From Eucommia ulmoides (taxonomy: Eukaryota; Streptophyta; Magnoliopsida; Garryales; Eucommiaceae), in contig CM028329.1 in the NCBI GenBank assembly GCA_016647705.1, positions 57,243,231 to 57,307,230 on the forward strand: a stretch of 64,000 bases of DNA, given 5' to 3'. Every line of letters starts with the position of its first letter. Position 1 is the first letter of the stretch. The notes below the pieces were generated by a model. That model made no database searches. It was not told the DNA's origin and saw only the letters and a program-made list of their open reading frames with translations. The position numbers and the translations under genes were made by a program. This document shows, in pieces, positions 1 to 64,000 of this stretch.

Positions 1-229
1 GAAAGCGACGATATGCATTCATAATTATACAACCACAAAAAAACAGGCCATAAACATCTTCTCTAACTGGGGATACACCCGTCCCTGAATTATAATAACC
101 ACAAAAGATAAAACGACAATGAATCTCTCATAGGTTCGCCTCAGACAGCACCTCCCAAAATACTCCCTCGCTATACTATCGCCGGACTCTACCCAATGCT
201 AGCAGGGAACCGACTCTTAACCGCTGCAC

Positions 230-1149
230 CTGCGAGTGTACTGTCTTCTTAATAAAACTTTTTAATTGGATCAAACATGTAACATATAAACATCACATAT
301 CAAATAAAAATATAATAATCTCATAATTTAATTACCTCATACCATAAGAAAAATATTTTTTTTCCTGTCACCACAGAATCAATGTCTATATATATATATA
401 TTATCTCAACTAAGCAGTAAAAATCAACCCGAATAATTTAGCTAACCATATAGCATAACGAAATCAGAGTATACCAATCCAGTATACAATAAAATATATA
501 AATGTACTATTCCCAACCATCCTATGCAAGAAAACACCATATACGATTAAATACCACTTCGTACCTCAACACTTCACACCTCATCACATCACACCCCGGG
601 CTAGCCATGTGATCGTTTTAACCTCACGATCGAGAGTTGTAACAGTACCGTATCACCCGTAGGATATGCATTCCTACGAACACCCATCACTCCGCCAAAG
701 CGGATAATCACTGCGCAGTATAACGTCTAACATCACTCTGTCAAAGCAGATAAACATCACTCCGCCGAAGCGGATAACATCACTCTGCCGAAGCAAATAA
801 ACACTACTCCGCCGAAGAGGATAAATACTATGATATATAAATATGAACGAATATGAATATTCAATAGAATCTTTTTTTATTCATTTCAGATTTGATTTCT
901 AAAAATTTGGAATAGTTTATTTTATATATGTATTCTAATTATATATATATAAAATATAAAATAGAATATATATATATATATATAAAATATAAAATCAATA
1001 ACAACATCATTAATACATAACTCAATAATATCGTCTAATCAATATCGTCAAATCACCACATAATTTTTTTTAAAAGTATCTAATTTAAATACAACCATTT
1101 TCCATTATATATATATACAAATAATTTGGCAAAAAGACAGTACACTCAC
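230..1149 (-). other. LTR-embedded inverted-repeat/intron-like module, copy A
   Basis: Read on the minus strand, this 920-bp unit starts with GTGAGTGTACTGTC and ends with GACAGTACACTCGCAG. Its ends form an inverted repeat of 17 bp (234-250 against 1131-1147) with one mismatch. The edges fit plant splice-site rules (GAG|GTGAGT and CAG|GT). It carries the conserved CTCACGATCGAGAG core near 625 and a tandem array at 688-830. Copies in the same LTR position occur at 5069-6087, 25224-27331 and 56767-57460. Whether it is spliced or is an old TIR unit is not decided by the sequence. Confidence 0.6.
688..830. repeat. Short tandem array with CCGCCGAAGCGG units
   Basis: About five units of 22-30 bp built around ACTCCGCCGAAGCGGATAA, drifting between copies. 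Each unit contains the small self-complementary stretch CCGC-CGAA-GCGG, so each can form a short hairpin. It lies in the same place within LTR module A as the unrelated 45-bp array in copy B and the 40-bp CCTGCAGG arrays in the other copies. Confidence 0.7.
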
Positions 1150-2400
1150 CTCGATATATGTTTTGTAAAACTGATACTGACCACACTCTATCTGGATGCC
1201 GGTGTCTGCGAATCTAATAATAACAGAGCCTATATTAATATTTTATGTAAAATCACTTAATCATGTAATACAGACCCTAAGTTCTGCATTCTTCCATTCC
1301 CCATATTTTATTTATGAAAATTGTTATTATTCTAATAATTTCATTTCGTTAATTATTGCATAAAAATCTTGCAATATGAACGATCCCAAATTTATTATTT
1401 CGGTTACAAATTTTTTTATGCTAGAATTGGATTTAACAAAACTAAGATAAATTTAATGAAAAACGATATCCATTCCCAATCGTTCACAGGTCGCGAGATA
1501 AATTTTGGATTTTTATTGGGGTTCTTTGTGAAATTTTTTCTTTTCTTCATTTTTTCCTTTTCTTCTTCTTTTACTGTTCTGTTTTGGTTTTCTGGTTCAG
1601 CCCGTCCACCGATGGATCACTATACACCTCACATCCTTTTCACCGGTGGCGACATGCTATAATACCCACACTACCGCCGCCGTTGACACCACTCCCACAC
1701 AATACCATCACACACCCACAAGACAACACTCTTTCTCACTAACTTTCCTTTACTGCCGGCCGCACCGTGGCGGCAATTCACACACACATACACACTGCCG
1801 AACATACACCCAACTGACGATCAATACACCCCCTACGCCGGTGACACCCCCACGCCACCAGACGAACAACGCCACGCACAAAACACGCTATCGATCATCA
1901 CCCACACATTACTCGCGACACACCACCAGACTGACAATAGAACAACACATATGCATGCACACCCACCCACCAAAATAATCAGAGACAAATATACGCAATT
2001 ACTCACCAGCTCGACGATCTTTGATGATTGGATGGCGATCAACAACTCCCACTCACCGGCGATGCTAAGACGCACACTGCCACACCGTCGACAAACCACC
2101 CCACCGATCGAACCACCCTTGCTCTCCCCTAGGACTGACGACGACATCTACATGATCACGCATACACGTAACAGCCACAACCACATTAATGGAGGAACGC
2201 CGATTCAAGAAAATCCGATGACCCCCACTCCGCTCCTCTCTCTCTCTAGAATTTCTCTGAGTTTTCAGATTTGATTTAGGATTTGATCATTTCTACTGCA
2301 TAAGAGGGTATTTATTACATGAATTTAGTGGGTAGATTTGATCTCCTCATGCCACGTCGCCTGATCTCTCTCTCCTTGCCAGTCAGTGATATCCCGTCAC

Positions 2401-2414
2401 ACACACACACAGCG

Positions 2415-2469
<55 letters not shown>

Positions 2470-2470
2470 T
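2401..2470. repeat. CA / TA / TATG microsatellite
   Basis: A short CA run is followed by an alternating TA run and then TATG repeats. It lies in copy A near where copy B has its GT run (3961-4006). Confidence 0.95.
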
Positions 2471-2724
2471 TTTAAAAAAATAGTTAAATTGCACTTTTCT
2501 CCCCCGATCCCTTTAAGATCTTAATTTTAATAAATTTCAACTTTTAAAAGTTTCAAAAATTATAATTTCACCCTTGATATTTTTACTTTTTGATTTTAAT
2601 TGTCAATTTAAATCTCAAATTTAAATTTTATGTTTCTAAATTTTCAATTTGACCCCCAACTTTTGATTTGAATTTTTAATCAATAAAATTTTTACCCTAA
2701 AATTTTCTAATGCTCTATAATGCA

Positions 2725-3656
2725 ACTATTTATGACGTACGTTCTACAATTTAGATTTTATACGTTCTTCTCAAGATTGAAGGGCATGGCTGTTCTAGGC
2801 AAAGGCATGCCAATCTCAGCAGGAATGACAGCCTCGGATCTGAATGTCATCACGAATGGAGTTTTCCCGGTGGGAGTCCTTACTATGGTATGGTACGCCC
2901 AAAGGATGGGGTACAAGTCTTCAACCCATCTCTCTTTCGATTTGTCTAGCCTGGTTTTGATTCCATACAGAATTGCCTAGTTGGTGACTTCTACCTGTCT
3001 GTTTATTTAGGGTTGTCCACGGGAGGCAAAATGGGTCTGGATCCCCAGCCCTACATAGAAATCCAAAAAGAGATTATTATTTAACTGCGTGCCATTGTCG
3101 GACACAATGACCTTAGGAATTTCGAAGTGGTAGACTATGTTTTTCCAGACGAAATCTCTGATTTTTTTCTTTCATGATTCGTGCTAGGGGCTCAGCTTCT
3201 ACCCATTTCGTGAAGTAGTCGATAGCAATGATGAAAAACTTTATCTGCCAAGATGCTTGAGGGAACAATTCCAAGAGGTTGATGCCTCATTGGAAAAAGG
3301 GCCACAGACTTACCATGGCGATAAGAACCGGGAGGGGGGGAAACTAAGGATAAAAGGCGAACCTTTGGCACTTATTACATTTTTTAACAAACTCTACCGA
3401 GTCTTTGTTCATTTTCGGCCAAAAGTATCTGTAACGGATGAGCTTGTAGACCATAGACCTCTTCCCTGAGTGGCTGCCACATACTCTCTCGTAGACCTTC
3501 CTCATTACGTAATCAGTTTTTTCTGGTCTTAGGCAACGAGAATATGGATCCTAGAATGATTTGCGATATAACACTCCATCGATGAGGGTGTACCTTGCTA
3601 CCCTTACAACATTCTCTTGGCCTAGACTCAGTCACTTGGGAGCGTTCCGTGCGAAA
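2725..3656 (-). pseudogene. Integrase domain fossil of the Tat-type element
   Basis: Minus-strand translation shows the HHCC-type zinc-binding region (YERVCGSHSGKRS, near 3.48 kb), the start of the catalytic core (FIIAIDYFTKWVEAEPLA, near 3.2 kb) and the late-core block GKTPFVMTF followed by EAVIPAEIG (near 2.85 kb), all typical of Ty3 integrases. Integrase joins element cDNA to host DNA. The right end at 3657-3661 is the target duplication of the solo LTR that separates this domain from the rest of pol. The left end meets LTR copy A. Fossil, with several breaks. Confidence 0.85.
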
Positions 3657-3951
3657 GATAGTGTAAGACCCCGACCTTGGGTATATGTCTAATTTAAAAT
3701 TTTATTTAAAATTACTTCGAAAATAACGGAGTTAATGGTGGTAATTATGAATTTGAGGGGATAAATTGAAAATTTTCATAAACATTAAAAAAATTCAGAA
3801 TGAGTTTAATTTCTATCCTAGCTAAACTGTGGGGGCGGATTTCGAAATTTAATTTGTGATATAAAAGTTTAGGGGGTCAAAGTATAAATCTTCAAAGGAT
3901 TAACATAAAAACATTAAACTTAATAAAAATTAGGGGGAGTTTAATGTAAAT

Positions 3952-3960
<9 letters not shown>

Positions 3961-4006
<46 letters not shown>
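3961..4006. repeat. (GT)23 microsatellite
   Basis: Uninterrupted alternating GT for 46 bp, inside solo LTR B. It continues less regularly as GTGTGT-rich sequence to about 4520. Confidence 0.98.
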
Positions 4007-4007
<1 letters not shown>

Positions 4008-5068
4008 AGATCGGAGAAGGATCGCGAAGAAAAGAGAGAAGGAACGGGAAAGAGAGAGGAGAGCTGAAGAGAAGGAAGAGAGAGGTCGGGTCAACAGTTT
4101 GGTTCACCGATAGGGGGTGCCGCTGTTGTGTGTGTGTCCCTATTTTTCTGTTTCCTTTGGGAGGATGAGGTATGGGCTGTGTGTGTTGTTGTTGCTTACG
4201 GTGGTGGTGATGATTGTGTGGGTGTTGGTGTTATGTGTGCCTTGTTTTTTTAGTTCAGTTGCATATGTGTGTGTGTTGTCGGTCCAGTGGTGTGTGGGTA
4301 TCATCGACGGTGGTGACGATGGCATGAGTGTTCCGACGGTGTGCGTGCGTGTTGATTTGGCCATCGTTTGGTAAGTGTGCATGTGTCTGTATTTGTGTGT
4401 GTTCGACAGCGTGTGTGTGTATGTGTCGTTAGTGGGTGAGGTTGCCGACTGGTAAGTTAGAGAGAGAGAACAGTGTGTGTGACTGTGTGTATTGTGTTTG
4501 TTGCGGTGTGGGTGGTTTGATCGTTGAAGAGGGTCGGCCGTTGAAGGTGGGGAGGATTGAGATTGGTAGTCGGCGGCTGGTCCCTAAATCGAAACAGATA
4601 CAGAAACAAGAAAGAAGAAAAAAAAAAAACAGAGAAAGGAGAAAAAAAAAAAAGAAAAGGGAAGAAGAAAGGAAAATGGAGAAATTTCACAAACCACCCC
4701 ACGACAAAATACAAATCTAATCTCGCGGCCGATGAAAAATTCGAGGAAGGTAGAATTCTGCATTTATTTTATAAATACATTTAATTGTCTCAATATCAAA
4801 TACATATTATCATTATCGTTGAAATTAGCGTTATGTGTTCGCATGAATAAAGTTTATTTAGTAAACCGTAACGAAACGATATTAGTTGAATAGTTATATT
4901 TCGTAATAAAATATGGGAAATAGGAAATTAAGGAGATTAGGATTTCATGGTGTGATTAGTTGGTTTTTATACAAAAATATTAATTTAGGCCCTGTCACTG
5001 TTAGGTTCGTAGGCACTGGAGTTTAGATAGGGGATAGTCGATTAAAGTTTACGAAAGCGGATATCGAG

Positions 5069-6087
5069 GTGGGTGTACTGTCTTCTTGCCAAACTATTTT
5101 TATATATATAAATGCGTGTGTGACATAGTTTTACTTGAATTGTATGATTTTATAAATGATATGGATCAAGCCAGTTATGGGTGAGTTGGTAAAATGGATT
5201 TCCATTGAATTGTTTGGGTTTTAAAAAGAAAGACTTTATAAATAAATCTGTTGGCTTTGGTGGTTTTAATAAAAGGTGGGAAAAACATGATTTTTGAATT
5301 AAATCGGTTTTGGAAATGAGGTGGATGTTGGTGATTTGACGGTGTTATTGATTTGACGGTGGTGATTATCTGTTTAGGCAGAATAGTGATTTTGTTTGTA
5401 GTTTTACGATGACGTTATTGTTTTGACGATATTGATGAGGTGGTGATTTATATTATGGTCTATCCGGAGGGTGGTCCGGTAGATGGATATTGATTGTGAT
5501 TTGAGTTGACTATGCCATAATTTATGTCATGTCCGAAGGGTGGTCCGACAGGTGGTGATTTATATTATGTCCTGAGTCGAAGGGTGGTCCGACAGGTGGT
5601 GATTTATATTATGTCCTGAGTCGAAGGGTGGTTCATCAAGTGGTGATTTATATTTGATGATCGATATTATGTGGTGATTTATATTATGGCCTCCGGAGAT
5701 GTCCGGTAGGCGGTGATCTGCGCAGTTAGATCTGCTAGAAAGGCATATCTTACCGATGGTTACGGTACCGTTGCAACTCCCGATCGTGAGGTTAAACGAT
5801 CACTATGGCTGGTTAGTGAGTGGTGTGATGGGGTGGTATTTTGAGATGTGGTGTTTTACTTATATTTGGTGATTTACTTATATATGGTGATTGGTATTAT
5901 TTTATACTGAATGAGTTTGAATGAAACTTATATAATATATATTGATTTATTTCCACTGCTTATATTATGGAGATTTTTACTAGCTATGTGATGTTTATAT
6001 ACTTTCGCTTTATCCACAAAATGTGGTATTACTTAGAATAAATTATTATTATAAAATATTTTTACTAAGAAGGCAGTACACTCGCAG
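5069..6087 (+). other. LTR-embedded inverted-repeat/intron-like module, copy B
   Basis: The edges read GAG|GTGGGTGTACTGTCTTCTT at the left and AAGAAGGCAGTACACTCGCAG|GT at the right (split here as AAGAAGGCAGTAC plus ACTCGCAG). It is therefore bounded by an inverted repeat and by splice-like dinucleotides. It is the inverted counterpart of module A. Inside are a 45-bp tandem array (5526-5660) and a core reading CTCCCGATCGTGAGGTTAAA near 5780 that is also present, in opposite orientation, in the modules at 14.4, 15.1 and 25.5 kb. Confidence 0.6.
5526..5660. repeat. Tandem array, about 45-bp unit, three copies
   Basis: Units read roughly TCCTGAGTCGAAGGGTGG followed by TCCGACAGGTGGTGATTTA and TATTATG. 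Two central units are nearly identical and the outer ones are drifting. It occupies the same slot in module B as the CCGCCGAAGCGG array in module A. Confidence 0.85.
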
Positions 6088-6411
6088 GTACAACAGCATA
6101 GGAGTCGGTTCCCTACTGGCAATAGGTAGAGTCCGGTATTGGTATAGCGTGGGAGTAACTTTGGGAGGAGCTGTCTGAGGCGAACCTGTTAGAGGTTCTT
6201 GGAAAGTTTTATATTTTTGTGTTAATATTATTTCCAGGGGCGGGTGTGTCCCTAACTAGAGAGGTTGTATCTGGTGACATTTATGGTTGTATATATCCAA
6301 TTGGTATATGTCATCTGTCGTTTCCTAGTTTGTTTGGCGTTCAGTGTGTTGTTGTGTTGTCGTCACGTCGGCCTCGCATGACGAGTGTCCGTGGTAGGGT
6401 GTGATAGATAG

Positions 6412-9400
6412 TCTCTAATTGGATCCATCCAAGTCGGCCTGTCAGTAAGGTACAGATCGTGGCCTCCTGGTCGGACGTAGCTGTGCTCGGTCCATCCAAG
6501 TATTCGACGGGGACGATTCTCTTCAGGCTGAACTCCACTGTAGATGGCAGGTTGACCAAAGCGTCAGTATTTCTGTTATCTTCTCAGGGAATTTGTCTCA
6601 CTTGAAAGTTCTCGAAGTTTTCCATTAGTGCGTTTACCCTCTCGAAATACGCGGTTATACTCAAATCCTTCGCCATGTACTCCCCAGTGACTTTATTAAC
6701 TACGACTTGTAAGTCGCAAAAGACTTGGAGATTCTTGGCGTTGAATTCCCTTGCTAGCTGGAGTCCGGCGAGAAGGGCTTCATACTCGGCTTCATTATTC
6801 ATGGCCTAGAAGCCCAATCTGAGCGAATACTCTATCTTTTCTCGGTCTGGTACTACCAAGACCATCTCGGCCCCACATCTGCCTATGTTGGAAGAACCAT
6901 CTGTGAAGAGCTACCATTTGTCTAGACCAAGATCAGTACTTGGTTCAGGCTGGGATAAAGTCCCCTCAGGGGTAGAGACAATAGTTGGACCGAGCTGAGT
7001 CTCCTGTCAAGTAGGGTCTTGATTATCCGGGCTGGGCTCTTCTGGGAAGGTTAGCTCATCTATGAAATTAGCCAAGACTTGTCCTTTAATGGTTGTCCTT
7101 GGCTGATACTTGATATGGAATTAACCTAGCTCAATACTATACTTTTCGGCCTGAGATGTCAGGGGAGTGAAGAACTTGTCTCAAAGGTTGGTTGGTCAGA
7201 ACCATAATTGTATGCGTTTAGAAGTATTGCTTCAGCTTTCTCAACATGACGAGGAGAGCATAAGCTAGCTTCTCGAATCGTGAGTACCTCATTTCAGCAT
7301 CGGTAAGTACCCTATTGGAGTAGTATATTGGGCTCTAAATATCACATTCTTCCCGGACGAGTGCAACGCTCACTACTGTGTCTAATACGGTAATGTATAG
7401 AAACAATTCTTCTTTATTTTTGGGAATGCTCAGCAGCGACACCAAGGAGAGTTATGTCTTGAGTACTTGAAATGTGGCCTCACATTCGAACGTCCACGCA
7501 AAGGTTTTTTTGCCTCTAAGGACCTTGAAAAATGGGAGGCACTTCTCCGATGAGCGTGAAATAAATCGATTCAGAGTGGCCAACCTCTCGATTAGCATCT
7601 GGATTGGCATTGATGCCGCTCTAGGAAACCATGTAACCAAGGAACTTCCCTGCTAAAACCCCGAAGATGCACTTGGTGGGATTCAACTTCATTCGATGAA
7701 CTCAGAGCTTATGAAAGCAATTCTAGAGATGGGCGATGTAATCGAACGCCTTATTACTCCTTACGGGCATATCATCTATATAAACCTCCATTGTCGAGCC
7801 GATCTCTTCTTTAAACATCTTGTTTACCAGCCTCTAATAGATCGCCCCAATATTGCGAAGGCCAAAGGGCATGACCTTATAACAGTAGGTGCCTCTGTCT
7901 GTAATGAACAAGGTCTTGCTCTTATCCGGGGAGAACATTGGTATCTGATTGTAGCCGGTATAAGCATCCAGAACGATTAGTAGGTCGTGCCCTATTGTGG
8001 CGTTTATAACGAGATTGATTCTCGGTAAGAGAAAGAAATCCTTGGGGCAAGCCTTGTTGAGATCTTTAAAGTCCACACATATGCCATTTGCTCTAGGCCT
8101 TGGGGACAGGGACGACATTGGAGAGCTAGTCAAGGAACTTCACTTCCTCCACCACGACTGATTTCATCAACTTATCCATTTTTTGCTCTATAATCTTTTT
8201 GCGCTCTAGATGGAACTTCCTTCGTTTTTGTTGTACATGGGGATGGTGAGGGTCGGCGTGAAAGCGATGTATAGCCACACTCGGATTGATCCCAGGAAGT
8301 TCATCGTAGGACTAGGTGAACACATCGTAATTTCTCCGAAGGACGTCAATAAACTTAGCTCGCTAATCCAGGCTGAGCTTAACTCTGATTTTGACAGTCT
8401 TTTCCTCGATCGTTGGGTGGGTAGAAACTTTCAATAACTCATTGTGGGGCTATGGTCGGGGTTCTTCCTCATAAGGGTCATCAATTGGTATGGTCCCTGA
8501 TTCGTATGAGGCTCGAGCTCAGTCTTCTCAATCCCTGGACTGGTCGTTAATTACTATTTCTTTTTCTCGAGCACTCTTATAGCGCATGTCCTGGCTGTTT
8601 CCTGGTATCATCTCGCCTCTCCTACCCATTTATCAGTGGGAAACTTCATCATTTGGTGATATGAAGAGCAAACGGCCTTTAGGGCAACTACGGTTGGACG
8701 CCCCATAATTGCGTTCTAGGGAGAAGGTCTGTCTACGATGAGGAACTTAGTCCATATTGTGGCTATCCTGGGCTTCACCCCAACTGTAACGGGCAAGGAG
8801 GTCCATCCCACTGAGCCGATAATGTCCCCACCGAAGCCAATAAGGGGAGAAGTGGTGGGCGGCACTTAGATCTACCTTCACCTTGTCGAAGGCCCACTTG
8901 AAGATTATATCTGCAGAACTGCCCTCGTCGACCAAAATCCTTCCCACCTTGTAGTGGTTGATCAGGGCCGATATCACTAAGGCATCGTTATGGAGAGTAT
9001 GGACCCCTTTGAGGTTGGCCTCACTGAAAGAGATGATGTTGTGAGTGGCGGCATCAACTATGCTCACCTTGTACACGTCTTGGTTGGCCTTTCTTTTTGC
9101 CTTGCATTTGTACCTCTTCCGAGAAGAAGATGTCTCCCTTCCGAGGCCGAGACCACCTGGATAACATTTATTTTATCGTCTACACGCTAGTCATTATCGT
9201 GTTCTACTCTTTCCCTCCTAGGTGGAGGTCAGCTACGGTTTCTCCTTCTCTGCCGCCTTTTGTGCTCATCTCGACGATTATTCTCCTTGGTTCCTCCGTT
9301 CTCTCTACGGACGTAATTCTCGAGATAATACCTCTTTATGACAATCTTAATTTTCTCTCTGAGTGGGAAACAGTCTTCCGTTGAGTGGCCTCAGTCCCGA

Positions 9401-10890
9401 TGGAACTCGCAATATTTGTTGATGGATCTTCCCGTAGGTTTTCCTCTTAGGGGTGGAGCAGGAGGGAAAAAAACCCCTTCTAGAGTTTTCTGCAAATATG
9501 GTTTCTATAGAAGCCATCAAGGGCGTGAACCTCCGATCCCCGGGCAGGGGTCCTAACCGCCTCTTTGCTTAGAGCCTGCGCAACCCTTGAGCTCTGTTCG
9601 ACATTTCCTCTGCTCGGCTCTTCTTCTTCTGGCCCTTTCTTGGTCCCTCTTCACATTGTCCTTCAAGTCAGCCTCGCAGTAGTTTGTGCTCCTGTCCAAG
9701 GCAACACGTAGGTTTGGTACGGGTTGTGAGCACAAGTCATAAGACAACTTTCAGTGGCTCAACCCATCAATAAAGGAATTCACTGCTACGACATCTAAGA
9801 GGACCTCACAACCGAGAGCCTTCCTCTAAAATCTGTCCACGTAGTCACCCAAACTCTCCCCGAGCTCTTGTTGGAGGGTAAAGATGTGGTTCATGGTCTT
9901 TGGCCTACACCGGGAACGACTGAACCAGGTTAGGAAGAATTATTCGAGCTGAGTAAAGGTTGAGATTAAGGCTAGATCCAGGTCCTAGAACTAAGTACGG
10001 GCCATGCCGGTTAAGGTGAGAAGAAAGAACTTGTACCTCACCGCCACAGAGGTCGTGTCCATATCCATGTAGGATACAAAAATGGAGAGGTGATCTACCG
10101 GGTCAATTATCCCGTCATACAAGGCTATTGGGGGATTAGGAAATCTGTAGGGCACCGTTTCATCTATAATTTCATCAATGAATGGGGATCTCACCCCAAA
10201 AGGGAGTCCTATTACCTCCCTAGAGCCTTGAATCTGATGGAGCGCTGCTTCCATTTTAGCAATATGAAGCTCCAAAGTTGTGTCTCCTCTGGGAGGTGTT
10301 ATAACTTGACTAGCGGCCGTCCTGGGTCCTTGCCTTCTGGCCGGTGGAGAGTGAGAATCTATCTCCCATGCCCAATGGACCCTATGGTTAGAATGGTCGA
10401 CATGACTTAGCACCTTTCCCGACTGAGGTTCATGACGATCTTTTATCCTGCGACCCTATGAAGGGTAGCGATAAGAAAACTGAAGCAGCCGAATGAGCTA
10501 AGTCCCGTTCCCTTATCAGTCAATCACGAGGTCGAGGTTAGTCCCTTGGTGCATGTCCATTCGAATAGATGACACGATCTCTTGATTTTTGGGGGTACTC
10601 ATCTCCCCATGCGGCCTGGAGAATCGAATCCCCCCTAAGCTAGGGCAGGTGGAATATAGGAAAAATGACTTGGAAGTAGGACTAGAACTCACCCAAGTGA
10701 CGCTCCAAATTGTCGATTCTTAACTCCATAATGCCTGAGAACGGAGTAGAAATGTTTGCCTGGCCCACGATAATGCCTGAGAACGGAGTTGAAATGTTTG
10801 CCTGGCCCATGGGAGGTCGGTTCTCTTTTTCAATCAGGATGGGGCCTGGGGCCCTTGACATTTCTCTGGTCGGATTGTTGTTCACCACGG
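6412..10890 (-). pseudogene. gag-pol fossil of the Tat-type Ty3 element
   Basis: On the minus strand, gag shows the LYDGIIDPVDHL type motif of plant Ty3 gag (near 10.1 kb) and a knuckle-like region YCEFHRDWGHSTEDC (near 9.4 kb). The protease shows LVDEGSSADI (near 8.9 kb), matching the LVDxGSSADI active-site block of this lineage. Reverse transcriptase shows VDFKDLNKACPKD, then DAYTGYNQI and VMPFGLRN (7.83-8.1 kb). The second RNase H shows NNEAEYEALLAGLQLA (near 6.77 kb). Such a polyprotein builds the particle, copies the RNA and cleaves itself. The fossil has many breaks and no long continuous frame. Integrase is cut off by the solo LTR on its left. Confidence 0.9.
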
Positions 10891-11006
10891 CGATTCGATC
10901 TCTTTATTGAACAATTGACCAGACTTTGTGATCATCAAGCCTTAGCCGAGCTGAGAGTTGATGATCGTAGGAAGGCTTCTTGTTCGCTTCCCACAGCGTC
11001 AAACTA

Positions 11007-11751
11007 TTGATGTCAAATATTGGTTTATTACAACAGTATGGTCTGGTTAGGGTATTTTGGTATTTTTTTCGTACTGGGGCGAAGTTGGAAATGCCTGAGA
11101 TGGTCTTGATTGATCAAGCAATCTGAGAAATCTTGATGTCCGTGAACAGTCCTAACACATCCAGGGGTATACACTCAGTTGTTACCTACACAAAGGACTA
11201 ACCGAGGTAGGCCCAACGTGTCTCCTCTGGCGTGAGAGTAAGAGCTTAGGGGGAAATATAAAAATGCTCTGAATATTCAAAAAACAATTACTTTCTACAA
11301 CACTGTTCACCTTTTCTTTTATAGGCGGTGGGCTGATTAGTGTTTGGAGGATTACTGGCCTAAGTTGGGATTAACATCCTAAGCTTGGCGCGTGACTACT
11401 GTACGGGCGCGTGAGGAGATTAGCCTATAGGCTTGGGCTTTTTGGCTTTCTAAGGAGAAGCCCATGGGCGATGGGCGTACGGAAGTGGACAAGCTGCCTA
11501 GCCCACGACACTAAGAGGTTTTTAACTTCATTACGTCGATTTGTGGAGTGCTTTTCCTAGTCCTTCTCAGCAATATGAGACGAACTAAGGATGTTTCCGC
11601 CGAAGAATTTATAGAGTTGGGTTCCAAGATAGAGAGACCTACCTAGGAATATTTCGAGATGGGAGAAGGTTTCCCCAGCCCAACAGCAGTCCTTCCGGGA
11701 TGTCACCAAGGATGCTCTCCTAGGAGTTACTGGCTTGAACTAGGTAAATCC
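11007..11751 (-). mobile_element. 5' LTR of the Tat-type element, inner part
   Basis: On the minus strand the LTR ends ...ATTTGACATCA at 11007, followed by a leader with TTTGACGCTGTGGGAAG, similar to the TGGCGCCGTCTGTGGGAA primer-binding region of Tat elements. The right part of this LTR continues at 17985 after the inserted element (TSD AATCC at 11747-11751 and 17985-17989). A related LTR end occurs at 61790. No coding. Confidence 0.7.
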
Positions 11752-13213
11752 TGTAACGACCCGGATTTCTAAGGCCGCTACTTGATTTTTCCCATTGGAG
11801 AATTTATACCAAAATCCGATTAACCAATTTTTTTTCCTATAAAATCTAGTGAATTTATAATGTGACGGCGTCTAATAATTAATAATTCCTCTTATGAAAA
11901 TATTTTAATTTACCATGCGACAACACAAATTTTAATTATTGAATTCACCAACTACAATAATAAATAATAAATATAATTTTTACAAATAAAAATTCATATT
12001 AATATTTTCGGTTGCCGTTTTGTGTGTGAGACCGATATTCTAATATGTAAAATCTGATAAATTTTCAACGCTTCGGCGACCAATTATATTTATCGAATAA
12101 TTATAACCGAATAAAGAATAATTTATTACTGGTAAATCCAAGTAATTTTACATACGATGGCGACAATCACAATTGTCAAATTGATCGATTCAATTTTTTT
12201 ACACCGGTAAATAATAAATTCAACTATTACAAATTAAATAAAAATTCAGCTGAAATTCCTGTTGCCGCATTATTTCCAAATACATTCAAATAAATTCCTA
12301 GCGCCAGTCAATTTAATACTAAAGTTTAAATTTGTAATTCAATATACAATTACAGCGACAATTATAATTATCGAATTTATAGTTTATCGATTTATCAAAT
12401 CGATTCTACAATGGTGATTAATAAATACAACTGTTACAATTTTTAAGTAAAAATTCAAATGAGATTCTTGGCTTCGTTCTCATTCTCACTGGTCCTACAA
12501 TCAAAACTGTGGGGTTGTGAGCTAACGCTCAGTAGAACTCCAACCCCTCTAATACGTGCATTTAATTTATACAATAAATAAAATAGTTTGACATGATTTC
12601 CACATAATTTTCACATAGTTATAATTATTTCATAAAATTTAACAGTTAAAATTCGATAATAATAATAGCATGAATCACAAAATAGGAAAATTAAATACAT
12701 AAATTAATAAAGTTAAAATTTTTAACTGAAATCCGAACCGAAATATTTCAAACCGAAAAATATAATTTGTTTTCGCCACAAAACATTCTCGAAAAAAAAA
12801 ACATTTTTTTTTTATCTTCTGTCCCCAAAACAATCAGTTGGTCTCTTTTATTATTATTATTATTATTATTATTATAAAAATGATACGTGTCTATTATATA
12901 TTCACATGAATTGTACTTTCTTCTTAATACGAAAACAACATAATTCAACTTATATATTTATATTATTATTATTATTTACGTTTAAATCTCACTTAAAATA
13001 AAATAAAAATATTAATTGTACCCCAAAACTCTTAAAAGTATATTTTAAATAACACATTAGTCCCAAAACTTCTAAAATCAATTTAAAATAAACATTTAAC
13101 TCTAAAAAATTATCAAATATTATTTATACCATAAATTTGCAAAACAGTCCCAAAATTATTAAATTTTTATATAAAATAATATTTTCAAAAATATAATTTT
13201 TTGGGCTATTACA
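11752..13213 (-). repeat. 3' LTR of the LARD-like element
   Basis: 1462-bp LTR matching 16489-17984. It carries a short TTA microsatellite near 12850. The next bases inward (13214 on) hold the polypurine tract on the minus strand. Confidence 0.9.
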
Positions 13214-13856
13214 ATCTACCCTCTTAAATAAATTTCGTCCTCGAAATTTTGTTCAACAATGATAATTCAGAATTGTACCGTGCTGGTCACTCTCGGTCAA
13301 TCAATAGTGATCGAAAGTCACCACCACGTTCCCGTTGCACTATTCTGATAGAAATAATAATAAATATATACGACCAACAAATATATTTTAAAATATCACG
13401 ACAATCCTACTTGGATTGGGTCTATCTCAATTCCAACAGGTCTGTGACCTCAATAATTTTTCCATTTGGCATGACTTTTCAAGTCCATCACCATATCCCA
13501 TAACCAACATTTACCGATTCCATCCAACATTTCAAGTCAACGCATCACAACGCTACCATCTTATCCAACCAATAGCCCAATTCCTTGTGGACTTTCCCAT
13601 GAGACTAAAGATAATCAATCTCAATATCCATATTAAAATTTCGATAATCTCGTAAATTTTTCATAAATATCAAACTATCCAAATTCCAAATAATAAATTT
13701 TTCGCAATACGTCTAAAACACATAAATACTTCTCAAGCAGATAAATACGTATAGAAATATATAACACGTCTTAATCACATAAATATATATTGAAACTCAT
13801 AAATACATATGAATTCACATAACTGCGTGTCATTCTCGTAAATACAACTCAAAATA

Positions 13857-14068
13857 CATAAATATATCTCAACCCATATATATGATATTTCATCTCAAGG
13901 TTCAATACTCACGTAACATGACAAGTTCAATAATCACGAAAAATGTATATATAAAAACATCTCGAAATACATAAATATATCTCAACCTACATATAGGATA
14001 TTTCATCTCAAGGTTCAATACTCACGTAACATGATAAGTTCAATAATCACGAAAAATGTATATATAAA
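13857..14068. repeat. Direct repeat, two copies of about 100 bp
   Basis: Copies begin near 13857 and 13970 with ACATAAATATATCTCAACC and share TTTCATCTCAAGGTTCAAT and ATAATCACGAAAAATGTA. They differ at only a few positions, so the duplication is fairly recent within this internal domain. Confidence 0.85.
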
Positions 14069-14228
14069 AAAAATAAAAATAAAGTCCCCAATTGCATTTC
14101 TACAACACCAATTAATCTCCAAAGTTCAAATTAACATTTCCAAGTAACGATTTGTCTCCACTAGTCTGATAATGACTTCACATTCCGACCCTACCTGACG
14201 TTAGCAGTGGACCAATGTTTATCTAAGT

Positions 14229-15570
14229 TATTTTTATAAGCGTACTGTTTTCGTAATATAAAAATATTTTATGGATCAAGTATTTTTTATCAAAATCCAT
14301 TTTCAATAAAATATAGCCACACTGGGCAGTATCCAGATCTCAACAAAAATATCTCAGTAACATAATGACCAAATTTAAATCAACTGATCAACTCACTTGT
14401 CTATAATAAAATAACATACTTCATTGCTAGTCATATGATCGTTTACCTCACGATCGAGAGTTACGATGGTATTGTAACCTATCCAACTGTGTCATCTAAG
14501 TGGCTATCAGTGTTAGAGTTATTTAATATCTTTAATGGTAGAGGCAGCCACCTGTAGGATTTGCACTCCTAACAGGTCAATATATATCTATCCTGCAGGA
14601 CTTGTCTGACAGGTAACAACAAATATCCACCCTGCAGGACTTACCTGACAGATAACAACAAATATCCATCCTGCAGGACTTGTTTGACAGGTAACAACAT
14701 ATATTCACCCTGCAGGTCTTGCTTGACAGGTAATCTACATCTCGCAGGACATGCCCTCTTGACAAGAAGAAAACTATGGCATAGTCGGATAATAGAAACC
14801 ACTTTTCATATTTAAAAATTTACTTGATCCGCATAATGTTATAAAATAATCAATTTTAATAAACCCCCATTTTCCCCACATTTTAGTACGAAAATATAAT
14901 TTGACAATTTACATAGAAGATAATGCACATGCTGCCTTCATAATATAAAAAGAATTTACAGATCAAATATATTTATCAAACACCACCTTTCAAAATATAA
15001 TATAAATATAACCGCACATTGATCCAAAATAAAATTCCACTGCTACTATCGCAATAAAGTAATGCATTGAAATCCACCAACCAAATCATTTTGATATATA
15101 ATAAAATACCGTATACATATTTTCCTATTAGCCATAGGATCATTTCACCTTATGATTGAGAGTTACGATAGTACCGTAACCTATACAACTGTGCCATCTA
15201 AGATGGCCAACAGTGTCAGGGTCATCAATATCCTCAATGGTAGGGGCAGCCACCTGTAGGATTTGCACTCCTGACAGGTCACAACAACATAATCAATCAC
15301 CTGCAGGACTTGCCCTCCTGATAGGTTATAACAACAACGTCCTACAGGACATGCTCTCCTGTAAGGACCAATCACATTTCGCAAGATATGCCCTCTTGAC
15401 GAGATCACGCTATGACATAGTAGGATAATGAAATTATTTTTCACCTTTAAAATTTCTACTCGGTCCATTAATCATTGTAAAACTATCTATTTCATCAACA
15501 CTTTTTTTTTTCTCAAATTAATACAAAAATATAATTTGATAATTTATATAAAAGACAGTAAAAATTACAC
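14229..15570 (-). other. Two tandem degenerate copies of the LTR module
   Basis: Each copy has an end like GTACTGTTTTCGTAATATAAA, the core CTCACGATCGAGAGTTACGA (14450) or its variant near 15150, a CAACTGTGCCATCTAAG block, and an AATTTACATAGAAGATAAT-type far end. They resemble the modules in the solo LTRs at 24938-27913 and 56175-57766 more than copies A and B. The splice-like edges are not kept here. Confidence 0.6.
14576..14760. repeat. Tandem array of CCTGCAGGACTTG units, about 39-bp period
   Basis: Four to five units, each with CCTGCAGGACTTG (CCTGCAGG is a perfect palindrome) followed by CTGACAGGTAACAACA and ATATCCAC. Equivalent arrays occur at about 15250-15400, 27060-27160 and 56940-57115. 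The frame that spans it is a by-product of the period being a multiple of three. Confidence 0.9.
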
Positions 15571-16488
15571 ACCTTTAAATTGATATTTTTAATTCAACGA
15601 CAAATCTTATGGTCCACGGCTAACACGACACTTACCAAGGCTTATTTAACTTACTAAGCAAATTTCATTTTTTTTTTTGAGTTATATTAATTCAACGAAC
15701 CCTATATTATTATCAGATGAACCCAATTTCAAGAGCCTTAAGTTTGGTCAGGGTACTTTACGAGATTAGCCATATTATTCATATTTGATTCGAAACATGT
15801 CTCACCCAAAATTGATATATCTTCATAACTAAAATACTAGTTATCGATATAATCCAACAAACTTGTGATTACTGCTTAATTTTTTTTTTTTTTTTATTTT
15901 ATTTTTATGGATTCACTGATAATAGAACCACCAAGGGAAATGCCCCGTAGATAACCCACAAGGAGAATAACTCAAGGAGAAACAACTAAATGAAAATTAA
16001 CAACATAAAATTTATGTAGCATAAATTGTTAATGGTAGGTATCACTCATATAAGTTATTGACTAATAACCCATATTAGTTATTAGTATTGGGATTATAAT
16101 AATCGACTACAGTGGATGGAATCATTGGTAGCATGGAATAATGCTTCAGGAAATGTCGTTATTAGTGTCATAATTATGAAGTTTGACAACCATAACTATT
16201 TAATTTATTGTGATTATTCAGGCTAAAATTTATTTAAATATAACTTTTCAGGCTCTGTAAAATTAATTATACAATTGTGATTGACTGTTGATTAAGTCCT
16301 AGAAGCCTTCATGCGTCAAATCATAATCCCAAGACCATCTTCCAATTTTATTTATTTTTAAATGACAAGCAAAATTTATAAATTATACTAAGAAAAATAT
16401 ATATTTTTTTTATATTAATCAATTTATTATGAGTAGCGGGTACCATAACCTAAACCTAGAGTAATCGCAAACTCGCTTTGATACCACT

Positions 16489-17984
16489 TGTAACGACCCA
16501 GTTTTCCAAGGTTACCATTTGGTTTCTCCTATTAGAGAATTTATACCAAAATCCAGTTGACCATTTTTTTTCTTCTATTCTATAAAATCTAGTAAATGTA
16601 TAATGCGACGGCGTCCAGTAATTAATAATTTGTCTTATGAAAATATTTTAATTTATCATGCGATGGCAAAAATTTTAATTATTGAATTCACCAATTATAA
16701 CAATAAATAATGAATACAATTTTTACAAATAAAAAGTCATATTAATATTTTCGGTCGTCGTTTCGTGTGTGCGACTGATATTCGTAAAATTCGATAAATT
16801 TTCAACGCTTTGGCAACCAATTATATTTATCGAATAATTATAACTGAATAACGAATAATTTATTACTGGTAAATCTAAGAAATTTTACATACGATGGAGA
16901 CAATCATAATTGTCAAATTGATCGATTCAATTTTTTTATACCGGTAAATAATAAATTCAACTATTACAAATTAGATAAAAATTCAGCTGAAATTCCTGTC
17001 ACCGCATTATTTCCAAATACATTTAAATAAATTCCTAGCGCCGGTCAATTTAATACTAAAGTTTAAATTTGTAATTCAATATACAATTATGACGACAATT
17101 ATAATTATCGAATTTATAGTTTATCGATTTATCAAATCAATTTTATAATGGTGATTAATAAATACAACTGTTATAATTTTTAAGTAAAAATTCAAATGAG
17201 ATTCTTAGCGTCGTTCTCATTTTCACTGGCCCTGCAATCAAAACTGTAGGGTTGTGAGTTAACGCTCAGTAGAACTCCAACCCCTCTAATACGTGCATTT
17301 AATTTATACAACAAATAAAATACTTTGACATGATTTTCACATAATTTTCATATAGTCATAATTATTTCATAAATTTAACAGATAAAATTCAAAAATAATA
17401 ATAGCATGAATTACACAATAGGAAAATTAAATAAATAAATTAAAATAATTAAAAATCCTACCCGAAATTCAATGCCAAAATCTAAACAGAAATATTCCGA
17501 ATCGAAAAATATAATTTGTTTTCGCCACAAAACAATCTCGCGATTTTTTTTATTTTTTTTATTTTTTTTTTTATCTTTTGTACCCCAAACAATCAGTTGG
17601 TCTTTTTTTTTTTTTTTTTTTTTAATTATTATTATTATTATATAATATGATAAAAATGATACGCGTCTATTATATATTCACACGAATTGTACTGTCTTCT
17701 TAATATGAAGACAACACAATTCAACTTATATATTTATATTATTATTATTTACGTTTAAATCTCTCTTAAAATAAATAAAATATTAATTATATTCCAAAAC
17801 TCTTAAAAGTATATTTTAAATAACATATTGGTCTCAAAACTTCTAAAATCAATTTAAAATAAACATTTAACTCCAAACAATTATCAAATATTATTTATGC
17901 CATAAATTCGCAAAACAATCTAAAAAATATTAAACTTTTATATAAAATAATATTTTTAAAAATATAAATTTTTGGGGTATTACA
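16489..17984 (-). repeat. 5' LTR of the LARD-like element
   Basis: 1496-bp partner of 11752-13213, followed on its right by the AATCC duplication and the resumed Tat LTR (GTCGGCAGAGTCTTGGGGG). Confidence 0.9.
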
Positions 17985-18135
17985 AATCCCTTGGTCGGCA
18001 GAGTCTTGGGGGTTCGTCATTAATACAATCAGATCTCTCTTAGGATCAGTATACACGTAATGGTCTTTTATCGGAAGTTTGGGGATGACTATTTTTACAC
18101 TCATCAATTACCATTAATACAATTGGTAATATTAA

Positions 18136-18907
18136 TAATTATTAGGGCAAATTATATTTTAAACACTATAATTATTGACAGATTTTTAGGTAGTCCTCCT
18201 AAGTTTTTATATTTAATTTTAAACTCTCTATATATGAACACAATTTTAAAAGGTCATTTTGTTAGATTTTTTATCCAAACTAATAGAATGAAAGGGCAAA
18301 ATAGTAATTTTTTATTTTTTAATCATTTTCTCTTTTTCTTTTTCATTTTTCTTTTCTTTTTTCTTCATCTATCTTCACCAGTGAAGCGCTCTCTCTCTCT
18401 CCCCCCTCTTCACCAAATCTTTCCTTCTCTCTCTTCACCACCTTCTTCCACCGCCACCACAAAGTCGCTGCTGCCACCCCCTGTTACAGGGGGTGTTAAC
18501 CCCATATTACACCGGGGTGAACACCGTGAACCACCCCTGTTACGGGGGTGATTCCCCTCCCGTAACAGGGGTGGTTCACCTCGTCGGAGGCATTAGTGGC
18601 AGTGGGGTAGTGGGTGCATCGGTGGCGGCGTAAGAAAGTGGTGGAGAGAGAGAGAGGTTGGTGACATGAAGAAAGAAAAAGAAAAAAGAAAAAGAAATAG
18701 AAAAATGATTAAAAAATAAAAAAAATAATTTTTTTTTTACTATTTTGCTCCTTCATTCTATTAGTTTGGATGAAAAATCTAACATAATAACCTTTCAAAA
18801 CTGTGTTCATACGTAGAAGGTTTAAAATAAAACGCAAAAATTTAGAAGGACTACTTAGAAATCTGTCAAGAGTTAGAGGGTTAAAATGTAATTTGCCCTA
18901 ATTATTA
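18136..18907. mobile_element. Fold-back Mutator-like MITE with 9-bp target duplication
   Basis: The element is 18145-18898 (754 bp), flanked by a perfect 9-bp duplication TAATTATTA (18136-18144, 18899-18907), the size typical of Mutator-like elements. Terminal inverted repeats begin GGGCAAATTA and extend about 175 bp at roughly 80-85 percent identity. The middle is also largely self-complementary and includes a perfect 21-bp hairpin stem (18526-18546 with 18559-18579, 12-base loop). It codes for nothing; the 163-codon frame across it is a chance frame in TIR and CT-rich sequence. Confidence 0.92.
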
Positions 18908-21304
18908 TTACCATTAATTATTCTACAAAATTATTATTAATACAATGAATAATTAAAAACCATTAGCTACTAGATACAAATGTAAAACTTAAAGATACAA
19001 AATACAATTTGATTTAAATGACTTAGAAATAAACGTCTGAATTTTTCGTCTTTAGATTTCTTGAGATAAATTGTTAATTTATTAGAGATATTATATGATA
19101 TTAGAATAACATAATTTCAAATTTTATTTAATTTCTACCGTTAGATTTAAAATTTAATCTTACATCACAAGTTCGCTTTTCTCTTAAATACAAATATGTT
19201 ATAATTTACACAATGAACTTTACAATCCACACACACACACATAAAACATAATAGTAATATAAAAATATTTATATGCATTTTAACATAATTTTTATTCACT
19301 ATTTTTTGTTCAGCATCCAAAACCATTAAAATTACTCTCCTCGTTGAAATAAATATTATCGCCAAACTTAAAATAATCAAATACTAAAAAACCTAGTTAG
19401 ACTTTTTTTAGTGTGTCAAAAGAATTTTAGGAGTGCTCTCATCTAATCCTATGTTACTATTGGAACGTAGATATATCAAGTATCACAACTCTAACCTATC
19501 ATACACTTAATTCATTCATCAAAACGGTATGTGAATAACGAATCAATACAACTATCACACAACGCCATCGTAACTACTGGGTGCAATGGTTCAATTCAAG
19601 GATTAATCTCTACAAATTCGACCACACAACCAAGATCTTCATCAGAGTTTCAAGAACGCACCTTGTTCAACTTCATCTTCCTAGTATGTTTTCATATAAA
19701 CAACATCTACGTATCTACGATTTCCCAAATCATCGAATGTTTCATTTTCAAAACAATATTTAACTATCACCACTATATGCATATATAAATACATATAAAT
19801 TCTCTCAAATCATTACGCTTCTTTTCTAACTCACAGATAATGCATTATATCTTCACATAACAAAAAATGCACGCGCATGGGTTTGTATTTATGCCTTGAA
19901 CAATTGCATTCATGTAAAGTCTGAATTTTTTTAAAGATGATTCATGTATCTCTCGCTATATACGTATAATTTCATACAAATCATTTCCCTTTATTTCAAT
20001 CTCACACATAAAATATCATACCTCTTCCTATACAAAAAATGCATGCAAGGGGTTTGTGTTTATGCCTAACAATATTTTAATTTCCAAATACAAGATTATA
20101 TCATTCTGTAAACACTTTGGGATACAACAGATTGTTTACGTAGATGATAAAATGAGACTTGAAGTTGTTTGGCTTGTTAGTAATAATATTATTTCATGAA
20201 TCTATTACTTTTTGTATTCATAATAAGTTACGGATGTCAAAGGAAAGGCAATGACACATGGTCATCTGATTATTCAACTGGTTCGTTCTTGTGTTCATAA
20301 TAAGTTGTGGCTATCATAAGAAATGCATTGATATATGATCATTTGATTATTAAAATGTTCCATCCAAAAGTTCCATTGGTTGCTTGAAATAATTTTCTAA
20401 ATTGAGTGCCATGTTCAAGAGAACCAGTCTAAAAGAAACTAACAATTTTAAAACAACTAAGTTTGCAGTTATGTTAATCACTAATTTTTCTGAAGCTGAA
20501 TGATTGAAACCAGGTCTAATATTGATATTTTTCTCCTTTAATTATTGTTGTTTGTTTCCTCGTACTTGTTCGGCTTATCCAAAAACTATTCTCACTATAT
20601 TAATCTCTCTTCAAGGGATAAATCTCTTTTTCCAATGAAATTAGAATCCAGATTGAAGATTAGATATTGTTATGATGCATATGAGCACCCTTAATTTCTT
20701 GTTTCAGGAAAACTTCCACCTTTATTTTTTCTGATCAGACTACAAGGAAACTAAAAAAAATCTTTAGTCTCTCTAATACATTTGTTGTCTTGGTTTTTCC
20801 CCTAATTCAATTGGGTGATAGGAGGATGATACTTGTTTAGTTGCTTTTTGTTCAAATAGGATATTCAACCTAACATGTCAATTCTTGAAATTAATTGTTC
20901 GTGAGATAAAACTATCCTAGCTAGATCTCACAACCTTAGTTCCATGAGAATGCACAAGTCAGTTTCTCACTTTTTCTTTTTTCTTTTTTTCTTTTTTTTT
21001 GTTTGCCAAAAAAAGAGAGAGAGAGAGAAAAAAGATGATTATGTTTCAATTCATATTAATGTTTATGTCTATACAAAAGAAATGTATCCCCGAAAGAATT
21101 AGACAAAAGTATAAATAAAATCTTCAAAAATCATAATAGTATCAGAAAATTGACAATAGAAATTATTGCACTTTAATTCTTTTATTTGCTACTACTATTT
21201 CACACTCAAAATATAAATCTGCATATATTCTTCCTTACCAAACAAGTACTGACTTCTACCTACCTATCTAAAAGAAAACTACGTTTTTTTTTTTAATTGT
21301 TCTG
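18908..21304. other. Non-coding stretch with minor duplications
   Basis: No gene or transposon domain seen. It holds two imperfect direct repeats: one around ACAAAAAATGCATGCAAGG and TTTGTGTTTATGCC (copies near 19862 and 20034), the other around TTCATAATAAGTTACGGATG (copies near 20215 and 20297). A pyrimidine/GA microsatellite lies near 20970-21030. Confidence 0.6.
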
Positions 21305-22535
21305 TATTTTTTAGAGTTTATATCACTTACCTTCCTTATCATTTTATCTTAAACCAGATACCTCACTTATCATTTTATAAATACCAATTACCCCATTATC
21401 ATTTTCGTTAAAGAACAGTTACCTTCCTTATAGATAGAAAAATAATAAATTTTTTATTATGATGACAATTTTACCCTTACCTATTTAAAAATAATTAAAA
21501 ATTAAAATACATAAATAACCCTTTAAATTTATTATATTTATTTTTTCCTCTTTTGTTTTTTACAATAACACCCCCTCTCTAAAATTTAACCCTAATGTAA
21601 TGAACTTCTCCTTCCAACATTGCAGCTATCTCCTCTCCTCATCCTTCCTCCTCTCTTTCTCCCCTGTTTTTGGATTTCAATTCTTCAATTTACTTTTTCA
21701 ATGAAATCCCATTTATTTTTTTTGGGATTGATGCACGAATTTGATAGTGAACTTAAATAATTGACAGAAATGATAGTTATTGATATTGGGTTTTTCAGAA
21801 AACACAGGACACAGAGGAAGAGTCCAATTTCGATCCCTGTGATTGTTCTTAACCTTGATGATGAGACTGCGAAAGAAGGTACTACATTTTCTTCCTATTA
21901 TTGAAAATCTTCAATCGAAAATTATAAACAAAATTAAAGTCCCCTCAAGAAAAAAAATGACTATAAAATCGTAGTAATCCTTTTATGATTGGGTTTATTC
22001 ATGGGACTTGACGATCCTTTTTTTTTTTCTTTATAAATGACAGAGAGTGAGAAACCTAAGATAGAATCGACAAGTAACGGTAACGAAGAGAAGAAGAAAA
22101 CAGGGGATGATGATGAACGGAAAGCAAAGAACTCTATTTTGACTTGCTCAACCTGTGATTATTATTGTAATTATCTTGTTAAAGAAAAGGGTGAGGATTC
22201 CGACGATGACGGTGGTGGATTCCAGCAGTGGCGGCGGCAGATGGAGTGGGGTACGGTGGCCTTTGTGGTAGCGGTGGCGGTGGGAGGGTAGGGTAGGGTG
22301 AAGGTGGAATAATGAAATTATTTAATAAATAGGGGTCAAAACTATATTTTTTATAATAACAATTTTAGTGAATTTTTTAAAAATATAAATAGAATTAAAA
22401 ATAAAAGGCATTTATGTCTTTTTACAAGAAAAATGTAGTCAAAGGGGTTGATGGGTATATGTTAAATGACATGGGAGGTTTGTGGTTTTGGGCAAAATGA
22501 GAAGAGAGGTTAATGGTATAAACGCTTATTTTTTA
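21305..22535. mobile_element. Pack-MULE-like element with 9-bp target duplication
   Basis: The element is 21314-22526 (1213 bp). Its ends are imperfect inverted repeats, GAGTTTATATCACTTACC at left against AGCGTTTATACCATTAACC read inward from the right; similarity continues for over 100 bp. It is flanked by TATTTTTTA at 21305-21313 and 22527-22535, a perfect 9-bp duplication, although of simple composition. Between the ends lie two exon-like blocks with matching splice sites (see 21799-22291), the pattern of a Mutator-like element that has captured host gene sequence. Confidence 0.75.
21799..22291 (+). pseudogene. Captured host-like exons inside the Pack-MULE
   Basis: Exon-like block 1 (21799-21878) follows a TTTTTCAG acceptor and reads RTQRKSPISIPVIVLNLDDE before a GTACTAC donor (21879). 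Block 2 starts after a pyrimidine-rich tract and ACAG at 22043 and continues in the same frame (phase 1 at both sites) as SEKPKIESTSNGNEEKK, then an acidic/lysine-rich stretch and CSTCDYYC, ending at a TAG at 22289-22291. The phase match supports a real spliced gene fragment with its intron kept, so capture was from DNA. I do not recognise the parent gene. The last 30 codons (GGG-rich) may be transposon rather than gene sequence. No start codon clearly belongs to it. Confidence 0.5.
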
Positions 22536-22558
22536 TGTGGTTATCATAGTTATCATTA

Positions 22559-22681
22559 TCATTATCTATTTTTTTTTTTTGTACATATATTGAGGAAGGA
22601 GTTTGAACTCTAGATCTTCCATAAAGAAAGCTAGATACATAATCACTAGGTTATAAACCTTGGGATGTCATCATTACCTAT
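22559..22681 (-). mobile_element. tRNA-derived SINE, minus strand
   Basis: The element is about 22570-22670. On the minus strand it has an A-box-like TAACCTAGTGA, a B-box-like GAGTTCAAACTCC about 40 bases later, and ends TATGTA plus a run of A. It is flanked by TCATTATCTAT / TCATTACCTAT (22559-22569, 22671-22681), a near-perfect 11-bp duplication. SINEs of this kind are transcribed by RNA polymerase III and copied by LINE proteins. Confidence 0.7.
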
Positions 22682-23935
22682 CTACTATAAATCTAAACTA
22701 AATATTTTTTTACAAATAAAAAAAAAGATAGGCGCTACATCAAATGGAAGGACAAAAAAATCGAACGAAGAGGGAAAATGCATAGACATTGGTTTGCACA
22801 CACACAAAAAAAAATTATTACAAAACCCCAGAGTCGGAAGCAACATTTGAAACATCGGCTACTTGTTGCACCAACTTCTGCAAACAAACAATTGAGTAAC
22901 ACACCTTCATTAGATTACAACAGTAGAAATTGTAACTAAAGCAACAATTTTAATCACAAAAATATAACTAAAAGTAATAATGATTAATCAAATTTCCAAA
23001 CATTGATTCCATCTTCCAAAAACTAACAATTATTTAATTATTTAATCATAATAATTAATCATTAATGATACTTGTAATTATATTTGTATTTATATTCATA
23101 TTTACATAGTGTATATATATATATATATATATATATAATATGTTTTTCTTCTTATATTATAAAAATAATAATAAGAATACATACAAAAAATAACATGACA
23201 ACAAACCAATTTACTCATGTACAAAATTAAATTATTATTGTAAATTATAAAACACTTAAAAAAGAATATAAATATACATGGTCTCCTAAAAAATAACTTA
23301 ACGATCATGAGGTAATCGGTAAATTCAAACAAGGTTGTTTCTAATCTTCTTCAGCTTCTCAAGACGATACTAGTAGCAAGGTTGTCACACAATAGACAGA
23401 GTCAACTTCAAGCAAATATTTTAACACTTGGCAAGTATTCTACCATTAACTTTCACTTACATATATTACATAGTAATAATAATATAATAATAACTGCAAT
23501 ACTAAAAAAAAATTAGATCTACATATAAATTTAATGTCTTACATTGTCTATTACGTTAACATGGACATAACATGAGACATTTCGAAATACCATAACAAAC
23601 CATACATACCAATCAAAAATCTCCGCCCAGTGTGGACGTTAAAAGTTACTATCCTAAAAATTGGTACTGAACAATCATAGTCAATTACAAGAGGGACGGA
23701 CAACATACGTAAAATAATACACATGAACGAATATGTAAGTTATTTAACTCAATTTTATTTTATTAAACCTATATAAAATTAAACAATTTTCCTGCAAATC
23801 GAATGTACACACGTCTCCATAGTGAACATGTTTAACACTTCAAACTATACATCCTTAAACAATTCAAACTTATTTTTCATTTTTCTTACTTTTTTTTTTT
23901 TAATTTATGAGTTTAAAATATATTATACATGCATT
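22682..23935. other. Non-coding stretch upstream of the RPA-like gene
   Basis: AT-rich sequence without gene or recognised repeat, apart from an alternating TA run at about 23108-23137 and simple A/T stretches. It may hold the promoter of the downstream gene. Confidence 0.5.
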
Positions 23936-23992
23936 GCATTATATATATAGCCACACTCACACACACTTATATATTTTGTTCAAAAGAAAACA
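23936..23992 (+). promoter_or_regulatory. Possible TATA region and leader of the RPA-like gene
   Basis: TATATATATAG at about 23940 lies some 50 bases before the ATG, followed by an ACACAC stretch and AAAACAATGGC, a good plant start context. The spacing would give a very short leader, so the call is tentative. Confidence 0.35.
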
Positions 23993-25223
23993 ATGGCATT
24001 TATCAACACAACAAGTACATGGAATACATACTGCATAACAAATGGATTAGTAAAACTAGCAAATCCAAGGTATATCACATCACATCGTGACTTTGAGATT
24101 ATGTTAACAAATACTGCATGCGTAACAGATACGATACAAGATATCTCATTAGATGTGATGCAATATAATTTTACTTTGACTGAGAACATTGAAGATACCA
24201 CAGAAACAGTAGGTAAGTAAGAAAAAATATTATTTACTTATTATACTTTAAAAATATTATTTACTTATTATACTTTCCCTTACTAAATGAAGTAACATCT
24301 CTTTTTGTTTTCTTTCAATGTAGATGTACTTGGTATGGTAATGGATGTTGAAACCATTTCTATAATCTATAAATCAATTGGAGGAACTTTGAAGCGACAC
24401 AATATATCTTTACTAGATGAAAAGTAATGTTACACAAACAATTTACAAATAGACACACACACACACACATATATATACACACACATACACACGCATACAC
24501 TCAAAAAATATATAAATCTACATATTTACAGGTCAACCATGGTCATTATAACATTATGGGGAGATCTTGCTACAAATGAAAGCGATATACTGCAACAAAT
24601 GAAAGAAGATAGACCTACGGTTGTGTTATCACATGCAAAAGTATCCACATCTAGGGTAACAAATTTTTCATATAACCACCGAAAGGGAAAAATATTGCAT
24701 CAAATTTAATCTAAATTATTATCATTATCATATTTAGGTGTGTTATCTTTATCCACATTATTGATCACAACTATTCAGATTAATCTAAAATTCACCAAGA
24801 TTGGACATGATAAAATCATGGTATATACCATACTTATCATCTATTTAACATGCTTCAATAACATTTGATTTAATAATAATAATATCTGTAATATAACACT
24901 TATCAACAAAAAAAATTGTTAATTCCATGTGCAGGACTGTAGCGACCCTGTTTTCCAGGGTCGCCACTCGCTTTCTCCCTTTTTTTTATTTTTTTATTTT
25001 TACGGAGAAATAGAATTAAAACACAAATCACTCTACCACCACGCTTCTGTTGTGCCACTCGGATAAAAATAATAATGTATTTTACCAACTCAAAACTCAA
25101 CGGTTATACAAAAACGACTATTCAATAACAAAACTACAAAAAGATCTGAACTACTCACTTCCAACAATTGTCTTGACAACCTCAAAAGTCACACCACTCT
25201 CTAACTCTCTCTAACTAGAGTAC

Positions 25224-27331
25224 CTGAGATAAAATATTTTATCGTTGTACTATTTTTATAATATAAAAATAATTTATGAACCAAATACAATTGTCAAAAT
25301 CAACTTTCCCAAAACAGAATATAATCACAATGATATTTTACAAAATAGAATATAATCACACTAAACAATAACAAAAATCACAGATATCATCAAGATATAA
25401 CAATTGAATATAAATCAATCAATCTAGTCATTTTTATATAATAAAATACCAGAAAACATATTTTTCTACTAGCCATAGGATCGTTTCACCTCATGATTAG
25501 GAGTTATAATTATATCGTAATCTATACAACTGTGCAATATAAGGTTTTCATCAGTGTCAGGGCCATTTAATATCTCCAACGGTAGGATTCAACTCGTGGT
25601 ATAAATCACCATATTGGTGGAGGAATATTACGTCGCCACTTTCACCGCAAGTATACGGGTCAAGTTTTAGTATAGATGAGAAAGAGTAGGGATTTTCTTA
25701 TCCACAGAGATTGGTTGAGATTATTGTCGAGTACCATAATTATCACAACTTAACTTTATTCAGACGACATAAATTGAGTTTATAATTAATACTAATACTA
25801 AGTTAATTAAACTAATTAACTATAATACTATATTGAGATATTTAGGAAAAAAGATTATCCAGGGATTAACTTCGTTTACAAAAATGTGTTTGGTCACGTT
25901 AGTTTACATTAACAGCGTTCGACCTATTCAACAATCTCTGTATCGTAAACTCACTCGCCATTTCTCCTGAGTGTAAGACGAGTAAATATGCGACTTTGCG
26001 TTAACGAAGAAATCCCCCTCAATGTCTTAACGACACTAGATAACATGAGTCTTACCCCAACGTCATTGATTGCACAATTTCTAACTCCTTCCCGGGTTAT
26101 TAGATCGTCGCGTTGTATTTACCCTAATTCGAATTCGGGGTTACCTCTTCCGAGTGTCAAACCCCGTATTCTCTAAATATCTAAACAAACATATAATCAA
26201 ACAATAATAATAAACACAATCGAAATAGTGAAGAACAATCATTAACGAAACACAACTCAAACAAACAACAATTTCATAAATATTATTAATCCCTAGATAA
26301 AATCTGTTTAGTTCATGACCATAACCATTTATACAATGAAAATCGAGCTAAACATGCTCAACAATCTAACAAAGTTAAGAAAATAAAGAGAGAAATAGAA
26401 AAACTTAGTCTTAGTCCAAAGATTTGCCGCTAAAACTGTTCAACGACCGCTTCCCCTTATTCGCAACATTTTCTTCTTCTTCGGATTTGGTTGAGCACTC
26501 CCCAAAACACTCTCAAAATATCATAACCCTAAGGAGTCTCTAATGAGCTCTCCCTTGGTCGAAATAGAGAAGGGAGAAATAAATAAGGAGCCAAAATATC
26601 TAAATAAATATCTAAACTGTGTACAGAGTAACCGCCGCGGTGGTAAGTATATCAGCTGGGTCACGGCCTCGACGGTGGACATGGCGGTGGGCTCAATGAC
26701 TCTTTGTTGTTTCACCGCCATGCCGGTGGATCTCACCGCTGCGGCGGTGGATTTCCAGCAAGTTTAAGGCCTACTCTACATATTGACCACCGCGGCGGTG
26801 GGCTGCATTTCAGAATTTTGCCCTTATGCTTGTTTTCCAATGTTTTTCAACCGTTCTTGATCTGATTTGATTATTTATGATCTATTTTTATATATTTTCA
26901 TCCCCACACACCTAATTTATACACAAATATGTAAAAACGTATTAAAACGTAATAAACATACTCGAAAACTAACAAGTTAGGGTTGGAAAATGATAGGTAA
27001 ATTACACCTATCACATATCATTATGATAATCATCATCGTCAACACAACTACAACCACAACCACTTGCAGGACTTATCCTCCTATCAGGTCACAACATAAT
27101 ATCCTATAAGACATGCCATCCTGTTATGACCAACAACATCTCGCAGGACATGCTCTCCTTTCGGAACCACACCATGGCATAATTGGATAATAATAAAAAT
27201 CATTTTCCACAATCAACTTTTTACTTGATCCATCTAACGTTATAAAATAATCCATTTTAATAAATTTAGTCTTTTCACAATTTACTACGAAAATATAATT
27301 TAACAATTTACATAGAAGATAGTACACTCAC
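25224..27331 (-). other. LTR-embedded inverted-repeat/intron-like module, copy E
   Basis: Minus strand: it starts GTGAGTGTACTATCTTCTATG at 27331 (18 of 21 bases shared with copy F) and ends ATAAAATATTTTATCTCAG at 25224, followed by GTAC. It contains the HNNATGAGGTGAAACGATCC-type core near 25490 and a CCTGCAGG-type array near 27060-27160. A separate repeat element is inserted in it. Confidence 0.6.
25587..27040. mobile_element. Unclassified insertion with a GC-rich island
   Basis: This block interrupts LTR copy E: sequence similar to the other module copies stops after CAACGGTAGG and resumes near CAACCACTTGCAGGAC. It opens with ACCGCAAGTATACGGGTCAAG and ATCCACAGAGATTGG, a wording common in dispersed plant repeats, and ends near a small inverted repeat GATAGGT...ACCTATC (26992-27012). 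A GC-rich patch at 26630-26810 repeats CCGCGGCGGTGG-like motifs. I cannot assign a class; no target duplication was found and both ends are approximate. Confidence 0.5.
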
Positions 27332-28548
27332 CTAAAAAATTACGCTGCTAATAGGCTATCGTTGAAATACTACTGTAATCGACGTCGCCTATGAACCTTT
27401 CTATATCCACTAGTCAAATTTGCAACCCTCTCCAAAACAAGTGTAATAAAAATTGCAGGAGAAGTTCACACTTTCACATACCATCTCCGTTGCCAAGCCA
27501 AGTTCAATGTCACTTTTATGTTTTTATTTGAAATCCTTCAAGAGACCAAAGGCAAACCTTTTTTTTTTTTAACTATGGCATGGACATGTGTCCTTGTCTA
27601 CTCATTTTTATTTATTTATTCATTATTTTTCTTTTTGCCTCACACCCACGTTTTTCTTTTCCTTGCCTTATGACATTTGTTCCCTCAAGCAACAATTACA
27701 TAAACTCTCCCACTTCCTTTTAAAACATTATTTAAACCCAAAAGTTAAAATTAACATTTAACCCCCAAAGTTTTTAAAACCAAATTTTTAAAAATCATAA
27801 TGGTCCCCTAGAAATTTTTAAGGTAAAATTTAAATATCACAATCGACCCTATTATTTCTCAAATGTTCTAAAATGCAATTAGAAATATACAAATGCGAAA
27901 ACAGGGTCTTAAAAGGACTATTGAGACAATAGATAAGGGTGAAGCACACAAAAAATTGTGGGGGGAAAAATTGACAATACTGAAAAAATTGAAATCATCG
28001 TGATCATAACGCGCCCATTAATAGAATTTCAGATAATAATACATTTCAATGATTTAAGTTAATTTACAACTACTCTAAACATAATTTAATATTTCCATTA
28101 CAATTACAATTTATCATATATTTCATAAGCCAATTTGTTACTTCAAAGCAACAATATTCAGCATTGACAATATGAACCAAATTTGGTACAATTCATGCAA
28201 AATGTGCAATAAAAAAGTAATTATCAAATACGACTATGTTGAATGCACCAAATGCTCCATACGAGATGTAGAATTCTCTCCAAGGTTGTAATTGTTTACA
28301 ACACAACAAAACCACATATTAACTGTGTCCTAAGTCGATAAAGTCAATGTTATAGTAAAACATATAAACATTTTATTTTAACAAACATGTATATGATGAA
28401 ACTTACTATTGGTGATGGAAAATAAAATATTAGTGTCACATTATTTGATGCAACAGAAAAATTAATCGACTGCCCAATATCAAAATACATTGAGGAACCA
28501 AAAAAGCTTAGCAACCACAACAAAATATTTACCTTTTCATATTATTAA

Positions 28549-29043
28549 TATTATTCGTATTTAAACGATCTACAACTCATTTGCAAGACGGACTGTACAA
28601 TAAGTTCTACAAATGAATGATACATCGCTTTTGCGAAAGCAACATCTTCTTCACAAAGATTAACCAAATGACTAACAAAGAACGCTTAACGTCAAAACTA
28701 GTAGCTCATGACGTATAGAAATTTGACGTAGCTGCATCCAATTATAAAAGTCTAGAACACAAACCCGACATACAAATAATCTAAACACATTTTTTGATGT
28801 ATTTATATTACATAGAATATAAAACTACAATAACTATCACAGTTTCTATTAAAATATTGAATGCAATTACGTCATTTAATGTATAGATACAAAATATTCA
28901 TTCAGATATTGAATGTATTGCCACATATGATGTATAAATAAATTAACTTCTATCAGTTCATTTTTCATATACATGGAACTATTGTTGTCTATTTTTTTTT
29001 TATTTTAACAAGCTTTTTTTAATTAACAAATTGCAACTTCAAA
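28549..29043. other. Non-coding stretch between RPA-like gene and Helitron
   Basis: AT-rich. Possible decayed 3' end of the RPA-like gene to about 28760 (weakly coding-like on the plus strand); otherwise nothing recognised. Confidence 0.4.
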
Positions 29044-29884
29044 TCATTTATATAATAAATCAACTCACTAATAAAAACAGCCGTTAGATCAAGAGACAAA
29101 ACCTATAGATATTGAAAGTCGTTGGATGACTTTTGTATTATAAAGCACATGGTTTAGGGTTTGGAGCCATACAATCGTGTTTGTTTTTACTTCGTAGACC
29201 ATTTCCATTTTTGCTTCAAATTAACCACTTATTAAAGCACTTACCTTTTTATCTTGCATCAACTTTCAATTGCATTAACTTCACATTTGTCTTTTACCTT
29301 TTTGCTTCAAATTCACGTGATTCACGTGACCACTTATTAAAGCACTTACCTTGTCTTGCATCAGCTTTCATTAACTTCACATTTACCTTTTACCTTTTGA
29401 TTCATTGAATAGCTTCATTTTTTCCTTTTGCTTACAGTTCACCCTTACCTTACGACTTTTTCTCCTCTATTTTTAGCTTTCAGTTCCACAGTTTCTTCTC
29501 CTCTACATTTTTTGCTTCCACCCATCTCCGCCAGATTTATCTCATTCCCATTGTCGCCAACTTCCTCTTTCACCCACTGCCTTATTAAAGAGATCGTCGC
29601 CTCCATAATCTTCGCAGACCGTCACCTCCAGGCCCTAATCTGCAGATCTTACAGTAAATCTTGCAATATGCCCTAATCAATTCTACATCCCATCTCTTCC
29701 CCTATCTTCGCCGCCTTTATTACCCACTGTTTCCTTATCGTCATCACTCTAATTGAATCCCTAATCCTTGAAAATCAGTCGTACCCAAATGGAATCCCTC
29801 CATCTTGCATATATAAGACCCTCACATCAGGCGATCTCCTTACAACAATCGTTCCTCGTTTCAGACGATCAACTGCTAAGGTCA

Positions 29885-31260
29885 GTTTTTGGTTTTTGTT
29901 TGTTTTGCTGCCGATTGTAGAATTAATTAGAAATAGGGTTTCAAAATATTATTGGTTGTTTCCATGAGATTGACAAAAATCAACAGTTAATTTTTTTGGT
30001 TTTTGTTTGTTTTGCTGTCGATTGTAGAATTAATTAGAAATAGGGTTTCAAAATATTATTTTTTGTTTCCACGAGATTGAAAAAAATCAACAGTTAATTT
30101 AGAAATATTGTTGGTTGTTTTCACTTTCTGATTTTATATTGCTAGATTAGTTTTTTATTTTAGTTTGTTTTGCTACCCAATTTTGTTGAAGAACAATGGT
30201 TAATTTAGAAATATTTTTTTTTTGCTGCCCAGTTCGTTTTTTTGCTGCTGTGTTTATTTTGCTGCCCAATTTTGTTGAAGAACAATGATTAATTTAGAAA
30301 TATTTTTGTTTTTTTTTTGGCTGCCCAATTTTTATTTTTATTTTTTGTTGTTGTTATGTTTGTTTTGCTGCCCAATTTTGTTGAATAACACAGTTAATTT
30401 AGAAATATTGTTGGTTGTTTCCACTCTGATTTCATATTGCTAGATTAATTTTCGATTTTAGTTTGTTTTGCTGCCTAGTTTTGTTGAAGAACAATAGTTA
30501 ATTTAGAAACATTTTTGTTTTTGTTGGCTGCTCAGTTATTTGTGTGTGTGTGTTTGTTTTGCTGCCTAGTTCTGTTGAAGAACAAATGTTAATTTAGAAA
30601 TATTTTCGATATTTTTTGGCTGCCCAGTTTTTTTTTTTTTCCTACTGTGTTTGTTTTGCTGCCCAGTTTTGTTGATAACATAGTTAATTTAGAAATATTG
30701 TTGATTGTTTCCACTTTCTGATTTCATATTGCTAAATTAGTTTTCAATTTTAGTTTGTTTTGTTGCCCAGTTTTGTTGAAGAACAATTGTTAATTTAGAA
30801 ACATTTTCGTTTTTTTTTTCTGCCAATTTCATTTTTTTTTTGCTCCTGTGTTTGTTTTGTTGCCCAATTTTATTGAAGAACAACAGTTAATTTAGAAATA
30901 TTTTTGATTTTTTTTCGGTTGCCCAGTTTTTTATTTTTTATTTTTTTGTTGTTGTGTTTGTTTTGTTGCCCTGTTTTGTTGAATAACACAGTTAATTTAA
31001 AAATATTGTTGGTTGTTTCCACTTTTTTATTTCATATTGCATAATTAGTTTTCGATTTTAGTTTGTTTTGCTGCCCAATTTCGTTGAAGAACAACGATTA
31101 ATTTAGAAGCATTTTTGTTTTTTTTTTTGGCTGCCCAGTTTTTTTTTTTTTTTGTTGTGTTTGTTTTGCTGCCAAGTTTTGTTTTACTGTTGATTTTGGT
31201 TGAAGAACACAATTAATTTAGAATTCATATTTTATTTGTATTGTGTTTGTATACTAATTT
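29885..31260 (+). repeat. Minisatellite, 90-130-bp unit, about 12 copies, in a Helitron intron
   Basis: Each unit holds TTTGTTTTGCTGCCCA, then TTTTGTTGAAGAACAA and GTTAATTTAGAAATATT, with a variable T-rich spacer. It begins just after a GTCAGTTTTTGG donor-like site at 29881 and ends before the ATTGTAG acceptor-like site near 31363, so it appears to fill one intron of the Helitron leader. Units are diverged, mainly in T-run length. Confidence 0.85.
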
Positions 31261-31677
31261 AGAATTCAGTATATAAAGTGTCTTATTTCATTTGGCTAAT
31301 TGTTTCTATTCTGTTGTCATATTTTTACGTCTTTTAATTTGCATTTCTTTTGTTTGATTGTAGAATCAAAGCGAGGAGGGAGGAAAACGACTGTAGAATT
31401 AGGTTGAATCTCAACTCTCGAACCAGGTAAGACTTCTTATCCAATGTAAACACTTACTGCTGCCTATTTTTTGTTAAAGAACAATGGTTTATTTAGACAG
31501 ATTTTCAGTTATTTTTTTCCCTCTTAATTGGCAAGCATTGAAATAAAACAAATGCATGTCCTATATCAGTAAATGTATTTGAATAATCGGTGATTAATTG
31601 GTGTTCTAAAAGAGTTATGGAATAATTGGGTAGATACTGTTTTTTTAGTAGGGCCAAATGGTTATTTTGCCTTTGAG

Positions 31678-32360
31678 TAGTAATTACAGAAAATAGTGGT
31701 ATGTGTTGAAGTGGAATGTGTTGACATTAATTGTAAATTCTCCATAAAGATTTGGGGATATTATAAAAAAAAAGGGGTTTATGTCAATTTTTTTTCCGGC
31801 TATATTATTTTTTATATTAAATTAATTTTAAGTTTTGCAATGGGAATATATATATATATATATATGATATTCACCACAATAATGTTATTCCAAATGTCGT
31901 GAGAAAGTTAGATAGTAGAATCTCATATTGCATCATTAATTGGGAATGTATAGAATAAAATAAGAAAATTAATTAATTTATAAATGGTCAGACTATTGAA
32001 TTAAATTATTATTATTATTATTATTATTTTGTCAATGAAATCTGTTTTTTTGGTTAAAATTTTTTTTTAGTGGTAATTATAGAAAATATTGGTATGTGTT
32101 GGAGTGAAATGTACTGACATTAATTGTAAATCATCCATGAGGATTTGGGAATATAATAGAAATAAAGGGGTTTATATCAAAAAAAAAATTTCCCGATTAT
32201 ATTATTTTTTGTATTAAATTAATTTTAAGTTTCACATGGGTTATTCCAAATGTCGGGTGAATGTTAGACAATAGAACCCCATATTGCATCATTGATTGGG
32301 AATGTTTAAAATAAAATGAAAAAATTAATTAATTTATTAGTGGTCAGACCATTGAATTAA

Positions 32361-32422
<62 letters not shown>

Positions 32423-32440
32423 GTCCATGGGATCTGTTTT
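31678..32440 (+). repeat. Tandem duplication of about 390 bp with (ATT) microsatellite
   Basis: Copy 1 (about 31678-32065) and copy 2 (about 32070-32440) share GGTATGTGTTG, TGACATTAATTGTAAAT, AAAGGGGTTTAT, TATTAAATTAATTTTAAG and ATTGCATCATT, in order. Both end in ATT repeats; the second run is about 60 bp (32359-32421). Confidence 0.85.
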
Positions 32441-32929
32441 TTCGCTTACAATTTTTTTTTTCTATTTTTTGTTTTCAGTTCATATTTTTTCCTCGGTCTC
32501 AGATAGAGAATCTAATGCATTTTCTTTGTTAAATTTAGAAAATTTAATCGGATTTAAATTTTTGATGTGATATTTACTATTCTAAAAATATTCTCAAATA
32601 GAAAATCAAATAAATTTGTTTTTCTTATGTGTTGTTTATGTCCTTCAATCTCAGATAATATGGTATGACCCGCTATTGTATTGAAAATGAGCACTAGGTT
32701 AGAGTTGCGTAAGAAAAAATAATTCTTTTACGAGAAGTCTTATTTACAATATTGTCCCGTGAGAGAATATGGGATGAATAAAATTCTAAATGCTAGGCGT
32801 TTGCAGAATTATAAGTACAAAATAAGCGAGAGAGACATAATGAACCAAATTGTTGATGGTTTGCTATCAAATTGGGCTATTGCGACATAGAACATATTTG
32901 AGTATCATCGACCTCTTACTGCCTTTTAA

Positions 32930-33297
32930 TTTATACAATTTTTAGAGGAGGCTGAACGGGATGTATATCCATTGTACAGAGAATTTTAAAGAGAGAAAAT
33001 TAATGAAAAATGGAGTGTTAGAATACATGTACTTAGAAAAGAGCGTCTGTACTACCACCTAAGACGTTAGAGGTTTCAACCAAACTGGGCAGTGTTGGTG
33101 TATGCAATTGTGCGCACTCTACCGTAATTCTGGCCTAGAGCTAGAGTTTATAGAGCCTTAAGGAAAGAACTCACAGACCTGAGAGCATTAGGAACTTTAT
33201 TAGAAAGCATCGAGGATGACCAAATCGGCTTAAAGGCATTGGAGGAATACGAGGTTCAACTACAAATTGGCAATCAGAGCAATGAAGTTGTACCATA
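32930..33297 (+). pseudogene. Decayed protein-coding remnant inside the Helitron, unrecognised
   Basis: One frame reads EEAERDVYPLYREF, EKINEKWSVRIHVLRKERL, RFQPNWAVLVYAIVRTLP, FWPRARVYRALRKELTDL and RALGTLLESIEDDQIGL, separated by three in-frame stops and ending EVVP at a TAA (33295-33297). Composition and length look like real protein sequence rather than chance. I do not recognise it; it could be an accessory Helitron protein or a captured host gene piece. It lies upstream of the N-terminal frame and on the same strand. Confidence 0.5.
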
Positions 33298-33870
33298 AAC
33301 TGTTGGTTTTAAGGTATAAATAATTTTTAATGTATTTTGTATTCAGAATAAATATTTTTATATTTTATGTCTAATATATATATTTTATTTGTAGGGTTAC
33401 CACATTAAGTTTGTTTCTTCTATTCGGTTGTTGAAGATATCTTTAGAATGTTCAACGTTTCGATTTTCGTTTAGTTTTATTTATATAGATGAATAATTTT
33501 TATAATTTGTAATGTTATGCCTTTTATGTTGTTATTTTAAATTATAGAAATGTTGGTTGGTTGTTTTACTTTGTTATATTCAATAGAAGTTGTCTTAATG
33601 CAATGAACTTAATATTATATATGCTTTCGTCTTTGTCGTTCTCTTGCTTTCGTTAATCGTTAATTAATATGTTAATTATACAATTTATTTTTTAAGCTCA
33701 AATAATTTTATTTTAGTTTATCATTTATTTTGCATTGGAAACATAACCTATTGTATATAGTTAATTTTTATTGAATATTTTACTTTTAGATCTTCAAAAT
33801 ATAAATATGATATATTGTTTTCTATAAAAAAAAAATTCATTTTTATTTTTTCAAGGAAAAATATTTGTTT

Positions 33871-36149
33871 ATGGAAAAACAGAAGGCGAATGATGACAAG
33901 TTGAATAAAAATTCTACTTCAAATAGTAGAGGGAAAGTGAAAGTGTGGTTTACCTCAAATGGTGCGGAAAGCGAAAAGGAAAACGTTAATAATAACGTGG
34001 TACGTGTCTAATTACTAAGGTTAATTATTTTTTAGTTTTAATTATCACTGTTTTGTTATCCAACAATAATCACTTATTTAATCTATAAAATATTATTTAT
34101 CCCAATCTAACATGTATTATGTCACACTAACAAATTGTATAGACTAATCTTAACAATATGTTAATAATCTGATATAAAAAATAAAGTACAAATAATAAAT
34201 TAAAAATGATAGAATGAGAACCTGAATATCTATTGTGAAATAAATATGTCTAAGAAGTATAACCATTGTTTATTAATAAATCTTAAACCGAATGGTACTA
34301 CATCACAATACAACCATAATGAAAAATAAAAATTATTAAATAATTATCCTTCAAACGAATAATGATAACTATTTGTGTCCATGTTAGGTTTATACATCCC
34401 GCTTTTATCTCACTACTAAATATTAACATGTTCTCTGTCAGCAACAACAAAAAATGATTCAATAGTATAGATAATTCTTAAACACATACATTTTAAAAAA
34501 TCTTAACATGAAAGTAAACATGAAAAGAACATATTTAGCTGTGGTTTCAAATGTATAGTTATTTATCTAATATGACTTTGTATTTATACTCTTGCATTTG
34601 TGGTGATATTGAATTATCCGTATTTTTATTTAAACCGTAACTTATTACATGCTATTTATGGTTTCATGTAGTACCAATTTTAGTTCGTACTTTGTCATAC
34701 TCTTCTCCACTGTCCTTTTCTATTTCTTCAATCTAGAAAATTGAAGATTCAACCCGATATTATCTCTAGGTATTTAATGATAATGTCATATCAAAATGTT
34801 CTATATCCCAGCGAATGCAAAAAGAACGAGAAAGGTTTTGTCGTCTGATTTTAGAATGTCAAGAATGTGGAAGATTCCACACAGGTGACATTGCAAAAAC
34901 ATTTAGCACAAACGACGTGTCAAGACGTTCTCTGGCTCAACGAGAACGAAGATAATGAGAAAGAGTTGATCAGGAGAGATGTGATTGATCAGGAGAGATG
35001 TGACCACTTTAATAAAGATAATCGTGAATGTATGGAAAGAGGTCAGTTATTTTTGGGAGAATCATCAGAGCCTACGCCGAAATGAATAATAATTACACAA
35101 GTCTCTGTATCATCAACAAGCACAAGTCGATATACCTTTATAATTCTCAGTGATCGAGCTTTTTCTCCAATAATGAAAAACAAAATGGATTCCACTTTTG
35201 AGGCCAATTTGACGTCCCCACCAAATCTTACTGAAATGTTTGTTTCCACAAAACCCAATCGCCGCTCAACGCTTGTTGATCAAACAATTATACCTTCTGA
35301 ATATATAGCACCTAACAAGAACGACATATCGAAACGTGCTCTAGCTCAACGAGAACGAAGAGAACAGGAAAAAGCTGATCGGGAGAGGTGTGATCGCATC
35401 AATATAGATAATCGTGAATGCTTGGAAGGAGGTCAGCCGTTTTTGGGAGAATCATCAGAGCTTATGCCAAAACGACGAATGGTTACAATAGTTTCTATGT
35501 CATCAGCAAGCACAAGTCGATATATCCCTATAATTCTCAATGATCAAGTTTATTCTCCAGTAATGGAAAATGAAATGGATTCCACTTTGGGGGCCAATTT
35601 GACGTCCCCACCAAATCTTACTAAAATGTTTACGTCCACCATACCCAACAGCTGCTCAACGCTGGATGTTGAGCAAATAATTACACCTTCTGAATATGTA
35701 GCACCAAACAACAATGACATATCAAAACGTGCTCTAGCTCAATGAGCACGAAGAGAACGAGAGAGATCCGGTCAATGAAATATTCAGAATAGTCAATATT
35801 TAGAAAAGAATAGAAGACGACTTGAAGAATCATCTCAACCTCTACTACAACAGAGAATGATTATACAATCATGTGAGCCATCAGTGATTATGAGTCCATG
35901 TACCTTGGAATTGTAGACCTCCTTAGAGATCACACTACTTCATCGTCTATGGCTAATGAAATGAATTATATTGTTGAACCAAATTTGTCTTCTCCACATA
36001 ATCTTACTGAAACATTTGTCACCTTAGCTCCGTATGAATGCTCAATGCCCGAAGTTGAGGAACCAATTGTATTACTTGGTATAAAGTATTATACTAATCT
36101 ATTATTTATGTTATTAAGTATTAAATGTTTAAAAGTACTTGATGTATAA
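33871..36149 (+). pseudogene. Helitron N-terminal region built of about 400-bp repeats
   Basis: An exon-like frame begins at 33871 (MEKQKANDDKLNKNSTS) and reaches a GTACGTG donor at 34000. After a CTCTAG acceptor at 34769 the frame continues (FNDNVISKCSISQRMQKERE). From 34900 the coding region repeats: each unit holds ISKRALAQRERRE, then RERCDRINIDNRECLEGGQ, FLGESSE, a serine-rich stretch, EMDSTLGANLTSPPNLT and PSEYVAPN. Three units are visible (about 34900-35340, 35340-35740, 35740-36090), the last most decayed, with stop codons at unit joins. Basic, glutamine-arginine-rich units of this kind precede the Rep domain in some plant Helitrons. Their role is unknown. Confidence 0.65.
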
Positions 36150-36499
36150 AATTTAATATTTGCCAACTATAGGTTAGCTTCAACAAATCAACACCTTGCC
36201 GAGAATCAAGATACTAAATGTGCAGGAAATTCATTTGTTGACGATGGGATGGTTACAAATTTGATTCTTCATTCTCTCGGTATAATTGACAATGCATGCG
36301 CTTCTCCGTGCAATAACTCGGAACCTTTTGTTTTCACGAACCTTAATGAAAGCTCAACCGTAGCAATTGAAGAAACAATTCTAACTTTTGGGAGTAGATG
36401 ATGAGTTTATTTTTCATCTTATTCATCTAATTAAACACGACATTTACAAATATGTTATTAGAATCTACATAATAACTTTATTATTTATCAAATGTAGGC

Positions 36500-38491
36500 C
36501 GTCGAATACTACCAATTATGAGTTTTACGATAATCAAGATATTGACAAGTTGAACAATCCATCTGCCAACCCTGATGCTTATACAAGTGAAAATCGACAC
36601 TCACTTGGTAGAATGAATGTCATGTGCCGTCATTGTTCTGCATTATACTAGATGGATGAGAGATTAGCAAGATCATCCGAACAACGTCCTCTCTTCGGCA
36701 CATGTTGCTTATGAGGAAAAATTAGGCTTCCATTACTTCTCACACCTCCGACACAAATTAAAGCGTTATATGATGGTAATGATGATAAATCAAAATCATT
36801 CCGACGTTATGCTAGAGAATACAATGCAAGTAACGCTTTTACAAGCCTTGGCGCCAACTTGGATACAAGGTTGCTTTCCGAAAGGGGCCCAACAACGTTT
36901 ACTATACATTGAGAGTTGCGTCATCGGACATGAGTATTAATCCCAGAACCGGGACAAGATTCCATTTATTCTCAATTGTACATCTACGATCCTGATTTCA
37001 CTTTTAGCGTGAGAAGCTGTAGAAATCCTCATTTGAGAACGGATGTTTTGCAAACTATTCAAGATACATTGTTGCAATATAATGCATTCGTAGATAAATT
37101 TCGTCAAGCCTTTGCAATTTTAAATCAATTAGATTTGGAACAACAAACGTTGTCTGCTTTTCTTCACTACACTGCATCTGCCGATCGTCGGCGATATAAT
37201 ATGCCAACAACAAATAAGGTGGTCGTCATATTACCGGGGGATAGAACTTAAACCAGCGCAATGAGAAATGTTGTTCTACATATAAGAGAGGTCAATGAAC
37301 TAATGAAAATCAATTAATGTCATCTTGCTTATCTACCATTGTATTACATTTTGTTGTTCCCTTTTGGTAAGCTTGGATGGGAACCTAAATTTAGACAGTG
37401 GGATGTGATTCACGGTCGACACTCAAATGCTTGACTAACTCAAATGCAATTTTATAGCTATTGTATGTTTGAAAGGCCGACAGAGTATTCGACAATTCTA
37501 AGGGGAGAAAAATTATTTCAAGAGTTTTTTGTAGATTTTTGGGCTGCGACCGAGCAAAATAGGTTGAATTATTTTAGGCAACATCAACCAAACCTTCGTA
37601 GTGAACTCTGTCAAAGTCTTACTGATGTAGCATTAGATGAGATGGATTCTAATCAAATAGGTCAACGAATGATTTTGCCATCATCTTTTATTGGTAGTCT
37701 AATACATATGTTTGAGATCTTCCAAAATTCAATAACTATAACACGGTACTACCATCATCCTGATGTGTTTCTTACCATGACTACGAATCCAACTTGGACA
37801 GAAATCACTAAAGCTTTATTGCCACATCAACAACCAACTAATCGTCCAGACTTAATTGCCCGCGTTTTCGAGTTAAAAAGAATTACTCTAATGAAAGAGA
37901 TTGAAAACACTCGAGTATTTGGAAAAAAAAGTTGTCTATGTTTTTATAATTGAGTACCAAAAAAGAGGTCTGCCACACATGCACTTATATTTCTTGATGA
38001 TCCAGACAAAATTAGAACTTGCGACCAAGTAGACAAAATAGTTTGTGCTAAATTTTTAGATCCAAATGACGAGCCAGAGCTTTTCGAGACTGTAAAAAAT
38101 ACATGGTTCACGGATTATGTGGTGCTCAAAATCCTCAAGCCCCGTGCATAGAGAACGATAGATGCACAAAGAGATATCCAGGAGATTTCTTAGAGTATAC
38201 AGCGATGGATCAAGAAGGATATCCCATTTACCGTCGTCGTGATAATGACAAAGTTTATACTGTGAGGAGGCAACAAGTTGATAATAGAGACATCGTCTCA
38301 TACCATCCTTACATTTCCAAGATGTTCGACTATCATATTAACGTTGAAGTATGCGCTGGGATTAGGTATGTCAAATATATCCACAAGTATATAAATAAAG
38401 AAGGTGATATGACGACATTGATTTTGGGAATGATGGATGAGATCAAGCAATATCTTGATGCAAAATACATTGGACCGTCTGAGGCAGCCTA
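36500..38491 (+). pseudogene. Helitron Rep (HUH endonuclease) domain
   Basis: Helitron Rep nicks and joins single strands during rolling-circle movement. The region starts with a zinc-finger block (LGRMNVMCRHCSALY), then LPLLLTPPTQIKALYDGNDD and AREYNASNAFTSLGANLD, all familiar from plant Helitrons. The Helitron_like_N region follows at 37444-37953 (YSYCMFERPTEYSTILRGEK ... LPSSFIGS ... DVFLTMTTNPTWTEI). The HUH histidines are in GLPHMHL (37964-37990). The two-tyrosine motif lies in IRYVKYIHKYINKEGD (about 38360-38410). Frame breaks occur after SALY, near 37245-37440, and at the A-run around 37922-37930; catalytic residues themselves are present. Confidence 0.88.
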
Positions 38492-39850
38492 GCGATTGTT
38501 GAGTTTTCCTTTGCACGATGAGAATCCATATTTGTTCGATTAGCGCTCTATTTGCCTAGAATGCATCAGGTTGTCTTCAATCCTACTGAAACAATGGAAT
38601 CTATAATTTCTCGAGCTCAGTCACAGAAGTCGACTCTGACAGAATGTTTTGCATATTGTGATACACATGCTTCTGCACGTACATATACTTATCAAGAGTT
38701 TCTCCAACATTTTGTTTGGAATAAAGCTGATTTTTTTTGGAAACCACGACAGAGGGGATTTGCCATATCGTTTAGGTGTCTATGCATTGTGAACAGTGTC
38801 GAACATGCAACGCTCAAAGTTGCATGTGTAGTAAGAGGGTTATTGGAAGATAATGGTGAATGGATACAGTGTCTTTAAGAGGCATCTATAATGAGTACTG
38901 GATATCAATTGGGAGATTATTTTGTGTCATTCTTACACAATGTTCCCTTGCAAATTCTACCTGTCATACCTAAAGGTGTTCGTCAATAAATTGTGGCATC
39001 TTTTAGCATTCTTTCGTTTACAATAGATTACTTATATATGCCTTGAGACTAAATTATTCATTTAAATTTTTTTTAAATAGGTTGGTAGTGATCCGCGTGA
39101 AATCATACAACTGCTGTCAACCACACACAAGTGTCGTAATGTGGCCGAACTAATATCGTCAGTTTATCCATATCTAGGTACACCTAGCGTTGCTACCCCT
39201 GCATTTCTAACCGAATGTTTCATTCTTTCTGCAAGAAATGACGATATCAATATTATTAATTCGGCCGCTTTAAATATTTTTCTTGGAGAAACGATCACAT
39301 ATCTTGCTGCGAATAAAATGTCTAAAGATGATGGAATCGATCGTCAAATTATAAATCGTTATCCTAATGAGTACATGAATTCCTTAGATCCTTAAAGATT
39401 ACTTCCATTCAAGTTAGATTTGAAAATTGGATGTCTAGTTATATTATTGAGGAATATCGCACCAAATGATAGACTTTGTAATGGCACATAATTAATGGTT
39501 GTTAGGTGTTTTTCACGTGTAATAGAAGCACGAATATTAACAGGGGATAAAGTAGGAAATTTAGTATTCATTCCGAGAATATCCTTGACATCGTCATCTC
39601 TTGAATTTCCTTTTTCAAACGACAAGGCGCCAGTTTCCAATTCGTTTGGCGTATAATATGACGATAAATAAATCACAAGGACAATCAGTGAAATTTGTTA
39701 GAGTTGATTTGACTACACCGATTTTTAGTCACGGTTAACTATACGTAGCCCTATTAAGGTGCACATCATTTAATTGATTAAGTGTGCTTTTTTCCGAATA
39801 TGGATCTCTATCTACAACAAATATTATTTATCCAGAAGTATTATTGTAAC
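38492..39850 (+). pseudogene. Helitron helicase remnant lacking its ATPase centre
   Basis: The Rep-helicase linker is present (PRMHQVVFNPTETMES, YTYQEFLQHFVWN, WKPRQRGFAI at 38552-38770) and runs to SIMSTGYQLGDYF (38885-38930). The sequence then jumps to LQILPVIPKGVRQ, normally well past the Walker A and B boxes, so the central ATPase part is deleted. The C-terminal half follows: [33 protein letters not shown] (39141-39395), [39 protein letters not shown], and LYVALLRCTSFN near 39745. PIF1-type helicase would unwind the strand being replicated. Several frame breaks; not functional. Confidence 0.85.
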
Positions 39851-40047
39851 TATAGTTCTCAATTGATGCAACATTTAAAGTTCTATTGAAAAATGTCAAA
39901 TTATTATAGATTAGTTGTCTATTTTTTGTTTGATGTTTGGGACGTCCTATTCTAGCAATGTCATATGTGACTTTTGTTCGAAAATTTAAATGTTATTAAA
40001 TTATATTGATGTTCAACTATTAAATGAAATAGGTGCAGAATAGTTGT

Positions 40048-40080
40048 CTCGATTGCCTTCAAGCACGAGTTATATACTAG
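40048..40080 (+). other. Helitron 3' terminal hairpin and CTAG end
   Basis: CTCG-AT-TGC (40048-40056) pairs with GCA-CGAG (40063-40069) around the loop CTTCAA, with a two-base bulge. Seven bases later comes CTAG (40077-40080), followed by T. Hairpin, short spacer and CTRR is the standard Helitron 3' end. Confidence 0.8.
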
Positions 40081-41980
40081 TACACAATAATTTACCACAT
40101 ACGCATAACCATATATTTACAAATATATACTAATTACAAATATTATCAAATACTATCAAAAAAATATATATTATCATAAATATTAAATAGTAATAATATT
40201 GACGCATCCCACTAGTGTGTGTCGTTGTTGTTGTTCTTGTTGTTGTTGTTGTTTGTTTTTTTGTTTTTTTGTTTTGTTTTTTTATAAGAGTGTAATTATC
40301 AATTTTTTACCTTTTTGTTTTCCTATTATTTTACAAATAAAAAATTAGTAAAAAAAAAAAAAAAAAAAAAAACTCCAGCTTTAGAAGACATGGGTTGCGG
40401 ATCACCTCCTTCGTACCGGAGAGAACCGACCCCCGGTTGTTACCGATCGGAGAAGACTCAGAACTTCTCACAACACAGCTGTAAGAATTTCTTCATGTTT
40501 ACGATTTTCACATCTTCGTATAAGAACGCACCGACACTTAGCGAAGTAGCAGGCTTCGAATTTTCGAGATTTTGGTTAATCTCTTGCAATTTTTCGGTTT
40601 ACAAGAAAGCGGGGGGAAGAGAAGATGAAATCACGAAATGATGATTGTAATTGGATAGATTTCTGTTCCATTTTTAGGTATTGAACGAATCAAAAACTTT
40701 AAAATCCGAATCGATAGCTAGATGATGTGGATTATATCAATCCCCCCATTCTACTCCTAATTAGATTATGTGCAATAATGGTTTTGTTGGATTGAAGAAA
40801 ATAAATTTTAACAAATTTAATACTGAATTTAGAGTTATGCTCCTTTACTGGTGTTCATCTGTTACTCTTTTGTGTATTAGAATGTATTGGCATGGATTTT
40901 TATACTCAGTTTTTACACAGACCATTTGAAGCTTAATTTGCTTTCCAGATTTGAATAAATTTTGTCTGATATTTGAAGAACAATGAATTACAGTGGCTTA
41001 AGATTTCATCAAGGCAGATTTCGGATTTCGCATGGGATGATTTGAAGTAACTCATGCAATTTATCTGAATTTGTCCAAATGCATGCTCATAATTTGATCA
41101 TAAATTGGTGGTTTAGATCCGTTGATTTCACTCTTTCTTTCATCTAATTGGTGCGATAAGATTCTCCTTTTCTTATTTTTTTCCTTGTATGTGTATCTCA
41201 AAAATAGGTTCTACTATACTGCCTTAGGAGCTCAAGGAAGAACAACACGAAAATGTTTCACCACCACCTTTTTCGGATACTGAATATCAAACATAAAATG
41301 TTTCTTTAAGTGCAGAGAAATTAATTACAATAGCGAGTCATATAAATCAATTCCAACCCAACGGATTTGTAGATTATTGTCAGAGATCCAGAATAACCTT
41401 TACTTTCCGAGCGAGGTGAATATAAAATATATAAGAACGTATGCACTTCCATTGCTGCAGTTTTCCTGAGAGGATAATTCCTTTCTAATTAAAATTTTGT
41501 TATAGTGTTGCTTCAGTGCTTTTTACTGCTTTACAACTCTAAAATTTGCTGGAGAAATAGAAAATGGTGGACAACTTTTGAATCTCGGGAATGGAACACT
41601 GTTCAATGACTAAACAGGGCAAAGAGGAGGCTAAAGATGGTGGGGAAAAAAATGAATTGTGTGTAGATTGGATTAATAAGATATTATCTGTAATCTGTTC
41701 TTTCAATTTTGTGTTGTTTTTATGAGTTTTTTAATGCTCTCCGAGACTGCAGGTTTTATGTTTTAAATTTAAACCGTTTGGTGGGGGGGGGGGGGGGGGG
41801 GGGCAACAAAGACTGTTTAATATCGTCTTGCTTGATGCAACCACCTCTAATTAGGTCAAGACTTTCGATGCGAAACAAGACATGAAAATTTACTTAGGTA
41901 GCATTGGTGTCACGGAACGGGAGCCTCGGAATCAATTTGAAATGAACACGTGAAAATTTAAAAATTGCATGCTTTCATTT
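40081..41980. other. Non-coding stretch with long G run
   Basis: No gene recognised. A 108-codon frame at 40315-40641 starts in a poly-A run and resembles no family I know. A run of 21 G lies at 41783-41803. Poly-T/GTT simple repeats occur near 40220-40285. Confidence 0.5.
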
Positions 41981-42103
41981 CTAATTTTGGAAACAAGCTC
42001 TCTCGGTTTCCAGGGGTAAGCTTGCGTATATTTGACATTCGGATCACCACTAGACCCTGCAATGGCAATAGCCTTCATGCACTGGATTGGGCTGCCTTGT
42101 TTT
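41981..42103 (+). mobile_element. Au-type SINE, 5' eroded
   Basis: Plus-strand sequence keeps the Au SINE body: GGAAACAAGCTCTCTCGG, GGGTAAGCTTGCGTATATTTG, AGACCCTGCAATGGCAATAG and CTTCATGCACTGGATTGGG, ending GCTGCC plus T-rich sequence. The polymerase III A and B boxes upstream are largely lost. Confidence 0.75.
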
Positions 42104-42864
42104 ATATGCCTTTATTCTAATTCATTCCAGGGCTTCAATTTCGTGCTACTTTAGTAACAAGATAAAACCCATGGTTTCCCTATCATGGTCATGGAAGACA
42201 ATGGCCTGATTCTGTATCACCACTTTATCTTGAATTATTGGTTATGGAGAACAGTGTCCAAGCCACTGTTTGCCATGTAAAGTTATTCCAACTTTAATAC
42301 AGTATTACAACCTAGTTTCTTGCTAGGTTGGTCAGTGTTTCGATTTGTTAGAAAACAAAATTATACTATGAACAATCATTGAAGCAGTAAGTTGCCGACT
42401 TTGTTGATATTGCAACTAGATCAAGTCAAGCAAGTAAAATCATCTTGCTATTAGGTAGGAGTTGTTTTCCAATAATCATATTCTTTCTCCTTCACATCAT
42501 AGGGTGGGTTGCTTTCAAAAACCTTCCTATTCCCATAACATAAGAAAGTGGTGGCTTTTAGAAAATGGAGAAGGCACTGTTTCAATATTCTTTGATCTCA
42601 AAATGACATAAACAGTTGAAAACTGTACTTAGCACAAGAATTATTATACACAAGCGTAAAGGGACCAAACGGATTAATAAAACTTAATTTTGTAGCGGAT
42701 AGCTTAAACCTCTCTTATTTATTTTAGAATTCATAATTCATTTTAGAATTCGTTCTTATTTCTTTTCCTTTTTGTATTTGTGCCACATCCGTCTTTTTTT
42801 TTTTTTGTTTTGGTAGAGTGACGCCATTTTTTTCTTCCTTCGCTGCTCTAGCTTTGGCTGAGCT
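42104..42864. other. Non-coding stretch
   Basis: Nothing recognised apart from short T-rich runs. It joins the SINE to the plastid rRNA fragment. Confidence 0.5.
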
Positions 42865-42921
42865 GTGTTTCCAGTGGCGGACGGGTGAGTAATGCATAAG
42901 AACCTACCCCTGGGAGGGGAA
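42865..42921 (+). pseudogene. Plastid 16S rRNA fragment in nuclear DNA (NUPT)
   Basis: About 57 bp match the 5' domain of plastid 16S rRNA: GTGTTTCCAGTGGCGGACG, GGTGAGTAA, GCATAAGAACC and CCTGGGAGGGGAA. From memory, the plastid sequence reads AACGCGTAAGAACCTGCCCTTGGG where this copy has AATGCATAAGAACCTACCCCTGGG (given here as short differences: CGCG to TGCA, TGCC to TACC, TTGGG to CTGGG). The differences are transitions, two at former CpG sites, as expected after methylation in nuclear DNA. Neighbouring sequence is not 16S. Non-functional. Confidence 0.8.
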
Positions 42922-43854
42922 TCCACATTTTCTATAGGAAAAAGCAGGGTCTGGAAAAGGCCTACACTGGCTTATATTAGGGCAGGAGATCTTGAAGTAG
43001 CACATGAAGTAGTCTCTTTCTCCCAGTTGGGGGGCCCAATGAATTCCTCAGATGAGAGAGCCTCTAACCACATTTTCTGAATGAACCAGGGCCAATCCAA
43101 ATTGATCTTGTACTGGTCCTTTGAAGTGGCTGAGCACTAGAATTTAATCTTATGGTTTAGAAAGTACCAATATCAGGAGCAATGTGGGATGACTCATTGT
43201 GTGGAGCCAATGCCGCATTACTCATTCTGACTCAACGAATCACCTCCTCTGTATTTTTCACCAATATTTGTTTTTAGTTTTTGTAGGTCATTGCAGGAAG
43301 TGATGCCCACTGTCCTCTTCATGCCATGAAGATTCAATGGTTAAACTAATTCTTTAGGTGGTTGGGCTTTTACAAGTAATAATTGCTTTCATGCTTTGTG
43401 TAACTTTTGCAGGCAAAGGAAAAGATGTCCATTTGAATTTGAGATCTGTAAATTCCAATGGTAGATACACTTTTTGCAGTAACATGCTGCTTGAAATATG
43501 GAAGCAGGAGGCTGTTTTTAAGGCTCTTTGACCATTTCAGGTATTTCTAAAGCAGAAATCTTTTGATTTTCACCTAGATATTTGATTCCATTTGCTTTAG
43601 TGCTTTTATTGATTGATAATCTGTTTATCAATAGTTGTTTAAAGTAGGGTCATTGAACTTTATTCTTGCCAGCATTTCAAAATAAGGTGGGGGCGATAAA
43701 AGTTAAAATTGACTTGATTTTCCAATGAAGACTTGGAAAGTAGATACTTTTCTTCGCATTTTATCGATTTCTGAGCCAATAATGGTTTGGGATATTGGGT
43801 TGTATCTGACATTTTTTTGCAAACTATACCGTGGTTCACGGAGCACATAGTAAC
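42922..43854. other. Non-coding stretch with unrecognised moderately complex sequence
   Basis: Sequence of higher GC content (42930-43270) follows the rRNA fragment and carries a 62-codon frame, but I recognise no protein. There are pyrimidine tract/AG sites near 43410 and 43540 but no supported exon. Confidence 0.4.
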
Positions 43855-44010
43855 AAAAAAGTGCGGTCCATTGCATGAAAACTCTCATCGTTGCGGGGTA
43901 TGGAGAAGGTCAGATGTACATAGCCTTGATCCTGTTTCCAAGATTTGAACCCGGGACTTCCAGGTCACAATAGAACCCATAGTAATACATTGTGATAATT
44001 TGCTCTGCCT
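43855..44010 (-). mobile_element. Au-type SINE, minus strand
   Basis: Minus-strand reading: TGTGACCTGGAAGTCCCGG, GGTTCAAATCTTGGAAACAG (B-box GGTTCAAATCT), AAGGCTATGTACATCTGACC, CCCCGCAACGATGAGAG and CATGCAATGGACCGC, then a T run. This is the order of the Au SINE consensus. The right (5') limit is approximate. Confidence 0.8.
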
Positions 44011-44822
44011 GAAACAATCTTTTTAAACTTGTCACAGTTTCCATCTCATATGGTCTCAGATTCCTCTATTTCAGTTTTATAAATTGCCTGCTTCTGTATC
44101 ATAAGTATTCATAAAAATGGTTATTTAGACAGAGTTCAAATTGCCCCTGCAGACCCACTTCATTGTCTATATGATACCGTATTACCCAAAAAAAAAAAAA
44201 AAAAGGACGAAGAAAAGTCTAATTTTATCATTTTTGTCTCTTTCCAAATCTTGCTATGTGCTGACTGATTTTAATAGACACTTGTAATAGGTTTGGGCGG
44301 TTTTTCCTAGCATTTCCACCTGTTGGATTATGGAGCGAGTTAGGTCGACCCGTGGAGCGTCCACATGGACCCTGTGTTTCATGGAGAATCACCATGTGAA
44401 ATGGGTGCACCTCTTGATCTTAAGGATCGCGTCTTTTCGATAGACACTTATTAGAACAGACATACCCTTTCGGTATGTGCCCATTGGAACGGACACATCC
44501 TTTAGGATTTTCTCTATAAATATGCGTTGATATCTCTAAGGTCTCTATCCTTATCAGATTACAGATAATTTGAGTTGCCTTGGTTAGTGAGTGTGTGAAT
44601 ATTATCGGAAAACACTTTAATAGTATTTTTCTTGCCGACGAGAGAAGAAACAAGGAACATGTTGTAAACGAGTCTTCCAAATCCGAAAGGTACGCTTTCG
44701 CATTTATGCTTCTGCATTATTCTACACCACCTAAAATTGTCATGATAAAGGTGAAAGAGACTCATAGAAAGGACAAACCCAAATAAAAAACTAAGTATGG
44801 GGTATAATATGATCATCTGTTT
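44011..44822. other. Non-coding stretch with a possible promoter
   Basis: The complex sequence at 44230-44600 (GGACACATCC motifs, TATAAATA at 44516) looks like a retroelement LTR promoter region, but no second copy or primer-binding site was found. The rest is unremarkable. Confidence 0.35.
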
Positions 44823-45171
44823 TGTTGAATACCACGTTGCTTGTCTTACCTGATCCTAAGCCATATATAAAGTGTAGGGCAATCCTCATCTTATAAGACG
44901 TTTTATGAGAGTGAGTTAAGCCCATCGGTTCCTACATGGTATCAGAGGTAGGACTCTTGTTTGATGTTAGGTGTGTTGAGTCCTACATCGATGTCGGCCC
45001 CCCTCAATATCCGTTCGCAGTGGTTTGTCAAAAAGTCCACCCTGCGCGTGGGGCGTATTGAATCACACATTGCTTGTGTTACATGATCCTGAGCTATATA
45101 TAAAGTTTAAGATAATCCTTATCTTACAAGGTATTTTTCGAAAAGTAAGTTAGGTCCATTAGATTCCTACG
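44823..45171 (+). mobile_element. TRIM (tiny LTR element), 349 bp
   Basis: Two direct repeats of about 115 bp (44823-44936 and 45056-45171) share TTGAAT, CACATTGCTTGT, GATCCTAAGCCATATATAAA, AATCCTCATCTTA, GTTAGGCCCAT and TTCCTAC. Between them, a primer-binding site TGGTATCAGAGG sits directly after the first repeat, and a purine-rich GCGTGGGGCG precedes the second. The 119-bp interior has no coding room. This is the plan of a terminal-repeat retrotransposon in miniature. No clear target duplication. Confidence 0.85.
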
Positions 45172-45680
45172 TATAAATAATTTCATCTATTTGACCCATG
45201 TTAAACTAAATTTCTATTATTACTATAATTTGTGTATCGTTTAAGACTTTCGAGTGCCATACTTTTGTCATACATATGTGGATCAGTTCACATTATCTAT
45301 TAATTAAAATAGATAGGTTAATTATGTTGAATTTAAACCATTCTATTGGTAAATTCTAGTCTAATCTAACTTTATAAAAAAGCATCCTTTACACCCAGTC
45401 CAAAAGTTTTGTTCACACCTTGAAACTTTTTATAATCCTCTATTTAAGTTTGTTATTTCCTGTCCTTTTATTTAATTTTCTTCGCTACAACTCACAAGTC
45501 GCAACGTGTGCACTACGCACCCATATATAAAATAGTATTAATTTGGTTAAACTAGTATAAAGTTTTTAGGAAATTTCCACTATTAAATTTGTTTATATTA
45601 TTTTCTTTTGTTTAATTTTCTTCCTTACAAGTACACAGAAAAAGAGTATCTGTGCATGCATACACATGTACGTCCTAATT
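45172..45680. other. Non-coding stretch
   Basis: AT-rich; a block near 45400-45620 has two similar AAATTTTCTTC/ACAAGT-type segments. Nothing else recognised. Confidence 0.4.
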
Positions 45681-45914
45681 GACTAATTACATTTTATTCC
45701 CCTATAGTTAAACCATTTTCACTTTGCTCCCCTGTGATATTTGCGTCACCACTTTGCTCCCTGTGGTTAGGCCTTTGTTGCACTTTACTCCCCTCGTCAG
45801 CACGTTGCCATCTGTAGTTAGGCCTGTATCACCGGGTAAAGTGCCACAAAGCGTAACTACTAGGGGCAAAGTGCAAAACAGCCTAACCACGTGGGGATAA
45901 GGTATAATTAACCC
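45681..45914. mobile_element. MITE with GGGTTAATTA ends, copy 1
   Basis: The ends are inverted: TAATTACATTTTATTCCCC at left and, inward from the right, GGGTTAATTATACCTTATCCCC (20 bases shared in pattern with 58530-58794). The inside carries repeated CACTTTGCTCCC / CTAACCAC phrases that pair with each other. It is the same family as the element at 58530, more eroded at its left end. Confidence 0.7.
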
Positions 45915-46195
45915 TATATATAAATATATATATATATGTATATTGATTTATATGTATGCCTTAATTGATTTATAATGTTCTCCAATTCTGACTTTTCTTC
46001 CTTTACACTAGTGGGAAGCAAAAGAGACATATCCTTTGCATGAGAATAAGAACAATGTCTGTTTCTTCATAATCACAACTCATATTGGACTTTCAAATTT
46101 TTTATATAATAAAGAGTATCTAGAAATTAAAATTCAATCACAAAGACAATTTAATTTTAGGCATCCTCCAGTATTTCCTCTTTTGTGATTTACAG

Positions 46196-46500
46196 AGTTT
46201 TTTGCACTTTGCACACCTGAAGATTTAGAGAAATTCTACTTTAGCCTGTGTCGTTTCAATTTAAACACATTAAACCTTGAAGTATCCGAATCGTGTCAAG
46301 TTAGTCCTTCAGTCATTTTTTATGATGGAATTCACCCACGTGGGTGATTTTGTGTTTAACACGTGGCTAATTTCCATTATAAAAAATAACTGAGTTACAT
46401 ATTTGAACTAACTTGACATGATTAATGTGTTTAAATTGAAAGTATAGGGGCTAAAGTGAGATTTTTCTAGAACTTCAGGGGTGCAAAGTGCAAAGACCTC
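46196..46500. mobile_element. MITE, about 305 bp, long inverted ends
   Basis: The left end TTTTTTGCACTTTGCACACC matches the right end read inward (TCTTTGCACTTTGCACCCC). Similarity continues about 130 bp, including TTTCAATTTAAACACATTAA and a central CACCCACGTGGGTGA palindrome (46333-46347). No target duplication was assigned. Confidence 0.8.
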
Positions 46501-47194
46501 AGATAAAAATAACTATAGTTTTTAATAGTTTATCAACACTTTTACTTTCAATTTAGGGTGGTGTATATGTACAACCACAACACCAACAACACTATTGTAT
46601 CGCACTATTATCTGATGCATTTGAATTCCAAATTCGTCTTACAATTTACTACTTAAGTCTAAAGGCGTACATTTGGGATTTTTGCTTCACCTTAGCTTTG
46701 TTCCGTGACATACATTATTAACGGAGAAGTTGCTTTCATGCTGAAAATCACTTTGATATTTTTTTTCGTTCCTGATGTGATTCCATATAATATAATCGAA
46801 AAGCAACGACAAAAAATTGCATGATAAGAATCAATTGATCGTTAATTATTGAAGGGCGGTGATCTCAGTAAGTTTCACAAAGATGTATAGAAGCAAAACA
46901 TAGATTTTTTTCTCTCAATTGAATTAGGTTCTTGATTTGTTGTGTGAAAAGCATGGTGGTAGCTAGGTTTGCTGTAGAAAGTGGACTCCAAGTCATGTTA
47001 CTAAAAGAGAGGGAGGTAGAGACAGAATCTGTTCTCGTTTTTTCGTGCAGCGCGTGTGATTATATGACCATATATATATATATATATAAGGAACCATGAC
47101 AAAAAGTAATGCATGGCCAGATCAAAACCCTAGCTAACTACATATACATGACAGCTCTTTCTCCCTCCCTCCCTCTCTCTCTCTCTCTAAATAT
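46501..47194 (+). promoter_or_regulatory. Probable promoter/leader region of MIR166
   Basis: Non-repetitive sequence upstream of the hairpin. An alternating TA run (47071-47091, TATATATAAGG) could serve as a TATA region about 115 bases before the hairpin, and a CT-rich run (47158-47188) precedes it, as is common in plant leaders. No protein frame. Direct evidence for a transcription start is lacking. Confidence 0.4.
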
Positions 47195-47315
47195 ATATTA
47201 GTTGAGGGAAATGTTGTCTGGTTCGAGATCTTTCTGAGTGAAGAAGCTAATCATGTAAAAAGCTTCCTTCAATTTGAGTGATTTCGGACCAGGCTTCATT
47301 CCCCTCAACCTTCCA
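47195..47315 (+). ncRNA. MIR166: MIR166 microRNA precursor
   Basis: Mature miR166 occupies 47284-47304 and matches the canonical 21-mer exactly (TCGGACCAGGCTTCATT then CCCC). The star strand lies at 47208-47228 (GAAATGTTGTCTGG then TTCGAGA). The two arms pair in constant register (positions sum to 94510) from 47202/47308 to 47230/47280, with only a few mismatches and wobbles and a two-base 3' overhang. An upper stem (47244-47248 with 47261-47265) closes a 12-base loop. In plants miR166 guides cleavage of HD-ZIP III transcription-factor mRNAs, setting leaf polarity, meristem and vascular pattern. The hairpin shows no damage, so this locus is probably active. The primary transcript likely extends into the downstream SINE. 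Confidence 0.96.
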
Positions 47316-47492
47316 CTACTACCAATGGATGAATCTCCCTATGAACACGTTGTGCTTTCTTGACTTAGTAGCAGGTGCTTAGCTTTGAGCCTGTATGCTG
47401 CCTATACATGAAGAAGAACATGAAATATCCTAAGCCTTGTATCGGTAATCGGTAATCCGGGTGTTTTCCAGGTAATCTTCAATTCATTTTGT

Positions 47493-47651
47493 TATATAAA
47501 CATTTATATTGTGACCTAGAGTTTGGGGTTCAATTCTTGGAAAGAGTCTCTCTGTATACAGGAATAAGGCTACGTACATTTGATCCTCCGCAAACCCCGC
47601 AATGGCGACAGTCTTCGTGCATTGGGTTGCCCTTTATATAAACATCTATAT
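47493..47651 (+). mobile_element. Au-type SINE with 17-bp target duplication
   Basis: The element is 47510-47634 (125 bp): GTGACCTAGAGTTTGGGG, B-box GGTTCAATTCTTGG, AATAAGGCTACGTACATTTG, CCCCGCAATGGCGACAGTC and GTGCATTGGG, ending TTGCCCTT. It is flanked by TATATAAACATTTATAT (47493-47509) and TATATAAACATCTATAT (47635-47651), one mismatch. It lies about 200 bp downstream of the MIR166 hairpin in the same orientation. Confidence 0.9.
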
Positions 47652-47860
47652 CTGTTATGATCATTAACCTAATATATGAATAGACTCTAATTATTTAATC
47701 AGACATATGCTAAGGTTGTGCTAACTTGGTTATAGTGAACCTCGGCGGCTTGGTGTATTAGAATCATAGATAAAAAAAAAATTCACAGGAGTTAGGCAGC
47801 GATTGTTAGCACATAATTCAAGTATTGGAATTGAAAATGAAGGCACATAAATTTTAAGAG

Positions 47861-48292
47861 GGTTAATTGATTTTTACCCCTTGTACTTTAGTTTTGTTTC
47901 ATTTTAACCCCTCTACTTTGAAAATGGACTAAAGGAAGAAACTCACATCTTAGTCGAAAAAAATATAAGATGACTTCCTTGCCTTTTATTTTTTAATTGA
48001 AATTCAATATTTAATGGTAATGACAGGAAAAACTAACATTTCCTCTCTCTTTCTGTTTTTTCTTAAAGACAAAATAAAATTAAAATGCAGGGTAGTTTTG
48101 TTCATTGCATGGAAATTTAAGATAGGAGTTTTGCTTTCACATAATTTTTAACATATTACGTTAAGTTAAACAAAAAAAAATGGGTTTCTAATTTATTATA
48201 AGTACAAGGGGATAAAGTGTAGGGTTTTAAAGTAGAGGGTACAAAATGAAACAAAAACAAAGTACAAGGGGGTAAAAGGCAATAAAGTGGCT
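47861..48292. mobile_element. MITE, about 430 bp
   Basis: Left end: GGGTTAATTGATTTTTACCCC, TTGTACTTTAG, TTTTGTTTCATTTT, CCTCTACTTTG. The right end repeats this inverted: CAAAGTACAAGGGGGTAAAA preceded by TAGAGGGTACAAAATGAAAC. The middle is AT-rich and non-coding. Ends are approximate and no duplication was assigned. The first bases resemble the GGGTTAATTA family at 45681 and 58530. Confidence 0.75.
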
Positions 48293-48667
48293 CATGTTAT
48301 ATGGCAAAGGAATTCTATTCCCCATTATAGTTGATGCTTTCTATGACTCTTCTTTATTTCTTCTTCTTCTTCTTCTTCTTTCAGGTTGGAAGATAAAAGC
48401 AAAGTTGAGGTTCTTCTTCTTTCATTAACATCTATCGAAAACACAGGAATACTTCAGTCTTCAGACAGTTTTGTAAGAAGATAACTTCCTTTGTGGACAG
48501 GACTGTCATAAGCATATGCATATTGATCGAGCTAGGTGTTAAGATCTATCTTTGCAAACTATGAATGTATGGTTGTAAGACCTAAGAAAAGGCCGTTAAA
48601 AAGACTATTTACTCTTGATACTAAATAAATATATAATAACTTATAAACGTATGGATTGCTCCATGGA
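48293..48667. other. Non-coding stretch
   Basis: A TTC microsatellite (48358-48380) and otherwise unremarkable sequence. Confidence 0.4.
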
Positions 48668-49185
48668 CATTTGACTTGGGTAGGGTGGTGTTTGGCTTCA
48701 TGGAATTGGAGTTTTGGAATTGTTAATGTGAAAATTTAAGAAATTAGGGCCACGTTTGGTTATTATTTCCATTCCCTAATTTATGTTTCTGCTTTCAAAA
48801 TTTTGGGATTAATGTAAAGAAATGTGTTTCATAAATAAGTTTTTGTTCCAAATTTTGAGAATATTCTGAAAGTATTTCTTGAATTCCTTGAGAATTTGAG
48901 AAATTTTTATTTTTTTTATATGCACTTCCATAAAATTATTATTCCCATCATTAACCCGCTCGCCACCATACAGATAAAGAGAAAAAAAAAAAAAAACACA
49001 AATTTTGCAACCAAATGTTTCTTGCTTCTATTCTCATAAATTAAAAGAAACAATTTTACGAAAACGGTCGTTACTAAAAATATTTCTATTCTCGGAATAC
49101 TTCAGAACGGAAATAGAATCGTGTTTTTTTTATTTTTAATTTTAATTTTAAACCTTGAATTCTGTAGTACCAAATGATATTTGGT
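48668..49185. mobile_element. hAT-like MITE pair, tentative
   Basis: The outer ends (TTTGGCTTCATGGAATTGGA near 48690; inverted TTTGGTACTACAGAATTCAAG near 49175) and a second inner pair (GCCACGTTTGGTTATTATTTCC near 48750, inverted partner near 49100) suggest one element inside another. GTTTGGTT-type ends are common in hAT-derived MITEs. No 8-bp duplication was confirmed. Confidence 0.4.
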
Positions 49186-49398
49186 ATTAAATTAACTTTG
49201 GCCTGTGCTGATGCTTCCAATATTGACCAAAATGAAACAAACCAAAAAGTAAGAAGCTTAAATCAATTTGTAGTGTCTTTAGTATTCCGAAACAATTGGT
49301 AACAATTTTGGTATTCAAATAATTAGAAAATGAGGAAAAAAAATTCAACGCCTTGATTGCATATTAGTTTGGATTTTTAGCCTAGTAGCATGGAACCA

Positions 49399-49402
49399 CC
49401 CC

Positions 49403-49433
<31 letters not shown>

Positions 49434-49444
49434 AAAAAAAAAAA
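49399..49444. repeat. C25 run followed directly by A21 run
   Basis: 25 consecutive C (49399-49423) and 21 consecutive A (49424-49444). Lengths this extreme should be treated as uncertain, as polymerase and sequencing slippage are common here. Confidence 0.9.
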
Positions 49445-49537
49445 CATAGACGTGTTGAATTCATCGTGTAAAAAACAAGATCCAAATAAAATTGCAACAA
49501 CAATAATTTCCAAAAAGAAGTCTGGTTATATAATATT

Positions 49538-50729
49538 AGGGAAAATTAGTAGGCAGATCCATATTAACTTCTAATTTACCAATTAAACACGCTAATGAAA
49601 TAATAAACCGATCCGTACACTTCTTGTTAACAATCTGCCCTCGCATTATATAAGACAGTGAAGATTCTATAATAAGGATTGAGGAGTTTCCATATCAACA
49701 AAATCATTTTACTAAAATGAAATAATTATTGTCGTACACATTTTTTTAAATCTAATTATATATTTAGATTCGTCTCAACAATATCTTTAAAATAATATCA
49801 AATTCATTATTATTTTTTTTCATTAATTTCAGTTTTCACATTCATGTTACATTCAACTTGATACTTCTATAATTTTTAGTTTCATACAAATTATAAGATA
49901 TTACATGTAATATTTACATGAAATACGATTTAGCACAGACAATGTTACATTCCACACGCAAAAAACGAGAGTTTATAATTAGTTGTGTTCAGGACATTAT
50001 AGTGTCGTTCCAGCTGAATTGGATGTTATATTAAACATGCAAATAAAAATAAAAATACAGTAATGTGACACGTAACATTGATGTTACATGAATGTTACAT
50101 TATAACATGGTGTAATTCCTAACTTTTTGGTTTTAGTTTTGGTTTGGATTTAATGTTACATGTAACCTACCTTTTGGTTTGGTTTTAGTTTTGGTTTGGT
50201 TTGAATGTTACATGTAACATTGATGCTACATGAATGTTACATGTCACATACCTTTTGGTTTGGTTTTAGTTTTGGTTTGGTTTGAATGATACATGTAACA
50301 TTGTGTAGTTACTAACATTTTGATTTAAGTTTTGATTTTGATTTGGTTTTAATGTTACATGTAACATGATGTAGTTACTAAATGTTACATGTAACATTCA
50401 CATTCATTATGATAAACAACTTTAAAAAATGTGATTGATATCTCATTTTAAAAAGAATTAATCAAACATAATTGTTGTATAAAAAATTTATTGTTTCACG
50501 TTCAGATTGATATCAAAACAAGTATTTTGTTCCACCTAGAGTTTGTCGTATGTTACATAATTTAGTCACGCATAAGAGAGAGATGATTACATGATGTTTA
50601 TGAAATGGTGCATTAAATAGGGGTATTTTAATCACGAAAATGTCATAAGGACTGTTCGATTCAAAGAAAAAGTAGTGGATTTATTTGGTAGTTTTGGGTA
50701 CTTTTTAGAACTGCTTGGTAAACGTCCCT
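49538..50729. mobile_element. MULE-like non-autonomous element carrying a palindrome array
   Basis: The left end AGGGAAAATTAGTAGGCAG and the right end read inward AGGGACGTTTACCAAGCAG are inverted repeats, with weaker similarity for about 60 bp. Flanking 9-mers (TATAATATT and TATATTATT near 50731) are similar but too AT-rich to be proof. The interior has no coding frame; its middle is the tandem array at 49890-50410. Confidence 0.55.
49890..50410. repeat. Array of TGTTACATGTAACA-type palindromes
   Basis: The phrase ATGTTACATGTAACAT or halves of it recurs more than ten times, alternating with TTTTGGTTTGGTTTTAG and TTTTGGTTTGGTTTGAATG in units of about 60-75 bp (best between 50095 and 50400). 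The core is a perfect palindrome. Confidence 0.8.
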
Positions 50730-51416
50730 ATATATTATTTGGATAGGAGAAAGTGTATGTTTAACTCAACCAGTTGTAAGATAGTGTTTGTGTTCATTAA
50801 AAATTATTTTGTTGAATTCAATAAGAAAATCAATATTAATTTCTTTAAAATTTACTTCTACATTTACAACTCCGAAGTTAATATTAAATTTGTTCAAAAT
50901 TGTTTAGTCGAATTCAACTTGAATTAAAAATTATCTTGTTCAATTCAACAACGTATACTATTGTTCAATTTAATTTTTAAAATAAAATTGTAAATTATTT
51001 GTTTTTAAAAAAAAAAACAAAATAATAAAAGATTGATTAGAATAAAAATATAAAAGTAAGATAGAATTTTAATGTTTCAATTGGATTAGGGAAATGGGAA
51101 AGAAGGAGAAGGAAGTGACCATTTTGTATTTTCTTATTATTAGAAATTGTTTACCTAATTTTCTACTAATAAATTTACCCTTAAATTAACAAGATTTAAT
51201 TATCTAGCCTATTTTACCCTTCTAATTAAATTTCAACTATTCTTAAATATTTGTTTATTCTCCCTCCCTTCTCCCCCTTTGGGAAATCTTCACAAGACAA
51301 ACAAAAGACTAAATCGCAGCCAATGCCGACCCATCTCCAAACACCAATCGTTGCCAACAAATATTTCCATCACCGACCACCAGCTCACTGCCTTCAACAA
51401 CTATCTCCATCGCCAA
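50730..51416. other. Non-coding stretch left of the copia element
   Basis: AT-rich with scattered GTTGAATTCAA phrases (50790-50960). From 51290 the sequence is more complex and codon-like (CCGACCACCAGC), interrupted by the copia insertion and resuming at 57956, but no gene is recognised. Confidence 0.4.
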
Positions 51417-51745
51417 CCACGTAATAGAGAATAAATATTCGTTAAATGTAAATATTTTATTTATAGTAGTTTCCCTTTAATTGTAATTAGGGTTTCCTTT
51501 ATTCATGTATTTATTCATGTACTATAAATATCTCAAATACTTAATGAGAAGACTCATGCCATTATTCATTCTCTCACTTAAATTTTACATGGTATCTGAG
51601 CTTTAGATCTCCCAAAAACCCTAAGCCTTTTCCACCCCCTTTGCGCCACCTGCCTCGAGCGCCGTATACTTTAACGTTGCAGGGCCGCCGTCATGCCTCT
51701 ACAAGCTAGCCCTAAAACAACCAGCGCCCCCTCCCCTCCTCTCTC

Positions 51746-54700
51746 ATGGCTCACGAAAACAACCTAATCACCATCCCCAATCCTGTAGAACTTACCCACC
51801 TCCTCATCATCCTTCAAATCCACAACTCTGTCAAACTAACCCCCACAAATTACCTATCTTGGAAGCTTCAAATTGAGGCCATCCTTATAGGTTACGACCT
51901 CTACAAGTTTGCTGATGGTTCTCATCCCCCTCCGCCTGCCACACTTCTTAACAGCAATCTCCCAAATCCCGGCTACTGGGTACGTCAAGACAAATTGATT
52001 TTTGGCGCTCTCGTGGGCTCTCTCACGCCCGTGTTCATCCCTCTAATAACCCAATCTTCTACGTCCCGTGATGCTTGGCTTGTTCTCGCCAACACGTACG
52101 CCCGTCCGTCTCGAGGTCACATCAAACAGATTAAGGACCAACTAAAGTTACTCACCAAGGGCACACAATCCATCTCGGATTACATGCAGTCCATCAAAAC
52201 TCGAGCTGACGAGTTGGCTGCTCTGGGCAAACCACTAGATCTGAAGACCGCATAGAAAAGATTATTAATAGCTTGGGTGATGAATACAGCTCCATCATAG
52301 ATGCCGTTAATGGTCTTGACACCACGATCACCTTTGACGAGCTACACGAGAAGTTGATCAACAATGAACTTTCCTTACTCACCCCTCATGCCCCCTCACC
52401 ATCAGTCCCAGTCTCGGCCCATGTGGCCAAGTTCAAGCCCAACCAAGGCCGACCGGGTCCTCGCTCTCTGCGTCCCCCTGGTCCTTCGCCCTCTAGTATT
52501 GCTCTACAACGTGATGGTCATCCTCCACCCCGACCCTACTTAGGACGTTGCCAATGGTGCCATCAACAAGGCTACATAGTTCCTCAATATCCCGTATTTC
52601 ACCGCTCACAACCATCATTGCAGCCCCCACCAGTGCCTTGGCAACCACGTGCCAATGTGGCCATTGCCACCAACTCCGAGACCTCTAGATGGCTCTTTGA
52701 CAGCGGCGCCTCCCACCATGTTACATCGGACCTCCAGAATCTCGCTCTCTATAGCCCATATTATGGTGCTGACGATGTCATGATTGGTGACGACTCGGGT
52801 AAACCATTCTCTCATACGGGTTCCACTAGTTTACCCACATATTCTCATACTTTCACTATTACTAATGTTTTATGTGTGCCTACTATGCAGAAGCAACTTA
52901 TTTCTGTTTCTAAATTTTGTGGTTTGAACAAGACCTATATTGAATTTTACTCTAATTTTTTTATTGTGAAGGATATCCGCACAGGGGTGACACTTCTCAC
53001 GGGTCCGCTTAAAAATGGTGTGTATGAATGGCCAACCTCCCATTCCAAATCCTCTCCGCTGGTCACATTCTCAAGTCTGGCATCATCGTCTCGATCACCC
53101 ATCGTCTTTCATTTTTAAGCATCTTGTTTCCAATTTTCATTTAGATGTGTCTTTATTGTCTGATTTGGACCACAATTGTAATTCGTGTGATATCAATAAA
53201 AGCCACAAACTTTTTTTTTTCACTTCCAACTTAGTCTCCAAAGCACATCTAGAGATCGTTTTTTCTAATGTTTGGACTTCTCCTGTCTATTCTATCGATG
53301 GTTTTAAATTCTATGTCATCTTCGTTGACTATTGCACCAAATACATATGGCTTTACCCACTTAAAAGAAAATCTCAAGTCCGTGACGTGTTTACACATTT
53401 TAAAACCATTGTCGAAAAATACTTTAACAAGTCCATCATCACTCTATACACCGACAACAGGGACGAATACTTTGCTCTCGCATCCCTTTTTGCCTCTGCC
53501 AGCATCTCCCATCTCACCACCCCACTTCACACCCCTGAGCACAATGGCTATTCGGAGCATCATCACCGTCACATAGTTGAGACAGGCCTATCCCTACTCT
53601 CCTATACGTTTATGCCCTTGTCCTTCTGGTCTTATGCCTTTGTCATGACCACATTCCTAATCAATCGTCTACCTACCCCCACCCCCACCCCCACCCTTGA
53701 CCTCGACTCTCCATTTGCCAAACTGTTTTAAGTTCCTCCCAACTACTCCAGACTTCGGAGCTTCGGATGTCTTTGTCATCTGTGGCTTCACCCCTACTCC
53801 GCCCACAAACTAGCCGCTTGCTCGAGTCCATGTGTCTTCCTCGGCTACTCTACTGCATAGAGTGCCTATTTATGCTTTGATCCATTTGCCGCATGTCTAT
53901 ACACTTCTCGTCATGTCAAGTTCGTCAAGTCTGTGTACCCGTGATCCCCATCTACCCCGTCTGTCATCCACCAACATCATTGATTGGTGCACATCTATGT
54001 CTTCTCTTCACACCTCAGCTACACCATCAGGGACCCGTCTGACATCACCCCTAGCATCGATATCACCTAGTCAGCCTTCTGGTCCTAACGCCCATGTGCC
54101 CACTCTGTAGCGCTGCGACGCTAACTTACACTCTCCCAGCGCCCCGGTGCCCATTGCCAATGTCGCAACGCTGGCCCTGCATCAGTTTCGAGGCCAAAAC
54201 CCCGAGAGGACAATATCGTAGCTCCCGCATATTAGTGCCTTGTTGTCATGTCCACCTCTCTCAGTGCCCTAGCATCATGTCCACCTCTCTCAGTGCCCCA
54301 ACGCCTGTTGACCAGCGCCCCAGCATTGGCCCTGCAACAGGTTTTGGGCCAAAAACCCAAGAAGACATCGTCTTGGAGCCCGACAGTCAGCTCCTTAGTG
54401 CTTCAGCCTCACCTGACTAGCGCCGCAGCGCTAACTCGGGCTGTTTCGTTCTACCCTCAGACATTACCTCACCAGCACCCAAGGATTGCAACTCTGGCCT
54501 CGTCTTTGCAGGGACATCCCTAGGCCCTCCCGAGCCTCCAACAATACCCGTTCGTGTGATTGTCATTCGATCCATGAATAAGATTACAAAACCTATTCAA
54601 AAGCTCAACTTGTTCACAAAATTGGGCAGAGTGCCCGACAACTAACCTACCAACGCCATTAAATCTCTCAATGATCCAAAGTGGCAACAAGCTATGTCTA

Positions 54701-56165
54701 ATGAATTTGATATACTCATCCGCAGTGGTACCTGGGAACTTGTCCCTCATGACCACTCTCAGAATGTCATTGGGTGCAAGTAGATCTACCGTACCAAGTA
54801 TCTTTCTAATGGTTCTATTGACAAGTACAAGACATGTCTTGTGGAAAAAGGGTTCTATCAACGCCTTGGGGTAGGCTATCATAAGACATTCAGTCCTATT
54901 GTTAAGCCAACCACAATTCATTTGATTCTCAGCCTCGTTGTTAGTTGGGGATGGAAACTACCCCAGCTTGATGTCAACAATACCTTCCTTCAAAGTTCCC
55001 TCTCTGAGTTTGTTTTCATGGATCAACCGACTGACTTTGTTGATCTCGATCGCCCTCAGTACACCTACAAACTCCACAAGGCCATCTATGGGCTCAAACA
55101 GGTTCCGTGTGCGTGGTATAATGAACTCTGCACCTTTATGGTCTCCTCAGGGTTCACCAACTCTCATGTTAACTCCTCATTGTTTGTACTCAACTCTAAC
55201 AATCAATAACTTTACCTCTTGGTCTATGTTAACGACATCATCATCACCGGCAGTGACAACTCACTTCTGCAACAGTTCATCCATCAATTATCAGTCCAGT
55301 TCTCCATAAAGGACCTTGGGTAGCTCACCTACTTCCTAGGATTTAAAGTTATTCACCACTCACAAGGAGTACTTTTGTCCCAAATATGGTACATTGCAGA
55401 TCTCCTTGAGTGCACCAAAATGTCTATTGCTAAGCCAGTCGCCGCCCCTATTCTTACCAGCCCAATCCTCATGCCCACATCAGGTTCCTCACTCACGGAT
55501 CCTTCTGAGTATCACGCTATTATCGGGAGTCTTCAACATCTTTCACTCATACATCCAAACGTTGCCTACGTAGTGAACAAGTTGTCTCAGTTCATGCATC
55601 AACCCACAGATGACCAGTGGAATGCTATCAAACGCATTATTCAATACCTCAGTGGCACATTCGATCACGACATCATTCTCTACAAAGACTCACCACTCTC
55701 TCTGCACGTTTTCTCTGATGCTGACTGGGCAAGGAACAAGGATGAATTCACCTCCCCGAGCACTCACGTAGTCTATCTGGGTAGAAATCCCATTTCTTGG
55801 AAATCTAAGATGCAACGTACAGTGGCTCATTCCTCCACTGAGGTTGAATACGGTCGATTGCAACAATAGCTGCTGAAATATGTTGGATCTTCTCTCGGTT
55901 GTTTGAACTGGGCGCTAACCTTTCGTAGCAACCAGTTATCTATTATGACAATGTAGGAGCTACCAGTCTCTACTCCAATCCCATCTTTCACTCGTGGATG
56001 AAACATGTCGCCCTAGACTACCACTTCATTCGCAAACAGGTTCAAGGTTGATCTCTTCGTGTTGCACACGTCTCCTCGACATATCAACGGGCAGATATTC
56101 TCACCAAACCACTTGCTCGCACAAGATTCTTAACTCTCAAGGACAAGATTGGACTCTCCTCTTAG
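51746..56165 (+). pseudogene. Copia gag-pol fossil
   Basis: In order: the gag UBN2-like region (LTPTNYLSWKLQIEAILIGY, 51746-52255), a degraded knuckle CQWCHQQGY (~52.55 kb), protease near WLFDSGASHHVT (~52.69 kb), GAG-pre-integrase WHHRLDHPS (~53.08 kb), integrase core (FVDYCTKYIWLYPLK, ~53.33 kb; TPEHNGYSE, ~53.54 kb), reverse transcriptase (PQLDVNNTFLQSSLSEFV, ~54.97 kb; AIYGLKQ, ~55.09 kb) and RNase H (SDADWARNKDEF, ~55.72 kb; SSTEVEYG, ~55.84 kb). Gag style and very short LTRs fit the Ale/Retrofit lineage. Fossil only; not continuous. Confidence 0.92.
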
Positions 56166-56476
56166 AGCTCCATTTTAAGGCCCAGTTTTTTGCACGTACA
56201 TAGTTTTAGTTGTATTTTAGAATATTTTAAAAATAATAGGGTCAATTATGTCATTTAAATTTTACATTAAAATTTTTAGGGGTTAATATGATATTTAAAA
56301 TTTTGACTTTTAAAAGTTTAGGAATTATTAAGTTAATTGAAAATATGATTTTTAAAAGTTTTGGGATGTAATTAATATTTTCTTTATTTCAAGGGGATAG
56401 TTAGTGTAAAAAGAAAAAAGAAAAAAGTAATACATATGGTTCAAAGCCGTTTCCTTCTCAAAGTAGGAAATCATCT

Positions 56477-56517
<41 letters not shown>

Positions 56518-56766
56518 ATTTGTTACACATGTCAAACAAGCAAGCAAGCAAAAAAACAAAAAAAAATAAAAAAAAAAATATAATAACGAAAATGAGGATG
56601 GCGGTGAGATCCTTGACTATATATAAATATATTATATTATATAGATACAAGGTACACATTAGTTAAAAAAAAAAAAAAAAAAAACTATCGGCCAAAACAG
56701 TTTCACAGGCGACGTCGATCACGTCTGCATTACAATAGTAGCGTATTTAGTAACGCAAAAATCGAG

Positions 56767-57460
56767 ATGAGTGTATTATCTTCTATGTAAATTGACAAAT
56801 TATATTTTTGTATAAATTATGAAAATAAAATATTTATTAAAATAGACGGTTTTATAACTTATGTGAATCGAGTAAGTTTTTAAAGGTGGAAAGTAATTTT
56901 TATTATTCGATTATCCCATAGTTGTCTTCTCATCAGAAGGGCATGTCCTGCGAGATGTGGATATATGTTGTTACTTGTCAAGTAAGTTCTGGAAGGTCGA
57001 TATATGTTGTTATCTGTTAGGCAAGTCCTGCAGGGTAAATATATGTTATTACCTGTCAGGCAAGTCTTGCAGGGTGGATATATGTTGTTACCTATCAGGC
57101 AAGTCCTGCACGGTGGTTGCTCCTACTATTGGAGATATTAAATGACCCTGACACTGATAGTCTTCTTAAATGGTACAGTTGTACAAGTTACGATACTGTC
57201 GTAATTCTGGATCGTGAGGTGAAACGATTCTATGGTTAGTAGAAAAATATGTGTGCGGTATTTTATTATATATCAGAATAATTTGATTGATTGGTTTAAA
57301 TACATTATTTTATTGCAGTGATAGTTATGGAATGTTATTTGGACTCAGGGTGTGGTCATATTTATATTATATTCGAGAAGTGGTATTTAATAATTATGTT
57401 TGATCCATAAAATATTTTTATATTATAAAGACAGTACACCGATAAAATATTTGGTCTCAG
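56767..57460 (+). other. LTR-embedded inverted-repeat/intron-like module, copy F
   Basis: The left edge is TCGAG|ATGAGTGTATTATCTTC, the right edge ATAAAGACAGTACACCGATAA with TTTGGTCTCAG|GTGCG a little later (given as two short pieces). The core GGATCGTGAGGTGAAACGATT lies near 57210. It is shorter than copies A and B (694 bp). Confidence 0.6.
56940..57115. repeat. CCTGCAGG-type tandem array, about 40-bp period
   Basis: Four to five units of GTTACCTGTCAGGCAAG followed by TCCTGCAGGGTGGATATAT, in the opposite orientation to the array at 14576-14760, as expected from the opposite orientation of the element. Confidence 0.9.
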
Positions 57461-57955
57461 GTGCGCAACTAGAGACGAGTCCACTACTGGCATTAGATAG
57501 AGTCAGAGGAGATAGTGAATTTTATTTTAGAGGCTATCAGGATAGTTGTTGGGAGTGAGTGGTTGAAATATTTTTGTAGTCTTGTTACAAAATAGACGGC
57601 TTCGTATAAAAGCAAAAATTTTAATTTGGAAAAACATATTATTATTATTTTATCAGAGTGGTGCAGCGGAAGCGTGGTGGTGGAGTGATTTGTCTTTTGG
57701 CACTATTTCTCCGTAAAAACAAAAAGGAGAAACGGAGTGGCCACTCTAAAAAATCGGGTCATTACATCCATCTTAAGAGAGCATAATAGAGAATAAATAT
57801 TCATTAAGTGTAAATATTTCATTTATAGTAATTTCCCTTTAATTGTAATTAGGTTTCCTTTATTCATGTATTTATTCACGTACTATAAATATCCCAAATA
57901 CCTAATGATAAGGCTCATGCCATTATTCATTCTCTCACTTAAATTCTACACCACG

Positions 57956-58177
57956 AACCTATCTCGATGTACCCGCACCTGCTCATGGATCATCCCTAAA
58001 ACTACTGATGATTTTTTTATTGTTGATGGGTTCAAATTAGAACCCTATATTAGTATTATAAATTGTTCTAATACAATGTTAGTTGCAGTGTGTCGAATCC
58101 AGAGAAATTGAACTGTAACTATCAAATTTTTTTCTGTTTTTCTAGTGGAGACAAGACAACTCAATTGTTGTTGTTTT

Positions 58178-58227
<50 letters not shown>

Positions 58228-59165
58228 CTGAAATAGATTATAGAAAATTTAACAAAGTAAATATTATATAGAAAAATCTCAGGTTAAGGTTTGTGCTTAT
58301 GTATTTGGGTTATCCCAATATTTTCTACTTCTTTCTGGTCTAATTCTATGTATAACAAAAGAATCTTGACTACAAACTAAAATTACTACGAAAGATTAAT
58401 TGACTATTTCATTGACATAGATTATCTTCAAGATTCAATTCCTATGTTAACTAATCTAATGTGAATCAATCGTTTCATATAATTCATCTTATTAACTCGT
58501 ATCAATATCAAAGAAACCATGTTGCACAAGGGTTAATTATACTTTACCCCATGTGATTAGGCCATTTTGTGCTTTGCCCTTGCGGTATTTTCGATATCAC
58601 TTTTTCCCTTGTAATTAGGCTTTATTGCACTTTACTCCGTGATATAGACCTAACCACAGGGGAACAAAGTGCTGACGAAGAAGATAAAGTGTAACAAAGG
58701 TCTAACCACATGGGGCAAAATAGTGACGCGAATACCACATGGGGGCAAAAATACAAAACAGTCTAACCACATGAGGTAAGGTGTAATTAACCCCGTTTCA
58801 CAATCATTAGATATAAACCATAAGTATTAGGTCTAATGTCAAATAATAATAAATTCTAATACCAATTTCTACAATCCAAGTACCAAAATAAATTCATTAT
58901 ATAAAAACCCTTAAATCAAGATTCCTCATCACACAAGAATTACACTTACACACATACCTATAAGGGATTAAAAGTAAAAATTACAAGGAAACTTAGACGT
59001 TACACAATCCTAACCCGAATGAGACGATTGACTGCTCATGCCAATGTAAAGCAACATCTCTCGTTGAATGTCTTAAATCTCAGTGATAACCCCTCCAAGA
59101 ACCCTACTCATCATCAATAGTGAATTTGATTATTATTATCAATAGACCCTCATCCCTAAAGTAAG
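57956..59165. other. Decayed unclassified repeat with T42 run
   Basis: The phrase GTGTCGAATCCAGAGAAATTG near 58090 and downstream wording resemble the class of repeat inserted at 25587-27040. A run of 42 T lies at 58182-58223. It is interrupted by the MITE at 58530-58794. No coding sequence. Confidence 0.4.
58521..58803. mobile_element. MITE with GGGTTAATTA ends, copy 2, near-perfect 9-bp duplication
   Basis: The element is 58530-58794 (265 bp). Ends: GGGTTAATTATACTTTACCCC and its inverted partner GGGTTAATTACACCTTACCTC. Flanks GTTGCACAA (58521-58529) and GTTTCACAA (58795-58803) match at eight of nine bases, which fits a Mutator-like origin. Same family as 45681-45914. Confidence 0.85.
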
Positions 59166-60390
59166 ATTTTGTCTACACAACTGATTTAATTTATGTTCCA
59201 TTTTATGTTTATTTCAATTTTGTGTGAATGGGATTTTAATGTCTCTATGTTTGTCTTCCCCCGTCTTTTTAAACTATAATGGAGGTGGTTTTGTGGTGGA
59301 TGGTATTTGAAAATATGATTTAGAAATTAATTAATTATAAAAAATAAACAAAAATAAAATAGATTGTTGGTTAAAAAAATATTCTATATTGGCATATTAT
59401 TATAAAATTCATGAATAGGAATTGAAACTATATTAAAGAAATAAAATATAGAATTTTGAAAGGGAAAAAACAAAAAGAACTAATTTGAAACCAATTATTG
59501 CTCTATAGAAAGAAAAAAAAATCAGAATGAAGTGATCGAGTTTATTGTATTACAATATCTTCTTAAAGTAGATTTCGCCCTTACTATGGTATTTGACGAT
59601 TTGATCGAGCGCCCACCTACCCAAGATGCAACGACCAATAACTCAAGGTACCAACACTAGTAAGTAAAAGCTTAGTGAATAGAAAATTTGCAGAAACTCT
59701 CACTCTCTGAAGAACAAAGACAAATAAAATTTGTGCAGTAATGTTTAGGTTATGATGCCTATATGCTGAAGAATGTCTAGTCTTATATAGAGAGCAAAAG
59801 AAAAAAAAAATAGAAGACATTCTTTAAATTCCATCAGTTACAGCCATAATAGATCGCAGATTATGTAACTCTCTTTGGTTATAAATTTAAATAGTCACGT
59901 GAATCAAACTATATTATGATTTGTTAATCTAATTTTTGGATTAACTTTTATATAAAAAGATAACAAGACCAATCCAAGCATTTTCCAAGACTCCACAACT
60001 AGGCTCGAGCCCCAACCTAAGTTGGCGAGTAAACGGGCGACGGAGACAAAAGTGCGCGTGTAGTTTTATTTATGTTATAACTATTAGCCTACTTCTGTCC
60101 ATAACGCTTGAGTGCCCTAAGGGACTTGCATTCAAAAAAAAATTATATAAAAAGGAAATTAAAACCCCTCACGAGATAGAGAAACATCTAACCCATACGA
60201 GAATCAGACTTCCTCTAACAGTCAAGAAAAAAACAAATACAGCCTCTAACATGAGGAAAACAAAAAATACAACAATCAAATACCACTTGATCAAGGGATT
60301 GAGGATTGTCTATATCTCATTGATCTGGGTACTACTCTGGATCTTCTAGTTTGGTGTTTCTTCTTGGGGAAGATCCATTCAATTTATTCT
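59166..60390. other. Non-coding stretch
   Basis: AT-rich to about 59520. A CTCTATATAAGAC promoter-like sequence on the minus strand near 59790 and a more complex block at 59990-60120 may be parts of an unidentified repeat. No gene seen. Confidence 0.4.
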
Positions 60391-61695
60391 AGATCTAGAG
60401 GGACTGACATATCAGGAACATAGATTCGTCTAGGAGAGAGGGTGAATTTGTGTGTCGCACTTTGGTCATCATAAGAGTGGAATTCAGGAAAGGAATGAGG
60501 GAAGACGGGGTATGGTTGTCTAGTTGGGTGGAATGGTTGGGCTGACAGAAAAGCTGCACGGCCAGTTTATTTTGGTTGTTCAGTGTTTTGCTCAAAATGA
60601 GTAAGAGCACGGGGTTTCACAATGGAGGCTACACAAGGCACAGTTTCAGTAATGAAAGAGGGAAGAGTAGTTAAGGGGGATGAATTTTTGAAAATGGTTA
60701 TAACTTCAACAGGAATAACTTGCTATTACTCAAGATGAAGAAAATCAAGAGGTTGCTCAATGTGAGGAGTTTGAGAATGGGGATTAGAGGCATCAAAATT
60801 GATAGAAACACCTGTGCCAATAGATTTGGTAGAGGGAAAAGCTTGAAGGGTAGATGGTTGATTGGTAATGCTAATTGTGAAGTCAGAATCTTCATCTGAG
60901 GTTTCAGCATAATCGATGAGGAACCATTTGGGGAATTTTTGGGGAGATTTTGTGGTGGTGGGATTGAAAGGGGGATTTTGACCGAATTGGTGATTAGGGT
61001 AAGGTGTGGAGTTGAAGCAGTGGCCCTACTCTGGTTTTTTGTAATAGGAGCTGAAGCAGTTTTATCTTTCATTGGTGCAAGAAGATGTTTGATTTTGCAA
61101 TTGGGTTCCAAATGCCTTTGTTTGCAACAATGGTTACAACATGAGGGGTTTGATTCATAAGAAATTGGTTGCCAAAAACCCTTCAATCCACAACCAATCC
61201 ATAACCGTTTGAGAAGGGTTCTCTACAAAGCCATTTCCACATAGACTCTAACAATTTTAGGTTTAGACAAATTGAATGTAGCTGAATCAATGCCTCCTTA
61301 TTGTGGACGTGGATTGACAAAAAAATCAAATCGAACCCAAATTGGAACCATTGGAGATTCGACATTTGCACGGAAGTCAGGAATCCATTTGAACATATGA
61401 ATTGGGTATTTATAAACATACCATCGTTGATCTAGAGCCGTTGAAAATCTTCATCGGAGTTGGGTCAGATGAGCAAATATTGTTGGTCGAGAAAGCTGAT
61501 GTCAAATCCAGCAGCTAGGTTCAACGCGAATAACATTTGTTTGATGGCCTCGAAGGAGGAACGTCCATGGTTGAATTTACCCACCAACACAAATTGAAAT
61601 GGAGATGACAATCGAGCCACTTCATTATCTGAGAAGAAAATCGTTGGTTTCCCTTGGTATGATTGAACTTTTTTCTGAGGAAGAATCAATTATTT
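60391..61695 (-). pseudogene. LINE-type ORF1 fossil: DUF4283 domain and zinc knuckle
   Basis: Minus strand: the DUF4283-like part reads FFSDNEVARLSSPFQFVLVG, FNHGRSSFEAIKQMLFALN and AAGFDISFLDQQYLLI (61465-61689). It continues after a frame change as FICSNGFLTSVQMSNL and QFGFDLIFLSIHVHNKEAL (61183-61419), then GFWQPISYES and the zinc knuckle CNHCCKQRHLEPNC, a full CX2CX4HX4C (about 61100-61186). The tail (60395-61000) is proline/leucine-rich. This pair of domains is typical of ORF1 in plant L1 LINEs, which binds the element RNA. At least two frame changes are needed. No ORF2 (endonuclease, reverse transcriptase) is found downstream on the minus strand to 59166. It could instead be a stand-alone DUF4283 host gene. 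Confidence 0.7.
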
Positions 61696-61789
61696 ATTGT
61701 GCAATATGTTTGCAAATGATTTTTGGGTGAAGGGGATTTGAGGAATGGATTTAGGGTTTGTGTTGAGAGGGATGGTGGTTGGATGGTGT

Positions 61790-61900
61790 TGATGTCAAAT
61801 TTTGGTAGACTACAACGGTATGGTCTGATCAGCCTTGAATAAGTTGGAGAGGTTCAAAATGGAGATCTTCAATCCGTGGAGCTTCTAATCAATGAAGGAG
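61790..61900 (-). mobile_element. Fragment of a Tat-type LTR end
   Basis: TGATGTCAAATTTTGGTAGA and ACAACGGTATGGTCTG match the inner LTR end of the Tat-type element at 11007 (about 37 of 46 bases). It is cut on the right by the next LTR. Fossil fragment. Confidence 0.6.
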
Positions 61901-63451
61901 TGATCGCACCGTATTTGGTGCGATTTAATACCATTAAATTAAGTTTTGTTAATCTCTTGAATACATTAAATTAGTATGATTAATTTATTTTATTTATTTT
62001 TGTAGATTTTTGGATTGGCGCAAAAAAATACTGTATTTTGAGGCAAAACGGAGCTGAAAAGAACCTACCCATGACCCACGAACCAAGCATCCCAACACAA
62101 TCACAAGAGCGCGTGCTAGTTAGCAGAAACAAATTAAGGTGTTTGGAGCAAAACAGAATAAATCGCACATTTTAGGCTGTTTCACCACATGTTCGTAATT
62201 AGGACATAACTTTCACGTCATAATTCCAATTGAGGTGATTCAAGATGATATGGAAATAGAAGAAAAATATCTACAACTTTCATGTTTTGGGTTTTTCCAT
62301 AATCGGACTATATCATGGTCTAAATTAAGCTTGAAGTGACTGTACCTACACTGCTAACGGTCCAATTTGAAGAAAAAATGAGATAACTGAAAACCCGACC
62401 CGTGACCCAATCCGACCCGCGAACTAACCCAGTTTTCTGATCAACCTTGAACCAATGAATGACTATTTAAGTCTATGGAACCAAGGATAGAAAGTGGTAA
62501 GGAGCAATAAAGGCCATTCAAATTATGAGGGGTCAAAAGTGTAAAAAAATGGAAGGTTGGTGCAAAGGAATAATGATGTCATTCAAATACATCATTCAAT
62601 TTCCTTTTTAAATGGATTTTCGGACATAAGGTTGGGAGAGAGATTGAAACATATTAATTTCTTTTCATTTTTCTTTTTAGAGGGAGCCATATATATATCA
62701 TTCATCTTTTCCTTTGGGGGGGAGTTTTTCTTTTATATTTTTTTCTTCTCTTTTTGTTTCTATACATACTGTGGGATCTACTTGGACCATGGTTGAATAT
62801 CTTGGGAAGAATAAGGCCATGGACAACTAATCTCCCTTCAACCAGGTTAGGATTCGGGTGAGTATTTTAGCTTATGTAATATCGTATTTTTAATTTAATA
62901 TCGGATTGTGTGTGAACACTTGTATGGTGAGGAATATTGTGTTTGAAATAATTTTACTTGTGATTGGATTTATTTTCAAAGTGTTCTTGTAGAGATTGCG
63001 AATTTTAGATTCAATTGCTTCTAGAACGTTAGATCTAGTACTTGTGGTCTAGATCTAACGATCATACAATCGTATTATTGGGATTAATTATTGATTTGGA
63101 TGGTTTATACCTAGATTGTAATTCACCTTAGATTAGAGTAACGTAGGAATTACATCCCGAAGATAAATCATGCCGAAGAATAATAAATCAAATTTTTCTG
63201 AGTAATTCCGACTTGTAGTTAAACCCATAATTCCTAACCCAGATATCTATTTTCTTTTGTTTTAGATTAATATTTTATTTTTATTATATTAAAATCCAAA
63301 ACTCATATCAAAATTTGTTTTAATTAAGAAAGAAGAATAATTAAAAATCGATAATTACAAGACCGATTCATGTAGTTCGATACCCTACTTAAACACCGTA
63401 TTACATCAGTATCGCAGTACCATTTTAAAGGGTATTATTTTTTACCAATCA
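61901..63451 (+). mobile_element. 5' LTR of a Ty3-type element that leaves the window
   Basis: It ends TTTTTACCAATCA at 63451, directly before a primer-binding region. The start is put at TGATCGCACCGTATTTGG (61901) because the Tat fragment stops there and LTRs of this group often open with a short GCACC...GGTGC repeat; this start is an inference. The length would be about 1.55 kb. No coding frame. Confidence 0.6.
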
Positions 63452-64000
63452 AATTTTGGCGCCGTTGCCGGGGATCGGCATCGCTAATTATTGAATTCTA
63501 TTATTATTTTTCTTTCTCTTAATTGTTTAGTAATAAAAAAAAATGTTTAAGAAAAATGATAAATAGATAAATTAAAAAAAAATACTAATAAAAAACAAAA
63601 AAAAACTGTAGCTTAGCTTATGTGTTTTATTTGATGTTAATTAATTTATTTATTTTCCACTGATTTTCGAAAAAAAAAAAAACAGTAACTAAAAAAAAAA
63701 AAAAAAAAACAACAACAACAACAACAACAGTGAATGGAAACAGTGAAAAGAAAAAAAAATGTAGCTTGGCTTATTTTCATTATTTTTTTTGTTCTGTTTT
63801 TCCATTAATTTCCAAAAAACATAAAATTAAATGTAACAGTTTAAAAAAAATCATAGTTATAATAATAATTCTTTTAATAAACAAATAAACCAATAAAAAA
63901 ATATATATAACAAAAAAAAAAAAAAAATCTTTAGGACTAGGATAAATGGATGATGTCTTTGGGAGATTAGCTAATGTACTTGAAAAAATAGATCAACTTA
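63452..64000 (+). mobile_element. Primer-binding site and start of the internal domain, Athila/Tat-type
   Basis: TTTTGGCGCCGTTGCCGGGG at 63454-63473 is the primer-binding phrase shared by Athila and Tat elements. A-rich leader sequence with a (CAA) run near 63708-63730 follows. A possible coding start at 63946 (MDDVFGRLANVLEKIDQL) stays open to the edge and could be the gag start. The state of the rest is unknown. Confidence 0.75.

Follow-up and report, generated by a model that had tools for sequence, protein, structure and literature searches.

MIR166 is a common plant microRNA gene controlling leaf and stem patterning; its members define the HD-ZIP III domains of leaves and meristems, and several with the same mature product occur in a plant. 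The locus described here raises the question of whether a MIR166 hairpin surrounded by transposons in Eucommia ulmoides is a functional gene kept by selection, as its intact appearance had suggested in an earlier note. The DNA analysed, hereafter the window, is a stretch of 64 kb (C5:57243231-57307230), and the genome searched comprises 947 Mb in 391 contigs. The locus is very probably a functional flowering-plant MIR166 gene, one of at least eight in the genome, with transposons inserted around its promoter blocks and hairpin. Features are listed in Table 1.

Table 1. Positions in the window of the MIR166 locus, its upstream blocks and the neighbouring mobile elements
Feature	Position	Strand	Basis
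E4, distal upstream block	46008..46059	+	84.9% over 53 columns with C14, E 8.6e-10; weak in C3b, 2/300 shuffles as good
MITE between E4 and E1	46195..46500	+	79-nt inverted ends, 82% complementary
E1, upstream block TTGTTGTGTGAAAAGCATG	46937..46955	+	18/19 in C3b, 0/300 shuffles as good
E2, upstream block	46969..47001	+	33 bp, 84.8% with C14, E 6.6e-5; found in C14 only
Putative TATA-like box, TATATAA, 27 nt upstream of E3	47083..47089	+	Sequence; inside AT repeat
E3, upstream block TGCATGGCCAGATCAAAA, near putative transcription start	47110..47127	+	1 mismatch in C3a and in C3b
MIR166 precursor hairpin	47201..47309	+	RF00075 81.6 bits, E 4.4e-18; MFE -56.2, z -8.76
miR166 star, 5' arm, GAAATGTTGTCTGGTTCGAGA	47208..47228	+	Pairing table; 2-nt 3' overhangs
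Mature miR166, 3' arm, exact	47284..47304	+	Pattern match, 0 mismatches; six exact genome sites
Conjectured primary-transcript intron holding the SINE and the downstream MITE	47472..48384	+	Donor and acceptor ranks
SINE, seemingly 5'-truncated	47510..47633	+	18-bp target duplication, 1 mismatch
MITE, about 62-nt inverted ends, 84%	47863..48286	+	Self-BLAST

The precursor and its family in the genome

When the whole 64 kb was searched with cmscan and Rfam 15, a MIR166 precursor at 47201-47309 on the forward strand was the sole gathering-score match, scoring 81.6 bits (E 4.4e-18) against RF00075, for which the gathering cut-off is 60 bits. The alignment covers model positions 1-111 of 111, and the locus shares with the family the exact mature sequence on the same arm and at the same offset. 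At a relaxed threshold (44000-51500) the reverse strand of the hairpin scored 57.1 bits, a value below the cut-off such as a near-perfect stem would be expected to give. A minimum free energy of -56.2 kcal/mol was computed for the 131-nt hairpin region compared with -25.7 +/- 3.5 for shuffled sequences (z -8.76), none of 200 shuffles being as stable. The plant miRNA criteria of Axtell and Meyers reportedly call for 2-nt 3' overhangs, at most five unpaired bases and a foldback of less than 300 nt; the present locus has 2-nt 3' overhangs, 3 of 21 bases unpaired and a 109-nt hairpin. The hairpin is thus an intact MIR166, as had been claimed, and the locus is a real and ordinary member of the known family.

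Six exact mature sites were found in the genome, two on C3 (at 3.3 Mb, C3a, and at 30.8 Mb, C3b) and one each on C5, C8, C14 and C17 (26.3 Mb). A genome search with RF00075, in which 45 of 176032 first-look candidates were scored and which therefore gives a lower bound, returned at least eight MIR166 loci on the better strand, seven over the cut-off and one, on C11, below it at 59.4 bits; among these eight the window locus ranks second by score after C14. In the C11 locus (L036, C11:323752-323935) and a second C17 locus (L035, C17:8504642-8504771) the mature ends in CCTC rather than CCCC. At C3a (L001, C3:3324343-3327363) the 5' star arm is present in tandem copy, at about 1392-1469, with the star at -109 and -52 from the mature, an arrangement that could permit two alternative hairpins.

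Across the six exact-mature loci hairpin lengths range from 85 to 210 nt, with arms that are largely invariant and loops that vary in sequence and length. When the 28-pair structure of the window locus was laid over all six, 90.5% of 168 cells were paired, compared with 29-57% when it was slid by one to three columns. Changes on both sides were observed at three pairs, a number reached by 21 of 500 shuffles, and the observed covariation score, percentage paired and count of further pair types were reached by 33, 74 and 250 of 500, respectively. A shift of the structure by -1 raised the covariation score from 0.112 to 0.124 and the number of pair types from 8 to 9. Covariation across six sequences is suggestive at best.

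Duplex register, star sequence and strand choice

The mature 21-mer occurs exactly once in the window, and no match within 3 mismatches was obtained in 100 shuffles. The identical 21-mer is also printed as miR166 in the literature; it had 0 matches in collections of viral contigs and of genome contigs. In the pairing table the star lies opposite the mature with 18 of the 21 mature bases paired, bases 12 and 13 facing two U's and C18 facing A47209. The earlier note had described an exact mature, a correctly offset star and a constant pairing register, all of which are borne out by these data; it had also placed a variant A at the third star base, and by register A47209 is star base 2. This A, with the pair at mature base 18 open, distinguishes the locus from the RF00075 family, and was seen in the window locus only among the six exact-mature loci. 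Pair 9-216 of the six-locus alignment is G-C in the other five and unpaired in the window locus. Replacing A47209 by G would lower the computed fold from -56.2 to -63.1 kcal/mol.

Related star sequences have been published in other plants. The blueberry 21-mer vco-miR166c-5p, AAUGUUGUCUGGUUCGAGAUC, recorded at 1.66 and 2.40 normalised reads, is also contained in the window hairpin, and differs in its partner, the blueberry 3p starting UGUCGG and the window mature UUUCGG (PMC5751366). The grape vvi-miR166g star, GGAATGTTGTCTGGTTCGAGA, with 262 reads, is one base off the window star, starting GGAATG where the latter has GAAATG (PMC5050227). In a comparison of arm and mature sequences only, both precursors share the 5' arm ...AATGTTGTCTGGTTCGAGA with the window locus. 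In open-licence PMC main text neither the full star 21-mer (in DNA letters) nor its 3'-terminal 20 bases (as DNA or as RNA) were found, and pieces of the precursor likewise gave no occurrence; a 19-base piece of the star occurs in two plant papers and a 14-base piece in an unrelated one. As the star sequence is distinctive, small-RNA data could show what this locus contributes.

The star A might also be taken as the first sign of decay in a silent duplicate, that is, a hairpin recent enough to look intact and no longer transcribed. The loss of a base pair formed by G and C at the five other loci, and the presence of transposons on both sides of the hairpin, would fit such a history. It is nonetheless unlikely, as the mature and the rest of the stem are preserved, whereas upstream the similarity to C14 is down to short blocks. 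Moreover, A-C mismatches are among those often seen, and precursors that carry them are generally processed in the same way as paired ones, although at position 1 of MIR172A such a variant roughly halved the miRNA (PMC7577975).

In a functional gene, as judged from the structure, DCL1 would cut the 109-nt hairpin to release a 21-nt miR166/star duplex, and by analogy with what is established for the family miR166 in AGO1 would cut HD-ZIP III mRNAs, or AGO10 would hold miR166. In the genomic sequence of HD-ZIP III genes an intron interrupts the miR166 site, and for this reason the 0 matches obtained when the genome was searched, within 1 mismatch, for the contiguous site are not taken as evidence on HD-ZIP III targets. 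The stem beneath the duplex consists of only 7 pairs, whereas base-to-loop cutting is described with a bulge 15-17 bp below the duplex, miR166 members differing in mode (PMC8688358); pri-miR166c can be cut from both sides (PMC9893293).

Energies computed over six bases at each duplex end set the window locus apart. At the star 5' end the value was -0.3 kcal/mol, which belongs to a slipped register, the native one being no better, in a calculation good for ranking only; the other five exact-mature loci have a stronger star 5' end, at -5.2 to -5.7. At the mature 5' end the window value was -5.2 (-2.2 to -5.2 in the others), giving a difference of star minus mature of +4.9 (0.0 to -3.5), and the energy of the whole duplex was -22.4 (-24.0 to -28.2). 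Among the six, only the window duplex was computed to be weaker at its star 5' end than at its mature 5' end. It is conceivable, if doubtful, that the locus is a natural duplex variant whose strands are chosen, or sorted among Argonautes, differently. Owing to its additional A-C mismatch, at mature base 18, the duplex is weaker at the star 5' end, so that more star may be loaded; loading into AGO10 may also be favoured, since AGO10 senses mismatches in the guide's 3' region. AGO10 picks miR166 duplexes via such mismatches, positions 12 and 13 being important and 16 also open in Arabidopsis (PMC9508841); in the window duplex 12, 13 and 18 are open, whereas 16 is paired. If true, the miR166 pool from this locus would differ from those of its sisters in fate despite an identical mature sequence.

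Upstream blocks and the putative promoter

Of the four short upstream blocks, C14 and C3b each have three and C3a has one. Taken together E1 and E2 gave a gapped match in C14 that none of 300 shuffles equalled. E3 was equalled by 0 of 200 shuffles in both C3a and C3b and, in a second test, by 0 of 300 in C3a and 1 of 300 in C3b; C14 gave no such match, 87 of 300 shuffles doing equally well. At C3a the matches to E1-E2 and E4 were not above chance (70 and 182 of 300 shuffles as good, respectively). No block rose above chance in C8, in either C17 locus or in C11, the best being E3 in C8 (33 of 300). Measured from the mature, to within a base, the blocks lie at -1275 (E4), -346 (E1), -314 (E2) and -174 (E3) in the window locus, at -653 (E4), -383 (E1) and -271 (E3) in C3b, and at -1000 (E4), -299 (E1) and -279 (E2) in C14, with E4 preceding E1 in both sister loci as in the window. 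The rest of the upstream 1.4 kb had no match comparable to these blocks at the sister loci. The C14 locus (L005) shares with the window locus, beyond E4, E1 and E2, the loop-side stem GATCTT; it differs in that star base 2 is paired and E3 was not found.

Matches this short could be chance resemblances or fragments of common repeats that say nothing of a promoter, and the similarity to C3a does fall within the range of a control in which 139 other C5 pieces of 1405 nt were compared with the upstream regions, 4 of them being as good or better. None of the 139, however, did as well against C14 or C3b, and the order of blocks is kept at both. Furthermore, a search at E 1e-3 that covered 200 kb of C5, 20 kb of C14 and the sequence of four further MIR166 loci gave, for each of E4, E1-E2 and E3, the block itself and a single additional match, upstream of another MIR166. 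Chance or repeat origin is accordingly quite improbable, and from the presence and absence of blocks across loci, promoter parts seem to be common to four of the eight MIR166 loci. Such sharing among paralogues is not new in kind, since in a soybean study paralogous MIR166 promoters cluster in pairs; TATA boxes are also reported there in the MIR166 promoters that were analysed. The strings of the upstream blocks did not occur in open-licence PMC main text. The star base unlike that of the five sisters, and these apparently shared upstream blocks, are the points of specialist note, and against their transposon background the blocks should be useful for finding regulators of a MIR166 subfamily.

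By eye, C3a, C3b and C14 also have TATA-like stretches, lying as in the window locus upstream of E3 or, in C14, of the place that corresponds to it. Transcription by RNA polymerase II would then start near 47110-47120, at a TATA promoter that precedes the hairpin by about 100 nt. A 30-codon ATG frame (47109-47201) and a 17-codon one in frame with it (47148-47201) end at the base of the hairpin and are candidates for a primary-transcript peptide. Downstream, a donor ranking 7 of 3270 and an acceptor ranking 2 of 2997 (forward strand of the window, weight matrix) could, as a conjecture, bound an intron of the primary transcript at 47472-48384. The downstream sequence of the paralogues gave no support for this intron or a 3' exon, the one match being a TATA-type repeat (E 0.47).

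Mobile elements around the locus and in the rest of the window

The earlier note had placed a SINE and a MITE within 1 kb of the hairpin, and this was confirmed, both lying downstream; a further MITE, that between E4 and E1, ends 701 nt upstream of the hairpin. Its family occupies at least 40 places in the genome including the window copy, the other 39 being at 77-82% identity, and is therefore numerous and diverged. The C14 locus has no such MITE between its E4 and E1, copies of the family being listed elsewhere in its 20 kb and none in that interval, although a 13-nt match to the end of the MITE, which may be a remnant, lies there at -504. The SINE, which we take to be Au-like, is bounded by target duplications at 47492-47509 and 47634-47651 that are identical at 17 of 18 positions, a target-site duplication being a feature of Au SINEs; the 200 kb of C5 examined contain three diverged copies of it. 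No target duplication was found for either MITE or for the repeat at 45684-45915, of which there is a diverged copy at 58529-58749.

The transposons have, to judge from these coordinates, landed between the promoter blocks and downstream, outside the matched blocks and the hairpin. That the hairpin is itself part of a transposon, or was carried by one, is very improbable: the neighbourhood is transposon-rich and MITEs can give rise to hairpins, but the ends of the MITE and SINE fall outside the hairpin, and MIR166 loci are few (at least eight found) with the six aligned ones diverged outside the stem, unlike a MITE family. Support for the proposal that the locus persists under selection comes from paralogues, not from relatives: its rank as second of eight loci, the largely invariant arms beside free loops, and the upstream blocks shared amid MITE and SINE insertions. 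This is the pattern expected of constraint and is indirect evidence that hairpin and promoter parts have been kept by selection amid transposons.

The same note had called the hairpin the only host locus in the window free of decay. Pfam matches were obtained in 7 of 30 window ORFs (10 of 20 from one list and 20 of 54 chosen from 174), and six of these carry transposon domains: Ty1-copia pieces in four ORFs at 51716-55206, rve and gag_pre-integrs scoring under their cut-offs, the N-terminal domain of a Helitron at 37435-37950 and a reverse transcriptase at 7837-8139 on the reverse strand. The seventh is GPR15L, below its cut-off, at 15184-15471 on the reverse strand. The claim, tested in part by these 30 ORFs, is not proved. 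A broken Ty1-copia retrotransposon extends over 51716-55869 in several frames, with gag, integrase and reverse transcriptase pieces. At 49399-49444 a run of 25 C's is directly followed by a run of A's, which may mark the end of a mobile element or an assembly fault, and at 49841-50413 palindromic ACATGTAAC-type repeats are clustered with an 81-nt tandem unit. Tandem arrays at 14584-14733 and 56940-57116, about 42 kb apart and in opposite orientation, seemingly consist, by eye, of the same 39-nt unit.
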